Of a stretch of DNA of 59,679 nt, positions 1 to 59,679 are shown piece by piece. This DNA is from Bacteroidota bacterium (GTDB lineage: Bacteria > Bacteroidota > Ignavibacteria > SZUA-365), in NCBI GenBank assembly GCA_003246455.1, contig QKAF01000154.1:1-59679 (forward strand), given 5' to 3'. The notes below the pieces were generated by a model. The model was not told the DNA's origin and ran no database searches. It worked only from the letters and a program-made list of their open reading frames with translations. The stretch's first letter is position 1. Each line of letters starts with the position of its first letter. Both the position numbers and the translations under genes were made by a program.

Positions 1-745
1 GCGGAGAACGCATACGGGAGACGCGGGGCTCGGCGGGGATGCCGGCGTCGGTCAGCATGTCGGCGTCGGCCGGCATGCCGGTTTCGGACACCGCCCCGGT
101 TTCGGACACCACCCCGGTTTCGGCGGCGCTGCCGGCTGCCGTTGCGGCATCCGACGTCGAGGTGCCGGTAATCGAAGCCGCTTCCGGGCCACGGGTGCGC
201 GGAGGGAGATTCGCGGACGATTGCCCTTCCCGCGCGTCAGGGGAGGCCTGGTCCGGGGTCATGGCGACCGGCGGAACCGATTCCGCATGCGGTCGGGATG
301 CGGGCGTCGATGATCGCACCGACGCGGGCGGCGTCAGCGGCGTTTCGCTTTCAGATGAGGACCAGCCGGGTCCGTAAATGCCGAAAATCAGCAGTGCGGT
401 GGCGACCGCGGAAAACGCGGCGGTGTACAGGTACCGGCGATTTGCGACGACGCGCGTTCGAAGGAAGAGGATGGCGCTTCCCGCCCCGCGGCGCAGACGC
501 TGCCCGGTGGTCAGGGGAGTTTCAATGGGAGGAATGAGGCCGAGCGTTGTAAACAACTGCTGAGACACATGCGACGGTGTCGTAATCCCGGCCACATCCT
601 CCTGTATTATGGAATGCAGCTTCAGATGCGCGGTAAATTCACGCCGAAGCTCCGGATCGAGCGCCATCTGTCCGAACAGGACATCTTCGAGCGGCTCCTC
701 GAGGCCTTCATCAAAAAAGCGGTGAAGTAATTCCGTGTTCTGCAT
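1..745 (-). CDS. Membrane anti-sigma-like protein, cut by the left window edge
   Basis: The reading frame opens at ATG 745 and stays open to base 1, so about 248 N-terminal residues are visible and the C-terminus is missing. Residues 1-70 form a helical cytoplasmic segment with a DPELRREFTAHLKLH stretch. One membrane helix follows at about 105-124 (YLYTAAFSAVATALLIF), then a long Pro/Ser/Thr/Ala-rich, presumably extracytoplasmic tail. There is no zinc-binding HxxxCxxC motif. It lies directly downstream of an ECF sigma gene (gap 33 bp) and has the same layout as the protein at 6242-7051, which also follows an ECF sigma gene. An anti-sigma role is inferred from position and topology, not from a recognised domain. 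No good Shine-Dalgarno precedes the start, so translation may be coupled to the sigma gene. Confidence 0.7.
   Translation of the reverse strand, partial: MQNTELLHRFFDEGLEEPLEDVLFGQMALDPELRREFTAHLKLHSIIQEDVAGITTPSHVSQQLFTTLGLIPPIETPLTTGQRLRRGAGSAILFLRTRVVANRRYLYTAAFSAVATALLIFGIYGPGWSSSESETPLTPPASVRSSTPASRPHAESVPPVAMTPDQASPDAREGQSSANLPPRTRGPEAASITGTSTSDAATAAGSAAETGVVSETGAVSETGMPADADMLTDAGIPAEPRVSRMRSP
80..123. repeat. 18-bp tandem repeat, about 2.4 copies
   Basis: Units at 80-97 and 98-115 differ at a single base and are followed by an 8-bp partial unit (116-123). They lie inside the anti-sigma-like gene and encode repeated SETG(A/V)V-type residues in its extracytoplasmic tail. The unit length is a multiple of three, so copy-number change would keep the frame. 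Confidence 0.8.
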
Positions 746-778
746 TGTTTCGTCTATTCTGTCTCTGACATTTTCATT

Positions 779-1342
779 CTATCGGATGAGATCACTGATA
801 TACGGGGCGAGAATACTTTTCACCTGGTCCTTCGCTCGCATGACGCGAACTTTCAGCGACGATACCGAATCGCCCGTGATCTCGGAAATTTCCTTGTATG
901 AGAGCCCCTGATAAAAGCGCAGGACGAAGGCCTCGCGGTACGGCAGATCCAGCAGTTCCAGTGCCGACGAGATCATGTTCAGCAGTTCGCTGCGCTCATA
1001 CAGCGGCGCATGGCTCGCGATCGCCTCGTCATCGAACGGCGACCAGAACACCTTGTTCCGGCGCGTGTTGAGAAAGACGTTCCTCGCGCTCGTGAGCAGG
1101 TAGGCGAGGATATTGCTTACCATTTCGTCCTGCTTCTGCGTCTGGCGGTAGAACCGCGTGAACGTTTCCTGGAAAACATCCCCCGCATCGTCCGGATTTC
1201 CTGTCATGCGCAGGCAAAAAACGTACACCCGCCTTTCGTACCGCGAAAAGAGTTCGCGGAACGCCGCATCCTTCTCCTTGCCGCTCTGCTTGAACGCCGC
1301 GAAGAGCTGTTCGTCGGTATATTGACTATAGTCTTTTGACAT
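779..1342 (-). CDS. ECF-family RNA polymerase sigma factor
   Basis: This 187-residue protein has sigma region 2 (LFSRYERRVYVFCLRMTG followed by DAGDVFQETFTRFY) and region 4 (LDLPYREAFVLRFYQGLSYKEISEI, then a helix with SVSSLKVRVMRAKD). Region 3 is lacking, which is the ECF layout. It redirects RNA polymerase to a specific promoter set. The start at 1342 (MSKDYSQYT) gives the normal ECF length; the longer upstream frame adds sequence with no sigma similarity. Its own promoter (1394-1421) carries the TGTAAC element also found before the second ECF gene, which suggests autoregulation. The downstream neighbour is a membrane anti-sigma-like protein. Confidence 0.93.
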   Translation of the reverse strand: MSKDYSQYTDEQLFAAFKQSGKEKDAAFRELFSRYERRVYVFCLRMTGNPDDAGDVFQETFTRFYRQTQKQDEMVSNILAYLLTSARNVFLNTRRNKVFWSPFDDEAIASHAPLYERSELLNMISSALELLDLPYREAFVLRFYQGLSYKEISEITGDSVSSLKVRVMRAKDQVKSILAPYISDLIR

Positions 1343-1393
1343 GCGCCTGCCGTACAGGAAGCACCTTGACGGAGGAAACGGTGTACGAATGCA

Positions 1394-1421
1394 TAGACAC
1401 GTTTGTTCGAGGACGGTTACA
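1394..1421 (-). promoter_or_regulatory. Putative ECF-sigma promoter (TGTAAC-N17-GTCTA)
   Basis: On the minus strand TGTAAC (1421-1416) is followed after 17 bp by GTCTA (1398-1394), about 50 bp upstream of the ECF sigma start. The same arrangement, TGTAAC-N17-GTCAC, lies upstream of the second ECF gene at 5630-5657. TGTAAC-type -35 elements with GTC-containing -10 elements are typical of ECF sigma factors in this phylum. The shared motif in two otherwise unrelated intergenic regions supports autoregulation. Confidence 0.6.
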
Positions 1422-1440
1422 GAAATAATCCTCCCCCTGC

Positions 1441-2067
1441 CTAGCCTCCGAGTCCGATCGCATGCCAGAATGTGCGAAGCGCGGAGGGATCCAGGGCCGC
1501 CGTCAGGAGCAGACCGGAAACGGCGCCGTAAATATGGACATCGTGCGCTACATTGTCCCATTTGCGCCGTGCTCCGTACATGCTTCCCGCGATGAACAGC
1601 AGGGCGAACACGGGCCATGGGAGAGGCACCGGGAGAAACAGAAGCATGACCTTTGCCTCGGGGAAATACAGCATTCCAGCGAAAAACAGGCCGGAAACGG
1701 CTCCGGATGCGCCAAGCGCACGATATTCGGGGTCATTCCGGCGTCGAATCGCCGGGATGAGTCCCGAAATAAGCAGGGATCCGAAGTAAATGGCGAGAAA
1801 AGCGGAGGTTCCAGCCGCGGCTTCGACGTACATCGCTACCGAATAGAGTGCGATGAGGTTGAACAGGAGATGCATCAGGTCCGCGTGCAGAAAACCGGAA
1901 ATGAGCAGTCTTTCGACCTGTTTTCCATGAAATATGCTCCATGGATGCAATACAAAACGGTCGGTGAACGTCCTGCTGCGAAAACCGATAACGCTCAGGA
2001 TCAGTATGGCACTGATGATCCCGGCGGAAGCGGGGGCATGGGAAAACATGAACTGGATCTGGGACAT
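1441..2067 (-). CDS. Rhomboid family intramembrane serine protease
   Basis: This 208-residue polytopic protein carries the rhomboid signatures: HADLMHLLFN (His61, His66 and Asn70), GASGAVSG with the catalytic Ser121, and AHDVHIYG with the catalytic His (His178, with His175 nearby). Rhomboids cleave single-pass membrane proteins inside the bilayer. ATG 2067 is chosen because it opens just before the first hydrophobic segment; an in-frame ATG upstream (2133) would add 22 polar residues. It lies upstream of, and in the same direction as, the first ECF sigma/anti-sigma pair, so a role in clipping membrane anti-sigma factors is conceivable, but that is inference only. No clear ribosome-binding site is seen. 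Confidence 0.88.
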   Translation of the reverse strand: MSQIQFMFSHAPASAGIISAILILSVIGFRSRTFTDRFVLHPWSIFHGKQVERLLISGFLHADLMHLLFNLIALYSVAMYVEAAAGTSAFLAIYFGSLLISGLIPAIRRRNDPEYRALGASGAVSGLFFAGMLYFPEAKVMLLFLPVPLPWPVFALLFIAGSMYGARRKWDNVAHDVHIYGAVSGLLLTAALDPSALRTFWHAIGLGG

Positions 2068-2195
2068 TGGCGATGCCGCTCGTTGACGTTCGTTGTATAT
2101 TGCATGATACGGCATCGACAGCCGCAGGCGCAAGCGTCGGCTGTCACCCGTAATTCACTCTCTCAGATTCAACTTCATCGTAACGGAAGGACAGC

Positions 2196-2657
2196 ATGCA
2201 GCTGCGCGACCTTTTTCTTCGCACCCTCGATTTCAGCACCCGTGCAAATCAGCGCATCATCGAGGCGCTGCGGACCGCCAGTCACCCCTCCGAAGAAGCC
2301 GTCGGCCTGCTGGCGCACATGCTGCAGGCGGAGAAACTCTGGTTTCTGCGGCTCGAGGGTTTCGATTCCGGCAATGTGGCCGTTTGGCCGGCGCTCACGC
2401 TCAACGAGTGCGAAGATCTCGCACGGATCACCGCGGACGCTGCCCGGACGTACATCCGAAATCTCGCGGACGAGGATTTCGATCAGCGCGTCCATTACCG
2501 CACGACGAAGGGCGAGGTGTATGAAAACACGGTCGCGGACATTCTTTCTCACGTTTCCCACCACGGGGCCTACCACCGCGCGCAGATAAATCGGATTCTT
2601 CGGGAACAGGGCGGTACCCCCGCCATCGTCGACTTCATCGCCCTCGCCAGACGCTGA
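2196..2657 (+). CDS. DinB family protein (putative metal-dependent hydrolase or thiol transferase)
   Basis: The 153-residue protein matches the DinB four-helix-bundle fold. It has the three-histidine metal site: His41 in LLAHMLQAEKLW, then His123 and His127 in HHGAYHRAQ near the C-terminus. Family members include damage-inducible proteins and bacillithiol- or mycothiol-dependent enzymes; the substrate here cannot be told from sequence. Length is normal for the family. It is transcribed divergently from the rhomboid gene and converges on the alkaline phosphatase gene. The start ATG opens immediately on the first helix. Confidence 0.88.
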   Translation: MQLRDLFLRTLDFSTRANQRIIEALRTASHPSEEAVGLLAHMLQAEKLWFLRLEGFDSGNVAVWPALTLNECEDLARITADAARTYIRNLADEDFDQRVHYRTTKGEVYENTVADILSHVSHHGAYHRAQINRILREQGGTPAIVDFIALARR

Positions 2658-2716
2658 GCCCCCCGATGGTCCGCTCCTGATCAGTCGGCAGATGCTGCGA
2701 GCCTCGCCGCAGGGCC

Positions 2717-3796
2717 TTACTGCAGGAGCTTCTGCAGCATTGCGCCGATGTCGCAATTGCGGTGCATTCCTCCGAACATCGCGGAAGACGGGCCGTAGGC
2801 GAGCACCGGCACCATGTTCGCCGTATGCTCTCCCCAGATCCATCGCCCCTGCATGTCAGAGCCGTCAGGCTGCTCTCCGATGACCGCGAGACCGCCGGTT
2901 TCGTGATCCGCGGTTACCACGACCAGGGTGGCCTCGTCCTGTTTCGCGAATGCGAGGGCGGCGGCAATTGCGCCGTTGAAATCGCGAAGTTCCGCGAGGA
3001 GCGCAGGAAAATCATTGTCGTGCGCCGCCCAGTCGATCTGCGAACCTTCGACCATGAGCACGAAGCCGTTTGCGTTTTTCGAAAGCAGCCCGATCGCGGA
3101 TTCCACGAGTTCCTTTTCCGAATAGGTCCGGCGGGAGGCGGCGGGCAGCGCCTCGTCGGCGAGGAGCCAGAGCAGCCGGCCCTGTTTCGGGAGCGCCGAC
3201 GCCGGGGAATGGACGTAGGAATAGCCCGCGCGCGACATTTCCGCTGCGAGATTTCTTCCGTCCGTCCGTTCACCCCCGCTCCCGTTCGGAAGGAAAAATT
3301 TCCTTCCTCCCCCGATAATGACGTCCGCGTTCGAAACGGCGATCTGCTCGGCGATATCGAATTCAAGCTCGCGATTCTCTACATGCGACAGGAAACTTGC
3401 CGGCGTCGCGTGGGTGATCGAACTCGTGGCGATGACGCCCGTGGCTTTCCCCTGCGCACGCGCAGCTTCCAGAAGCGTCCGAAGCGGCATGCCGTCGGGA
3501 CCCACCGCAAGCCGGTAATTGTTCGTCCGCTGTCCGGTGCTCAGGGCGGTGCCGCCTGCCGCGGACTCGGTCACCAGGTCATTGAGCGAGGACGTTGCGG
3601 AAAAGCCCCCGACCGGAAACGCATCGAGCGCGATCTCGCCGAGCGCCGTTTTCATTGCCGTGAGCTGCCCCGTGCCCATCCCGTCGCCGATGAGGAGAAT
3701 CACGTTGCGCGGCGGCGCGGACTGCGCCGAAGCGGAAGCGCCCACGCCGAGCAGAATCGTCGTGATGAGGAATGCAGCGAGGACCAGGCGCTTCAT
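2717..3796 (-). CDS. phoA: Secreted alkaline phosphatase, PhoA type
   Basis: This 359-residue phosphomonoesterase has a signal peptide (residues 1-24, ending ASAQ). It hydrolyses phosphate esters in the periplasm. Metal and catalytic residues are visible: Asp38 in LIGDGMG, nucleophile Ser78 in VTESAAGGTA, Arg142, Asp255 and His259 in EGSQIDWAAH, Asp297 and His298 in TADHETGG, and His324 in GEHTAN. The E. coli Asp153/Lys328 pair is His129/Trp256 here, as in the cold-active TAB5 enzyme, and Glu replaces the Asp before the nucleophile. It is the last gene of a four-gene envelope operon; its ATG overlaps the stop of the peroxiredoxin-like gene by 4 bp. Confidence 0.93.
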   Translation of the reverse strand: MKRLVLAAFLITTILLGVGASASAQSAPPRNVILLIGDGMGTGQLTAMKTALGEIALDAFPVGGFSATSSLNDLVTESAAGGTALSTGQRTNNYRLAVGPDGMPLRTLLEAARAQGKATGVIATSSITHATPASFLSHVENRELEFDIAEQIAVSNADVIIGGGRKFFLPNGSGGERTDGRNLAAEMSRAGYSYVHSPASALPKQGRLLWLLADEALPAASRRTYSEKELVESAIGLLSKNANGFVLMVEGSQIDWAAHDNDFPALLAELRDFNGAIAAALAFAKQDEATLVVVTADHETGGLAVIGEQPDGSDMQGRWIWGEHTANMVPVLAYGPSSAMFGGMHRNCDIGAMLQKLLQ

Positions 3797-4497
3797 GGAT
3801 TCTCCGCCCCTGCTTCAGAATCATCCAGCGGCTGGCGGCGGACAATCGCGCAGCCGAGGGATATTTTCTCCCTGTCGCGAAGCGGTTTCCCGGAAAGCAG
3901 CGAATCGAGCGCGAGCCGAAGGGATTCTTCTTCCACGAAGAGCCCGCTCTTGTCATCGTCGATACGGCCGTGGTACTGCAGCACCCAGCTGGAATCAAAA
4001 ACGAATACTTCCGGCGTGACGGTGGCATGCATCAGGTCTGCCGCGACCGACATTTCATCGCGGTACACCGGCAGAGGATATTCCTTGCGCTGGATATACG
4101 AGACGAGACCGTCGATGTTTTCGTCCGCGCTCGCGTTGATTGCGATGAACGATACCCCGCGCGATCTGAAGCGGTCGCGGAGGGCGCCGAGACGCCCGAT
4201 GTACCCGTCGGAACAGGGGCATTTGTAGGAACAGAAAATTGCCACGGTAAAACGGCGTCCTCCCAATTCCGACAGCATGACCGGGGAGCGCTCCATGCTT
4301 ACGAGCGCGACGTCTTCCATCGGCCGGGCGAAAAGCGGTGTGACGACGGAAGCACCGTCGTCCGCGCAGACCAGCGGGGACTCCACCGCCTGGGTATCAT
4401 TATTGCCCGTCAGCCAGACGACCAGCGCAAGCACCCCCAGCGCGGCAATGAAAAGCGTAATACGGGGGATCGAACTTCGGAGCAGTGTAGCGCTCAC
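3793..4497 (-). CDS. Membrane-anchored peroxiredoxin-like thioredoxin-fold protein (CPC motif)
   Basis: The protein has 234 residues: an N-terminal signal anchor (about 14-30), then an AhpC/TSA-like fold. The active-site region is FCSYKCPCSDGY with Cys89, Cys93 and Cys95, followed by the family features TPEVFVFD, YHGRIDD and SLGCAIVR. This pattern fits the PRX-like/redoxin group rather than classical TlpA (CxxC). The spacing CxxxCP also recalls copper-handling SCO proteins. A role as a periplasmic thiol oxidoreductase is likely; the partner is unknown. The start is GTG at 4497, overlapping the HMA lipoprotein stop (GTGA), and the stop overlaps the phosphatase start, so the genes are translationally coupled. 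Confidence 0.8.
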   Translation of the reverse strand: MSATLLRSSIPRITLFIAALGVLALVVWLTGNNDTQAVESPLVCADDGASVVTPLFARPMEDVALVSMERSPVMLSELGGRRFTVAIFCSYKCPCSDGYIGRLGALRDRFRSRGVSFIAINASADENIDGLVSYIQRKEYPLPVYRDEMSVAADLMHATVTPEVFVFDSSWVLQYHGRIDDDKSGLFVEEESLRLALDSLLSGKPLRDREKISLGCAIVRRQPLDDSEAGAENP

Positions 4498-4805
4498 TCC
4501 TCGACCTCCGCCGGATCCGCGAATCCCAGCGTGATGATCATGTCATGAAGCTTCTCTGCCGACGTCAGTGCGGTATCTACGTGGACGTAGACATCCTTGC
4601 TGGCGAGGTCCGCGCGTACGGAGTCGACACCGGGCATTTTCGCGAATGTCTCCTCCACCGTCGCGGTACAGCCGTCGCAGTGCATGCCCGGCGCGGTCAG
4701 ATGGACCTCCACGTACGTGTCCTGATCCGTGGTGCATGACGAGAGGAACAGAAGCGCCGCGAACGGAAGGAGCGCGCGCAGCGCCTTTACTGCAGATATT
4801 TTCAT
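4494..4805 (-). CDS. HMA-domain lipoprotein (periplasmic heavy-metal binding)
   Basis: This 103-residue protein begins with a lipoprotein signal peptide (FAALLFLSSC, lipidated Cys24). A single heavy-metal-associated domain follows, with the metal motif GMHCDGC (Cys43 and Cys46). HMA domains bind Cu(I), Hg(II) or Zn(II). Most are cytoplasmic chaperones or ATPase domains, so a lipid-anchored one is closer in location to MerP. The start at 4805 lies 2 bp after the DUF192 stop; an in-frame ATG at 4823 would put charged residues before the signal peptide. It overlaps the downstream CPC-redoxin gene by 4 bp. Confidence 0.85.
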   Translation of the reverse strand: MKISAVKALRALLPFAALLFLSSCTTDQDTYVEVHLTAPGMHCDGCTATVEETFAKMPGVDSVRADLASKDVYVHVDTALTSAEKLHDMIITLGFADPAEVEE

Positions 4806-4807
4806 CC

Positions 4808-5407
4808 TTATTTCCTTATCCATTGAACCATATCCCCTTCCGCCACCCCGTGGCGGTCGGCAAAGCCGGCATTGACTTCGACGACGTATGTCGCCGGTGC
4901 GGTCGACGGTACGGATTCTTCGGAATACGGCACGGTATTACGCTGAATCGTCACGATCTTTTTTCCTCGGTTCACAAAAATGATATCGAGCGGCAGCGGC
5001 GTGTTTGCCATCCAGAAGGATCGAAAATCTTCATCGGGAAAGATGAAGAGCATTCCCTGGTTCTCGCCGATGTGCTGCCTTCCCATCAGTCCCTGGGTCC
5101 GCGATACCTCGTCTTCCGCGATCTCGATGCCAACAGTGGTACGCACGGAACCGTCGGGCGCCAGGAAGGAGAGTGTGGCGTCCTCGCGCATTTCCAGGGA
5201 ACGCGCATTGTCATTTCCTCCGGCATCCTCGGTGTGCCGTTCCGCAGATTGCTCGGCAAGCACCCGGCTCACCTCTGGATCACGCTGATCGATCATGACG
5301 CGGGAGATGAAATAGAAGGCGACCGCCAGTATGAGAACGCTTCCGCCGATGATAATCAGTGGGGATACCTTGTTTCTGCGTCCGGGGGAGGGGTTGTTTT
5401 TTGTCAT
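4808..5407 (-). CDS. DUF192 membrane-anchored protein
   Basis: The 199-residue protein has an N-terminal membrane anchor (about 16-36), a polar linker, and a C-terminal DUF192 domain. Typical motifs are visible: VGIEIAEDEVSRTQGLMGR, GMLFIFP, FWMANTPLPLDIIFV and EVNAGFADRHGV. DUF192 proteins are small secreted or anchored beta proteins of unclear function, sometimes found with halophilic or metal-related genes. ATG 5407 is preferred because it opens just before the anchor. It is the first gene of the operon DUF192 - HMA lipoprotein - CPC redoxin - alkaline phosphatase, and its stop is 2 bp from the next start. Confidence 0.87.
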   Translation of the reverse strand: MTKNNPSPGRRNKVSPLIIIGGSVLILAVAFYFISRVMIDQRDPEVSRVLAEQSAERHTEDAGGNDNARSLEMREDATLSFLAPDGSVRTTVGIEIAEDEVSRTQGLMGRQHIGENQGMLFIFPDEDFRSFWMANTPLPLDIIFVNRGKKIVTIQRNTVPYSEESVPSTAPATYVVEVNAGFADRHGVAEGDMVQWIRK

Positions 5408-5736
5408 ATCCGTCTGTCGATTGAAATCACTCCAGAAAGAAAAATACGGAAAACCGGGGGCTCTGCCGCATCGCCATGCATTTCTAACAAAAAAACTCGA
5501 TAATGCGCTCCCTGCGCCCCCTGGAAATAAATCGCGCGCGCAGAGAGAAGCCGCCGCCGGGGCAAGCACAAAGCATTGATTTTTCGTATCTTCGGGACGT
5601 ACGGTCGTCCCGTTCACGACGATCAATCCTGTAACTTTCCCTCGTTCGCATTGTCACTTTCCTGCGGCCGATAAAAGAACAGCTGTACGGCCGCCGAGAT
5701 TATCACGAACGACGGAGCTGGTAAGTCGAAGCCTCC
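5408..5736. other. 329-bp divergent intergenic region
   Basis: No credible gene lies between the DUF192 and second ECF sigma starts. The region holds the putative ECF promoter at 5630-5657 and a short perfect hairpin at 5594-5611 (GGGACG, 6-nt loop, CGTCCC) just upstream of it. Any promoter for the leftward DUF192 operon should also lie here, but I see no convincing one. Confidence 0.7.
5630..5657 (+). promoter_or_regulatory. Putative ECF-sigma promoter (TGTAAC-N17-GTCAC)
   Basis: TGTAAC at 5630-5635 and GTCAC at 5653-5657 are separated by 17 bp. Both elements and the spacing match the sequence before the first ECF gene (1394-1421). Transcription would begin near 5665, giving a leader of about 70 nt before the sigma start at 5737. 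Confidence 0.6.
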
Positions 5737-6255
5737 ATGACAGAACGCGAACGTCGCAAGCGTTTCGATGAGATTTACGCGTCCTACGACCGTCGCGTCC
5801 TCGCGTATTGCATCTATGTCACCAGCGACCGTGATCTGGCGAACGACGTGTTCCAGGAAGTTTTCGTGAAAGCGTACCAGGCCCTGCATACGCTCCGTGA
5901 CCAGGATAAGGAAGCGAACTGGCTCTTCCGCATCGCCCGCAACGAGTGTCTCAACGCGCTGAAATCCCGGCAGCGCAGCGACCGCCGCAACATTCCGCTC
6001 GATTATGCGTCAGAGCCTGTTGCGGAGACTGAAAGTCTTGCCACCCGCGATGCCCATGAGCAGCTGCGCAAGGCGATCGACCAGCTGCCGCAGGACTACC
6101 GGGAGGCGCTGCTTCTCGCCGAGTTCGAAGGGTTCGCACTCAAGGAAATCGCCGAGATCACGGGTGCGTCGCTTTCCAACGTCAAAGTGCGCATCCATCG
6201 CGCGAAACAGAAACTGCATTCCATTCTCGAACCGATATTGAATGATTATGAATGA
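5737..6255 (+). CDS. ECF-family RNA polymerase sigma factor
   Basis: The 172-residue sigma factor has region 2 (FDEIYASYDRRVLAYCIYVT, then DLANDVFQEVFVKAYQAL, with WLFRIARNECLNALKS) and region 4 (QLPQDYREALLLAEFEGFALKEIAEI, then SLSNVKVRIHRAKQKL). No region 3 or extra domain is present. It is the first gene of a rightward operon with a membrane anti-sigma-like protein, a secreted barrel protein and a small envelope protein. The stop overlaps the next start region by 14 bp. It is a paralogue of the factor at 779-1342 and shares its promoter motif. Confidence 0.94.
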   Translation: MTERERRKRFDEIYASYDRRVLAYCIYVTSDRDLANDVFQEVFVKAYQALHTLRDQDKEANWLFRIARNECLNALKSRQRSDRRNIPLDYASEPVAETESLATRDAHEQLRKAIDQLPQDYREALLLAEFEGFALKEIAEITGASLSNVKVRIHRAKQKLHSILEPILNDYE

Positions 6256-7051
6256 GCGCATCCAGGAACTGATCTCCGCTTACCTGCATCGCGGCAGCAC
6301 GCCGGAACAGGAGCGTGAGTTATTCGAAGCCTGCAGCAGAAATCCCGAAACCGCGGAACTGCTTCGCCAGCATCTCGTGCTGTCGCTGAAGCTCCGCGGA
6401 TTGCGTGACGATGTGCAGGTCCCCTCCGATCTGCAGAGTACCGTGCTCCGCCGCATCAACTCGCTCGAGGCCGAGGGACTGCGCAGTGAAACACTGCCGT
6501 CCGCCACTGCTGTCGATCAGGACGGGAAACGGCGCTTTGGACTCATACATCTGTTCGGCACGGGCCTTGCGACAGCCGCCTGCGCCGTCGCCATCCTTCT
6601 TCTGAGCGGGAGTCCGGATCAGGAACCGGCTGCCCGCCTCCAGACTGTTGCACAGGTGCAGGATACAGTGTATATCGTAGAGAAAGACACCGTGACGCAG
6701 CTTCGTGAGGTCGAGCGTCCGGTGTATATCGTCCGCAACGTCCCCGCAGAACCCGTGCTTGAATCGCCGGCCACAAACGACCAGGGAGACCTTGCGGCGA
6801 AAGCCGGTAACAATGCTCCCGTGCGGGAGACCGTCAGCGATCCTGCAACGCAGGCGAACCGCGAAGCGCCGGCGCCGGTATCCCCGGCCCGTATTCCGAC
6901 ACGGGCGGAAGACCTGCCTGCACTGGCGGAAATGCAGCCCGGCGAGGCAGCGACCCGTGAAGCAAAAACGGAGAATTACATCGAACAGTACAACAGCATG
7001 CTGGTATCCGTTGAAACTGTTCGCCTCTCCTCGAAGGACCGCATCCACTAA
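6242..7051 (+). CDS. Membrane anti-sigma-like protein
   Basis: This is a 269-residue protein; ATG 6248 is an equally possible start. It has a helical N-terminal domain (NPETAELLRQHLVLSLKLRG, then PSDLQSTVLRRI), one membrane helix at about 96-118, and a long Pro/Ala/Glu-rich extracytoplasmic part ending in a Tyr/Asn/Val-rich segment. It lacks the zinc anti-sigma motif. It resembles the truncated protein at 1-745 in domain order and in the spacing of helices, and both follow ECF sigma genes. Its reading frame overlaps the sigma stop, pointing to coupled translation. An anti-sigma role is inferred from context. Confidence 0.72.
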   Translation: MIMNERIQELISAYLHRGSTPEQERELFEACSRNPETAELLRQHLVLSLKLRGLRDDVQVPSDLQSTVLRRINSLEAEGLRSETLPSATAVDQDGKRRFGLIHLFGTGLATAACAVAILLLSGSPDQEPAARLQTVAQVQDTVYIVEKDTVTQLREVERPVYIVRNVPAEPVLESPATNDQGDLAAKAGNNAPVRETVSDPATQANREAPAPVSPARIPTRAEDLPALAEMQPGEAATREAKTENYIEQYNSMLVSVETVRLSSKDRIH

Positions 7052-7054
7052 TAC

Positions 7055-8530
7055 ATGAATGTCCGTACGACAATAACGCTCTCCGCTTCCCTCCTCATTC
7101 TCGTGCTGATGCCGCTCGCGCAGGCAGCGGCGCAGGACATTTCCGCATACGAACTCGTCTCCGAAAACGACGTCTTCAAGAATGAACTCAACGCCGCGGT
7201 TGCACGGGCAACGTTCCCGGGCACCCTGCCGCGGCTCGACTGCGCCGTCGAATATATCCGGCGGTTCAACGGAGAAGACGTCGTATACCGCCGCGGCCCG
7301 ATCGACCTGCATCAGGAAGCCGCATCGTCCGGCACTGCCGTCGAGGGCCGTCATGGGACGCAGCCCGCCGCATCCGAATCTGCCGAACAGGTATTCCGCG
7401 GCGGCATCCTGGTCGATCTCCCGCGTGCAGGCGAAACGGACCAGGATCTCGCACTCGCCCCGCGCGGCTACCGGTACATGGTCCGCGTCGCGCTTGTCCC
7501 GATGCGTTATGAGAATGCCACGCTTCACGCGAAAGTTTTCCTCGAACGCGCGATTGTCACGGAAAGCGAAAACCGCCTCGTTCTGCACAGCAGCGAGATC
7601 TTCTCCCGCGACGTGGAGCTGCAGGGCAACCTGCCGCTGAAGTTCGATCTCCCCGAATGGGATGCCTCCCTGCCGGATGGCGGACGCGTGGTTCCGTCCT
7701 CGCTGCAGGAGGCAGCGCTCATCACGCTCGAAATTCCCCGGCACTACGGACTTCCGGAGAACCTGCCGGAACCGTTCGCCGACCGCACGCTCCTTACCTA
7801 TGCCGTGCCCCAGACGAGCATGGTGCGGCTTTCCATCAAGGTGCAGGGCGAGGATCGCGTTCTCGAAGAAGGGATGCGCCAGGCGGGGACCTATGAGGTC
7901 GTGTGGAATGCCGCCGATCTCCCCGACGACGATTACACCGCGGTTTTCACCGCCTCCGACGCCGAGGGCAAGGAGCTTTACCGTGACGAACGAACACTGA
8001 GCAAGTCGCACGACGCCGGGAACTGGACCGGGCAGAACAACACCCTGATCTATCGTTCCGATGACGCGCGGTTTGTGGCCGGGATAGAGAGCGGCGTCGC
8101 GTACCAGCTGCCCGCGGATAACGTTCGCGCGCTCAGCAACATGTTCACCCATGTCGTCTTCCGGCTTGGGTACCGACTCTCCCGTCGCTGGGAAGCCGGC
8201 GTGATGCTCGGACAGGAAGCGTTCCATGAAACACCGGGTCCGAATGTGGATATCGAACGTATCAGCGACTACGGCGGAGTGGTCGGTTACACCTACGGGT
8301 ATGGCGGCGCGTATCTCCGCTGGACCCTGGCGGATACTTTTCTCCAGCCGTTCATCGAGGCCGGTGCCGGCCTGACAAGCAGCGCCGCGCTGGCCCAGCT
8401 TGGCGCAGGAATAAAAGCCGAACTCATGCGAAACCTCTCGGTATATATCACTCCCTCCGCGCTTTTCCACCTGAAATCCGAAGTAAGCACGAAACTGGGA
8501 TTTCATTACGGCGTAAGTGTGCGATTCTGA
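7055..8530 (+). CDS. Secreted protein with FlgD-like Ig domain and C-terminal beta-barrel
   Basis: The 491-residue protein is not a recognised named family. It has a signal peptide (residues 1-27), an extracellular or periplasmic N-terminal half, and an Ig-like segment at about 245-315 resembling FlgD-type domains (AGTYEVVWNAADLPDDDYTA). The C-terminal 160 residues alternate polar and hydrophobic positions and end in VSVRF, as in outer-membrane barrels with a terminal aromatic residue. It starts 3 bp after the anti-sigma-like stop and ends overlapping the next gene (TGATG). It is probably a regulated outer-membrane product or sensor of the ECF system; function unknown. Confidence 0.7.
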   Translation: MNVRTTITLSASLLILVLMPLAQAAAQDISAYELVSENDVFKNELNAAVARATFPGTLPRLDCAVEYIRRFNGEDVVYRRGPIDLHQEAASSGTAVEGRHGTQPAASESAEQVFRGGILVDLPRAGETDQDLALAPRGYRYMVRVALVPMRYENATLHAKVFLERAIVTESENRLVLHSSEIFSRDVELQGNLPLKFDLPEWDASLPDGGRVVPSSLQEAALITLEIPRHYGLPENLPEPFADRTLLTYAVPQTSMVRLSIKVQGEDRVLEEGMRQAGTYEVVWNAADLPDDDYTAVFTASDAEGKELYRDERTLSKSHDAGNWTGQNNTLIYRSDDARFVAGIESGVAYQLPADNVRALSNMFTHVVFRLGYRLSRRWEAGVMLGQEAFHETPGPNVDIERISDYGGVVGYTYGYGGAYLRWTLADTFLQPFIEAGAGLTSSAALAQLGAGIKAELMRNLSVYITPSALFHLKSEVSTKLGFHYGVSVRF

Positions 8531-9207
8531 TGACAGGCCGTCTTACCATATCACACGGGATCGCGGCAGGCCTCATGGTGTTTTTCACCATCGCTCTGCT
8601 CGTACGCTGCGACTTCCCTTCGGATCCGCCGCTGAAAACCACCGCGACCGACCCCAATACCGGCGACCCGAGGGATTCCACCAGCGTTCTGCTGCCGCTC
8701 CGCAGAGGCGTGCAATGGCTGTACGTTTTCGAAGCGCCTCCGCGTCCGCCATCGGCGCCACGATTGATCACTCCCCGTGAGCTTTCGTTCGAAGACACGC
8801 GATTCTTCTATGTTCCGTACAGCTCGACGATGGGCGGTCCGGGCGGAATGCGCGTGGCCTTCCCCGTCCTGCTCCGCAACGACTCGGTGGGACTGAGTTT
8901 TTATCAGCCGGTGCGCGCCGAGGATACCATCGCCATCGGCGTGCGTCCGAAATTCATGTTTACGCTCCCCTTCCCGGGACGCATCGGTCAGCGGTATTCG
9001 GGACGCAACCCGGAATACACGGTGCGGCTGACGAACAAGGACACCCTGATCACGATGTACAATCACCCGGTTTCGCTCCCCTGTCACCGCTACGAGGTAT
9101 GGAGCGGCCCGAAGGTCGTCTCGGTGCTGTACGTCGTGCCGGGCCTCTGCATCCTGCGCATTGAGGATCAGGACACCCTGTATCATACCCTCGGCTGGTC
9201 GATCTGA
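8530..9207 (+). CDS. Envelope protein of unknown function
   Basis: The 225-residue protein begins with a hydrophobic signal segment ending in LLVRC (Cys27). This could be an imperfect lipobox, since Arg before Cys is unusual. The rest is beta-rich with no domain I recognise. Its start overlaps the preceding stop by 1 bp, so it is the last gene of the operon sigma - anti-sigma - barrel protein - this protein. It may be a partner of the barrel protein. No terminator is evident in the 42 bp before the next gene. Confidence 0.65.
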   Translation: MTGRLTISHGIAAGLMVFFTIALLVRCDFPSDPPLKTTATDPNTGDPRDSTSVLLPLRRGVQWLYVFEAPPRPPSAPRLITPRELSFEDTRFFYVPYSSTMGGPGGMRVAFPVLLRNDSVGLSFYQPVRAEDTIAIGVRPKFMFTLPFPGRIGQRYSGRNPEYTVRLTNKDTLITMYNHPVSLPCHRYEVWSGPKVVSVLYVVPGLCILRIEDQDTLYHTLGWSI

Positions 9208-9249
9208 CCGCTCCCTTTCCCGCCTCCGCTTTTATCACGATATTTGGTG

Positions 9250-10377
9250 ATGCACGAGACTCCTGGCATAGCCATCTGCTGCACCACGCATTCGCTCGGC
9301 GGCATTGAACTCAATGTCCTCCGGCTCGCGGCATGGATGACGGCGCGCGGACACCGCTGCTGCATCATCGGCGCCCAGGGTTCCCCTCTCATCCGGAAAG
9401 CCGCCGCCGACGGCATCCCCGTCATGGAAATCCCCGCACGCAGCCGCTACAACGTTTATGGAGAAGCCCGGAAACTTGCGGCAGCGCTGCGTCGTGACCG
9501 CTGCGAAACCCTCGTCCTGAATATCAACCGCGACCTGCTGCTCGGCGTCCTGACCAAGCGCGCGACTGGCAGCGGCATTGCTCTGGTGCATACGCAGCAC
9601 ATGCAGTTCGGACATCCGAAAACCGATTTCATCCATCGCTGGCAGCATCGGCAGCTGGACGCCTGGATATCCCCGCTTCCTTCCCTCGCCTCACAGACCG
9701 GGACAATGACCGCGGTCCCTGCAGAGAAGATTCACCTCATCCCTTTCGGGATTGAACTCGCCCCGCTGCTCAACCCGCCTTCCGCCGCCGCTGCGCGCGA
9801 AACACTCGCCCTCCCGGCGGACGCGTTCATCGCGGGGGTCGTCGGCCGCCTCGATCGGGGGAAAGGACAGGAGTATCTCATCCGGGCGGCTGCCGCATTG
9901 CAGGAGAGGGGGAAGAATATCCATGTCCTGCTCATCGGCGAAGAAACCCTCGGGGAGAACCAGGGGTATGCGCAGGAACTGCACCGGCTCGCGGAAAGCC
10001 TGGGAATGAAAGACCGTGTGCATTTCCGCGGCTTCATCGGGGAAGTAGGAAGCGGGTACGCTGCCATGGACGTCTTCGCTCTGACTTCGCTGTCCGAGAC
10101 ATACGGGATGGTGACCATCGAGGCCATGGCGTGCGGCCGGCCCGTGATCGCGACCGAGTCCGGAGGAACGCCGGATCTCATCGGCAGCAGCGGCGCGGCA
10201 GTGCTGGTCCCTCCCGCGGACGTGCCCGCACTCACGGCGGCCATCGAAAGGGTCATGGACGACCCGGATTTCGCGGCATCGCTCGGAGCTGCCGGTCGCG
10301 CCTACGTCGCGGAACATTTCTCTCATGAACTTCAATGCGAACGGATCGAACAGCTGATCGAACGCATTCGCCGATGA
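9250..10377 (+). CDS. GT4-family glycosyltransferase
   Basis: The protein has 375 residues from ATG 9250; TTG 9244 and GTG 9247 are in frame just upstream. It has the GT-B fold with an N-terminal glycine motif (HSLGGIELNVLRLA). The C-terminal donor domain has VVGRLDRGKGQEYLIRAA and the E-x7-E signature in LSETYGMVTIEAMACG followed by TESGGTPDLI. Such enzymes transfer sugars from nucleotide donors in lipopolysaccharide, exopolysaccharide or glycolipid synthesis. The acceptor is not predictable, and no polysaccharide cluster surrounds it. Confidence 0.88.
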   Translation: MHETPGIAICCTTHSLGGIELNVLRLAAWMTARGHRCCIIGAQGSPLIRKAAADGIPVMEIPARSRYNVYGEARKLAAALRRDRCETLVLNINRDLLLGVLTKRATGSGIALVHTQHMQFGHPKTDFIHRWQHRQLDAWISPLPSLASQTGTMTAVPAEKIHLIPFGIELAPLLNPPSAAAARETLALPADAFIAGVVGRLDRGKGQEYLIRAAAALQERGKNIHVLLIGEETLGENQGYAQELHRLAESLGMKDRVHFRGFIGEVGSGYAAMDVFALTSLSETYGMVTIEAMACGRPVIATESGGTPDLIGSSGAAVLVPPADVPALTAAIERVMDDPDFAASLGAAGRAYVAEHFSHELQCERIEQLIERIRR

Positions 10378-10442
10378 GATTGTTACCCCTCTATGGACAA
10401 CGCGTCACATATTGTCTCATATATACAGAGAGCCATACACCC

Positions 10443-10892
10443 ATGAAAAACACGATCGTCATACTGAGCGCACTGCTCGCCCTTTCCGCCTGCGGCCAGA
10501 AGCAGGAAGCGACCACCGACAGCGCAGCGCAGCAGCCGGCCGCCACCGCGGCGCAGCCGGCCGCGAAGCGCGATGTTTCGACTGCCACCCTCGTCAAGAT
10601 TGACGAAGATATTCAGCAGTACGCCGACGCCGTCGACGCGGCGAAGGCCGCGTACGAGGCCCAGGAGAACGAAGCGAATAAAACGAAACTCTTCAAGGCC
10701 TACGTCGCTTTCGGGGATTACATGCAGTACGACAGCAACGTCTCACCCCGGGAAGGCAAGTATCACCGCGCCCTGCTCGAGTACCGCAACGCGCTCGCGC
10801 TCAATCCGGACGACCAGAAGGTGACAGGTGAAATAACGCAGATCGAGGATATTTACCGCAGCATGGGTCGGCCCATCCCCGGGCAGGAATAA
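10443..10892 (+). CDS. Small lipoprotein with TPR-like C-terminus
   Basis: The 149-residue protein opens with a lipoprotein signal (ALLALSAC, Cys17), a Gln/Ala/Thr-rich linker, then helices including HRALLEYRNALALNPDD, which reads like one tetratricopeptide repeat. The start is set by the lipobox; the longer upstream frame is not signal-like. It stands alone between two glycosyltransferase genes and is closed by a clear terminator. Function unknown; TPR lipoproteins often scaffold envelope complexes. Confidence 0.75.
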   Translation: MKNTIVILSALLALSACGQKQEATTDSAAQQPAATAAQPAAKRDVSTATLVKIDEDIQQYADAVDAAKAAYEAQENEANKTKLFKAYVAFGDYMQYDSNVSPREGKYHRALLEYRNALALNPDDQKVTGEITQIEDIYRSMGRPIPGQE

Positions 10893-10918
10893 TCGTACCC
10901 CACGCGGATCATGGAAAG

Positions 10919-10943
10919 GCGGCAGGTTCCCTGCCGCTTTTTA
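10919..10943 (+). terminator. Rho-independent terminator after the lipoprotein gene
   Basis: An 8-bp perfect stem GCGGCAGG/CCTGCCGC (10919-10926 and 10930-10937) with a 3-nt loop is followed by five T. It sits at the convergence with the leftward glycosyltransferase gene. Confidence 0.85.
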
Positions 10944-12005
10944 TTTGCCCGCAATCCCGTTATACACCGCGGCGGTCCCTGCATACATCTGCGCGATATC
11001 ATGCTGTGTCCGCACGAGTTCCCTCGCCCGTATTCCCATCGCACGCATGTTTTGCCTTTCATCGCACGCGCGGCGCAGGATCGCGGCAAGAGCTGCCGCG
11101 TCACCTGCCGGGAAGACTAGACCGGTCGTTTCCGGAATGACGAGATCGCGCAGAATCAGAAGGTCGGATGCAATGACCGGGACGGCGCGTGCCATTGCCT
11201 CGAGGTTGACGTAGCCGATACTGTCCAGCCGCAGCGAGGGGAACACCAGCGCCGTTGCGCCGGTGAGCACCGGCGCGGGGTCCGGGAGGTATCCGTGGAA
11301 ACGGACCGCATCGGAGAAGCCGTCCGCCTCGACACACCCCCTCATCCATCCGAGCAGCGGACCATCGCCGACGATGTCCATCCGCGGCAGGTTTCCTTCG
11401 TCGGCGTGCAGAAGCCGGAGCGCTTCGATAAGCACCCGCACTCCCTTCTCCTCGCAGAGACGTCCCGCAAAACAGAAGCGCGCTTCCACATCCGGCGCGA
11501 CCGGGGGCAGGTCCGGTATGTGAACCCCGTGAGAAACGACGTGCAGGCGATACCGCTCTGCACCGCGCACATGTTCCAGGAATTGCGCGCGCACCGCCGC
11601 AGCCGGAGCGATGATATCCTCGGGATACCAGGGCAGCCAGCGCAGATCCTCGAATGTGTTATGCGCCGTATACAGGCGCGGAACCCGGATTCCGTTCGCC
11701 GCGATACTGCCCAGCATGGTCGCATAGCGGCTGTGCATATGCAGGAGCTGCACATCTCCGTCCCGAAGCATCCCCCGCAGGAGACGCACCGCGGATAAAA
11801 AACCTGACGGTGATTTTTTTCCGCTTCGCGGGCCATACAGGGGCAGGGGCACGACGCGCTCATCCGCCTGCAGCCCATCGTCCGGAGGAATCCACGCGGC
11901 AATTTTGGAACGAATGCCATATGCGGTCAGTCCGTCCGCGAGATCGAGGATATGCCGACGCACGCCGCCCCATTCCATGGTATTGACCAGGTGGAGGACG
12001 GTCAT
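10941..12005 (-). CDS. GT4-family glycosyltransferase
   Basis: The 354-residue GT-B glycosyltransferase has an N-terminal WGGVRRHILDLADGL motif, FCFAGRLCEEKGVRVLIEAL at the start of the donor domain, and DSIGYVNLEAMARAVPVIA where the E-x7-E motif normally falls. The first Glu position is Ser/Ile-like here, so the motif is partly degenerate. ATG 12005 overlaps the amylase stop by 4 bp (ATGA), showing an amylase-transferase operon. A joint role in alpha-glucan or glycogen-like polymer handling is a reasonable inference. Confidence 0.86.
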   Translation of the reverse strand: MTVLHLVNTMEWGGVRRHILDLADGLTAYGIRSKIAAWIPPDDGLQADERVVPLPLYGPRSGKKSPSGFLSAVRLLRGMLRDGDVQLLHMHSRYATMLGSIAANGIRVPRLYTAHNTFEDLRWLPWYPEDIIAPAAAVRAQFLEHVRGAERYRLHVVSHGVHIPDLPPVAPDVEARFCFAGRLCEEKGVRVLIEALRLLHADEGNLPRMDIVGDGPLLGWMRGCVEADGFSDAVRFHGYLPDPAPVLTGATALVFPSLRLDSIGYVNLEAMARAVPVIASDLLILRDLVIPETTGLVFPAGDAAALAAILRRACDERQNMRAMGIRARELVRTQHDIAQMYAGTAAVYNGIAGK

Positions 12006-13603
12006 TGCCGCCCCCGCATGATTCGTCGGGCAGGCAGAAGCCACATGGAGCGCCGGGCATCGATATGCAGACGACCGTCCGGTGATCGATACCCCGCATC
12101 CTCCGGCCAGATCTCCCATCGTTTCTCCGATGGCGGCATCCAGTCCGCTGGTTCCGGCCCTGCATTATAGATCACGAAGGCCTCACGCGTGCCGATGCTG
12201 CGCCGAATCACGATCAGCTGCTGCACCGTATCCGCGTCTGCGACAGTGCAGTTCCCATCGCGGAGAATCCTCGACCTCCCGCGCTGCGTATTCAGGGTTT
12301 CGATGTGGCGAAACATTGGCCGCGTGGTATCGAATGCATCTACATGAGGCTGAGCGCCCTTCCATCCGCCGGCGAACATGGATTCGCGGTTTTCCCAGTC
12401 GGGTCCCGTTCCGCCGCGGAACGACTGCTCGGTTCCATAGTACAGGGTCGGCACCCCGGGCAGTCCGTAGAGAAAGGTCAGCGCTTCGCGCATCCCCGCC
12501 TCGTCGCCGTCGGCAAAGGCCAGGAAACGGGACATGTCGTGGTTGTCGATGAAAATCATCTGCCGAGACAGGGCCGACGAATCATAGAGAGGGAAATTCC
12601 TGACGCTGACCGCGATTCGATCGACGGATTCGTGCCGCCCGAACACGGCACGCAGCGCATCGGCGAGGCTGAAATTGTACACCGCGTCGAAGCCCCTGCG
12701 TCCGTCGGTATCGGGTACTGTGTAGCCGGCACATTTCCTGTCATCATTCGAGAAAACCTCGCCGAAGATAAAAAAGTCTTTCCTTCCGATATTCTGCGCG
12801 TGAACACGCATCGCGTGCAGCCAGGCGTACCAGAAAGGCATGTCGACATGCTTGACCGTGTCGACGCGGAACCCGTCGCACCCGGTCTGCTCCATCCACC
12901 ATGTCCAGATATCGATCATGATGGCGAGCACACGCGGATCCTCCGTGCGAAGGTCGCTCAGTCCGCCGGGGAGCTCGCCGAGCACCTGGTAAGGATCGGT
13001 CCACTGCTTGACCGCGCCGTAGTTATGGTACAGCGCGAGGTTCTGCAGCGCACGTGGTGTCGGCAGCTGCGTGCTGTCTTTCCACACGAGGGAGTATCCG
13101 TGGTCGTTCCATACATACCCGCCCTCTTTCGTTCTGATCAGGGGAGCGGTATGGTTGCAGACGACGTCGAGGTAGACGCGTATCCCGCGCGCATGCGCAC
13201 TGCGGATCGTGCGCCGCAGATCCTCCATGCTGCCCAGCCGGGGATCGATCCGTTTGAAATGCTGTATCCAGTAGCCGTGAAACGCCCCCGGGACGTTCAT
13301 CTGCACGGGAGTCATCCATATGGCATTGACGCCGAGCTTCTCGAGATACGGCAGCTGCCGTTCGATTCCCTTCAGATCGCCGCCCTGAACGGCAAGCGGA
13401 TCGCGGGGATCGCTCTTCCCATTCGCATCGTCGTTCGAGGAATCGCCGTCATCGAAGCGGTCGGTGATGATGAGGTACATCCTCAGATCATCGAGTCCGG
13501 GAAGCATCGCTCGCGTCCCGATGCCGTAGAACACAGCGGCAGCGACAACCGCGAACAGAAGCGCCAACGCGTCACGGATGGAACGGCTTCCTCGATGCTT
13601 CAT
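12002..13603 (-). CDS. Membrane-anchored GH13 alpha-amylase family enzyme
   Basis: This 533-residue protein has an N-terminal signal anchor (about 11-27) and a complete GH13 (beta/alpha)8 domain. Conserved regions are I DVVCNH (146-151), II GFRVDTVKH with nucleophile Asp248, III IFGEVF with acid Glu282, and IV FIDNHD with Asp356. It should hydrolyse or rearrange alpha-1,4-glucosidic bonds outside the cytoplasm. A short all-beta C-terminal domain follows. ATG 13603 opens just before the anchor. It overlaps the downstream glycosyltransferase gene by 4 bp. The 79-bp upstream region is shared with the divergent sigma54 kinase promoter. Confidence 0.92.
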   Translation of the reverse strand: MKHRGSRSIRDALALLFAVVAAAVFYGIGTRAMLPGLDDLRMYLIITDRFDDGDSSNDDANGKSDPRDPLAVQGGDLKGIERQLPYLEKLGVNAIWMTPVQMNVPGAFHGYWIQHFKRIDPRLGSMEDLRRTIRSAHARGIRVYLDVVCNHTAPLIRTKEGGYVWNDHGYSLVWKDSTQLPTPRALQNLALYHNYGAVKQWTDPYQVLGELPGGLSDLRTEDPRVLAIMIDIWTWWMEQTGCDGFRVDTVKHVDMPFWYAWLHAMRVHAQNIGRKDFFIFGEVFSNDDRKCAGYTVPDTDGRRGFDAVYNFSLADALRAVFGRHESVDRIAVSVRNFPLYDSSALSRQMIFIDNHDMSRFLAFADGDEAGMREALTFLYGLPGVPTLYYGTEQSFRGGTGPDWENRESMFAGGWKGAQPHVDAFDTTRPMFRHIETLNTQRGRSRILRDGNCTVADADTVQQLIVIRRSIGTREAFVIYNAGPEPADWMPPSEKRWEIWPEDAGYRSPDGRLHIDARRSMWLLPARRIMRGRQ

Positions 13604-13623
13604 GCACACACCTGGTTTGAGTT

Positions 13624-13640
13624 CTGGCACGAAATGTGCT
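13624..13640 (+). promoter_or_regulatory. Sigma54 (-24/-12) promoter upstream of the histidine kinase
   Basis: The sequence CTGGCACGAAATGTGCT has the invariant GG (13626-13627) and GC (13638-13639) exactly 10 bp apart. It has a full TGGCACG -24 element and a GTGCT -12 element, one mismatch from TTGCT. The start would be near 13651, 32 nt before the kinase ATG. Because the downstream regulator is itself a sigma54 activator, this implies autoregulation. Confidence 0.8.
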
Positions 13641-13652
13641 TTTTACAACACT

Positions 13653-13666
13653 GCATATTAATATGC
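13653..13666. promoter_or_regulatory. Perfect 14-bp palindrome at the kinase transcription start
   Basis: GCATATTAATATGC is fully self-complementary. It covers roughly +2 to +15 of the predicted sigma54 transcript and lies in the upstream region of the divergent amylase gene. It could be an operator for either gene; no protein can be assigned. Confidence 0.5.
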
Positions 13667-13682
13667 CACTACGAGCAAATTC

Positions 13683-15734
13683 ATGCAACGCATCCGGAAT
13701 CTCTCTTCAAGATCAAAACTCCTGCTTGCCGGACTTACGGTGCTGGCGATTGCGGTCACGCTGTTTGTGTGGTTTGAAGTGTCCCAGAGCAGGGAGGAAT
13801 TGCTGCATTTCGTCAAGACGGAAGCCCAGGTGCTGGTTGAAGCCGTCGGCAGCAGCAGCATCACGACGGTCGCGGCAAACAGCGAACTGGAGCGCAGCAT
13901 TCTGGATCGCCTCCGCCTGGCGGCAAAATTTGTCGAAGTGAGAACCCGGTCAAATGGGGTGGCGGATTTTCGTGCGATCGCGCGCGAGATCTCTGTGGAC
14001 CTCCTGATGATCATCAACGAGGACGGAACAGTCAAGGCATCGAATCTTGCCGCTGCTCCTCCCCGTACAAGTGTCGACCCCTCAACGGATCTCTTCCACG
14101 ATGTACTGCAGCCCGTGCTGCGGGGAGAATACTCCTGGCTCGCACAGGGCGGCATGCGTACCCCGTGGTCGCCCGAGCGCCTGTATCTGTTCGCACAGGA
14201 ACGCGAATCCGGGTCCGGCGCCGTGCTCCTCGGCATCTCCGCATCCGCCATGCTCGAGATGCGCATGCGTCTCGGCATCGGCCGGCTCCTCCGCGATATC
14301 GGAACGGCACATTCCATCGTGTACGTGGTTCTGCAGGACGACGACGGCCTGCTCACCGCCAGCGAAGGCGTCGAGGAAATGGGATCGATAGAGTCCGACG
14401 GCTTTCTGCGCAGCGCCTGGAAATCCGACAGCACACGATCCCGCATCACCGAGTACGCGGGAGAACCGCTGTTCGAGGTGGTCAAGCGCCTGCATTTCGA
14501 AAACCAGGGTCCGGCGCTCATGCGCATCGGCCTTTCGCTCGAGCATGTCCGGAGTATCCAGCAGCGATCGATGCATCGCGTGGTATTCATCGCGTTCGGT
14601 TTTTTCATCACCGCCGCGATCCTGCTGATTCTCCTGCATACGCGGCAGCGGTACGGCGTGCTGCAGCAGGAGCACCGGAAGGTCCGCAGTTATACCGGGC
14701 TCGTGCTCGACAATATCGCGGACGCCGTGGTCGCGACCGACGCCTCCGGCCTGATCACGGTCTTCAATCAGACCGCCGCGCGCCTGTTCGGTCTCGATCC
14801 GGACGCAGTCATCGGCCGCCCCTGCCGGGAAATATGCCGCGATGACACCCTCCTGCTGCAGCAGACCCGCAGCAGTGCGGCAGCTGTTCCGTACCAGGAA
14901 AACCAGTTGACGCGGCCGGGAGGAGAACGGCGTACCGTCGCGGTGAGCACGTCGATCATTCAGGACGACGCGGGCGAGGTCGAAACGATTGTGGCGATTG
15001 CCCGCGATATCACGGAACAGCTCCGCGTGCAGGAACAGCTGCAGCGCAAGGATCGCGTCACCGCGATGGGGGAACTCGCCGGCGGTATCGCGCATGAAAT
15101 CCGCAATCCGCTCAACGCCATCAACATCATCGCACAGCGGTTCCAGTCCGAATTCGTTCCGGCCACCGATGCGGAAGAGTACCTTCAGCTCGCAAAAACC
15201 GTGCGCTCCGAAGTTCAGCGTGTCAATACGATCATTACGCAGTTCCTGGAATTCGCCCGTCCGCCGCGGCTGAACCTGGAACCCTGCGACGCGTCGCGCC
15301 TTCTGCACGACAGCCTCGAAGTCGTACGCAGCCAGGCAATGCAGCGGGATATCCGCCTCGAACTGATCGCCGGCGAGGGGCTTCCCCTTTCGGCCGATCG
15401 AGAGAAAATGCACCAGGTGCTCCTCAACCTTCTGCAGAATGCGATCGAGGCCGTCGGCCAGAGCGGAATGATCAAGGCTGTCGCCTGCAGACGCGGTGCG
15501 AATGTCGAGATCACGATTGCCGACAACGGCCCTGGCATTCCGGAAGAGAGCAGAAAGAAAGTTTTCAACCTGTATTACACCACCAAGGCGACGGGGACGG
15601 GCCTGGGTCTCAGCATCGTTCACCAGATCGTGAGCGAGCATGGCGGCGATGTCTCCGTGACCACCTCCCCCGAAGGAGGCGCGGCCTTCCGCATTCTGCT
15701 TCCGGCAGCTCCGGCAGAGCCGGCTGTAACGTGA
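13683..15734 (+). CDS. PAS-domain sensor histidine kinase (NtrB/AtoS/ZraS-like)
   Basis: The 683-residue kinase has a membrane helix at 12-33, a large extracytoplasmic sensor region (about 34-298), a second helix at 300-319, a PAS domain at about 335-445 (VLDNIADAVVATDASGLI), and a HisKA domain with phospho-acceptor His471 in GGIAHEIRNPLNAI. The HATPase domain has N box LNLLQNAIEA, G1 DNGPGI and G2 GTGLGLSIV. It senses an unknown envelope or external signal and phosphorylates the response regulator encoded 66 bp downstream. A sigma54 promoter lies directly upstream. No strong Shine-Dalgarno is present. Confidence 0.94.
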   Translation: MQRIRNLSSRSKLLLAGLTVLAIAVTLFVWFEVSQSREELLHFVKTEAQVLVEAVGSSSITTVAANSELERSILDRLRLAAKFVEVRTRSNGVADFRAIAREISVDLLMIINEDGTVKASNLAAAPPRTSVDPSTDLFHDVLQPVLRGEYSWLAQGGMRTPWSPERLYLFAQERESGSGAVLLGISASAMLEMRMRLGIGRLLRDIGTAHSIVYVVLQDDDGLLTASEGVEEMGSIESDGFLRSAWKSDSTRSRITEYAGEPLFEVVKRLHFENQGPALMRIGLSLEHVRSIQQRSMHRVVFIAFGFFITAAILLILLHTRQRYGVLQQEHRKVRSYTGLVLDNIADAVVATDASGLITVFNQTAARLFGLDPDAVIGRPCREICRDDTLLLQQTRSSAAAVPYQENQLTRPGGERRTVAVSTSIIQDDAGEVETIVAIARDITEQLRVQEQLQRKDRVTAMGELAGGIAHEIRNPLNAINIIAQRFQSEFVPATDAEEYLQLAKTVRSEVQRVNTIITQFLEFARPPRLNLEPCDASRLLHDSLEVVRSQAMQRDIRLELIAGEGLPLSADREKMHQVLLNLLQNAIEAVGQSGMIKAVACRRGANVEITIADNGPGIPEESRKKVFNLYYTTKATGTGLGLSIVHQIVSEHGGDVSVTTSPEGGAAFRILLPAAPAEPAVT

Positions 15735-15800
15735 ATCCCGGCAGCGCTCACGTGGAAAACGAGAATATTTTTTTGACGATTATTACAGATCAGGAAGATC

Positions 15801-17165
15801 ATGAGTGAATTCAGCATACTAATCGTGGACGATGAAGCTGCCCAGCGTGCCTCCATCGCGGGTTTCCTGAGAAAACAGGGATTCGACACGCGCGAGGCTG
15901 CGTCTGGCAGCGAGGCGGTGACCTATATCCGCGACCATCACGTCGACCTCGTCCTAACCGACTTTCGCATGCCTGACCTGACGGGGAAGGACGTGCTGCG
16001 CGAGGTCCGTCAGATAAACCCGGACATTCCCGTCGTCGTGATCACCGCATTCGGGAGCATCGAAACGGCGGTCGACATCATGAAATCGGGAGCATTCGAC
16101 TACCTCCAGAAGCCGGTGGAACTCGAGGAACTGCTGCTCATCATCCAGCGCGCCAGGGAACATTTTCTCCTCGTATCGGAAAACCGTCTCCTCCGGGAAC
16201 AGCTCGCTGAACGCTATTCCTTCGCGAACATCGTCTCGCAGAGCGGACCGATGGAACAGGTGCTCAATACCGCCGGGCGAGTCGCCGCGAGCAAGGCCTC
16301 GGTCCTCGTCCGAGGCGAGAGCGGAACGGGAAAGGAACTGATCGCGCGCGCGATTCATATGGCCAGCGACCGGAAGGACCGGCCGTTCGTCGTCGTCAAC
16401 TGCGCCGCACTCCCCGAGACGCTTTTTGAAAGCGAACTGTTCGGGCACGAAAAGGGCTCTTTCACCGGTGCGGACAGGCAGCGCATCGGAAAATTCGAAC
16501 AGGCCAACGGGGGCACCCTTTTCATCGATGAAGTCGGCGACATCCCGCTGCTCATCCAGGTCAAGCTGCTGCGCGCACTGCAATTCGGTCAGATCGAGCG
16601 CATCGGCGGCTCGGAGACCCTGCAGCTCGATGTCCGCATCGTTGCGGCGACGAACCGTGATCTGGAAGCGATGATCGCCGAAGGCGGTTTCCGGGAAGAT
16701 CTGTACTACCGTCTCAATGTTGTCACCATTCCCCTTCCGGCGCTCCGCAGCCGCCGCGAGGATATCGCTCCGCTCGTGCAGGAGTTCATCGTCAAATACG
16801 CGGAGATCAACGGCAAGGGTGTCCGCTCGCTCTCGCACGAGGCGATGGACGCCCTCATGCGCTACGATTTCCCCGGGAACGTCCGCGAGCTCGAAAACAT
16901 CATCCAGCGGGCCGTGGTACTTACGCGCGATGACACCATCACGACGAGGGATCTTCCGCCGAACATCAGCGCCACGGTGCACCCCTCGACGGAAAACCAC
17001 GAACTGCTCGAGCTCGGGAATCTGAATGAGCGGGTCGAGTCCCTGGAACGGATACTCATCGACAAGGCGCTCGAAAAAAGCGGGGGCAACCAGGTACGCG
17101 CAGCGGACATCCTCGGGATTTCCGAGCGGACGCTCAGGTACAAGCTCGCGAAATACCGCGGCTGA
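15801..17165 (+). CDS. Sigma54-dependent response regulator (NtrC family)
   Basis: The protein has 454 residues: a receiver domain with phospho-acceptor Asp54 in LVLTDFRMPD, and an AAA+ domain with Walker A GESGTGKE. The sigma54-contact loop reads GSFTGA (Ser replacing the usual Ala of GAFTGA). Walker B lies in GTLFIDEVGD, with the arginine-finger region after it, and the C-terminal Fis-type helix-turn-helix is NQVRAADILGISERTLRYKL. When phosphorylated it should remodel RNA polymerase-sigma54 at -24/-12 promoters. Two such promoters flank the pair (13624 and 17295), and a palindromic upstream site lies at 17197-17237, so both are likely targets. Confidence 0.96.
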   Translation: MSEFSILIVDDEAAQRASIAGFLRKQGFDTREAASGSEAVTYIRDHHVDLVLTDFRMPDLTGKDVLREVRQINPDIPVVVITAFGSIETAVDIMKSGAFDYLQKPVELEELLLIIQRAREHFLLVSENRLLREQLAERYSFANIVSQSGPMEQVLNTAGRVAASKASVLVRGESGTGKELIARAIHMASDRKDRPFVVVNCAALPETLFESELFGHEKGSFTGADRQRIGKFEQANGGTLFIDEVGDIPLLIQVKLLRALQFGQIERIGGSETLQLDVRIVAATNRDLEAMIAEGGFREDLYYRLNVVTIPLPALRSRREDIAPLVQEFIVKYAEINGKGVRSLSHEAMDALMRYDFPGNVRELENIIQRAVVLTRDDTITTRDLPPNISATVHPSTENHELLELGNLNERVESLERILIDKALEKSGGNQVRAADILGISERTLRYKLAKYRG

Positions 17166-17196
17166 AACGCTTTTGGCCCGGACCAACAGCGTCCGT

Positions 17197-17237
17197 TTCG
17201 ACAATTATTGCCGCCCGGATTCGACATGATTGTCGAA
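17197..17237. promoter_or_regulatory. Putative enhancer (UAS) for the sigma54 activator
   Basis: A perfect inverted repeat TTCGACA-TGAT-TGTCGAA (17220-17237) is preceded 23 bp upstream by the same half-site TTCGACA (17197-17203), with a degenerate partner. The spacing is about two helical turns. The palindrome centre lies about 93 bp upstream of the start predicted for the sigma54 promoter at 17295-17311, the usual distance for an NtrC-type enhancer. Confidence 0.6.
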
Positions 17238-17294
17238 GCTGCCTGCCCGGGTGGCGATGAACCTCCAAAATCCACACGGTCTGAGGCATAGTTT

Positions 17295-17311
17295 CTGGCA
17301 CGAAGGTTGCA
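17295..17311 (+). promoter_or_regulatory. Sigma54 (-24/-12) promoter of the DEDGDG secreted-protein operon
   Basis: CTGGCACGAAGGTTGCA matches the sigma54 consensus TGGCACG-N4-TTGCA completely. GG is at 17297-17298 and GC at 17309-17310. The predicted start near 17322 leaves a 29-nt leader with an AGAGG ribosome-binding site before ATG 17351. Confidence 0.9.
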
Positions 17312-17350
17312 TTTCTCTCCATGAACCCTCGTTTTCACCAAGAGGTATTT

Positions 17351-17698
17351 ATGAAACACATCACTTTCCTCTTCGCCATCGCAGTTCTCCTGATCGGTCT
17401 CAGCAGCAATGCTTCCGCTCAGCAAAAACAGGATGGGAAAGATGGCAAGACTGCGGTCACCAAGCAGACCACGCAGAATCAGGGCCCGCGCTTCGTTGAC
17501 GAAGACGGCGACGGAATCTGCGATCATCAGGCAGACGGCACGTCCAACCAGCGTCAGCACGCTCGCCGCGGCACCGGCAACGGTACCGGGCAGTGCACTG
17601 GCACGGCGCAGCGCGCACGTCTTCGTGATGGTTCCTGTGGTGACGACGGCGCGACGCCCTCCGGCGTCACTCGCAAAGGCCGTCAGCAGGCAAAGTAA
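17351..17698 (+). CDS. Small secreted protein with one DEDGDGICD motif
   Basis: The 115-residue protein has a signal peptide (residues 1-23, ending ASA-Q). The mature part is strongly charged. Its centre carries FVDEDGDGICD (Asp50-Asp58), a DxDGDGxxD pattern like the first half of an EF-hand or a dockerin/thrombospondin calcium loop. A Gly/Arg/Gln-rich tail with Cys57, Cys82 and Cys96 follows. Ca2+ binding is inferred only. The start is fixed by the signal peptide and the AGAGG site. It is the first gene behind a consensus sigma54 promoter and is followed by a hairpin and a related protein. I do not recognise a named family. Confidence 0.8.
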   Translation: MKHITFLFAIAVLLIGLSSNASAQQKQDGKDGKTAVTKQTTQNQGPRFVDEDGDGICDHQADGTSNQRQHARRGTGNGTGQCTGTAQRARLRDGSCGDDGATPSGVTRKGRQQAK

Positions 17699-17705
17699 CG
17701 GAAAC

Positions 17706-17733
17706 GGCGGGCGGCTCTCCCATGCTGCCCGCC
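17706..17733 (+). other. Intercistronic RNA hairpin
   Basis: GGCGGGC (17706-17712) pairs perfectly with GCCCGCC (17727-17733), and three further pairs extend the stem to an 8-nt loop. No run of T follows, so it may stabilise the upstream message or attenuate transcription partially rather than terminate it. Confidence 0.55.
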
Positions 17734-17753
17734 TTATTCCCTGGAGACCTCAA

Positions 17754-18113
17754 ATGAGATTCACGATATTCCTCATAGCACTTACCATTTCCGCGCTGCC
17801 GCTTCTCGCTCAGGACAGGCCTGAAGGGAAAGGACCGCACGGGAAGAAACACGCGCAGGCAACGGAACAGACCGCGCCGCGTTTCGTCGATGAAGACGGT
17901 GACGGCATCGATGACCGCGGGAAACAGAATCCGCAGTCCGTAAAAAGCTCGCCCGACGAAACTTCCTCACAGGGGAAGAAGCAGCAGCTCCGCATGAACC
18001 GCCGCGACCGCTTCATCGATCAGGACGGGGACGGCATCAACGACGAACGCTGCAGCGGTACCGGGCTCCGGCAGGGCTATCGCCACGGAGCCGCGAAGGG
18101 AGGTGACGAATGA
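17754..18113 (+). CDS. Small secreted protein with two DxDGDGxxD motifs
   Basis: The 119-residue protein has a signal peptide (1-19, ALPLLA-Q) and a Lys/Gln/Gly-rich mature chain. It has two calcium-loop-like motifs: FVDEDGDGIDD (Asp46-Asp54) and FIDQDGDGIND (Asp89-Asp97). It is clearly related to the preceding gene: the PRFVDEDGDGI segment is identical, suggesting duplication. A GGAG ribosome-binding site lies 7 nt before ATG. The stop overlaps the outer-membrane barrel start (ATGA), so the two are probably co-translated and may work together at the outer membrane. Function unknown. Confidence 0.78.
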   Translation: MRFTIFLIALTISALPLLAQDRPEGKGPHGKKHAQATEQTAPRFVDEDGDGIDDRGKQNPQSVKSSPDETSSQGKKQQLRMNRRDRFIDQDGDGINDERCSGTGLRQGYRHGAAKGGDE

Positions 18114-19417
18114 CACGGCGCGTGCTGCTGGCCATCGTGTTGATTTTCACCGCCACTCCCGCGGGCGCGCAATGGCTCGGGACGATTTCGATCGAGAGCG
18201 GGTACGACGACAACATGTTTCGCAATTACAGCAATGCCTCAGCCGCATCGACGGATCTTACCCTCATGTACGGCTATTTCCCTGAAGAAAGTCCGTGGGC
18301 GCTGAACTACACCGGCTCGCTCACAACGTTTCCCCAGTATGACGAGAGAATGTACTCGACCCACAGTTTCGGCGCGTCGTGGATACGCGTGTACGGCGAG
18401 CAGGATGTAAACAGTTTCAGCATCCTGGGCATCGGGAGCATGCGGTTCGACAGGGAAGATTACTCCCTCTACGACTATTCCCAGATGATGGGATCCGTTT
18501 CTCTTAAACAGCAGATCACGGCCGACCTGCCCCTTCTCGCGTCGTACCGCGCGCGCTACCGCAGCTATCCGAATTTCGGAGAACTCAGCTACCTGGAGCA
18601 TTTCGCGTCGATCGGAACGATGGTATTTTTCGAATCCCGCACCAGCATTCGCGTGCAGGCGGATTACGGATTCAAGAATTATCTGACGAAAACCACTATT
18701 GAGACGACCGAGGGGAGCGGCTTTACCGCACCGCAGAATCAACTCACCGTTGATGGCGGCGGGAATGGCGGTGGCGGAAACGGCAGCAGCGGCAACGGCG
18801 GCGGTGGGGCCGGCAGCGGAAGCAGCGGAAGCGGCGGGAGCGGCGGGAGCGGAAATGGCAATGGTTCCGGCAGAATGTCCATGGGTGGCAGCGGACAGGG
18901 CGTCGGCATGGAGAGTTCCGTCGAGTATCTCGTCTTTGAAGAGCCCTCCACGAGCCAGCTCAGCGCGTGGATCAACATCGGGACCGGCCTGAGCGTTCGT
19001 TATCTGCAGCGCTGGAATCTGACGGACCGCGGACGCGCCTTCATCGGCGGGGCTGTCGATTTCATCGGCGAGGAGGAGCTCTTCGACGATCCCTACAGCT
19101 ATGAAAGCAGCGAAGCGACACTGACGGTCACCCAGGTGCTTCCATGGGCGATGCGCCTGAAGACCGGGGCCTACTTCCTGCACAAAACCTACGGGTATCC
19201 CTCAACACTCGATTACACCGATCCGAATGCGGTTTCACGCACGGATGACCGTATGGGCGGCTGGCTTACCCTCAGCAAGACCATCGGCGGGAACTGGCTT
19301 CTTTTCAACGGCCTGAACCTTTCGCTGAGCTACATCTACCTCCGCAACCAGTCGAACACGAGCTATTACGATTACAGCAGCAACTCACTGAGTTTCGGCA
19401 TCAGTACGGATTTCTGA
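18110..19417 (+). CDS. Outer-membrane beta-barrel protein with Gly/Ser/Asn-rich loop
   Basis: This 435-residue protein has a signal peptide (1-20, AGA-Q). Alternating amphipathic strands rich in Tyr, Trp and Phe run through the whole chain, which ends in GISTDF with the terminal Phe typical of barrels. Residues 216-266 form a low-complexity Gly/Ser/Asn stretch, best placed in an extracellular loop. No named family is recognised. It is the last gene of the sigma54-driven operon, overlapping the DxDGDG protein by 4 bp, and is closed by a strong terminator. It could export, anchor or respond to the small Asp-rich proteins. Confidence 0.78.
   Translation: MTRRVLLAIVLIFTATPAGAQWLGTISIESGYDDNMFRNYSNASAASTDLTLMYGYFPEESPWALNYTGSLTTFPQYDERMYSTHSFGASWIRVYGEQDVNSFSILGIGSMRFDREDYSLYDYSQMMGSVSLKQQITADLPLLASYRARYRSYPNFGELSYLEHFASIGTMVFFESRTSIRVQADYGFKNYLTKTTIETTEGSGFTAPQNQLTVDGGGNGGGGNGSSGNGGGGAGSGSSGSGGSGGSGNGNGSGRMSMGGSGQGVGMESSVEYLVFEEPSTSQLSAWINIGTGLSVRYLQRWNLTDRGRAFIGGAVDFIGEEELFDDPYSYESSEATLTVTQVLPWAMRLKTGAYFLHKTYGYPSTLDYTDPNAVSRTDDRMGGWLTLSKTIGGNWLLFNGLNLSLSYIYLRNQSNTSYYDYSSNSLSFGISTDF
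18755..18907. repeat. Low-complexity GGC/GGA/AGC tract coding the Gly-rich loop
   Basis: About 150 bp of irregular trinucleotide-like repeats (GGC, GGA, AGC, AAT) encode residues 216-266 of the barrel protein. The tract keeps frame and is likely prone to length change by slippage. Confidence 0.8.
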
Positions 19418-19439
19418 TTTTCCTCTCCCGCATGAAAAA

Positions 19440-19465
19440 GGGGTGCGCGTGGCACCCCTTTTTTT
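19440..19465 (+). terminator. Strong bidirectional terminator
   Basis: GGGGTGC (19440-19446) pairs with GCACCCC (19452-19458), with a T run after and an A run before. It closes the sigma54 operon rightward. It can also serve the leftward metallophosphoesterase gene, whose stop codon begins at 19464-19466 inside the T run. Confidence 0.92.
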
Positions 19466-20462
19466 ATCCGCCGCGACGCACGTCGACTGTCTGGTAGAGG
19501 AGTCTGCCGCTGCTGTCGAATACACGCACCCGCATCCTGGCGGAATTCATGTCGAGCCGGAAAAATCCCAGTGAACTCGCCGAAAAATCTGTGTTCCTCC
19601 CTGCCCGGGTCTTCCTCTTCCCGCTCCCGCCACCGCTCACGATATACCGCACTCCATTGATGCGCCGAATAACCTGAAGGTCATGCTCGTGTCCATTGAG
19701 ATAGGCGGCCACCCCGTATTTTTCCAGACGCGGCGCCAGCTGCCTGACAAGCACGGGAGTGTTGCCATAGAGGCCATGGGAATACACCGGATGATGACCG
19801 ACGACGACAACATAGTCCTCCCCTGCCGAGGAGAGAACGGAGTCGATCCAATAAAAATGCACCTTGCGGGCGCGCGATCCTCCGACGAGCTGCGGGGTGT
19901 CGATACCCACGAGACGGACGCTCAGCGTGCTGTCGCTGCTGTGGAGCACGGTGACCCAGCTGCGTCCGGGCATATGCCATCGGGTGGCGCTTCCGTCGGG
20001 GAGATGAAATCCCGTATACCCGACCTGCGCATCGGGATCGCCGCGGTAATCATGATTCCCCAGCACCGCCCAGAACGGGACCGGAAGCCTGTCCGCCGGA
20101 AATACCGCTTCGAACTTGCTCCTCCACTGCGGGTCGCGGACGCTCTTTACACCGGACGGGTAAATGTTGTCGCCCGTGCTGATCACCGCGTCGACCGGAG
20201 ATTCCGCGTGCTGCGCCGCCATCGCCGCCCCCACCTGGCGAGCACCTTTCCCCCCCGTTCCCCAGTCGCCGATCACGAGCAATGAGATGCGGTTCCCCCC
20301 GTTCACGCGGGATGTGACCGTCCCGCCGGCCTGCGTCAGCGCATCTTCGCCGAGCCCGGTCAGGAGCAGGAGAACCAGCGGGAAAAGTAACCTGGCGTAT
20401 GGAAGTCTCACGGCGTTTTCTGCATATGGATACTCACGGAACCATTGTCGCAGCAGGGTCAT
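19464..20462 (-). CDS. Purple-acid-phosphatase-like metallophosphoesterase
   Basis: The 332-residue secreted protein has all five metal-site blocks of the calcineurin-like fold in order: GDWG (65-68), GDNIY (97-101), GNHDY (135-139), VGHHPVYSHG and NGHEHD. The GDWG/GDNIY/HHPVYS wording matches purple or tartrate-resistant acid phosphatases, which hydrolyse phosphate esters at a dinuclear metal centre. A signal peptide (about 22-37) implies export. A GTG at 20408 would place the start directly before it, so the first 18 residues may not be translated. With the PhoA at 2717 it gives two secreted phosphatases in the window. Confidence 0.87.
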   Translation of the reverse strand: MTLLRQWFREYPYAENAVRLPYARLLFPLVLLLLTGLGEDALTQAGGTVTSRVNGGNRISLLVIGDWGTGGKGARQVGAAMAAQHAESPVDAVISTGDNIYPSGVKSVRDPQWRSKFEAVFPADRLPVPFWAVLGNHDYRGDPDAQVGYTGFHLPDGSATRWHMPGRSWVTVLHSSDSTLSVRLVGIDTPQLVGGSRARKVHFYWIDSVLSSAGEDYVVVVGHHPVYSHGLYGNTPVLVRQLAPRLEKYGVAAYLNGHEHDLQVIRRINGVRYIVSGGGSGKRKTRAGRNTDFSASSLGFFRLDMNSARMRVRVFDSSGRLLYQTVDVRRGG

Positions 20463-20666
20463 GGCAGTGGAAAGTACGATCTCCCTGCTTCCGCGGCAAT
20501 TCCCATCAACGACGCACCTGCAATAGTTGTTAAAATTCGTATTTTACCGACGTCAGTCCCTGACCCGTCGCGAAGTTTTCCGCACCATTCTTCCCTTCGA
20601 GTGATTCTGCACAGCTTTTCGGACCGGAATGAATTTGCACTGCCTGTACCACAGCATGGCAAATAG

Positions 20667-21800
20667 ATGAAAAGCGATATGGATACGAACAGACCGGCGA
20701 AGCCGGAGCGCTGGATGCTGTATGGCGCGAACGGATACACGGGGCGACTCATCGCCGCGGAAGCGTGCAGGCGGGGACTGCGGCCGGTGCTTGCCGGCAG
20801 AAACGCGGAGGCGATCGAGACCCTGGCTGCGGAACTGGGATGTGACTGCCGCACTTTTAATCTGACTTCACACGAGTCCATCGTGCATGCGCTGCGAGAC
20901 GTGTCCGTTCTGCTGCACTGCGCGGGACCCTTCTCCTCGACCGCCGCGGCAATGGCGGCGGCCTGTATCGATGCCGGAACGCATTACATGGACATTACCG
21001 GCGAGATCCCCGTGCTCGAATCGCTGTACCTGCTTCATGCGGATGCAGTCGCCGCGGGTATCACCATGATTCCGGGGTCCGGTTTCGACGTCGTTCCGAC
21101 GGACTGCCTCGCGCTTTCCCTCAAGGAAGATCTGCCCGACGCGACGGAGCTGCGTATCGCGTTTGCCGGGAAGCTGGCGCAGAGTCCGGGGACCTGGCGT
21201 GCAACCCTCGAGGCGATCCCGCGCTGCGGCGCCATACGTCGCAACGGAGAGCTGACGACCGTTCCCCACGCCTGGCGTGCCGAACGCATCCGCTTCTTCG
21301 ACGGAATGAAAAGTACGATGACCATTCCCTGGGGTGATCTCAGTTCCGCATGGCGGAGCACATCTATCCCGAACATCGTTGTCTACGGGGGCGTGTCGAA
21401 AGCGAGCATCGTGCTCATGCAGATGATGCGCGGAGCAGTCTGCGCGCTGATGGCGAATTCCTTCGTACACCGCACGGTCAGGGCCGCGGTGTCCCTGTTT
21501 GTCCGTGGTCCCGGCGAAGAGCATCGCAACTCCGCGGTATACCATATCCGGGCGGATGTCTGGAATGCCCGCGGCGATCATCTCTCGCGCCACCTGGAGA
21601 CGCCGGAAGGATATGCCTGTACCGTTCGGACGACTCTCGAGATACTCCGCGCACTCCTTGCGGGTGAAGTCCCTCCGGGAGTGTGGACACCCGCCCAGGC
21701 CATGGGAAGCGCGTTCATCTACGGTCTTCCGGGATTCCGTCTCGTCGAGTGCGAAGACGAAGCCCGGGTGCGCAGCTCAGAGTACGCCTTCGATACCTGA
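20667..21800 (+). CDS. Saccharopine dehydrogenase-like NAD(P)-binding oxidoreductase
   Basis: The 377-residue protein begins with a Rossmann motif MLYGANGYTGRLIAAEA, then AGRNAEAIETLAAELG and LLHCAGPFSSTAAAMAAACIDAGTHYMDITGE, typical of the saccharopine dehydrogenase / trans-acting enoyl reductase family. The substrate is unknown, and no lysine pathway genes are nearby. ATG 20679 is an alternative start. The 3' end overlaps the convergent marC gene by 24 bp. A 204-bp divergent region separates it from the metallophosphoesterase; I see no clear promoter there. Confidence 0.87.
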   Translation: MKSDMDTNRPAKPERWMLYGANGYTGRLIAAEACRRGLRPVLAGRNAEAIETLAAELGCDCRTFNLTSHESIVHALRDVSVLLHCAGPFSSTAAAMAAACIDAGTHYMDITGEIPVLESLYLLHADAVAAGITMIPGSGFDVVPTDCLALSLKEDLPDATELRIAFAGKLAQSPGTWRATLEAIPRCGAIRRNGELTTVPHAWRAERIRFFDGMKSTMTIPWGDLSSAWRSTSIPNIVVYGGVSKASIVLMQMMRGAVCALMANSFVHRTVRAAVSLFVRGPGEEHRNSAVYHIRADVWNARGDHLSRHLETPEGYACTVRTTLEILRALLAGEVPPGVWTPAQAMGSAFIYGLPGFRLVECEDEARVRSSEYAFDT

Positions 21801-22355
21801 TCGGATCATCATCACCGCGATTCCGGCCATGAACAGCGACGCCACCTTCGCGAACGCCTGGGACCCGGCATCGCCCAGGATGCGGATGATCCATTTCGAG
21901 TTCAGAAGGACGACCAGGACGACGATGCAGTTGGCCACCAGGGCGCTCATGGTCATGCCGAACCCATGCGTGTCCATCAGGATGAGAATGGTGGTCATGC
22001 CGGCAGGTCCCATGATCAGGGGAATTCCGATCGGAACGACGCCGACGTTGCTGCGCGGTTTGCGCCGCTCTTCCGGCGTGGAGGAGGCGAGATCCTGGAT
22101 GGCGAGAACCAGAAGGACAACACCGCCGCCGATACGGAAATCATTCGAAGTGATGCCGAGAAAATCGAACAGCGCGGTTCCCGAGAAGAGAAACAGAATC
22201 GCGATGATGAAGGCGGTGCCGGTCGCGCTGTAGATCAGTCGATGCAGTTCCCGGCGTTCCATCCCCTGCGTCAGTCCAAGAAACAACGGGATGAGACCCA
22301 GGGTGTCCATGGCGACGAACAGCGGAATAAATGATTGGATAAATGACTCGAACAT
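21777..22355 (-). CDS. MarC family integral membrane protein
   Basis: The protein has 192 residues with about six membrane segments. The MarC hallmarks are IPLFVAMDTLGLIPLFLGLT at the N-terminus and GIPLIMGPAGMTTILIL in the middle. The family was once tied to multiple antibiotic resistance, but its function remains unclear. The start codon is preceded by an A-rich run rather than a Shine-Dalgarno, common in this phylum. It follows engB on the same strand after 93 bp, and its 3' end overlaps the convergent dehydrogenase gene. Confidence 0.93.
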   Translation of the reverse strand: MFESFIQSFIPLFVAMDTLGLIPLFLGLTQGMERRELHRLIYSATGTAFIIAILFLFSGTALFDFLGITSNDFRIGGGVVLLVLAIQDLASSTPEERRKPRSNVGVVPIGIPLIMGPAGMTTILILMDTHGFGMTMSALVANCIVVLVVLLNSKWIIRILGDAGSQAFAKVASLFMAGIAVMMIRSGIEGVL

Positions 22356-22448
22356 TTTTTTTCAATTTGAATACGCGCACCCCTGACGGGCCGGGCAGCC
22401 TCACTGGCGAGCTGCCGACCTAATCCCAGCAAGTATTTCGTGGGGAAT

Positions 22449-23039
22449 TCAGGGAGTGTCGATACGCGTAAAGATGGAAGTAAGAAGTTCTTTCTTGCCG
22501 ACTCCCTTGAGACTGGAGAGCAGAATCAGACTGCCGCGATACCCGAGCTGGAGGAAGGCCTCCGCCAGAGCGCGTTCCTGACGAACGCGCTCACCCTGCT
22601 TGAGCTTGTCGACTTTCGTCAGGGCCACCTGCAGCGGCAGCCCCTGCTCGACGAACCACTGCATGACGCGCGCATCGGAATCCTGCAGGGGGAGGCGGGA
22701 GTCGATCAGCTGCAGCACCATCGAGAGAGGCCGGTTGCTTTCGAAGTACGTGGTAATCAGTTTTCCCCATTCGCGCCGGTCCTTCTGCGACGCTTTCGCA
22801 TAGCCATATCCCGGGAGATCGACGAAACGCATACGCTCGTCGACAACGAAGAAATTGATCTGCTGCGTCTTTCCCGGCGTCGAGCTGACACGGGCGACCT
22901 GTTTGGCGCCGACGAGCATATTGAGCAGGGAAGATTTGCCCACGTTGGATCGACCCGCGAAGGCGATCTCGGGGAGGTCGGCCTGAGGGAATTGCTGCGG
23001 CGTCGCCGCTCCGGTTTCGAATTGTGTGCGTAGCTGCAT
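22449..23039 (-). CDS. engB: Ribosome biogenesis GTPase EngB (YsxC/YihA)
   Basis: This is a 196-residue GTPase of normal size. G1 is AGRSNVGKSSLLN, G2/G3 are STPGKTQQINF and DLPGYG, and G4 is TKVDK. It assists late assembly of the large ribosomal subunit. The only available start (ATG 23039) lies 3 nt beyond the T run of the terminator that ends the ribosomal protein operon. Its expression must therefore come from readthrough or from a promoter inside rplQ. Confidence 0.96.
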   Translation of the reverse strand: MQLRTQFETGAATPQQFPQADLPEIAFAGRSNVGKSSLLNMLVGAKQVARVSSTPGKTQQINFFVVDERMRFVDLPGYGYAKASQKDRREWGKLITTYFESNRPLSMVLQLIDSRLPLQDSDARVMQWFVEQGLPLQVALTKVDKLKQGERVRQERALAEAFLQLGYRGSLILLSSLKGVGKKELLTSIFTRIDTP

Positions 23040-23042
23040 GGT

Positions 23043-23077
23043 AAAAAAAACGCCGTGGAGTCAACCGCCACGGCGTT
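23043..23077 (-). terminator. Rho-independent terminator of the alpha operon
   Basis: On the minus strand AACGCCGTGG and CCACGGCGTT form a perfect 10-bp stem with a 9-nt loop, followed by a run of T (23048-23043). It lies 19 bp after the rplQ stop and immediately before the engB start codon. Confidence 0.93.
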
Positions 23078-23096
23078 ATTGCTCAATGTACAGTGG

Positions 23097-23765
23097 TCAG
23101 GCTTCCTTGGTGCCTTCCTCGGCATCAGCGGCGGGAGCGTCGTCCGCAGCGGGCTGATCCGCGGCAGCTTCGGCAGCCACGTCACTCGCGGCTTCCGCGG
23201 CGACAGGAGCGTCCTGAATTTCTTCAACGGGGGCTTCTTCCGCCTCAACCACGGCTTCCTCGGTTTCGACGGGCGCTGCGGCAGCCTTCACCTTGCGATC
23301 TTCCGCGGCCTTGCGGCGCTGCGCGGCGGCTTTCGAGCGAGCGGCGCGTTCCTTGCGCTGCTTGCTGTCCTGGGCCTCGTTGTAATCCACGAGTTCGATC
23401 ACCGCCATCTCGGCGTTGTCGCCGACGCGATTTCCCAGTTTCAGAACGCGGGTATATCCACCCGGGCGCTTGCCGACCTTCTCGGCGATTTCCGAAAACA
23501 GGATCTGAACGGCTTCCTTGTCGCGGATGAACTTGGCAATCTCGCGGCGTGCATGCACGTCCACCGCTTCGCCGCTCTTTTCACGCAGATAAGCATCGCG
23601 GGCCCGCGTGATCAACGGCTCGACGATGCGACGGGTTTCCTTCGCCTTGGCCGAGGTGGTCTGAATGCGTTTGTGTTTGATCAGCGCCGTCGACAGCGCT
23701 GCCAGCAGTGCCTTGCGATGGCTTGCGGACCTGCTGAGTCTTCTTCCTACTTTTGCGTGTCTCAT
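23097..23765 (-). CDS. rplQ: 50S ribosomal protein L17 with long C-terminal tail
   Basis: The first ~120 residues are a normal L17 ([20 protein letters not shown], then [20 protein letters not shown]), a large-subunit protein near the peptide exit region. The remaining ~100 residues are an extra tail, first Lys/Arg/Ala-rich and then very acidic Ala/Glu/Asp/Pro, making 222 residues against about 127 in E. coli. It is the last gene of the S10-spc-alpha transcript, 21 bp after rpoA and followed by a terminator. Confidence 0.97.
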
Positions 23766-23786
23766 GTTTTCTCTCTATTCCTCGAA

Positions 23787-24782
23787 TTACTCGTCTTCCT
23801 GCGAAGAACCAATGTAATGGTCGACGTTCATACCGAACTGCAGACCGAAATCGTCCACAATGGCCCCGAGCTCTGCAAGGGACTTGCGGCCAAAGTTGCG
23901 GAATTTCAGCATCTCCGCCTCTTCACGGCGGACCAGGTCGGCGATGGTTTTAATGTTGGCTGCCTTCAGGCAGTTGTGGGAACGCACGGAAAGTTCCAGA
24001 TCATCGACGGATGTGAGGAGGATCTTCCGGACGCGTGCGGTTTCGTCGTCTTCCTGCGTGCCTTCCTCTTCGTCGCTCTTGTTGAGGTCGAAATTGAGGA
24101 ACATCTGCACGTGGTCGAGGAGAATGCGCGCCGACTGCGAAAGCGCTTCCTGCGGGGTGATGGAGCCGTCGGTGGTGATATCCAGGGTCAGCTTGTCGTA
24201 ATCCGTGCTTCCGCCGACACGCGTGTTTTCGACGAGCAGCTTCACATTGCGGATCGGCGTGAAGATGGCGTCCATCGAAATCGTGCCCAGGGGCTGATCG
24301 GGGAGCTTGTTTTCATCTGCAGGGACATATCCGCGCCCGCGCGCGATGCGCAGTTCGATGTCCATGTTGGCTTCCGGGCCAAGGGTGCAGATGTATTTTT
24401 CCGGATTCAGCACCTCGAATTCGGACGACGCGGCCTGAATATCCGCGGCGGTGAAGGTGTGCTGGCCTTTCAGTGTAAACGTAATCGTCGTGGCTTTGGG
24501 GTTCAGCGCTTTGAAGCGCACTTCCTTCAGGTTGAGGATGATTTCGGACACATCCTCGACAACACCGTGAATGGTGGAGAACTCATGCATCACATCGTCG
24601 ATCTTTAAGGCGGTGATCGCCAGACCGGTGAGCGAAGACAGCAGCACTCGTCTGAAGGAGTTTCCGATCGTAATTCCGTAACCCTTTTCAAGCGGCTGAA
24701 TAACGAATCGTCCAAAGGTCTCGGTATAGGTCGACTCGTCAAGGACGATGCCGTCGGGCATTTGAATCGTTGTCGTAGTCAT
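23787..24782 (-). CDS. rpoA: RNA polymerase alpha subunit
   Basis: The 331-residue alpha subunit has an N-terminal assembly domain (GNSFRRVLLSSLTGLAITALKI) and a C-terminal domain (VDDLELSVRSHNCLKAANI and LLRFRNFGRKSLAEL-type sequence), joined by an acidic linker rich in Asp/Glu. It scaffolds polymerase assembly and binds UP elements and activators. ATG 24782 gives the normal N-terminus. It follows rpsK directly, whereas rpsD normally sits between them. An AGGAG lies 14 nt upstream. Confidence 0.97.
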   Translation of the reverse strand: MTTTTIQMPDGIVLDESTYTETFGRFVIQPLEKGYGITIGNSFRRVLLSSLTGLAITALKIDDVMHEFSTIHGVVEDVSEIILNLKEVRFKALNPKATTITFTLKGQHTFTAADIQAASSEFEVLNPEKYICTLGPEANMDIELRIARGRGYVPADENKLPDQPLGTISMDAIFTPIRNVKLLVENTRVGGSTDYDKLTLDITTDGSITPQEALSQSARILLDHVQMFLNFDLNKSDEEEGTQEDDETARVRKILLTSVDDLELSVRSHNCLKAANIKTIADLVRREEAEMLKFRNFGRKSLAELGAIVDDFGLQFGMNVDHYIGSSQEDE

Positions 24783-24885
24783 CTGCGTAAATGTTCTCCT
24801 GTTAGAGGGTACTGAGTCAGGTCGTAGTCCAACATATTCGCTGCGGTCGCGCGAGTTCGATACATCGTCGCGCAAACAGGAGCGG

Positions 24886-25272
24886 TCAGACTCTCCTGCG
24901 CTTCGGCGGACGGCAGCCGTTGTGCGGGATCGGAGTGACGTCGCGAATGGCCATGATCTCGAGGCCTGCGGTCTGCAGTGCGCGGATCGCCGCCTCGCGG
25001 CCGGAACCCGGGCCCTTCACAAAGACCTCCACCTTACGCAGACCGAGGTCATGCGCTTCCTTCGCGGCAGACTCTGCGGAGGTCTGCGCGGCATACGGCG
25101 TGTTCTTGCGCGAACCCTTGAATCCGTTCTTTCCAGCTGACGACCAGGAGATGGTGTTTCCGTACACATCGGTCAGCGTCACAAGAACGTTGTTGAACGT
25201 CGCCTTGATATACGCACGGCCGGTCGTGTCTACCTGGATTTTCTTCTTCGTTTTCTTGACGGCTTTAGCCAC
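24886..25272 (-). CDS. rpsK: 30S ribosomal protein S11
   Basis: The protein has 128 residues with the S11 core ([28 protein letters not shown] and [14 protein letters not shown]) and the basic C-terminus [11 protein letters not shown]. It lines the mRNA path on the platform of the small subunit. Translation starts at GTG 25272 (family start MAK...). It lies 35 bp after rpsM. Confidence 0.97.
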
Positions 25273-25307
25273 AACTACTCCTTGAAAAACTCACGATTAC
25301 GAATACA

Positions 25308-25688
25308 CTATTTCTTCGACGGTGCCTTCTTCTTGCCGGCAACGGTTCTTCTGCGACCTTTACGGGTACGCGAGTTTGTTTTCGTGCGCTGTCCGCGAAC
25401 GGGGAGGCCTCGGCGATGACGAAGACCACGGTAGCAACCGATGTCCATCAGTCGTTTGATGTTCATCTGCATCTCGCTGCGCACGGCACCTTCGACGCGC
25501 ATACCCTGGATAATCGTGCGGATTGCACTTACTTCGTCGTCGTTCAGGTCCTCGATTTTCTTGTCGTGAGGGATCCCCACCTGATCGAGGATGTTCCGGG
25601 CGGTGGAACGACCAATACCGTAGATGTAGGTCAGTGCGATTACGGCGTGCTTCGTTCTCGGTAAATCGACTCCTGCTATACGTGCCAA
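25308..25688 (-). CDS. rpsM: 30S ribosomal protein S13
   Basis: The 126-residue small-subunit head protein contacts the P-site tRNA and the L5 bridge. The family starts with [18 protein letters not shown] and ends with a basic tail containing [19 protein letters not shown]. The initiation codon is TTG 25688 behind a strong AAGGAG. It begins the alpha part of the operon after rpmJ. Confidence 0.97.
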
Positions 25689-25731
25689 CTGTAACTCCTT
25701 GCAGCTCGGTGATGAGTTCTAAAAAATTCGA

Positions 25732-25845
25732 TTAGCCTTGGCGTTGCTTGTGCTTCGGATTCGAGCAGATCACACGAACCACACCTTTGCGGCGGATGAT
25801 CTTGCACTTGTCACAGATTTTTTTCACAGACGCACGGACTTTCAT
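25732..25845 (-). CDS. rpmJ: 50S ribosomal protein L36 (zinc-binding form)
   Basis: This is a 37-residue protein starting [15 protein letters not shown]. The zinc ribbon is Cys-x2-Cys in ICDKC and Cys-x4-His in ICSNPKH. Length and sequence are standard for L36. It lies between infA and rpsM, as in most bacteria. Confidence 0.96.
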
Positions 25846-25861
25846 GGGTTCTCCACGTAAT

Positions 25862-26080
25862 CTATTTGTAGCGATAAGTAATTCTGCCCTTGGTCAGGTC
25901 GTAAGGCGACAGCTCGACCGTCACCTTGTCTCCCTGGAGAATGCGAATGAAATGCATCCGCATTTTTCCGGAGACATGCGCGAGCACCTCATGGCCGTTC
26001 TCGAGCCTGACACGAAACATCGCATTCGGCAGTGTTTCGGTAATGACTCCGTCAACGGTTATCGATCCTTGTTTAGCCAT
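25862..26080 (-). CDS. infA: Translation initiation factor IF-1
   Basis: The 72-residue OB-fold factor starts [19 protein letters not shown] and includes [22 protein letters not shown]. It binds the A site of the 30S subunit during initiation. Length matches E. coli IF-1 exactly. The start overlaps the map stop by 8 bp, so translation is coupled. Confidence 0.97.
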
Positions 26081-26858
26081 GGTCTCGTTCAAAATGGTTT
26101 GTGAGCAAAACGGGTCCGTCCTTCGAAATATACACGGTATGTTCAAAATGCGCCGAAGGGGCTCCATCACGTGTGCGGACGGTCCAGCCGTTCATATCGA
26201 TCTTCACTCTGAACCCGCCGTAGTTGACCATCGGCTCGATTGCCAGCGTCATGCCTGCTTCCAGCACGGGTCCGGTACCTTTCCTTCCGAAGTTCGGTAC
26301 AGGCGGTTCCTCGTGAAGCTTTTTTCCTATACCGTGTCCGACGAGGTCTCTCACAACGGTAAACCCGTTCGCCTCGACATGCTCCTGAATCGCGGCGGAA
26401 ATGTCGTGCAGGCGGTTGCCGGGAACGGCCTGGTCTATGCCGCGATACAGGGATTCTTTCGTCACCTTCAGCAGCCGGAGTTTCTCGCTGTCGACGATAC
26501 CGACCGGAAGCGTTATGGCGCCGTCGCCAAAGTAGCCGCTTTTTTCTGCTCCGACATCCACGGACACGATTTCTCCTTCGAGAAGGGTGCGGTCCGTCGG
26601 AATGCCGTGTACAACTTCGTCGTCGATCGAGACGCAGAGCGTCGCCGGGAAAGACGGGATCGACCTGCTGCCTGAGCCGTATCCCTTGAATGCCGGGAGG
26701 GCTCCGTTTGCGCGGATGAATTCTTCCGCAAGGGCATCAAGCTCGGAAACACGGACGCCGGGTTTGACCAGGGGCATCAGAAGTCGGTGGACGTCGGAGA
26801 CAATCTGATTGCTCTCGCGCATCACCTCGATTTCTTTTTCCGTTTTCCGGTGGATCAT
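26073..26858 (-). CDS. map: Methionine aminopeptidase, type I
   Basis: The 261-residue metalloprotease removes N-terminal Met from new proteins. The dinuclear metal ligands are visible: two Asp in [15 protein letters not shown], His in [14 protein letters not shown], Glu in LAIEPMV, and Glu in HFEHTVYI. It lies 19 bp after secY; the adk gene often found between secY and map is absent. Confidence 0.97.
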
Positions 26859-26877
26859 GCCCTTCGACCGTCCGCTG

Positions 26878-28218
26878 TCAACCGCGTCCGATACGGCCGC
26901 GAATCTTACCGCTCTTCATGAAGCCGTCATAGTGACGCATGAGGAGATGCGATTCGATCTGCTGAAGCGTATCGAGTGCAACACCGACGATGATCAGGAG
27001 GCTCGTTCCGCCGAAGAACTGCGCGAATTCCGGTGATACGTTCAGACGCATCATGAAGGTCGGCAGAATGGCGATGATCGCCAGGAAAATCGATCCCGGG
27101 AGCGTGATCTTCGTCAGGATATTGTCAATGTAGTCGCGGGTATGCGCACCCGGGCGAATACCGGGAATGAACCCGCCCTGCTTCTTCATGTTGTCGCTCA
27201 CGTCCTGCGGATTGAAAGAAATCGCAGTGTAGAAATACGTGAAGAAGACGATCATGAGCGCGTAGACCGCGGCATAAATAAACGAGTCAAAGCGGAAATT
27301 CACCGCGATGGCCTGCATGAACTCGCTCTCGGGGAAGAACATCGTGATGGTTTCCGGGATGAACATCAGCGCCTGCGCGAAGATGATCGGCATAACGCCC
27401 GCGGTATTGACGCGGAGCGGGATGTACTGCGTAACGCCGCCGTACACCTTGCGTCCGACGACGCGCTTCGCATACTGCACCGGAATCCGCCGCGTGCCCT
27501 GTGTCACCATGACGACGCCCGCGGTGATCAGCACCATGGCGATGATGATGACGAGCTCGATGATGATGTTCGCGCCGCGTCCGAACTCCGCCACCGAGGC
27601 GTGCGGCAGACGGGCGACGATACCGATGAAGATGATCAGGGAGATACCGTTGCCGATACCGCGATCCGTGATCTGTTCACCGATCCACATCATGAGCATG
27701 GTCGAGGCGGCAATAATGAGCATTGTCGCAATCGCGAAGATCACGCCCTGGACCTCGGGAGGTACGATCGGAGCGCCGTTCGGCGTGGTAAGGTTCACAA
27801 GACGAATGCTCACTGCCCAGCCCTGCAGGGCGGCAATGAAGATCGTACCGTAGCGCGTGTACTGGTTGATTTTCTTGCGGCCTTCTTCACCGCCTTCCTT
27901 CTGCAGCTTCTGGAAATACGGGATGACCGCGCCGAGAAGCTGAAGAATAATGGAGGCCGTGATGTACGGCATGATGCCCAGAGAGAACACCGCCGCATTG
28001 CTGAATGCGCCTCCGACGAACAAATCGAACATGCCGAAGATACCGCCGGATCCCTGCTGGGATGCGAGGAAATCGGCAAGCAGCCCGGCATTGACGCCTG
28101 GGAGGGTCAGATGCGCGCCGAAGCGCACGATGACCAGCATGAAAAGAGTAAACAGGATCCGCTGACGCAGCTCCTGAATCTTGAACATGTTACGAAAGCT
28201 TTCGCTGAAACCAGCCAT
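26878..28218 (-). CDS. secY: Preprotein translocase subunit SecY
   Basis: The 446-residue protein forms the pore of the SecYEG channel, with about ten membrane helices. Family motifs include ELRQRILFTLFMLVIVRFG at the N-terminus, a plug/translocation region with GIMPYITASIILQLL, and QGGFIPGIRPG in the C-terminal half. ATG 28218 matches the usual SecY start; the longer frame is an overlap with rplO. It lies 13 bp after rplO. Confidence 0.97.
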   Translation of the reverse strand: MAGFSESFRNMFKIQELRQRILFTLFMLVIVRFGAHLTLPGVNAGLLADFLASQQGSGGIFGMFDLFVGGAFSNAAVFSLGIMPYITASIILQLLGAVIPYFQKLQKEGGEEGRKKINQYTRYGTIFIAALQGWAVSIRLVNLTTPNGAPIVPPEVQGVIFAIATMLIIAASTMLMMWIGEQITDRGIGNGISLIIFIGIVARLPHASVAEFGRGANIIIELVIIIAMVLITAGVVMVTQGTRRIPVQYAKRVVGRKVYGGVTQYIPLRVNTAGVMPIIFAQALMFIPETITMFFPESEFMQAIAVNFRFDSFIYAAVYALMIVFFTYFYTAISFNPQDVSDNMKKQGGFIPGIRPGAHTRDYIDNILTKITLPGSIFLAIIAILPTFMMRLNVSPEFAQFFGGTSLLIIVGVALDTLQQIESHLLMRHYDGFMKSGKIRGRIGRG

Positions 28219-28231
28219 GTATGAACCTGTT

Positions 28232-28705
28232 TTACGCTGAAGCTGAAACTGTGGTGGCGGTACCGCCTGCCGCCTCAATTTTCTCTTTCGCGGTCGCACT
28301 GAAAGCGTGTGCCGTAATATCGAGCTTGCTGGTCAGATCGCCGTTGCCGAGGATCTTGACGAGCGTGCGGCGCTTGGAAACGATACCGGCATTGTAGAGC
28401 ACATCCGGGTTGATCACACCATCGGTGATGACACCTTTTGCCACGAGCTCTTCGAGACGCGCGACATTGATGCCCAGGTAGTCTTTCCGGTTGAAGTTCG
28501 TGAAGCCGAACTTCGGAAGACGACGCTGCAGGGGCATCTGGCCGCCCTCGAAACCGGGCTTGCTCTTGTATCCGGAGCGTGCCTGAGCGCCCTTGTGGCC
28601 GCGCGTGGAGGTGCCTCCACGACCGCTGCCCTGGCCGCGTCCGATCCGCTTCTTTTTCTTTCTCGATCCTTCTGCGTACTGCAGATTTCCTAAATGATTT
28701 GCCAT
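28232..28705 (-). CDS. rplO: 50S ribosomal protein L15
   Basis: The protein has 157 residues with the Gly/Arg-rich N-terminus (KKKKRIGRGQGSGRGGTSTR, then GYKSKPGFEGGQMPLQRRLP) that reaches into the large-subunit core, and a globular C-terminal part. It lies between rpmD and secY, as in most bacterial spc operons. Confidence 0.97.
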   Translation of the reverse strand: MANHLGNLQYAEGSRKKKKRIGRGQGSGRGGTSTRGHKGAQARSGYKSKPGFEGGQMPLQRRLPKFGFTNFNRKDYLGINVARLEELVAKGVITDGVINPDVLYNAGIVSKRRTLVKILGNGDLTSKLDITAHAFSATAKEKIEAAGGTATTVSASA

Positions 28706-28740
28706 GGTATATTATCCGTTTGTCTTTTCTGTCATGCGCG

Positions 28741-28926
28741 TTATTCGGCCACCTCTTCCACCTTCACCAGGTGGGCGACCTTGCGGATCATGCCACGAAT
28801 CTGAGGAGTGTCGTTCTGGAACACAAAGTGATTGGGGCGGCCGAGGCCGAGCGCTTCGATCGTGCGCTTCTGGTTCTCGAGTCGGCCAATAACGCTGCGT
28901 ACCTGTGTAATTTTAAGCTTCGCCAT
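28741..28926 (-). CDS. rpmD: 50S ribosomal protein L30
   Basis: The protein has 61 residues with the family core [19 protein letters not shown] and [12 protein letters not shown] 28926 (MAKLKITQ) is chosen over an in-frame upstream ATG inside rpsE. The spacing to rpsE and rplO is short, consistent with one transcript. Confidence 0.96.
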
Positions 28927-28943
28927 TTCGTTATCCGTTGAGA

Positions 28944-29465
28944 TCATTTACTCTGGGGTACTTGGGTAAAAACTTCCTGCATGGTCATTTTGCGGCGTTT
29001 CGCCATGCCACGCGCGTCGATGAGACGCTCCAGAGCGTCCATGGTCGCCTTGATGACGTTGTGCTGATTGGAGGTGCCGAGCGATTTCGTGAGAATATCC
29101 TCGATACCTGCAGACTCGAGCACGGCGCGCACACCGCCGCCGGCGATAAGGCCGGTACCGCGTGATGCGGGCCGAAGAATCACTCGTCCTGCGCCATAAC
29201 GGCCGATCACCTCGTGAGGAATCGTTCCGTTGATGATCGGGATGCGGAGAATACGTTTGCGGGCGTCCTCGACACCTTTCGAGATGGCATCCGTGACTTC
29301 ATTGGCCTTTCCGAGACCGATACCCACGTGACCATTCCCGTCGCCGACAACGACGATGGCATTGAAGCTGAACCGCCGTCCACCTTTGACAACCTTTGCA
29401 ACCCGCTTGATCTGGACGAGCCGCTCTTTGAGTTCGAGCTCGCTTGCTTTAACGACTGTAGCCAA
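28944..29465 (-). CDS. rpsE: 30S ribosomal protein S5
   Basis: The 173-residue small-subunit protein is involved in decoding accuracy. Motifs are [37 protein letters not shown] and [17 protein letters not shown]-type sequence in the C-terminal half. Start ATG 29465; 28 bp after rplR. Confidence 0.97.
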
Positions 29466-29493
29466 GAATCACTCCTTCTGCTATCCGTGCATA

Positions 29494-29868
29494 TTAAAAT
29501 TGTAAACCACCTTCACGGGCGCCCTCGGCGACGGCCTTGATGCGGCCGTGGTAGAGGAAGCCGTTGCGATCGAACACCACCGTAGTGATATTCTTGGACT
29601 GTGCGAGCTCTGCGATCGCTTTCCCCACCAGGTGCGCCTTGGCGACCTTGCCGGAAGCCGCGGACATCTCGGAAGCGAGCGCCTTGGACTTCGTGGACAC
29701 GGCGCCCAATGCGACCCCGCGGGTGTCATCGATCAGCTGTGCATACATGTGGTTCAGGCTGCGATACACCGAAAGGCGCGGCTGTTCGGGAGTTCCGCTC
29801 ATCTTCTTACGGATGCGGATTTTTCGCTTATCCCTGGACGTATACTTTTTTACTTTGCGTATGGACAT
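29494..29868 (-). CDS. rplR: 50S ribosomal protein L18
   Basis: The protein has 124 residues and binds 5S rRNA. Family features are [20 protein letters not shown] and [20 protein letters not shown] with a final GLQF. Start ATG 29868; placed between rplF and rpsE. Confidence 0.97.
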
Positions 29869-29907
29869 GGACTCTGCTCCGATATCAACTGCTCGTCAAT
29901 ACTTCAA

Positions 29908-30447
29908 TTAAGATTTCGCTGTTTTGCCGGCCTTGCGACGAATCTGCTCGCCGGCGTATTTGATGCCCTTGCCCTTGTACGGCTCAGGCGGGCGCACGGC
30001 ACGGATCTTTGCCGACATCTGTCCCACCAGCTGCTTGTCGATACCGCTGACATGCAGCTGCGTCGGCGTGGCAACTTCAAAGGCAATTCCTTTCGGCGGG
30101 ATGAACGCCACCTGATGCGAGAACCCGATGTTCATGACGAGGACGCTTCCGAGAAGCTCGACCTTGTATCCGACACCGATCAGTTCGAGGGTCTTCTTGT
30201 ACCCTTCCGTGACACCCAGCACCATATTCTGGATGTTGGCACGGGTGGTACCGTGAAGGGCACGATGCTGCTTGAGGTCGGAGGGACGGGTAACTGTCAC
30301 CTGGTTATCCTCAATCGCCACATTCATATCCTTATGGATCGCGGTCGTCAGTTCCCCTTTGGGACCCTTGACCGTAATGATACCGCCTGCCAGCGTCGCG
30401 GAGACGCCTGCGGGGAGCACAACGGGATTTTTACCTACTCTGGACAC
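29908..30447 (-). CDS. rplF: 50S ribosomal protein L6
   Basis: The 179-residue two-domain protein near the factor-binding site starts SRVGKNPVVLPAGV after GTG 30447, with AAGGAG 6 nt upstream. The C-terminal GxxRPPEPYKGKGIKYAGE motif is present (VRPPEPYKGKGIKYAGEQIR). A longer frame upstream is non-coding overlap. Confidence 0.97.
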   Translation of the reverse strand: MSRVGKNPVVLPAGVSATLAGGIITVKGPKGELTTAIHKDMNVAIEDNQVTVTRPSDLKQHRALHGTTRANIQNMVLGVTEGYKKTLELIGVGYKVELLGSVLVMNIGFSHQVAFIPPKGIAFEVATPTQLHVSGIDKQLVGQMSAKIRAVRPPEPYKGKGIKYAGEQIRRKAGKTAKS

Positions 30448-30472
30448 GTAACTACTCCTTGTCGATTGATCT

Positions 30473-30865
30473 TTACCAGATTCTGCACAGAACTTCACCG
30501 CCAACATTCTGCTGACGGGCCTGCGCGTCGGTGAGCAGCCCCTTCGGGGTCGACACGATGGTCACACCGAGGCCGTTCAACGTGCGGGGAATTTCCTGCG
30601 CAGGGGAATACTTACGCAATCCCGGCGTGCTGATGCGCTGAAGTCCTTCAATGACGGGGGCCCCGTCCTTGCCGTAGCGCAGATAGATGCGAATGGTGCC
30701 CTGCGGAGTGTCCTGCAGGAGGGAGAAACCGTTGATGAAATTCTGCTGATACAGAATCTCGGTCAAACTGACTTTCATGTTGGAAGCCGGAATCTCAACC
30801 TGTTTGTGATGCGCGCGCACCGCATTGCGGATGCGCGTGAGAAAATCTGCGATGGGATCTGTCAT
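30473..30865 (-). CDS. rpsH: 30S ribosomal protein S8
   Basis: The protein has 130 residues and binds the central domain of 16S rRNA. It starts MTDPIADFLTRIRNA and has the C-terminal STPKGLLTDAQARQQNVGGE motif; it ends LCRIW. In E. coli S8 represses the spc operon; no mimic of its 16S site was identified here. Confidence 0.97.
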   Translation of the reverse strand: MTDPIADFLTRIRNAVRAHHKQVEIPASNMKVSLTEILYQQNFINGFSLLQDTPQGTIRIYLRYGKDGAPVIEGLQRISTPGLRKYSPAQEIPRTLNGLGVTIVSTPKGLLTDAQARQQNVGGEVLCRIW

Positions 30866-30899
30866 GGTGATCTCTATACGATGAAAACGTGCAACTTAA

Positions 30900-31085
30900 T
30901 TACCAGCTTGCCTTGCGGACGCCAGGGATTTTCCCTTCAAGCGCCAGCTCGCGGAAACAGAGACGGCAGAGGCCGAATTTCCGATAATAGGCACGGGCGC
31001 GACCGCAACGAAGGCAGCGGTTGTATGCACGCACATCGAATTTCTGTTTCCTCTTGGATTTGACAATCAGAGATTTACGGGCCAC
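30900..31085 (-). CDS. rpsN: 30S ribosomal protein S14, type Z
   Basis: The 61-residue short form has a zinc ribbon: Cys-x2-Cys in [19 protein letters not shown], with the second pair in CRLC. The start is GTG 31085. This is the zinc-dependent type; the longer zinc-free type is not in the window. Confidence 0.97.
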
Positions 31086-31114
31086 GGTACTGTCCTTCTT
31101 CTAACTTTGTACGA

Positions 31115-31735
31115 TTACGCTTGGGCGACTTCTTTTTTCCGGAACGGCAGGCCGAACTGCTCCTCGTCCGTGCGGGCACTGGTCACGATGGTGACGTCCA
31201 TGCCGAAGATACGGGCGATCTTGTCCACGTCGATTTCCGGAAAGATGATCTGCTCCTTGACGCCCATGGTGTAGTTGCCGCGACCGTCAAAGGACTTGTC
31301 CGACACGCCGCGAAAATCACGAATGCGCGGAATGGCGGTACTGATGAATCGATCCAGGAATTCATACATGCGCGCGCTGCGAAGCGTGACACGCAGACCG
31401 ATCTGCATGTTCTCGCGCAGTTTGAAATTGGAGATGCTCTTCTTGGCCTTCGTGATGACCACTTTCTGACCGGTGATGATCTCCAGATCCTCGGCTGCCT
31501 GCTCGAGGATTTTCGCGTCCTGGATCGCATCGCCCAATCCCATGTTGATACAGACTTTCTCCAGTTTCGGCACCTGCATGACGCTCTTATAGGAGAACTG
31601 CTTCATCATTTCGGGGACGATCGTTTCCTTGTAGCGATCGAAAAGGCGGAGATTCTCAAGCGGATCGTCGCCGTATTCTTTCACTTTCGCTGCGGATTTT
31701 GCCGCAACGTCCTTGTTTTTGTTTTTCGATGCCAT
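31115..31735 (-). CDS. rplE: 50S ribosomal protein L5 with N-terminal extension
   Basis: The protein has 206 residues against 179 in E. coli. The first ~30 residues form a Lys/Ala-rich extension ([20 protein letters not shown]). The L5 core follows ([36 protein letters not shown] and [19 protein letters not shown]). It binds 5S rRNA and makes an intersubunit bridge with S13. Confidence 0.96.
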
Positions 31736-31762
31736 GTTCTCTAACTGTGCTATCGGTTGAGA

Positions 31763-32089
31763 TTATTCGATGGTCTCGCCCGTGGCCACACTGCGGCGCA
31801 CGTGACGAATCTTGCCTGTGTTCTCGTCCGTAATCGCGGTTTTTCCTACGCGAGTCGGCTGATTACTCTTCGGGTCAAGGAGCATCACATTCGAGATGTG
31901 AATCGGCGCTTCCTGACGGGTGATGCCACCCTGGGGGTTGTCCTGCGTCGGGCGGCGGTGGCGGCTGACGAGGTTCACACCTTCGATGATGAGGCGCTGC
32001 TTCTCGGGGTAAACACGCAGCACCTTGCCGGTTTTTCCCTTCGAGTTGCCGGCGATCACCATCACCATGTCGTTTTTCTTGATCTTCAT
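31763..32089 (-). CDS. rplX: 50S ribosomal protein L24
   Basis: The protein has 108 residues with the KOW motif (KKNDMVMVIAGNSKGKTGKV), an assembly-initiating protein of the large subunit. IHISNVMLLDPKSNQPTRVG matches the family C-terminal region. Start ATG 32089. Confidence 0.97.
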   Translation of the reverse strand: MKIKKNDMVMVIAGNSKGKTGKVLRVYPEKQRLIIEGVNLVSRHRRPTQDNPQGGITRQEAPIHISNVMLLDPKSNQPTRVGKTAITDENTGKIRHVRRSVATGETIE

Positions 32090-32118
32090 TTCTCTTCGCG
32101 TATTACGTGGGAAAACAC

Positions 32119-32487
32119 TTACAGGACTTCGGGAGCCAGCGACACGATTTTCATGAATGCCTTCTCGCGCAATTCACGTGCGACCGGGCCGAAGATGCGC
32201 GTGCCGCGCGGCTCAAGGTTCTGGTTGATGAGCACTGCCGCATTCTCATCGAAGCGGATATAAGAACCGTCAGCGCGACGATATTCCTTTTTCGTGCGAA
32301 CAATCACGGCGCGGGAAACTTCTCCCTTTTTCACCCCGCCACCCGGGATGGCAGACTTGACCGTGACGACGACAATGTCGCCTACCGTGGCATAACGCCG
32401 ACCGGATCCGCCCAGAACGCGGATGCAGCGGATTTTTTTTGCGCCGGAGTTGTCGGCGGCGACGAGATTGGTTTCTTCCTGAATCAT
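32119..32487 (-). CDS. rplN: 50S ribosomal protein L14
   Basis: The protein has 122 residues; start [19 protein letters not shown] and core [20 protein letters not shown] are standard. It sits at the subunit interface. It lies 16 bp after rpsQ in the usual order. Confidence 0.97.
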
Positions 32488-32503
32488 CGGTATTACCTAC
32501 AGT

Positions 32504-32785
32504 TTATCGTGCACGTTCAACGATCTCGACAAGACGCCAGCGCTTGTTTTTGCTTAGCGGACGCGTTTCCATGATAAGCACCTTGTCCCCCATACCCGCC
32601 GTGGCATGCTCGTCATGAACGAGGAAGCGCTTGGTGGTTTTGAAGTACTTCTTGTACAGGGGGTGCGGTACCTGGCGCTCGATCGACACGGTGATGGTCT
32701 TGTTCATCTTCGTCGACACGACGATGCCGACACGCGTCTTGCGATTGTTGCGCGTAATGGACGTGGTTTCCTGTGCAGTAGCCAT
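32504..32785 (-). CDS. rpsQ: 30S ribosomal protein S17
   Basis: The protein has 93 residues with an OB fold; core [20 protein letters not shown], then [19 protein letters not shown] and [19 protein letters not shown]. It has about nine extra N-terminal residues relative to E. coli. Start ATG 32785, 2 bp after the rpmC stop. Confidence 0.97.
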
Positions 32786-32787
32786 AA

Positions 32788-32991
32788 TTATTGTTGTTCT
32801 CCGCTAAGTTCGCGTTCTCTCAAGATGGATTGCAGCCGCGCGATATCCTTGCGCACCTGGTTGAGCTGTGCGGTATTGGCAAGCTGCGAGCTCGCGAGCT
32901 GAAACCGCAGGGTGGTAAGGTTTTCGTGGTCTTCCGCAAGTCGTGTGCGGATCTCCTGCGTCGTCATCTGTCGAATTTCTGTTGCCTTCAT
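32788..32991 (-). CDS. rpmC: 50S ribosomal protein L29
   Basis: The 67-residue helical hairpin protein by the exit tunnel, a docking site for SRP and trigger factor, has the family pattern [20 protein letters not shown] and [18 protein letters not shown]. It starts ATG 32991, between rplP and rpsQ. Confidence 0.96.
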
Positions 32992-33007
32992 TTTTCTCTC
33001 TTACGCC

Positions 33008-33430
33008 TTATTCGCCAGAGTAATCCGGACGGGTTACGATTTTCACTTTGATCGGGAGTTTGTGGGCGGCAAGCTGCAGCGCTTCCTGGGCCAGTTCACG
33101 GCTGACACCATCCACCTCGAACATCACGCGTCCCGGCTTGACAACGGCAACCCAGAACTCCGGTGCGCCCTTTCCCTTACCCATACGGGTTTCAAGCGGC
33201 TTTTTGGAAACGGGCTTGTCGGGAAAAATGCGGATCCAGACTTTACCGTCGCGCTTCATGCGGCGTGTCAGAGCAACACGGGCCGCCTCGATCTGGCGGG
33301 AGGTAATCCAGCCCGGCTCCAGGGCCTTCAGCCCGAAGGAGCCGAATGACACCGACGAACCGCGGTATGCCTTGCCGCGCATGCGACCGCGCTGCTGTTT
33401 TCTGAACTTTACTCTTTTAGGCATTAACAT
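33008..33430 (-). CDS. rplP: 50S ribosomal protein L16
   Basis: The 140-residue protein starts [19 protein letters not shown], which is why ATG 33430 is preferred over the in-frame ATG 33424. It has the conserved [19 protein letters not shown]-type and [20 protein letters not shown] motifs. It helps organise the A site. Confidence 0.97.
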
Positions 33431-33470
33431 TGGTCAAATCCTTCTTCAATGCAGTTCGTGATAACTCGGA

Positions 33471-34124
33471 TTACATCCGTGCTGCCGGGCTCGCCTTCGA
33501 ACCGAGCACCTCGCCCTTGCAGATCCAGACCTTGACACCGATGGTGCCGTAAATGGTCTTGGCCGTCGCCGTGGCGTAATCAATATTGGAACGCAGGGTG
33601 TGCAGAGGAATGCGGCCGTCCTTGTACTGCTCGGTACGGGACATTTCCGCGCCGCCCAGGCGGCCGGCACACATGATACGCACGCCATCGGCGCCCATGC
33701 GCATCGCTGCGGTGATCGACGATTTCATCGCGCGGCGGAACGAGACGCGGCCTTCGAGCTGGTTGGCGATATTCTCCGCAACCAGGTAGGCATCGAGTTC
33801 CGGACGCTTGATTTCTGAAATCAGAATTTTCACATCCTTGTTGGTGACCTTCTTCAGCTCTTCTTCGAGCTGCGCGATTTCCTTACCGCTCTTTCCGATC
33901 ACGACACCGGGACGGGAGGTGTGGATGGCGAGCACGACACGCTTCGGCGTGCGCTCGATGATGATCCGCGAAATGCCGGCCTTGCGGAGGCGGTTGCGGA
34001 TGTAGTTGCGGATCATCAGATCCTCATCGAGCTTCGTCGAAAAGTTGCGTTCGTCATACCAGTTGGCATCCCATTCACGGGTGATACCAAGGCGAATTCC
34101 TACGGGGTTAGTCTTCTGGCCCAA
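33471..34124 (-). CDS. rpsC: 30S ribosomal protein S3
   Basis: The protein has 217 residues with a KH domain (VVLAIHTSRPGVVIGKSGKE) and the C-terminal mRNA-entry part (RAMKSSITAAMRMGADGVRI and GRLGGAEMSRTEQYKDGRIP). Initiation is at TTG 34124 behind AGGAG 7 nt upstream; no in-frame ATG fits the family N-terminus MGQKTNPVG. Confidence 0.97.
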   Translation of the reverse strand: MGQKTNPVGIRLGITREWDANWYDERNFSTKLDEDLMIRNYIRNRLRKAGISRIIIERTPKRVVLAIHTSRPGVVIGKSGKEIAQLEEELKKVTNKDVKILISEIKRPELDAYLVAENIANQLEGRVSFRRAMKSSITAAMRMGADGVRIMCAGRLGGAEMSRTEQYKDGRIPLHTLRSNIDYATATAKTIYGTIGVKVWICKGEVLGSKASPAARM

Positions 34125-34142
34125 AATGAATCTCCTGCTTGC

Positions 34143-34493
34143 CTACTCGATTTCAGAAACGACGATGGTAAGATGGTTCGTCCGCTTGCGAACGCGATAT
34201 GCCCGTCCCATGGGTGCGGGAAGTATGCGCTTCTGTGCGGGACCGCCGTCGACTGTGACCGTCTTCACCACGATGTTCTCGGGGTTGACGCGCCCGCCGT
34301 CCTTGGCGTTGATAAGATTCGACACCGCAGAGCGCAGCGTGAGCTCACACACCTTCGAGGCATGCTTCGGTGAATAATGCAGGATATCCAGTGCCTCCTC
34401 GACGGACTTGCCGCGAATCTGGTCGACCACCAGACGCATTTTTCTGGGGGACCCCGGGATATGTCGCTTGATCGCGCGTGCTTCCAGACTCAT
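34143..34493 (-). CDS. rplV: 50S ribosomal protein L22
   Basis: The protein has 116 residues; its extended loop lines the exit tunnel. Family motifs are SPRKMRLVVDQIRGKSVEEA, ILHYSPKHASKVCELTLRSA and RGRAYRVRKRTNHLTIVVSE-like C-terminus. Start ATG 34493. Confidence 0.97.
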   Translation of the reverse strand: MSLEARAIKRHIPGSPRKMRLVVDQIRGKSVEEALDILHYSPKHASKVCELTLRSAVSNLINAKDGGRVNPENIVVKTVTVDGGPAQKRILPAPMGRAYRVRKRTNHLTIVVSEIE

Positions 34494-34514
34494 AACGTTT
34501 ACCTGTTCTCCAGC

Positions 34515-34796
34515 TTATCGAGAAGATTTTTCTGCTTTTCCACCGGGATGGCTGCGGAAGATCCGTGTCGGCGAAAACTCGCCCAGCTTATGCCCGATCA
34601 TGTTTTCCTGCACATAGACAGGGATGAACTTGTTGCCGTTGTGCACGGCAAATGTGTGACCGATGAAATCAGGCGGAATCGTGCAGCGGCGCGCCCATGT
34701 CTTGATTACGCGCTTCTGGTTGGTCCTGTTGAGTTCGTCGACCTTTCCGGCCAACTTCTCATCGATGTAGGGTCCTTTCTTGAGCGAACGTGCCAT
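34515..34796 (-). CDS. rpsS: 30S ribosomal protein S19
   Basis: The protein has 93 residues; start [15 protein letters not shown] and core [38 protein letters not shown]. It sits in the head with S13. The start overlaps the rplB stop by 1 bp (TAATG). Confidence 0.97.
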
Positions 34797-35635
34797 TACT
34801 TCTTCTTCCGCGACTTGATGATGAACTTATTGGACGTGTTCTTTTTCTTCCGCGTCTTGAGACCCTTGGCATACTTGCCCCAGGGCGAAACGGGATGCTG
34901 ACGGCCACCGCCCGACTTTGACTTTCCTTCGCCACCGCCGTTGGGGTGATCGACGGGGTTCATGCACATACCGCGCACGTGCGGGCGTTTGCCGCGCCAG
35001 CGGTTGCGGCCGGCTTTACCCCAGCTGATGTTTTCGTGCGTCTTGTTGCCGACGACGCCGAGCGTCGCGTAGCAGTCGAGACGGACGAGGCGAACTTCGC
35101 CTGAGGGAAGCTTGACCTGTGCGTAGCGGCCTTCCTTCGCGACGAGCTGTGCGGCATTGCCGGCGCTGCGCGCGATCTGTCCGCCCTTGCCCGGCTTCAT
35201 CTCGATGTTGTGGATGAACGAGCCGACCGGGATGTTCTGCAGAGGCAGGGAATTCGCATCCTTGATTTCCGCATTGGGACCGGACATGAGCTGCTCACCG
35301 ACCTTGAGACCGTCGGGTGCGAGGATATAACGCTTCTCGCCGTCCGCGTACACGATGAGGGCGATGAATGCCGTGCGGTTCGGATCATATTCGATGGTCT
35401 CGACACGACCGGGGATGCCGACCTTGTTCCGCTTGAAATCGATGATGCGATACCGGCGCTTGTGACCGCCGCCGCGATGGCGGCTGGTGATGCGACCCTG
35501 GCTGTTCCGGCCGCCGCTCTTGGAAAGCGGGGCGAGAAGGGATTTCTCCGGCGTCGTGCAGGTCACTTCCTCGAAGGTTGAGATCGAGTAGAACCGCGTC
35601 GCGGGGGTCATCGGTCGAAGTTTTCTGACAGCCAC
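34796..35635 (-). CDS. rplB: 50S ribosomal protein L2
   Basis: The 279-residue primary rRNA-binding protein is needed for the peptidyl transferase centre. The hallmarks are [20 protein letters not shown] and the C-terminal [19 protein letters not shown], including the conserved His. Initiation is at GTG 35635. An 85-bp gap without features separates it from rplW. Confidence 0.98.
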
Positions 35636-35720
35636 TGCTCGTTCCTTGTTTTATAGTTCTCGTTGACTTCTTTTCGCTTCCGTCCGGGCTCACGCGTCAA
35701 TCGCGCTGGCCCTGCCCGAC

Positions 35721-36023
35721 TCAGGCTTCCAGCAGCTCGATGCTCTGGCCTTCTTTCAGGGTGATGATCGCTTTTTTCCAGCTCGCACGGTTGCCGGCGA
35801 GGCGTCCGCGCTTGGTGAACTGCGATTTCCGCTTGCCCTTGTACCGGATCGTGCGGATGCTTTCAATTTCGACGGAGAAGCGCTTGGCAATCGCCTGTGC
35901 GATCTCGATCTTGTTCGAGTTGATGTCCACTTCGAACGCATACTGGTTGCGTTCTCCGAGCATGGTCATCTTTTCCGTAAGTATCGGACGTTTGATAATG
36001 GTTTTCATGGCCAATCCACTCAT
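35721..36023 (-). CDS. rplW: 50S ribosomal protein L23
   Basis: The protein has 100 residues; the in-frame ATG at 36008 (MKTIIKRPILTEK) matches the usual family start and may be the true one. ATG 36023 overlaps the rplD stop (TAATG), which favours coupling. It forms the chaperone docking site at the tunnel exit; the core RTIRYKGKRKSQFTKRGRLA is visible. Confidence 0.95.
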   Translation of the reverse strand: MSGLAMKTIIKRPILTEKMTMLGERNQYAFEVDINSNKIEIAQAIAKRFSVEIESIRTIRYKGKRKSQFTKRGRLAGNRASWKKAIITLKEGQSIELLEA

Positions 36024-36652
36024 TAGATTTTCGTGAACGCTTCTTCGATCACCGGGATCGCGCTTTTCTGAATCAGAAGCATCTGATTGTTCAGCACGTC
36101 GTAGGTCGAGGCTTTCGAGGCTTCACGGATTTCCAGCGTGGGAATGTTCCTTCCGGCAAGCCAAAGATTTCTGTCGTACTCCGCGACGAGGAGGAGCGTC
36201 TTCGTATTCTGCAGCGAAAGCGCCTTGAGAATCGCGGCGACTTCGCGCGTCTTGCCGTTTGCGGACGTAAAGTCTTCGATCACCATGATCTGCTGATCGT
36301 TGGCTTTCATCGCGTAGGCGGACTTCCGGGCCAGCTGACGCATTTTCGTGGGAAGCTGCTTGCGGTAGTTGCGCGGGCGCGGTCCAAAAACCGTACCGCC
36401 GCCGACCCACAGAGGGGAACGCGAGGATCCCGAGCGGGCCGTACCGCGGCCTTTCTGGCGCCACGGCTTGCGACCGCCGCCGCTTACTTCCGAACGCTCC
36501 TTCGATTTGGAGGTTCCCTGACGCTTGTTCCCGAGATGGATGCGTACCGCCTGATAGACGACATGCGCGTTGGGCTCGATTCCGAACACGAGTTCGTTCA
36601 GTGCGATTTCTTCGCTCTTGGTGCCCGAGGAGGTATATGCTTGAACGTTCAT
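36023..36652 (-). CDS. rplD: 50S ribosomal protein L4
   Basis: The 209-residue protein has the tunnel loop KPWRQKGRGTARSGSSRSPL and GGTVFGPRPRNYRKQLPTKM. In proteobacteria L4 also represses its own operon; a possible attenuator lies before rpsJ here (37655-37688). It is 11 bp after rplC. Confidence 0.97.
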   Translation of the reverse strand: MNVQAYTSSGTKSEEIALNELVFGIEPNAHVVYQAVRIHLGNKRQGTSKSKERSEVSGGGRKPWRQKGRGTARSGSSRSPLWVGGGTVFGPRPRNYRKQLPTKMRQLARKSAYAMKANDQQIMVIEDFTSANGKTREVAAILKALSLQNTKTLLLVAEYDRNLWLAGRNIPTLEIREASKASTYDVLNNQMLLIQKSAIPVIEEAFTKI

Positions 36653-36663
36653 AATTCCAGCGA

Positions 36664-37293
36664 TTACTTAGCTTGTTTGTAAATCTCGAGAATTCCCGTC
36701 TTCGATCCGGCAACGGAACCCTTGATGATGAGGATGTTCGATTCCGGGATGACGCGAAGAACCGTCAGGTTCTTGTAGGTCACGCGCTCACCGCCTGTCC
36801 GGCCGGCCATCCGCATGCCGCGGAAAACGCGGGAAGGATAGGAGCTCGAACCGATGGAACCAGGTGCGCGCAGACGGTTGTGCTGACCGTGGGTCGCGCC
36901 GCCGACGCCGCCGAAACCGTGACGCTTCATGACGCCCTGGAAGCCCTTTCCTTTGGACGTTCCGGACACGGTCACTTTCTCGCCGACTTCAAAAATGTCG
37001 ACGGTCACCTTGTCGCCGGAATTCATCTCGGCTACCTTGTAGCCCTTGAATTCGCGGAGATGGCGCATCGGCTTCATATTGTATTTCTTGAACAGTCCCA
37101 TGTCGGGCTTGTTGACGTTCTTCTCGGAACGTTCTTCAAATCCGAGCTGCACTGCTTCGTATCCGTCCTGATCCTTCGTGCGCTTCTGAAGCACAGTGCA
37201 GGGGCCGGCTTCGATGACCGTGCAAGGGATGAGCTTGCCGTTTTCATCGAAGATGCTCGTCATTCCGAGTTTTTTTCCTAGTATTCCGCGCAT
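36664..37293 (-). CDS. rplC: 50S ribosomal protein L3
   Basis: The 209-residue protein has [20 protein letters not shown] at the N-terminus and the conserved [20 protein letters not shown] with [11 protein letters not shown] near the peptidyl transferase centre. Length equals E. coli L3. Start ATG 37293. Confidence 0.97.
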
Positions 37294-37319
37294 AGTGTCA
37301 AACCAGCTCTTGTAAGTCG

Positions 37320-37628
37320 TTACACTTTGATTTCAACGTCCACGCCTGCCGGAAGCTCGAGCTTCATCAGCGAGTCCACGGTACGCTGTGTGGAGTTGAA
37401 AATGTCAATAAGACGTTTGTGCGAGCGCGTTTCGAACTGCTCGCGGGATTTTTTGTCAACGTGCGGCGACCGCAAGACCGTGTACACGGATCTCTTCGTG
37501 GGGAGAGGAATCGGCCCCGACACCACGGCGCCCGTGGTCTTGACGGTTTTGATGATTTTCTCCGCCGACTTGTCGATCAGGTTATGATCGTATGACTTCA
37601 GTTTGATGCGTATCTTCTGCTGCGCCAC
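37320..37628 (-). CDS. rpsJ: 30S ribosomal protein S10 (NusE)
   Basis: The 102-residue protein also acts with NusB in transcription antitermination. Motifs are [19 protein letters not shown] and [20 protein letters not shown]. Initiation is at GTG 37628. The start is only 26 nt beyond the terminator that follows tuf, leaving no room for an ordinary separate promoter, so regulated readthrough is likely. Confidence 0.97.
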
Positions 37629-37654
37629 AGTAAAACCTACTTTTGGAGTGGGTG

Positions 37655-37688
37655 AAAAAAACAGTGGGTGGCGTTTCCACCCACTGTT
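37655..37688 (-). terminator. Terminator between tuf and rpsJ, with alternative pairing partner
   Basis: On the minus strand AACAGTGGGTGG pairs perfectly with CCACCCACTGTT (12 bp, 5-nt loop) and is followed by T residues. A further copy of CACCCACT (37654-37647) lies just past the T run. It could pair with the first arm instead and disrupt the terminator. Confidence 0.92.
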
Positions 37689-37702
37689 CCAGTCACAATT
37701 AC

Positions 37703-38914
37703 TTACTCAATGATCTTCGCGACAACGCCGGCGCCGACGGTGCGGCCGCCTTCGCGGATTGCAAAGCGCTGTCCTTCTTCCATTGCGATTTCGGAGATCA
37801 TGGAAATGACCATTCCGTCAACGTTGTCACCAGGCATGACCATCTCGGTGCCTTCCGGCAGGGAGACGATACCGGTCACGTCGGTCGTGGTGAAATAGAA
37901 CTGCGGGCGGTAGTTGTTGAAGAACGGAGTGTGGCGACCGCCTTCTTCTTTCTTCAGCACGTACACCTGCGCATGGAATTTCTTGTGCGGGGTGATGCTG
38001 CCCGGCTTCGCGATAACCATACCGCGCTCGAGCTCGGTCTTGTCGACACCGCGGAGAAGGAGACCGACGTTGTCACCGGCCATACCCTGATCGAGTTCCT
38101 TGCGGAACATTTCGACACCCGTCACGACGGTTTTCTTGTGCGCGCCGAGACCGATGATTTCGACTTCTTCGCCGACTTTGACGATACCGCGGTCGATACG
38201 ACCGGTACCCACGGTTCCGCGACCGGTGATGGAGAACACGTCTTCCACGGACATGAGGAAGGGCTTATCCACCTGGCGCTCGGGGAGCTCGATGTAGTTG
38301 TCGCACGCATCCATCAGTTCCCAGATGCAGTTGAGACGCTCGTCTTCGAGGGGAATCTCATCGCTCGTGCCGGCTTCGAGGGCGCGGAGCGCGCTGCCGC
38401 GGATGATGGGAATATCGTCGCCGGGGAATTCGTAGGAGCTGAGGAGCTCGCGGAGTTCCATTTCGACGAGCTCGAGAAGCTCATCGTCATCGACCATGTC
38501 GACCTTGTTGAGGAACACGACGATGCGCGGGACGTTCACCTGGCGGGCGAGGAGGATGTGCTCGCGCGTCTGCGGCATAGGACCGTCAGAGGCGGCAACG
38601 ACGAGGATGGCGCCGTCCATCTGCGCGGCACCCGTGATCATGTTCTTGACATAATCGGCGTGGCCCGGGCAGTCGACGTGTGCGTAGTGACGATTCGCCG
38701 TCTGGTACTCGACGTGCGCAGTGGCGATGGTGATACCGCGCTCACGCTCTTCCGGAGCATTATCGATCGAATCGAAGGTACGGACCGCGGAAAGACCCTT
38801 CTTGGCCAGTGCCATCGTGATGGCAGCCGTCAGCGTTGTCTTGCCGTGGTCAACGTGACCGATGGTTCCGATGTTGACGTGAGGCTTAGAGCGATCAAAT
38901 TTTTCCTTGGCCAT
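37703..38914 (-). CDS. tuf: Translation elongation factor Tu
   Basis: The 403-residue GTPase delivers aminoacyl-tRNA to the ribosome. G motifs are [17 protein letters not shown] and NKVD; the antibiotic-contact regions are intact. It is about nine residues longer than E. coli EF-Tu because of a small insertion in domain 1. It is last in the str operon, 49 bp after fusA and 14 bp before a strong terminator. No second tuf is seen beside the tRNA cluster at 54 kb. Confidence 0.98.
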
Positions 38915-38963
38915 GGTACTAGTGCTCCTGTGACTGTATTGAGTGAACGTTGAAAATCAATGA

Positions 38964-41060
38964 TTATTTTTCGGACTTCTTGCCCTGAAACTTCTCAACG
39001 ATCTTTTCGCTGATGCTGTTCGGGACTTCATCGTAGACACTGAAGTGCATGGTGTATATGGCGCGGCCCTGGGAAATCGAACGGAGCGACGTCGCGTAGC
39101 CGAACATCTCCGAAAGCGGCACCAGCGCGCGGACAACCTGCGCGTCGCTGCGCGTTCCCATGCCTTCGATGCGGCCGCGGCGCGAGTTCAGATCGCCGAC
39201 GACACTTCCCATGTACTCTTCCGGCGTCACGACCTCGACGAGGAAGATCGGCTCGAGCAGAACGGGCTTCGCCTTGCGCGCGGCTTCCTTGAACGCCATG
39301 GAACCGGCGATCTTGAAGGCCATTTCGGAGGAATCGACTTCGTGGTAGGAACCGTCGTAGAGGCGGACCTTGACGTCTTCGATCGGGTACCCCGCGAGGA
39401 ATCCGTTGCGCATCGCGGATTTGATGCCGTCGGAGACCGCGGGAATATATTCTTTCGGGATGGTACCACCGACGATTGCGTCGATGAACTCGAAACCGCC
39501 GCCCTTTTCGTTCGGCGAGATCTCGATGACGACGTGACCGTACTGACCGCGGCCGCCGCTCTGACGGGCGAACTTGGTGTCGGCAACCGCGGATTCGCGG
39601 ATCGTCTCCTTGTAGGCAACCTGCGGCTTTCCGACGTTGGCCTCGACACCGAACTCCCGCTTCATGCGGTCGATCAGGATCTCGAGGTGGAGTTCGCCCA
39701 TACCGCTGATGATGGTCTGGCCGGTTTCCTCGTCGGTGTGCACGCGGAACGTCGGATCCTCTTCCGCCAGCTTCTGGATGGCTTCGCCCAGGTTTTCCTG
39801 GTCGGCCTTCGATTTCGGCTCGATGGCGACGTCGATCACGGGTTCCGGGAATTCCATCTTCTCCAGCACGATCTGGTCGGATTCGTCGCAGAGCGTATCG
39901 CCCGTACGGGTGTGTTTCAGACCGATCGCCGCGCAGATATCACCGGTGTACGCGGTCTCCACGTCCTCACGGTGATTGGCGTGCATGCGGAGAATGCGTC
40001 CGAGACGCTCCTTCTTGCCGCTGATGGAGTTGTAGATATAGGAACCGGCCTTCACCGCACCGGAGTAGACGCGGAAGAAGATGAGCCGTCCCACGTACGG
40101 GTCGGTTGCGACCTTGAATGCCAGCGCGGAGAACTTCTCGTCGTCGGAAGGCTGACGCTCGATGTGATCCGTCAGGTTGACGTGGTGACCGACCGTCGCA
40201 CCGACATCAAGCGGGGACGGAAGGAAATCCACGACGGCGTCGAGCATGCGCTGCACACCCTTGTTCTTGAACGAAGATCCGCAGAGCACGGGGACGATCT
40301 TCATGTCGACCGTCGCGCTGCGCAGCACCTTGGTAATCTCTTCGGGACTGATCTCCTCGCCGTCGAGGTACTTGACCAGCAGGGTATCGTCGACATCCGC
40401 GACCGCTTCAAGCATCTGCGTGCGGTAATCGTGCGCCACTTCCTGCAGATCGGCGGGAATTTCGATTTCGTCCCAGGTGTCGCCGAACGTCTCTTCGTGA
40501 TAGATCCGGGCGGTGTTGGTGATCAGGTCAATGATACCGACGAAAGTCTCGCCCTGGCCGATCGGAAGAACCACCGGGATGGCGTTGGCACCCAGGCGGG
40601 AACGCATCATGCTGACGGCGTCATAATAGTCGGCGCCGACACGGTCCATCTTGTTGACGAACGCGATGCGCGGAACCTTGTACTTGTCCGCCTGCCGCCA
40701 GACGGTTTCCGACTGCGGCTCGACCCCGCCGACCGCGCAGAACAGCGCGACGGCACCGTCAAGCACGCGCAGCGCGCGTTCGACTTCGACCGTGAAATCG
40801 ACGTGGCCCGGGGTGTCGATGATGTTGATGCGGTTATTCCGCCAGAAGCACGTCGTCGCGGCACTCGTGATCGTGATGCCGCGCTCTTTTTCCTGCTCCA
40901 TCCAGTCCATGGTTGCCGCGCCGTCATGGACTTCGCCCATACGGTGCAATACGCCGGTATAAAACAGAATACGCTCTGTCGTCGTGGTCTTACCGGCATC
41001 GATATGCGCCATGATACCGATGTTTCTGGTACGTTCTAGTGGATATTCCCGCTTCGCCAT
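38964..41060 (-). CDS. fusA: Translation elongation factor G
   Basis: The 698-residue translocase GTPase has G1 [10 protein letters not shown]3 DTPGHVDF and NKMD, and domain IV with GGRGQYGHV. Length is normal. It lies 46 bp after rpsG in the conserved order rpsL-rpsG-fusA-tuf. Confidence 0.98.
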
Positions 41061-41106
41061 TTTGGGTTAACTTTCCCGGCCTAACTGATTACTGAATTTC
41101 TGTTTA

Positions 41107-41574
41107 TTACCACTTGAAGTGCGCGAAGGCCTTGTTGGACTCGGCCATGCGATGCACATCGTCTTTCTTCTTGACCGCTCCGCCCTCGTTGTTCGCCGCG
41201 GCAATCAGCTCGGAGGCGAGACGACGCATCATGGACTTGTCGCCGCGTGCGCGGGCGGCGTTGAGCAGCCAGCGGACGGAAAGCGCCGTGCGGCGCTCGG
41301 GACGCACTTCCATGGGGACCTGGTACGTGGCACCGCCAACACGGCGGGCGCGCACTTCGATGATCGGCTGCGCATTGAACAGCGCCTTGCGGAACACCTC
41401 GTAACCGGGCTGACCGGTGCGGCGCTCGATCTCGTCGATCGCTCCGTAAAGAATACGGCGTGCGGTAGTCTTCTTCCCATCAAGCATGATGGAATTGATA
41501 AAGCGCGAGACCAGAATGTCGTTGAACTTCGGGTCCGGGCTGAGGTGTCTGCGTTCTGCGCGTCTCTTTCTCAT
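41107..41574 (-). CDS. rpsG: 30S ribosomal protein S7
   Basis: The 155-residue head protein nucleates assembly of the 3' domain of 16S rRNA. Motifs are RRAERRHLSPDPKFNDILVS and VGGATYQVPMEVRPERRTAL. In E. coli it represses the str operon. Start ATG 41574, 22 bp after rpsL. Confidence 0.98.
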   Translation of the reverse strand: MRKRRAERRHLSPDPKFNDILVSRFINSIMLDGKKTTARRILYGAIDEIERRTGQPGYEVFRKALFNAQPIIEVRARRVGGATYQVPMEVRPERRTALSVRWLLNAARARGDKSMMRRLASELIAAANNEGGAVKKKDDVHRMAESNKAFAHFKW

Positions 41575-41596
41575 TTCTCTTTACTCTGATTGCAGA

Positions 41597-41971
41597 TTAG
41601 GATTTCGGCCGTTTGGCACCGTACTTGGAACGCCCCTGACGACGCGCTTCGACACCCTGGGTATCGAGCGTGCCGCGGATGATATGGTAGCGCACACCCG
41701 GCAGATCCTTGACACGGCCGCCGCGGATCATCACGATCGAATGCTCCTGCAGGTTGTGACCCTCTCCCGGGATGTATGCGGTCACTTCCTGTCCGTTCGA
41801 GAGACGGATACGGGCGACTTTGCGCAGAGCCGAATTCGGCTTCTTGGGCGTGGTCGTGTACACACGCGTGCACACACCGCGCTTCTGCGGGCAGGCGTCC
41901 AGGGCGGGCGCTTTTTTCTTGGCCTTGACGACCTTGCGACCTTTGCGTACGAGCTGGCTAATCGTTGGCAC
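41597..41971 (-). CDS. rpsL: 30S ribosomal protein S12
   Basis: The 124-residue decoding-centre protein starts [11 protein letters not shown] after GTG 41971. The streptomycin-determining loops [11 protein letters not shown] and [13 protein letters not shown] are wild-type-like, with the key Lys residues present. It is the first gene of the str operon, behind the promoter at 42040-42068. Confidence 0.98.
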
Positions 41972-42039
41972 TGCGGGGATCCTTTACTGAGATACGAAAA
42001 AATCTCCGGTGAGATCAAAAGAGCTCACAAGAGCTTATA

Positions 42040-42068
42040 AATTTAGCGAAAGCTCCAGTCTTTGTCAA
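42040..42068 (-). promoter_or_regulatory. Sigma70-type promoter of the str operon
   Basis: On the minus strand a perfect TTGACA (42068-42063) and TAAATT (42045-42040) are separated by 17 bp. Transcription would start near 42033, about 60 nt before rpsL. The element also reads TAAATTTA, close to the Bacteroidota -7 consensus. Confidence 0.85.
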
Positions 42069-42079
42069 GTGCTGGAGTG

Positions 42080-42146
42080 CTGAATCGGACATTTTTCTTC
42101 CCTTGCAGGTATAAAACCTGCAAGGGAAGCCCTATTGTCGATTCAG
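42080..42146 (-). other. Nested inverted repeats between rpoC and the str promoter
   Basis: An inner perfect 14-bp stem (42097-42110 with 42116-42129, 5-nt loop) is flanked by outer arms CTGAATCG and CGATTCAG (42080-42087 and 42139-42146). It starts 10 bp after the rpoC stop. No T run follows on the minus strand, so if it ends rpoBC transcription it does so without the classical U tract. Confidence 0.85.
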
Positions 42147-42155
42147 ACCGGATAA

Positions 42156-46517
<4,362 letters not shown>

Positions 46518-46585
46518 CTTTATCTCCAATCAATTCTGTTTCATACACTCAGGAAAAACAGGACATTTCGCACTTGGAGCGGATG

Positions 46586-49500
46586 TCACTCAATCTTGAT
46601 TTCGAGCCCCAGACCCTGCAGCTCGCGCACGAGCACGTTGAAGGATTCCGGGACGTTCGGGTCGGGAAGGTTCTCGCCCTTGACAATGGCTTCGTAGACC
46701 TTGGCGCGGCCCTGGACGTCATCGCTCTTGACGGTGAGAATTTCCTGAAGCACGTGCGCTGCGCCGTAGGCTTCCAGCGCCCACACTTCCATTTCACCGA
46801 AGCGCTGACCGCCGAACTGCGCCTTACCGCCCAGCGGCTGCTGGGTGATGAGACTGTACGGGCCGATCGAACGGGCGTGAATCTTGTCGTCGACAAGGTG
46901 GCTGAGCTTGAGCATGTAGATGTACCCGACGGTCGTCGGCTGATCGAAACGCTCGCCGGTGCGCCCGTCGAACAGATGGATCTTTCCGGTCGGATTCAGA
47001 TCGACCGAATCCATCAGGCTCTGGATCTCTTCCCACTTCGCGCCGTCGAAAATCGGGGTCGCAAAGCGGACGCCGGCGCCGAATTTCTTGGCGACCCAGC
47101 CGAGAGCGGTTTCATACAGCTGTCCGAGGTTCATGCGCGACGGCACGCCCAGCGGATTGAGCACGATGTCGACCGGCGTGCCGTCCGCGAGGTACGGCAT
47201 GTCCTGCACGGGCACGACATTGGAGACGACACCCTTGTTCCCGTGACGGCCTGCCATCTTGTCGCCGATGGAGAGCTTGCGCTTCTTCGCGATGTACACC
47301 TTGGCGAGCTGGACGATGCCGGGCTGGAGTTCGTCGCCCATCTGGATCTTGCCCTTCTCGCGCTTGTAGTCCTCCTCAAGATCGCGGCTCGCGTACTTGT
47401 GGTTGTCGTAGAGGCGCTGGACGAGCGCATTGACGCGCTTCGCATCGCTCCACGGCTGCGTGGGATCGAGCTGATCGAGCTGATCGATGATGTTGTAGAA
47501 GGTCTCGTCGCCGACCACGGTACCGCCGCGGACGACGCTGCTGCCCTGGAGATCGCGGATGCCGAGCACTTTTTCGCCCTTGAGCATCTGGGTCAGCTTC
47601 TGCGCGAACAGGTTGACCAGCTCGTGGCGGCGATTTTCGAAATCGGCCTCGAGATTGTCCATGCGGCGCTTTTCTTCCTTCTTCGCGTCGCTCTCCTTTT
47701 TCTTGCGGCTGAAGAGCTTCGTCTTGATGACGATGCCCTTCATTCCGGGAGGCGCCTTCAGCGAAGCGTCTTTCACGTCGCCCGCCTTGTCTCCGAAGAT
47801 GGCCTTGAGAAGCTTTTCTTCCGGGGTGGGATCGGATTCGCCCTTCGGCGTGATCTTTCCGATGATGATGTCGTTTTCACGCACTTCCGCGCCGACGCGC
47901 ACGATACCGTCTTCGTCGAGATCCTTCGTGGCTTCCTCGCTCACGTTCGGAATTTCACGGGTGAGTTCTTCTTCGCCGCGCTTGGTGTCGCGCACCTGCA
48001 GCTCGAATTCCTCGATGTGGATCGACGTGAAGACGTCCTCGGCCACGAGGCGCTCACTGACGATGATGGCATCCTCGAAGTTGTAGCCGCGCCAGGGCAT
48101 GAAGGCCACGATGACGTTGCGTCCGAGGGCAAGCTCGCCCTGATCGGTGGAGCTGCCGTCGGCGAGGATATCGCCTTTCTTGAATTTCTGACTCGGCTTG
48201 ACGACCGGACGCTGATTGATGCAGGTGTCCTGGTTCGTCCGGAAGAACTTGATCAGATCGTATTCGACGATGCCGTTCGAATCGAAGGCGACGAGCATGT
48301 CGTCCTGCGAGCGACCGAGGTTGTAGCGAACGCGGATTTTGGTGGCGTCGACGAACACGACTTCACCGTCATGCTGGGCCACGACCATCGCGTACGAATC
48401 GCGGGCGACTTTCTCTTCGAGTCCGGTACCGACCAGCGGCGCTTCCGGACGAAGGAGAGGCACGCCCTGGCGCTGCATGTTCGAGCCCATGAGCGCGCGG
48501 TTCGCATCGTCATGCTCGAGGAAGGGAATCAGCGCTGCGGCGGGACTCACGATCTGGTTCGGCGCGACGTCCATGTACGCGACCTCGCTGGGCTGCACGA
48601 CCGGGAATTCACTTCCGAGCCGGCACTTGACGCGATCGAGTTCGAAGCTGCCATCGGGATTGAGCGGCGCGTTCGCCTGCGCGATGACGATATCGTCCTC
48701 TTCCTCGGCAGTGAGATACACGGTATCCTTGCTCACCTTGCCGTTCTTCACCACGCGGTACGGAGTCTCGATGAATCCGAATTCGTTGATGCGGGCATGG
48801 ATGCAGAGGGAGGAGATCAGACCGATGTTCGGACCTTCCGGCGTTTCGATCGGACAGAGGCGGCCGTAGTGCGTGTAGTGCACGTCTCGCACTTCGAAGC
48901 CCGCGCGCTCGCGGGTAAGACCGCCCGGTCCGAGAGCGGACATGCGGCGCTTGTGCGTCAGTTCGGAAAGCGGGTTCGTCTGGTCCATGAACTGCGACAG
49001 CTGGTTGGTGCCGAAGAAGGCATTGACCACGCTGGAGATCGTACGGGCGTTGACGAGGTCGGCCGGGGTGAAGTTTTCCACGTCGCGGATGTTCATGCGC
49101 TCCTTGATGGTGCGCGCCATGCGCGAGATACCGACGTTGTACTGGGCGGCGAGCTGCTCGCCGACGGTACGCACGCGGCGGTTGCCGAGATGATCGATAT
49201 CGTCCACGGCCTGCAGGCCCTGCATCAGATCGATGAGGTAGCGGACGATGGCGACGATGTCATCGCGGGTCAGCGTGGTGATTTCGGGTTCGATCGTCAG
49301 GTCGAGTTTCTTGTTGAGGCGGTAGCGCCCGACGATGCCGAGGTCGTAGCGTTTCGGGTTGAAGAACAGCCGTTCGATCAGGCCCTTTGCCGTCTCGAGA
49401 TCGGGCGCTTCACCGGAACGAAGCTGCTTGTAGATCATTTCGAGCGCTTCCTGGTCGTTGCTCGCCTCGTCCTTGCGGATCGTGTTGGCGATCACCAGGG

Positions 49501-50416
49501 CATTCTCGTTGTCCGTCTTGTAGACGCGCACGACCTTGACGCCGTGCTCGCTGATCGACTGGATGATATCCTCGTCGAGTTCGGTATCGGCGCTGACCAG
49601 CAGTTCGCCGGTGCTCTCGTCGATCACTTCCTCACAGAGGATGCGTCCGTACGAATCCTCGATGTCGGCACGGCCGAGCTTCACGTCTTCGACGAGATCG
49701 AAGAGCTCGAGCAGTTCCTTGTTCGAGGAATACCCGAGTGCACGCAGCAGCGTGGTAACGGGGAATTTCTTTTTTCGGTCGATATACGCATACATCACGT
49801 GGTTGATGTCGGTCGCGAATTCGACCCAGGAGCCACGGAACGGGATGATGCGGGCGGAGAACATTTTCGTGCCGTTCGGATGCATCGATTCGCCGAAGAA
49901 GACGCCCGGCGAGCGGTGCAGCTGGCTGACGACGACGCGTTCGGCACCGTTGATGATGAACGTGCCGCGTTCGGTCATGTACGGCAGGTTGCCGAGGTAC
50001 ACTTCCTGTTCGACCGTTTCGATGTATTCGTTGCTGTTCGGCTCTTCCGATTTGCTAGAGAGGCGAAGCCGCGCTTTGAGAGGAACGGCGAAGGTAAGGC
50101 CGCGTTCCTGGCACTCGGTGACGGAGTACTTGGGTTTTTCGATGAAGTACTCGATGAACTCGAGGATATAATTTTCGCGGGCGTCGGTTATGGGGAAGTT
50201 GGTGGTGAAAACCTGCTGCAGACCGTTGTCCCTGCGCTGCGGGGGAGCGGTTTTCTCCTGGAGGAACTGGTCGAAAGACGCGCACTGAACATCGAGGAAG
50301 TTCGGATACTCGTACAGATCCGAAATCTTTCCAAAGCTCCAGCGCCCGTTGGACATCTGCGACAGGTCCAGCTTCCTGAATGTATCGTTGAAACCGTTCG
50401 CGTTAGAGGTAGTCAA
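46586..50416 (-). CDS. rpoB: RNA polymerase beta subunit
   Basis: The 1276-residue subunit has a standard rifampicin pocket (TNQLSQFMDQTNPLSELTHK, then RRMSALGPGGLTRERAG), carrying the wild-type residues at the main resistance positions. The C-terminal GNKGVVSNVVPVQDMPYL and GKAQFGGQRFGEMEVWALEA motifs are intact. The start is TTG 50416 behind AAGGAG; no suitable ATG exists. A 231-bp gap with a strong hairpin separates it from rplL. Confidence 0.98.
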   Translation of the reverse strand: MTTSNANGFNDTFRKLDLSQMSNGRWSFGKISDLYEYPNFLDVQCASFDQFLQEKTAPPQRRDNGLQQVFTTNFPITDARENYILEFIEYFIEKPKYSVTECQERGLTFAVPLKARLRLSSKSEEPNSNEYIETVEQEVYLGNLPYMTERGTFIINGAERVVVSQLHRSPGVFFGESMHPNGTKMFSARIIPFRGSWVEFATDINHVMYAYIDRKKKFPVTTLLRALGYSSNKELLELFDLVEDVKLGRADIEDSYGRILCEEVIDESTGELLVSADTELDEDIIQSISEHGVKVVRVYKTDNENALVIANTIRKDEASNDQEALEMIYKQLRSGEAPDLETAKGLIERLFFNPKRYDLGIVGRYRLNKKLDLTIEPEITTLTRDDIVAIVRYLIDLMQGLQAVDDIDHLGNRRVRTVGEQLAAQYNVGISRMARTIKERMNIRDVENFTPADLVNARTISSVVNAFFGTNQLSQFMDQTNPLSELTHKRRMSALGPGGLTRERAGFEVRDVHYTHYGRLCPIETPEGPNIGLISSLCIHARINEFGFIETPYRVVKNGKVSKDTVYLTAEEEDDIVIAQANAPLNPDGSFELDRVKCRLGSEFPVVQPSEVAYMDVAPNQIVSPAAALIPFLEHDDANRALMGSNMQRQGVPLLRPEAPLVGTGLEEKVARDSYAMVVAQHDGEVVFVDATKIRVRYNLGRSQDDMLVAFDSNGIVEYDLIKFFRTNQDTCINQRPVVKPSQKFKKGDILADGSSTDQGELALGRNVIVAFMPWRGYNFEDAIIVSERLVAEDVFTSIHIEEFELQVRDTKRGEEELTREIPNVSEEATKDLDEDGIVRVGAEVRENDIIIGKITPKGESDPTPEEKLLKAIFGDKAGDVKDASLKAPPGMKGIVIKTKLFSRKKKESDAKKEEKRRMDNLEADFENRRHELVNLFAQKLTQMLKGEKVLGIRDLQGSSVVRGGTVVGDETFYNIIDQLDQLDPTQPWSDAKRVNALVQRLYDNHKYASRDLEEDYKREKGKIQMGDELQPGIVQLAKVYIAKKRKLSIGDKMAGRHGNKGVVSNVVPVQDMPYLADGTPVDIVLNPLGVPSRMNLGQLYETALGWVAKKFGAGVRFATPIFDGAKWEEIQSLMDSVDLNPTGKIHLFDGRTGERFDQPTTVGYIYMLKLSHLVDDKIHARSIGPYSLITQQPLGGKAQFGGQRFGEMEVWALEAYGAAHVLQEILTVKSDDVQGRAKVYEAIVKGENLPDPNVPESFNVLVRELQGLGLEIKIE

Positions 50417-50535
50417 TTCCTGGCTCCTTACTTGGTGCGTACGTGACGGAAACCTGCGGTGGTGACCCGGCGGCGCTTATGCTGCTCGACCGGCGGTCAC
50501 GCGACAAACTCGGCGGGTGTGATAAAACGACAAGT

Positions 50536-50560
50536 GCGGGTCGAACAAAATTCGACCCGC
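50536..50560 (-). other. Hairpin in the rplL-rpoB intergenic region
   Basis: GCGGGTCGAA and TTCGACCCGC form a perfect 10-bp stem with a 5-nt loop on either strand. On the minus strand it is followed by ACTTGTCGTTTT rather than a clean T run. It occupies the place of the E. coli rplL-rpoB attenuator/RNase III site and probably lowers rpoBC expression relative to the ribosomal proteins. Confidence 0.8.
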
Positions 50561-50647
50561 TTCCTGTCAATCACATCGTTGAATCGTCGTTTTCGTAAAA
50601 CAGAGCGTTCTGTTGATGGTGAAAAATTATCTGACGATTTCGAATTC

Positions 50648-51028
50648 TTACTTGAGGGTGACGGTCGCGCCGGCTTCCTCGAGTTCCTTCTTCAGCTTGT
50701 CGGCTTCGTCCTTGGCCAGCTGCTCCTTCACGATGGACGGGGCACCTTCGACGAGGTCCTTGGCTTCCTTCAGACCGAGGTTGGTCGCGGCGCGCACAAC
50801 CTTGATCACGTTGATCTTGTTGGCGCCGATCGTCGTGAGTTCGACGTCGAATTCAGTCTTCTCTTCGACTTCGGCTGCGGGTGCGGCACCCGGCATCATT
50901 CCGCCGGCCATCATCATCGGGGCTGCGGCGGTCACGCCGAACTTGTCTTCCAGAGCGGTTTTGAGCTCGGACGCCTCGAGAAGCGTCAGTTTCTCAATTT
51001 TTTCGACGATTTCATCAATAACGGACAT
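50648..51028 (-). CDS. rplL: 50S ribosomal protein L7/L12
   Basis: The 126-residue stalk protein has a helical N-terminal dimerisation domain ([20 protein letters not shown]), an Ala/Met/Gly/Pro hinge, and the factor-binding C-terminal domain ([20 protein letters not shown]). A strong AAGGAG precedes ATG 51028. It recruits GTPase factors to the ribosome. Confidence 0.98.
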
Positions 51029-51083
51029 TGTATAACTCCTTGGGAGAGATGAATTATAGATTCGTTTTCAATCGGATCGGTGA

Positions 51084-51617
51084 TCAGGCAGCCTGTTCCT
51101 GTTTCTGCTTTTCGATCGCGTCGATGGCATAGACGATACCGCTCATGACACCGTGGATGGCGCCGACGATACCCTGTGCCGGTGCGGCGATGCTGCCGAT
51201 AATGCTGGCGATAAGGTCTTCGCGGGTCGGGAGAGAGGCCAGTTCTTCGAGGCGTGAGCCATCAAACACTTCCTTGCCGAGCACACAGGCTTTGACCGAC
51301 AACATGTTCTCGTTGTCTTTGACAAAGTTCTTGAGAAGGCGCGCGGGCGTCACGGGATCGTCATATGCGAAGACGATACCGGTCATACCGACGAGATACG
51401 GGAACATCTCGTCGTATCCTCCGACCTCCTGCAACGCGCGTTTCAGCAGAGTGTTCTTGATGACTTTGTATTCCACACCGACCTTGAAGAACTCGCTTCG
51501 CAGCGCATTGGCCTTTTCGACCGTCAGGTGCGCGAAGTCGGCCAGGTACAGTCCGCTGACGCCGTGAAGACGTTCGACGGTATCTGCAATCACCTTGGCT
51601 TTTTGTTCTTTGGTCAT
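51084..51617 (-). CDS. rplJ: 50S ribosomal protein L10
   Basis: The 177-residue stalk base protein anchors L7/L12 dimers. Motifs are YLADFAHLTVEKANALRSEF and YKVIKNTLLKRALQEVGG. The 108-bp leader upstream holds a small hairpin (51686-51704), where L10 autoregulation acts in other bacteria. Confidence 0.97.
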   Translation of the reverse strand: MTKEQKAKVIADTVERLHGVSGLYLADFAHLTVEKANALRSEFFKVGVEYKVIKNTLLKRALQEVGGYDEMFPYLVGMTGIVFAYDDPVTPARLLKNFVKDNENMLSVKACVLGKEVFDGSRLEELASLPTREDLIASIIGSIAAPAQGIVGAIHGVMSGIVYAIDAIEKQKQEQAA

Positions 51618-51685
51618 CCGTTCCTCAATAGGAAAATTCGAATGGAAGCAAAATGAATTAGAGTAGAAGCATTAGAGTGCGTAGA

Positions 51686-51704
51686 CTGACCGGATGCAGG
51701 TCAG
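51686..51704 (-). promoter_or_regulatory. Small hairpin in the rplJ leader
   Basis: CTGACC and GGTCAG pair over a 7-nt loop, 22 bp after the rplA stop and 69 nt before the rplJ start. Two CTCTAAT direct repeats follow on the minus strand. It may belong to an L10-binding leader; the full fold was not computed. Confidence 0.4.
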
Positions 51705-51725
51705 AGGATCAATCCAAATTCGTTA

Positions 51726-52424
51726 TCAGTGCAGCGCGGCGACTTCGGCCCGATCGAGACGGATGCCGGGGCCCATGGTGCTGCTCAGCACGACGCCCTT
51801 GATGTACACGCCTTTCGCGGCGGCGGGCTTCATGCGGTTGAGCGTCGAAATGAACGATTCGACGTTTTCGATAATCTTGTCTTCGGCGAAATCGACCTTG
51901 CCGACCATGGCATGCACGATGCCGCCCTTGTCGACGCGGAAGGAGATCTTGCCGCCCTTGACGTCCTGCACGGCCTGGCCGACGTCGACGGTCACGGTGC
52001 CGGACTTCGGGTTGGGCATCAGGCCGCGGGGGCCGAGCACCTTACCGAGCTTTCCGACTTCGCCCATCACGTCCGGCGTGGCGATCACGACGTCCACGTC
52101 CGCCCAGCCCTGCTGGATCTTCTCGAGATAATCCTCGAGTCCGACGTGTTCGGCGCCGGCATCGATGGCTTCCTGCTGCTTGGCGGGACGCGCGAGCACG
52201 AGGACGCGAACGGATTTGCCGATGCCGTGAGGGAGGGACGCGGTGCCGCGGACCATCTGATCCGACTTCTTCGGGTCGACGCCCAGGCGCACAGCGATAT
52301 CGATCGATTCGTTGAACTTTGCCTTCGCCGTTTTCTTCAGCACAGCAACGCCCTCAGCGAGGGTGTACTCTTTGTGCTTTTCGACGTTGGACGTGGTTTC
52401 TTTCATGCGTTTCGAGAGTTTCAT
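51726..52424 (-). CDS. rplA: 50S ribosomal protein L1
   Basis: The 232-residue L1 stalk protein helps release E-site tRNA. The core is [20 protein letters not shown] and [23 protein letters not shown] 52424 matches the family length; the longer frame is an overlap with rplK. The start follows the rplK stop by 10 bp. Confidence 0.97.
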
Positions 52425-52434
52425 TTGCTGCACC

Positions 52435-52860
52435 TTATCCTTCAACAGTGAATCCCATGCTGCGCGCCGTGCCGGCGACCATTTCCATGGCTGCTTCGAC
52501 GGTGTGCGCATTGAGGTCCGGCATCTTTGTTTCTGCAATTTCGCGCACCTGGTCGCGCGTGACCTTCGCAACCTTGCTGCGATTCGGCTCCGCGGAGCCC
52601 TTCTCGTGCTTCGCCGCTTTCTTGAGAAGGACCGCCGCCGGCGGCGTCTTCGTGATGAAGCTGAACGATTTGTCCGAGAAGACGGTGATGACAACCGGAA
52701 TGATCAGCCCCATCTTGTCCTGCGTCTTCGCATTGAACTGCTTGCAGAACTCCATGATGTTGACGCCCTTCTGACCGAGCGCCGGACCGACCGGGGGAGC
52801 AGGATTCGCCTGCCCAGCGGGAATCTGGAGTTTGATGTACCCGACAATTTTTTTCGCCAT
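52435..52860 (-). CDS. rplK: 50S ribosomal protein L11
   Basis: The 141-residue protein of the GTPase-associated centre has [20 protein letters not shown] at the N-terminus and the rRNA-binding C-terminal domain with [20 protein letters not shown]. It is the target region of thiostrepton. It lies 20 bp after nusG. Confidence 0.98.
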
Positions 52861-52880
52861 GGGAGTATCCGCCTATGCTA

Positions 52881-53453
52881 TTACGTATCGAATTCTACTT
52901 GAGAGAAATCCAGTTCCACCGGTGTCTTGCGTCCGAAAATCGAGACCATCACCTTCAGCTTCGTCTTTTCCTGGTTGACTTCCTGGACGAAACCGCTGAA
53001 GGTGTTGAACGGGCCGTCGATCACGCGTACCGGATCTCCGACGCGGAACTGAACTTCCGGAATTTCCGTGTCCTTGCGCTCTTCCATGCGGCCCAGGATC
53101 TTGTCGACCTCGTCCCGGCGCAGCGGCGCGGGAGCGTTTTTCGGTCCGACAAAGGAAATCACGGACGGCGTGTTGAGAATAAGGTGCTTGGTGTCCTTGT
53201 CCAACACGCAGTTGATAAGCACGTAGCCGGGAAAGAAATTCCGCGTTTTCGTCCGCTTTTTCCCATCCCGCACTTCATACACTTTTTCGGTAGGCACAAT
53301 GACAGCCGCGATCCGCTCGCTCATCCTGAGCGTCGGGTCGGCCTGCTTGACCTCGTTTTCGATGTACGCCTTGACTTTGTTCTCATGGCCGGAGTACGAC
53401 CGGATGGCATACCAACGAAGGTGTTCTGTCTGATTCTCTTCTTCCGAAGCCAT
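52881..53453 (-). CDS. nusG: Transcription termination/antitermination protein NusG
   Basis: The 190-residue factor has an NGN domain ([28 protein letters not shown]) and a C-terminal KOW domain ([20 protein letters not shown]). It links RNA polymerase to Rho or the ribosome. ATG 53453 ([17 protein letters not shown]) fits the family; the upstream extension of the frame runs through secE and is not coding. Confidence 0.97.
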
Positions 53454-53497
53454 GGACAACCGTTCATTACCCGCTGACTGGAGTGCGGCGTCTGCCG

Positions 53498-53686
53498 TCA
53501 CGAACCAAGCAGCAATTTCATTAATTGCGTTAACAGTGAATCGATGACAAATACAAAAGCCGAGAGAACGATCGTCGACACCAGCACGATGGTCGTCGAA
53601 TCCTTCAGCTCGTCCTTCGTAGGCCACGTCACCTTTTTCATTTCCTTGGTGACGCCATTGATAAAGTCCGTAATCTTTTCTTTCAT
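53498..53686 (-). CDS. secE: Preprotein translocase subunit SecE
   Basis: The 62-residue short SecE has an amphipathic helix ([19 protein letters not shown]) and one membrane helix ([19 protein letters not shown]). It clamps SecY in the translocon. ATG 53686 matches the family start; the longer frame runs toward the tRNA-Trp. It lies between tRNA-Trp and nusG. Confidence 0.96.
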
Positions 53687-53717
53687 GACCCGGCTGTCTG
53701 TGTACTGAAACAATTCG

Positions 53718-53790
53718 CACGAGAGGAGGGACTCGAACCCCCAACCTGCGGTTTTGGAGACCGCTGCTCTACCAATTAAGCTACTCTCGT
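53718..53790 (-). tRNA. tRNA-Trp (CCA anticodon)
   Basis: The 73-nt cloverleaf has a perfect 7-bp acceptor stem (ACGAGAG with CTCTCGT), an anticodon loop CTCCAAA, and a GGTTCGAG-type T arm. No encoded CCA end follows. It sits between rpmG and secE, a placement seen in many bacteria. Confidence 0.95.
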
Positions 53791-53813
53791 AGAAGCTCGC
53801 TCGGGAAAGCCGC

Positions 53814-53981
53814 TTACTTGGTCTCCTTGAAGGTCACATGCTTGCGAACGACAGGATCGTACTTTTTGTATTCCACGCGCTGCGGATGCAGCTGCTTGTT
53901 CTTTTTCGTGGTATAACGATATCCCGTACCCGCAGTGCTTTCCAGCGTGATGATAATCCGTCCTTTGTTACTCTTGGCCAT
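53814..53981 (-). CDS. rpmG: 50S ribosomal protein L33 (zinc-free form)
   Basis: The 55-residue protein starts [20 protein letters not shown] and contains [20 protein letters not shown]. It has no Cys residues, so it is the form that does not need zinc. ATG 53981 fits the family. It lies between tRNA-Thr(GGT) and tRNA-Trp, where tufB is found in E. coli. Confidence 0.96.
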
Positions 53982-54031
53982 TGCTCTGCCTCTTGTCACG
54001 AATACGAAGAAAGGTACTGGGTTGTACCTTG

Positions 54032-54104
<73 letters not shown>

Positions 54105-54105
54105 C

Positions 54106-54181
54106 TGGAGCGGGAGACGGGACTCGAACCCGCAACCAACAGCTTGGAAGGCTGTGACTCTACCAATTGAGTTACCCCCGC
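54106..54181 (-). tRNA. tRNA-Gly (TCC anticodon)
   Basis: Acceptor GCGGGGG/CTCCCGC (one G-T pair), anticodon stem ACAGC/GCTGT and loop CTTCCAA with anticodon TCC. The mature body is 54109-54181 and the CCA end is encoded (54106-54108), unlike the neighbouring tRNAs. Confidence 0.95.
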
Positions 54182-54292
54182 GTACGGGACCGCCTGTTTC
54201 CGAATCATCGCTTTCTGCCTGCCGGCTTCAAGGATGGTCCTTCTCGAGACGGCTTCCGTCACCGCTTACTGCGCGATGACGAATGAACTCTG

Positions 54293-54375
54293 TGGTGGGG
54301 GTAGGATTCGAACCTACGAAGTCGTGTGACAACAGATTTACAGTCTGTCCCGGTTGGCCACTTCGGTACCCCACC
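54293..54375 (-). tRNA. tRNA-Tyr (GTA anticodon)
   Basis: The 83-nt tRNA has a long variable arm, acceptor GGTGGGG/CCCCACC, and anticodon loop CTGTAAA (anticodon GTA). No encoded CCA. A36-A37-A38 make it a typical substrate of MiaA, which is encoded about 1 kb away. About 110 bp without features separates it from tRNA-Gly. Confidence 0.95.
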
Positions 54376-54398
54376 GTCTATCTCTCTATGTTCACCAG

Positions 54399-54471
54399 AG
54401 CTGGCGACCAGACTTGAACTGGTGACCTGCTGATTACAAATCAGCTGCTCTACCAACTGAGCTACGCCAGC
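54399..54471 (-). tRNA. tRNA-Thr (TGT anticodon)
   Basis: The 73-nt cloverleaf has acceptor GCTGGCG/CGCCAGC, anticodon stem GCTGA/TCAGC and loop TTTGTAA (anticodon TGT). No encoded CCA. It is the first tRNA of the cluster, about 30 nt after the predicted transcription start. Confidence 0.95.
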
Positions 54472-54501
54472 AGGTCCTGCCCATAAATGCGGACAGGATC
54501 A

Positions 54502-54532
54502 CAAATATAGTGGTCTTTTTGTTAAAGTCAAA
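54502..54532 (-). promoter_or_regulatory. Promoter of the tRNA-rpmG-secE-nusG transcript
   Basis: Minus-strand TTGACT (54531-54526), 16 bp, then TATATT (54509-54504) is a good sigma70-type promoter. The same bases give TTTG-N19-TATATTTG, an exact fit to the Bacteroidota consensus TTTG/TAnnTTTG. It lies just upstream of tRNA-Thr(TGT). Confidence 0.88.
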
Positions 54533-54552
54533 CCCTCTGCGGGGGAGGTCTG

Positions 54553-54582
54553 AAAAAATCTGTCTTTTTTTACAGATTTTTT
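54553..54582 (-). terminator. Terminator of the folP-to-hydrolase operon
   Basis: On the minus strand AAAAAATCTGT pairs with ACAGATTTTTT over an 8-nt loop, ending in six T. The stem overlaps the hydrolase stop codon (54572-54570). It separates this operon from the tRNA promoter only about 20 bp away. Confidence 0.82.
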
Positions 54583-55343
54583 TTGAGGAAGGCCGAGATG
54601 ACGTCGGCCAGCCCGACGCCGGCATCCAAAATATCAGTGCCGTGTCCGGCATTTTCGTACATCTGCACCTGCATCGACGGCACCGCCGCCTTGTAGGCAT
54701 CAACGGTTTCGACCGAACGGAGATCCTCGCTGCTGGCGACCGCGAGCAGCGGACGTCCCTTGAACTTCTTCACCGCATCTTCGGTCGGCAGTTCGTTGAA
54801 GTAATTCAGCCCCGGGCTGAGCAGGACGACGGTACGGATCGCGGGATCCGCGGCGGCATAGATGATGGCGTTGCTGCTTCCGTACGACGCGCCGACGATC
54901 CCGATGCGCCCGGCGTCGACGGAGGGATTCGCTCGAAGGAAACGCATCGCCGCTTCGATGTCGGCGCCCGCTTTCCGGTCGGGACGGATGCTCTTCCCGT
55001 CGGCGGTCCGCGTGCTGCCGCCGTAGCCGCGCATGTCGATGGCGAGCACGGTCATTCCTTCGCCCTGCAGGCGTTTCGCCAGTGCCGCGAAGCTGCTCCG
55101 GTCGCTGCGCCACTGATGCAGACAGAGCACCGTCGGGGCTTTCTGCCCGGCGGGATACAGCGTCCCGGTGATGACGATCCCGTCATCGGTCGTGAAATGC
55201 ACTTCCTCGGAACCGCCCTGAATCGCCGCCGCGGCGTTCCCGCTCCGGGGCGCGCCGGCTTCGTCGCGGGCGTTCCCTTCCGACTGGCAGTTGACGAACA
55301 GGACAGACACGATGACTGCGATAAAAACGGTTCTGGCTTTCAT
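54570..55343 (-). CDS. Secreted alpha/beta hydrolase (possible lipoprotein)
   Basis: The 257-residue protein has a signal segment ending in LFVNC (Cys19, an imperfect lipobox). The alpha/beta hydrolase fold follows: oxyanion region VLCLHQW, then AIDMRGYGGS, nucleophile elbow GASYGS with Ser153, a downstream acidic residue in ASSEDL and His in AGHGTD. It resembles dienelactone hydrolase or acyl-peptidase-type esterases; the substrate is unknown. It is last in the operon, 44 bp after miaA, and overlaps its terminator. Confidence 0.83.
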   Translation of the reverse strand: MKARTVFIAVIVSVLFVNCQSEGNARDEAGAPRSGNAAAAIQGGSEEVHFTTDDGIVITGTLYPAGQKAPTVLCLHQWRSDRSSFAALAKRLQGEGMTVLAIDMRGYGGSTRTADGKSIRPDRKAGADIEAAMRFLRANPSVDAGRIGIVGASYGSSNAIIYAAADPAIRTVVLLSPGLNYFNELPTEDAVKKFKGRPLLAVASSEDLRSVETVDAYKAAVPSMQVQMYENAGHGTDILDAGVGLADVISAFLKKNL

Positions 55344-55387
55344 GCTTCGCTCCTGTATTCCTTCCGGGTTCCGGCGCCCCGCCGCGT

Positions 55388-56314
55388 TCAGATCATCCTC
55401 GCGATGCGATCGGCAAGCGCTTCCGGCGGCGTCGTTTCGTCAGCGTCCAGCCACTCCAGCCGGCTTTCTTTCCGGAACCACGTCATCTGACGCCGCGCAT
55501 ACTGCCGCGTGTTCCGTTTGATCGCTTCGGTGGCCTGGTCGATTGACATCAGCTGTGAAAGATAGACGATGACTTCCTTATATCCAACGGTATTGAGGGA
55601 GGTCCATGCGGGATCCGCCCCGCCCTCGATCAGCGCACGGACTTCTTCGACGAGCCCGGCTGCCATCATCCGATCGACGCGGGTATCGATACGCGCATTG
55701 AGCGCGGGGCGTTCCCGGCGAAGACCGAACATGCGAAAATCATAGGGCAATGCGGGCATGCGGTCGCTGCGCAGCGCGGAAAACGGTTTCCCGGTGAGCA
55801 GGCAGACCTCCAGCGCGCGAATGACGCGGACGGGGTTTTGCGCGTCGATCACCGCGGCGGTTTCGGGATCGAGACGGCGGACGTCCTCGACCAGGGCCGG
55901 AAGGCCTTCACGCCGTATGCGCTCCTCCAGCTCGGCCCGCAGGGTCGGATCCGCCACCGGCCCGTCAAAGATTCCATCGCTGACCGCACGAACGTACAGT
56001 CCCGAACCGCCCAGCACGAGCACGCGCTTGCCACGCGCATGGATGTCCCGGATCCATTCCTGCGCCTGGCTGAAAAAGCGTCCCACCGTATATGTCTCCG
56101 CGGGATCGCAGATATCGATTCCGTGATGCGGCACCGCGGCAAGCTCCTCCGCATCCGGCTTCGCGGTCCCGATATCGAGGCCGCGATACACCTGGCGTGA
56201 ATCCGCACTGATGATTTCCGCCCGGAGCATGGCGGCAAGCGCAAGACCGACCGCGGTCTTGCCCGAGGCGGTCGGACCGGTGAGAATGAGGATCTGTGGC
56301 CGCGGGCTGTTCAT
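55388..56314 (-). CDS. miaA: tRNA dimethylallyltransferase MiaA
   Basis: The 308-residue enzyme adds an isopentenyl-type group to A37 of tRNAs reading UNN codons. The P-loop is LTGPTASGKTAVGLAL, followed by ISADSRQVYRGLDIGTAKP, LGGSGLYVRAV and the C-terminal TRQYARRQMTWFR. ATG 56314 opens at the family N-terminus. It lies 10 bp after pcm. Confidence 0.97.
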   Translation of the reverse strand: MNSPRPQILILTGPTASGKTAVGLALAAMLRAEIISADSRQVYRGLDIGTAKPDAEELAAVPHHGIDICDPAETYTVGRFFSQAQEWIRDIHARGKRVLVLGGSGLYVRAVSDGIFDGPVADPTLRAELEERIRREGLPALVEDVRRLDPETAAVIDAQNPVRVIRALEVCLLTGKPFSALRSDRMPALPYDFRMFGLRRERPALNARIDTRVDRMMAAGLVEEVRALIEGGADPAWTSLNTVGYKEVIVYLSQLMSIDQATEAIKRNTRQYARRQMTWFRKESRLEWLDADETTPPEALADRIARMI

Positions 56315-56324
56315 GCGAGGCCCC

Positions 56325-56981
56325 CTACTTCGTCCAGCCTTCCTTGCCGACGAGCGGAACGAACTTGAATCCCGCATTCTTCGAATGCACGAATTCATCC
56401 CCCTGCCGCTGGATGACGATCATGTCCTGCGTGGCCTGGTCCCCGACGGGAATGACCAGGCGTCCCCCGTCGCTCAGCTGCCGAAGCAGCGAAGACGGTA
56501 CGTCCGGCGCGCCCGCGGTCACGATGATGCCGTTGTAGGGCGCGAACTGCGACCAGCCGATGCTGCCGTCCCCGACTTTCGACGCGATGTTGTACCCGAG
56601 GGCGTCCATCCGCCGGCGGGCGTGCTCGAGCAGGTCGAAATGCCGTTCGATCGTGAAGACACGCGCGCCCATCTGGGCGAGAATGCAGGCCTGATAGCCG
56701 CTTCCCGTCCCGACCTCGAGCACCTTGTCCCCGCGGCGGACGCGAAGGAGCTGCGTCATGAAGGCGACGGTGAACGGCTGCGAAATGGTCTGCTGGCATT
56801 CGATCGGGAGCGCCGAGTCGTCGTACGCTTTCGGCTTGAAAACATCCTGCACGAATGCGTGCCGCGGGATGCTGCCGACGGCGTTCAGGACGGCTTCATC
56901 GCTGATGCCTTTTTTCTGGAGAAGCTCGACCAGCTGGGCGCGGGCGAGATCAAACTGACGATTGGAAAAGGGTATGCTCAT
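56325..56981 (-). CDS. pcm: Protein-L-isoaspartate O-methyltransferase
   Basis: The 218-residue repair enzyme methylates isoaspartyl residues in aged proteins. The AdoMet motif is VLEVGTGSGYQACILAQMG, with the family sequence QTISQPFTVAFMTQLL before it and IIVTAGAPDVPSSLL after it. The start overlaps the cdaA stop by 4 bp. Confidence 0.97.
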   Translation of the reverse strand: MSIPFSNRQFDLARAQLVELLQKKGISDEAVLNAVGSIPRHAFVQDVFKPKAYDDSALPIECQQTISQPFTVAFMTQLLRVRRGDKVLEVGTGSGYQACILAQMGARVFTIERHFDLLEHARRRMDALGYNIASKVGDGSIGWSQFAPYNGIIVTAGAPDVPSSLLRQLSDGGRLVIPVGDQATQDMIVIQRQGDEFVHSKNAGFKFVPLVGKEGWTK

Positions 56982-57805
56982 TCCTTGCTGCGGTCGCTGC
57001 CCATGTCCTGCTGGAACGGGGCTTCAAAAATGGATTTTACGTTGACATTAAGCCCCTGGCGGAGCAGATCCCTCAGTTGTTCCGGCGTGAGACTGCGCCG
57101 CAGTTCCCCGTCCTCCGCCACGGAAATTATTCCGGTTTCCTCGGAAACGACGATGGCCAGTGCGTCGGTCTGCTCGGAGATGCCGACAGCCGACCGGTGC
57201 CGCATGCCCATGATGAATCCCTCCATGCGCAGCTGATTGCTGAGCGGAAGGGTGCATCGGGCGGCCTGAACGATCCGGTCCTTGATGACCACCGCACCGT
57301 CGTGCAGCGGCGCTTTCGGATTGAAGATCGAGAGCAGCAGCTGTTTGCTGACTTCTGCCCCGAGGGCTATGCCCGATTCGATGATCATGCGCACGCCCGT
57401 GCTCCGGGGAATGACGATCAGCGCCCCGATCTGCCGCTGCGCCATCTCATCGCAGGCCTCGACGATGGCTTCGATGGTCTCGTCCATGCTGCTGCGTATG
57501 AGCAGGCTGCCCATCAGCCGGCCTCTGCCGAGAAGCACCAGCAGACGCCGCAATTCCGGCTGAAAAAGAATGATGAACGCGATCACCCAGACGTCGGCCA
57601 GCGTTTTCAGAATCCAGGAAACCGCCTTCAGTTCGAGGGACGAAGCAACGAAGGAGCCGGCGACAATCACCAGCAGGCCAACGAAAATCTGGATCGCGAT
57701 GGTGCCCCGCATCACCAGGTACAGGCGGTAGAAAATGAACGTGACCACGACGATGTCGAGGATGTCGGTCCACCCTATTTCGAGAAAGCCGATTTTAACC
57801 AGCAT
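56978..57805 (-). CDS. cdaA: Diadenylate cyclase CdaA (DacA)
   Basis: The 275-residue protein makes cyclic di-AMP from ATP. Three membrane helices at the N-terminus (about 13-80) precede the DAC domain, with catalytic motifs APLHDGAVVI and MRHRSAVGI. ATG 57805 overlaps the folP end by 11 bp. The CdaR/YbbR regulator gene commonly next to cdaA in Firmicutes is absent. Confidence 0.95.
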   Translation of the reverse strand: MLVKIGFLEIGWTDILDIVVVTFIFYRLYLVMRGTIAIQIFVGLLVIVAGSFVASSLELKAVSWILKTLADVWVIAFIILFQPELRRLLVLLGRGRLMGSLLIRSSMDETIEAIVEACDEMAQRQIGALIVIPRSTGVRMIIESGIALGAEVSKQLLLSIFNPKAPLHDGAVVIKDRIVQAARCTLPLSNQLRMEGFIMGMRHRSAVGISEQTDALAIVVSEETGIISVAEDGELRRSLTPEQLRDLLRQGLNVNVKSIFEAPFQQDMGSDRSKE

Positions 57806-58667
57806 GCTGCGGAACCTCCCCGTGGGCGATTGCGGCCGCCACGTCGATCGCGGCCCGGATCGCCTGCACGTCGTGTACGCGCAGGATATGCGCGCCGTTG
57901 AGATAGGCCATGACATTGCTCGCGATGCTGCCCGGCAGCCGCGCGTCGACCGCGGCGCCGGTCAGAGTGCCGATGAACGCTTTGCGCGAGGTCCCGACCA
58001 GGAGCGGATATCCGAGTTCCGCGAACGCTGCCAGCTCGCGCAGAAGCGTCACGTTGTGTTCGAGGGTCTTTCCGAACCCGATCCCCGGGTCGAGCACGAT
58101 CTGTGCAATTCCCGCCTCGCGGCAGAATGCGATGCGCTCGGTAAAAAAGATTTTCACATCTTCTACGACGTTATCATAGACCGGAGCATGCTGCATCGTC
58201 GAAGGCGTGCCCTGCATGTGCATCAGCACCACGGGCGCCGCGCTCCGTGCGGCCACCTCCGCCATACCGGGGTCATGCAGCAGCGCGCTGACATCGTTGA
58301 TGATGTCTGCACCGGCGTCCATCGCCGCCCGGGCGACGGAAGCATGCCGCGTGTCGATGGAGATCGGAATTTCCGTCCGCGCGCGCAGCGCCTCGATCAC
58401 GGGCAGAACGCGTGCGCACTCCTCCCTTTCTGACACCTCCCGCGCGCCAGGGCGCGTCGATTCTCCCCCGATATCGAGGATATCCGCACCCTGGTCCTCC
58501 ATCTCCAGCGCGCGCCGCACGGCGGATTCCGTATCGGCATAGCTGCCGCCGTCGGAGAAGGAATCGGGCGTCACATTCAAAATACCCATCAGCGCACAGT
58601 CCGAAGCGGGGTGCAGCACCCTGCCCCGCAGCTGCAGCGGACGGCGATTTTCGAATGTCTGTTTCAT
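57795..58667 (-). CDS. folP: Dihydropteroate synthase
   Basis: The 290-residue folate enzyme joins pABA to the pterin diphosphate. The signatures are MGILNVTPDSFSDGG, DILDIGGESTRPGA, LDPGIGFGKT and LVGTSRKAFIG. ATG 58667 gives normal length. It is the first gene of the operon and overlaps cdaA, an arrangement also seen in other Bacteroidota. Confidence 0.97.
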   Translation of the reverse strand: MKQTFENRRPLQLRGRVLHPASDCALMGILNVTPDSFSDGGSYADTESAVRRALEMEDQGADILDIGGESTRPGAREVSEREECARVLPVIEALRARTEIPISIDTRHASVARAAMDAGADIINDVSALLHDPGMAEVAARSAAPVVLMHMQGTPSTMQHAPVYDNVVEDVKIFFTERIAFCREAGIAQIVLDPGIGFGKTLEHNVTLLRELAAFAELGYPLLVGTSRKAFIGTLTGAAVDARLPGSIASNVMAYLNGAHILRVHDVQAIRAAIDVAAAIAHGEVPQHAG

Positions 58668-58721
58668 CGTGCGTGAGGCCTCGAAATGACTGTCAGGGCG
58701 CCGTAATCGACGTATTACCAC

Positions 58722-58750
58722 ATCATACAATCAAGACGAGAAAGATGCAA
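58722..58750 (-). promoter_or_regulatory. Putative promoter of the folP operon
   Basis: Minus-strand TTGCAT and TATGAT are separated by 17 bp, with a predicted start about 50 nt before folP. The -10 is 5/6 to consensus and the -35 is weak. Confidence 0.5.
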
Positions 58751-58802
58751 TGGCCGAAAAGACAATGAGGCGACAGTGTTAGCTGCCGCCCCATTGATTC
58801 AG

Positions 58803-58824
58803 GGTTCCTGCATGCACAGGAACC
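58803..58824. other. Small hairpin downstream of the T9SS cargo gene
   Basis: GGTTCCTG and CAGGAACC form an 8-bp stem with a 6-nt loop, 15 bp after the last gene's stop. It lacks a T run on the minus strand, so its role as a terminator is uncertain. Confidence 0.55.
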
Positions 58825-58839
58825 TCATTTCCGCTGCGT

Positions 58840-59679
58840 TTACTTCGAGAGTGTCATCCGCTGCGTCGCGACGAATTCGCCCGACAGCATCCGGTACAGG
58901 TACGTTCCGCTCGGGAGATCCGAGGCGTCGAACGCCACGTCATACCGGCCGGCAGGAAGCACTTCGTTCACCAGCTCGGCCACTTCCGCACCGAGACTGT
59001 TGTAGACCGCGATGCGCACATGGCGCTCCTCGGCGACCGTGAACGAAACCGTCGTCGACGGGTTGAACGGGTTCGGATAGTTCTGCTCGAGGCTGAACAC
59101 CTGCGGCAGCACCGCATCCGGATCCTTGCCCGCGTACTGGTACGGATGTGCCAGCGCGAGATTCCCGTCGATGTTCGCCGGCGAGAAACCGCTCACGCGG
59201 ACCATGTTGTACACCACGTCCGATGCGGAGGTGGTTCCGATGGTCGGGCTTTCCCACGGACCGAGCGGCACGGCCTGGCGCACCGAGCGCAGCTGCGACT
59301 TGTCGCTGATCATCGCGGCTTCCTGGTCGGAATACGGGAAGGTGATGTCCGCCGTCCAGCCTGCGCCCGTGTAGGCCACCTGCCAGTAACGCTTCACATA
59401 CAGCATGCGCGCGATGTTCTGCGGCAGCTGGTTCGGATACGCGCGGATCGTCATCGAATTGATCTGGCCGCTGGTGACATTCACCGTTACGATCGGATCG
59501 CCCGTGTTCGGATCCACGAAGTTGTACGGACTGCCCGGCACCGTCATCACGGTATTGATGCTGCCCTCGATGTAGGTCGGACCGCCCTTCGAACCGGCGT
59601 TTACCACCTGGAGTTCCACGGTGATCGTCAGCGGTTCGTTGGTGGCGATCAGGCCGCTCGCGGGCGGCGGGAAGTCGTC
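58840..59679 (-). CDS. Type IX secretion cargo protein, 5' end outside the window
   Basis: The frame is open to the right window edge, so about 279 C-terminal residues are visible and the start is missing. The last ~85 residues are a T9SS type A sorting domain: LEQNYPNPFNPSTTVSFTV, then VYNSLGAEVAELVNEVLPAG, DASDLPSGTYLYRM and a final MTLSK. This domain sends cargo across the outer membrane and is then usually removed. The preceding part is beta-rich and of unknown function (it mentions no catalytic motif I recognise). Confidence 0.88.
   Translation of the reverse strand, partial: DDFPPPASGLIATNEPLTITVELQVVNAGSKGGPTYIEGSINTVMTVPGSPYNFVDPNTGDPIVTVNVTSGQINSMTIRAYPNQLPQNIARMLYVKRYWQVAYTGAGWTADITFPYSDQEAAMISDKSQLRSVRQAVPLGPWESPTIGTTSASDVVYNMVRVSGFSPANIDGNLALAHPYQYAGKDPDAVLPQVFSLEQNYPNPFNPSTTVSFTVAEERHVRIAVYNSLGAEVAELVNEVLPAGRYDVAFDASDLPSGTYLYRMLSGEFVATQRMTLSK

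What the first reader, a model, noticed from the sequence alone, without database searches (positions are those of the whole stretch)
17351..18113. Tandem related secreted proteins with DEDGDG calcium-loop-like motifs
Both proteins share the PRFVDEDGDGI segment; the second has two motifs. Spacing DxDGDGxxD equals the first nine positions of an EF-hand or dockerin loop, but the flanking helices of a true EF-hand are not obvious. The tails are Gly/Arg/Gln-rich with few Cys. They look like an unnamed secreted family, possibly duplicated locally.
Basis: partly seen in the sequence, partly recalled or inferred. Interest (0 to 1): 0.62.

Follow-up and report, generated by a model that had tools for sequence, protein, structure and literature searches.

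The report
Secreted metal-loop proteins, sigma-54 signalling regulon
Two small exported proteins with calcium-loop-like motifs turn out to be the output of a dedicated sensor/regulator pair and the neighbours of an outer-membrane barrel, a gene set that recurs with its own DNA control sites in Bacteroidota and probably several related bacterial phyla, and that I found described in no open-access paper or family library I searched.

Summary
Window 17351-17698 and 17754-18113 encode two signal-peptide proteins sharing PRFVDEDGDGI; the second has another motif. They are not a recent duplicate but two subfamilies kept side by side in related genera. B and the barrel overlap by 4 nt.

Upstream of A is the window's only match to the sigma-54 consensus (17296-17311), preceded by a perfect palindrome TTCGACATGATTGTCGAA (17220-17237). 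The same half-sites and -24 box precede such small genes across phyla, an unlinked paralogue in this genome and, in relatives, DUF2202 genes. In 395 genomes of the phylum, small gene and barrel co-occur in 38 and are adjacent in 36.

The loops are not EF-hands: position 12 is acidic in 3% of 201 loops. Best reading: a sigma-54 two-component regulon making disordered, cation-binding envelope proteins that work with a dedicated barrel, probably in metal or redox stress. Regulation is well supported; ion and role are inferred. It resembles PEP-CTERM/PrsKR and ZraPSR without belonging to either.

The parts
13683..15734 (+). Histidine kinase, 683 aa: membrane sensor region, then PAS, HisKA, HATPase_c
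   Evidence: Pfam; present in the related cassettes; sensor region conserved with invariant R194, G198, G200, Q218, E265, R281, G283
15801..17165 (+). NtrC-type response regulator, 454 aa: receiver, sigma-54 activator AAA+ and Fis HTH domains
   Evidence: Pfam; 53-67% identical in distant cassettes, next best in own genome 46%
17197..17212 (+). Upstream half-site TTCGACAATTATTGCC (probable regulator binding site 1)
   Evidence: Repeated in related loci, usually 23 bp from site 2
17220..17237 (+). Perfect palindrome TTCGACATGATTGTCGAA (probable regulator binding site 2)
   Evidence: Only perfect match in window; its half-sites are the top enriched 6-mers upstream of distant small genes
17296..17311 (+). 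Sigma-54 -24/-12 promoter TGGCACGAAGGTTGCA
   Evidence: Only match in window, 0.05 expected; box conserved in relatives and distant loci; RpoN encoded in all 12 family genomes
17351..17698 (+). Small secreted protein A, 115 aa, one loop DEDGDGICD
17498..17524 (+). Loop D50-D58 of A (DEDGDGICD)
17754..18113 (+). Small secreted protein B, 119 aa, two loops; C-terminal signature DxFIDxDGDGIxDxR
17889..17915 (+). First loop of B, D46-D54 (DEDGDGIDD)
18018..18044 (+). Second loop of B, D89-D97 (DQDGDGIND), inside the signature conserved across distant loci
18110..19417 (+). Outer-membrane beta-barrel protein, 435 aa, start codon overlapping the B stop codon (ATGA)
   Evidence: AlphaFold2 barrel of about 16 strands, pLDDT 77.7; nearest PDB folds are porins; follows B in 23 of 29 loci

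Best explanation
This is a stimulus-response cassette. The membrane kinase (13683-15734) senses a periplasmic or envelope cue and phosphorylates the NtrC-type regulator (15801-17165). The regulator binds the paired TTCGACA/TGTCGAA sites (17197-17237) and drives sigma-54 RNA polymerase at 17296-17311. This turns on small proteins A and B, the barrel, and unlinked genes carrying the same sites. A and B pass the inner membrane by the Sec route and stay largely unfolded. Their conserved D-x-D/N-G-D-G-x-x-D loops bind divalent cations, most likely Ca2+, in the periplasm or at the surface. B acts together with, and perhaps through, the barrel encoded in the same transcript. The likely purpose is protection or adjustment of the envelope under metal or redox stress, because the same control sites precede MJ0754-like DUF2202 lipoprotein genes in relatives and a DUF4405 heme-b-type membrane protein sits in some cassettes. 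Shown by computation: gene set, operon layout, control sites, regulon. Inferred: ion binding, B-barrel partnership, stimulus and role.
For: Cassette conserved in same-family loci even where flanks differ; clustering ORFs of 61 loci leaves four recurrent families in 42-43 loci each, the next in 9. In 395 genomes of the phylum small gene and barrel co-occur in 38 and are adjacent in 36. B followed by barrel in 23 of 29 loci, usually a 4-nt overlap. One sigma-54 consensus in the window, 0.05 expected; perfect palindrome; TGGCAY before 28 of 45 leading small genes vs 19 of 427 control ORFs; blind 6-mer count recovers GTCGAA (40/51 vs 78/671) and TCGACA. Pattern and promoter searches return paralogues and DUF2202 genes; DUF2202 genes carry the box in 10/13 cassette and 0/14 other genomes. 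Loop position 9 Asp in 200 of 201.
Against: No binding, expression or localisation data exist. Position 12 of the loop is not acidic, so any Ca2+ site must be incomplete or completed by a partner. Structure of a longer relative is low confidence. DUF2202 is absent from the window's own genome and DUF4405 occurs in few cassettes, so the metal/redox role rests on relatives. Loci are related by descent, so p-values overstate independence. In some loci B is not followed by the barrel.
Confidence: 0.55

Rival explanations
1. Matrix or aggregation system: A, B and paralogues are extracellular matrix proteins whose loops use Ca2+ to crosslink exopolysaccharide, and the barrel exports or anchors the polymer, as a parallel to PEP-CTERM proteins under PrsK/PrsR.
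For: Same regulatory logic as PEP-CTERM/PrsKR, where an RpoN-driven small secreted protein rescues floc formation (PMC9850573; PMC1569441). Weak EpsL match of the barrel (E 9e-6) and AlgE among its fold neighbours. A barrel paralogue lies beside glycosyltransferase and UDP-GlcNAc 2-epimerase genes in L184. One relative carries a Por_Secre_tail surface-sorting domain.
Against: No polysaccharide genes recur in the cassettes. EpsL score 24.9 vs cut-off 275. The regulon includes DUF2202 genes, which this model does not predict.
Confidence: 0.2
2. Chaperone or feedback accessory system: A and B act like ZraP, buffering metal or binding the kinase sensor domain to damp signalling, with the barrel as a stress-induced porin.
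For: NtrC-type kinase/regulator next to small secreted targets, as in ZraPSR (PMC7657598). AtoC and ZraR are the top NCBIfam matches of the regulator.
Against: No ZraP sequence similarity; the multiplied unlinked paralogues and 4-nt coupling of B to the barrel suggest more than feedback.
Confidence: 0.12
3. Slam-like export: the barrel is a dedicated translocator that delivers B (and A) to the cell surface.
For: Barrel passes the Pfam SlipAM cut-off narrowly (24.3 vs 22 bits); strict B-barrel adjacency and overlap.
Against: Only the last 113 of 288 profile positions match; the barrel starts right after the signal peptide with no N-terminal domain; fold search returns general porins.
Confidence: 0.1
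4. The small proteins are canonical EF-hand or dockerin calcium proteins.
For: First nine loop positions match.
Against: Position 12 acidic in 3% of loops; no EF-hand or dockerin hit in Pfam; no flanking helix pair in the longer-relative model.
Confidence: 0.03

Closest known systems
PEP-CTERM / PrsK-PrsR sigma-54 regulon (PMC1569441; PMC9850573)
   Same: Dedicated membrane kinase plus NtrC-type regulator; activator motif plus sigma-54 box upstream of many unlinked genes for secreted proteins.
   Different: Regulator scores 423 vs PrsR cut-off 502.6 and kinase 96 vs PrsK cut-off 300; the small proteins show no PEP-CTERM match and end in basic Gly-rich tails; barrel neighbour instead of PrsT.
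ZraPSR (E. coli; PMC7657598)
   Same: Sigma-54 response regulator activating a neighbouring gene for a small periplasmic protein.
   Different: Regulator 451 vs ZraR cut-off 760, kinase 227 vs ZraS cut-off 479; A and B unrelated in sequence to ZraP as far as Pfam/NCBIfam show; barrel and unlinked paralogues added.
EF-hand, dockerin and TSP3 calcium loops
   Same: D-x-D/N-G-D-G-x-x-D start of the loop.
   Different: No acid at position 12; no family match above cut-off.
SlipAM / Slam surface-lipoprotein modulators (PF04575)
   Same: Barrel passes the Pfam cut-off narrowly over its C-terminal part.
   Different: No N-terminal domain; general porin-like fold.
DUF2202 / MJ0754 family
   Same: Under the same promoter sites in relatives.
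   Different: A separate protein and a regulon member, not a homologue of A or B; matches solved MJ0754, PDB 3q4n, E 1.3e-38. Its ferritin-like fold is my recollection, not tested.

Membership tests
EF-hand | Acidic residue at loop position 12 | tested here: not met
   3% of 201 loops; A, K and C in the window loops
EF-hand | Helix on each side of the loop | tested here: inconclusive
   No helix pair around a loop in the AlphaFold2 model of a longer B-type relative, but pLDDT is only 59; the window proteins themselves were not folded
EF-hand | Match to a Pfam EF-hand model | tested here: not met
   None at E<=1 for A or B
Calcium-binding protein (any) | Measured Ca2+ binding | not testable with these tools
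   Needs purified protein
TSP3 repeat | Match to TSP_3 or TSP3_bac above cut-off | tested here: not met
   Best E 0.27, 11.6 bits vs cut-off 25, in type-C paralogues
Sigma-54 two-component system | Receiver plus sigma-54 activator plus Fis HTH regulator next to a histidine kinase | tested here: met
   Pfam domains all above cut-off
Sigma-54 two-component system | -24/-12 promoter and upstream activator sites at the target gene, and RpoN in the genome | tested here: met
   (sequence only; binding not measured)
PEP-CTERM / PrsK-PrsR | PrsK and PrsR family scores above cut-off | tested here: not met
   PrsR 423.4 vs 502.6; PrsK 96.3 vs 300
PEP-CTERM / PrsK-PrsR | C-terminal PEP-CTERM sorting domain on the targets | tested here: not met
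   No match in Pfam or NCBIfam
ZraPSR | ZraR and ZraS scores above cut-off | tested here: not met
   ZraR 451.1 vs 760; ZraS 226.7 vs 479
ZraPSR | ZraP-type target protein | tested here: not met
   No such family match for A or B
Slam / SlipAM (PF04575) | Pfam score above gathering cut-off | tested here: met
   24.3 vs 22 bits, but only profile positions 169-281 of 288
Slam / SlipAM (PF04575) | N-terminal periplasmic domain before the barrel (from general knowledge of Slam) | tested here: not met
   Strands begin at residue 20, directly after the signal peptide

The most novel reading that the evidence does not exclude
A cross-phylum envelope response (Bacteroidota, with MAG contigs labelled KSB1, Calditrichota, Latescibacterota, Neomarinimicrobiota and others) in which one sigma-54 two-component pair with a conserved DNA code commands a new class of unfolded cation-binding secreted proteins, a dedicated outer-membrane barrel, MJ0754-like lipoproteins and a heme-b membrane protein: an undescribed extracytoplasmic metal or redox homeostasis system.
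Probability: 0.4. Interest if true: 0.78.

Novelty: new variant of a known kind. Interest (0 to 1): 0.62.

Why it matters
About one in ten sampled genomes of the phylum (38 of 395 with both small gene and barrel), plus loci from MAGs of other phyla, carry this set, yet the small proteins have no family name and I found no paper on them. It gives many 'hypothetical protein' genes a regulator, a promoter code, a membrane neighbour and testable co-regulated genes (DUF2202, DUF4405), and it offers a second example of the PEP-CTERM style of sigma-54 control of small secreted proteins.

Tried and rejected
EF-hand, dockerin and TSP3 membership. Weak HvfA (RiPP metallophore) match to A (E 0.007, 17 bits vs cut-off 95): rejected, as it looks like composition and no such maturation gene was seen in the cassette. 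Slam exporter membership. A first UAS pattern with rigid 23-bp spacing gave mostly chance hits with comparable control counts; replaced by a half-site pattern. A weighted sigma-54 matrix over 260 bp separated poorly from controls at most thresholds; replaced by TGGCAY at -120 to -15; this choice was made after seeing the first result, so the p-value is exploratory, although the 6-mer count and the DUF2202 comparison are separate tests. Sequence search of solved structures with the small families gave nothing credible. Fold search of the longer B-type model gave no match. Literature searches for the motif strings and for a calcium/sigma-54/Ignavibacteria link gave nothing relevant. Clostridial, actinobacterial and archaeal repeat proteins with similar motifs (L088, L098, L104, L113) lack the barrel and this regulator within the fetched DNA and were not treated as members.

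Full report
OBSERVATION. A (17351-17698, 115 aa) has a signal peptide, one loop DEDGDGICD, then C-x-GT...RLRDGSCGD and a basic tail. B (17754-18113, 119 aa) has a signal peptide and two loops, DEDGDGIDD and DQDGDGIND, the second inside DRFIDQDGDGINDER. In the own genome the DEDGDG DNA signature occurs three times and two are here; the third is in a larger, apparently unrelated protein. A and B are conserved between species.

TWO SUBFAMILIES, NOT A RECENT DUPLICATE. In related genomes A and B stay distinct: A keeps RLRD(G/A)SC, B keeps RDxFIDxDGDGIxDxR. Of eight relatives first examined, four have a full A-B pair (L024, L026, L027, L028), one has A plus a B cut off by the contig end (L025), and three have B only (L029, L030, L031). 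A ninth locus (G001, L055) also has B only. A third type, C, with GDGIPNGQDPDY, is unlinked; the own genome has it at C58:26195-26650.

CASSETTE. Comparing eight same-family loci with the window, kinase, regulator, small gene(s) and barrel are together unless the contig ends, down to 38% identity for the barrel and in a locus (L028) where one flank differs. Two (L076, L077) are relatives already seen. Of the 38 others, 25 hold a regulator at least 50% identical to the window's, 28 the barrel and 20 the kinase sensor domain. The 28 and 20 are inflated because many of these proteins helped build the profiles; BLAST agrees for most. The own genome's next best regulator is 46% identical, so the 50% line is meaningful. 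Clustering every ORF of 61 loci left four recurrent families in 42-43 loci each: regulator, small protein, barrel, kinase. The next is DUF4405, in 9 loci. In an even sample of 395 genomes of the phylum the small gene is in 44, the barrel in 48, both in 38, and they are adjacent in the same orientation in 36. B is followed by the barrel in 23 of 29 loci, typically with an ATGA overlap.

CONTROL REGION. The window has one match to TGGCACN5TTGCW, at 17296-17311, against 0.05 expected, and one perfect TTCGACA-N4-TGTCGAA, at 17220-17237. The relatives repeat the layout: half-site, usually 23 bp, second site, usually about 65-80 bp, then TGGCAC/T; the -12 half varies more, and in the unlinked genes it reads TGGTA. 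In distant loci TGGCAY lies 15-120 bp before 28 of 45 leading small genes, 0 of 5 operon-internal ones and 19 of 427 other ORFs; on the opposite strand it is 1 of 45. That test replaced a weaker one and is exploratory. In the 170 bp upstream of such boxes, a blind 6-mer count across 51 genes ranks GTCGAA first (40/51 vs 78/671) and TCGACA second (24/51 vs 59/671): the window's own half-sites. RpoN is encoded in all 12 family genomes. These p-values assume independence; the loci are related by descent, so the evidence is weaker than the numbers, but the signal spans contigs assigned to several phyla.

REGULON. The paired-site pattern gives 11 sites in 12 genomes and none for the reversed control. 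One is the cassette of G011, eight precede unlinked small genes, and two look like chance. The family promoter string TTTGGCACGGTTGTGG with two mismatches gives 18 sites, against about as many or more for the reversed control (27 in all), so the count alone is not above chance; but 14 of the 18 precede small genes of this kind, the cassette or DUF2202 genes (with loci read in 25, 26). DUF2202 genes carry TGGCAY upstream in 10 of 13 cassette genomes and 0 of 14 others. They encode lipoprotein-like precursors (lipobox by eye) that match solved MJ0754 structures. DUF4405, a class with purified heme-b members related to a ferrosome cytochrome (PMC11334425), sits inside or next to several cassettes. 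DUF2202 is absent from the window's own genome.

LOOPS AND STRUCTURE. Over 111 distinct small proteins and 201 loops, positions 1, 3 (Asp/Asn), 5 and 6 are fixed by the search pattern; beyond it, position 9 is Asp in 200 of 201, position 4 Gly in 186, and position 12 acidic in 3%. This excludes canonical EF-hand and dockerin loops. Composition is 20% Gly and 12% Asp, rich in Asn, Lys, Arg and Gln. AlphaFold2 on a longer B-type homologue (L114, 197 aa, 17 sequences) gave pLDDT 59, no helix pair around a loop and no PDB match, which fits disorder without ions but proves little. The barrel model is good (pLDDT 77.7, about 16 strands, an unordered Gly-rich loop at 196-272); nearest folds are OprD-type porins, chitoporin, OmpG and AlgE at TM about 0.45: a porin-like barrel, no specific family.

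MECHANISM. Supported by computation: gene set, operon layout, sigma-54 promoter, activator sites, unlinked targets sharing them. Inferred: that the regulator encoded here binds these sites (supported by co-conservation), that the loops bind a cation (about 0.65), that it is Ca2+ (about 0.45), that B works with the barrel (about 0.75), and that the cue is metal or redox stress (about 0.4). I know of no member that has been studied.

COMPARISON. The logic matches the PEP-CTERM/PrsK-PrsR system, where an activator motif and sigma-54 box precede most proteobacterial PEP-CTERM genes (PMC1569441) and overexpressing an RpoN-driven member rescues floc formation (PMC9850573). It also matches ZraPSR, where ZraR activates the periplasmic chaperone gene zraP (PMC7657598). 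It belongs to neither: NCBIfam cut-offs are missed and the small proteins match neither family. Hence 'new variant of a known kind'.

TAXONOMY NOTE. Phylum names of distant loci come from MAG titles and may include misbinned contigs, for example 'Ectothiorhodospiraceae', 'Heimdallarchaeota' and 'Gemmatimonas'.

Noticed in passing
L068 / L032 (own genome C58:26023-26650): Unlinked type-C paralogue with four loop-like repeats (GDGIPNGQDPD) carries the same paired sites and TGGCACGGTTGTGGTA upstream: a second regulon member in the window's genome.
   Followed up: yes
L227, L228, L229, L198, L202, L208-L211, L219: DUF2202 lipoprotein-like genes (MJ0754 relatives) carry the TGGCAY box and often the half-sites, but only in genomes that have the cassette.
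   Followed up: partly
L083:3663-4502, L183:6616-7458, L084:5534-6391, L086:9623-10447, L187:7472-8305: DUF4405 heme-b-type membrane protein inserted in or beside the cassette operon.
   Followed up: partly
L108:10464-11174: A small-protein relative with FVDANGDGKCDN repeats ends in a Por_Secre_tail sorting domain, hinting at surface delivery in that lineage.
   Followed up: partly
L181:2645-4039, L184:2318-3670 and own genome C30:16846-18102: Paralogues of the barrel; in L184 it lies beside a glycosyltransferase, a DUF2334 protein and a UDP-GlcNAc 2-epimerase, as in a polysaccharide locus.
   Followed up: partly
L088:16-531, L098, L104, L113: Clostridial, actinobacterial and archaeal MAG contigs encode repeat proteins with the same FVDxDGDGxxD motif but no barrel or NtrC-type regulator nearby; L088 has a different response regulator and kinase directly downstream.
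   Followed up: no
L114:3974-4567, L101, L111, L090, L091, L082: Long B-type variants with five or more loops and a conserved GK.Y.H.F segment, ending in the same DxFIDxDGDGIxDxR signature.
   Followed up: partly
L079:3164-4354, L080:9682-10881, L115:1564-3039, L082:15518-16288: A related secreted protein sits near the cassette in four loci; a C-terminal sorting domain is above cut-off in L079 and just below it in L115.
   Followed up: no
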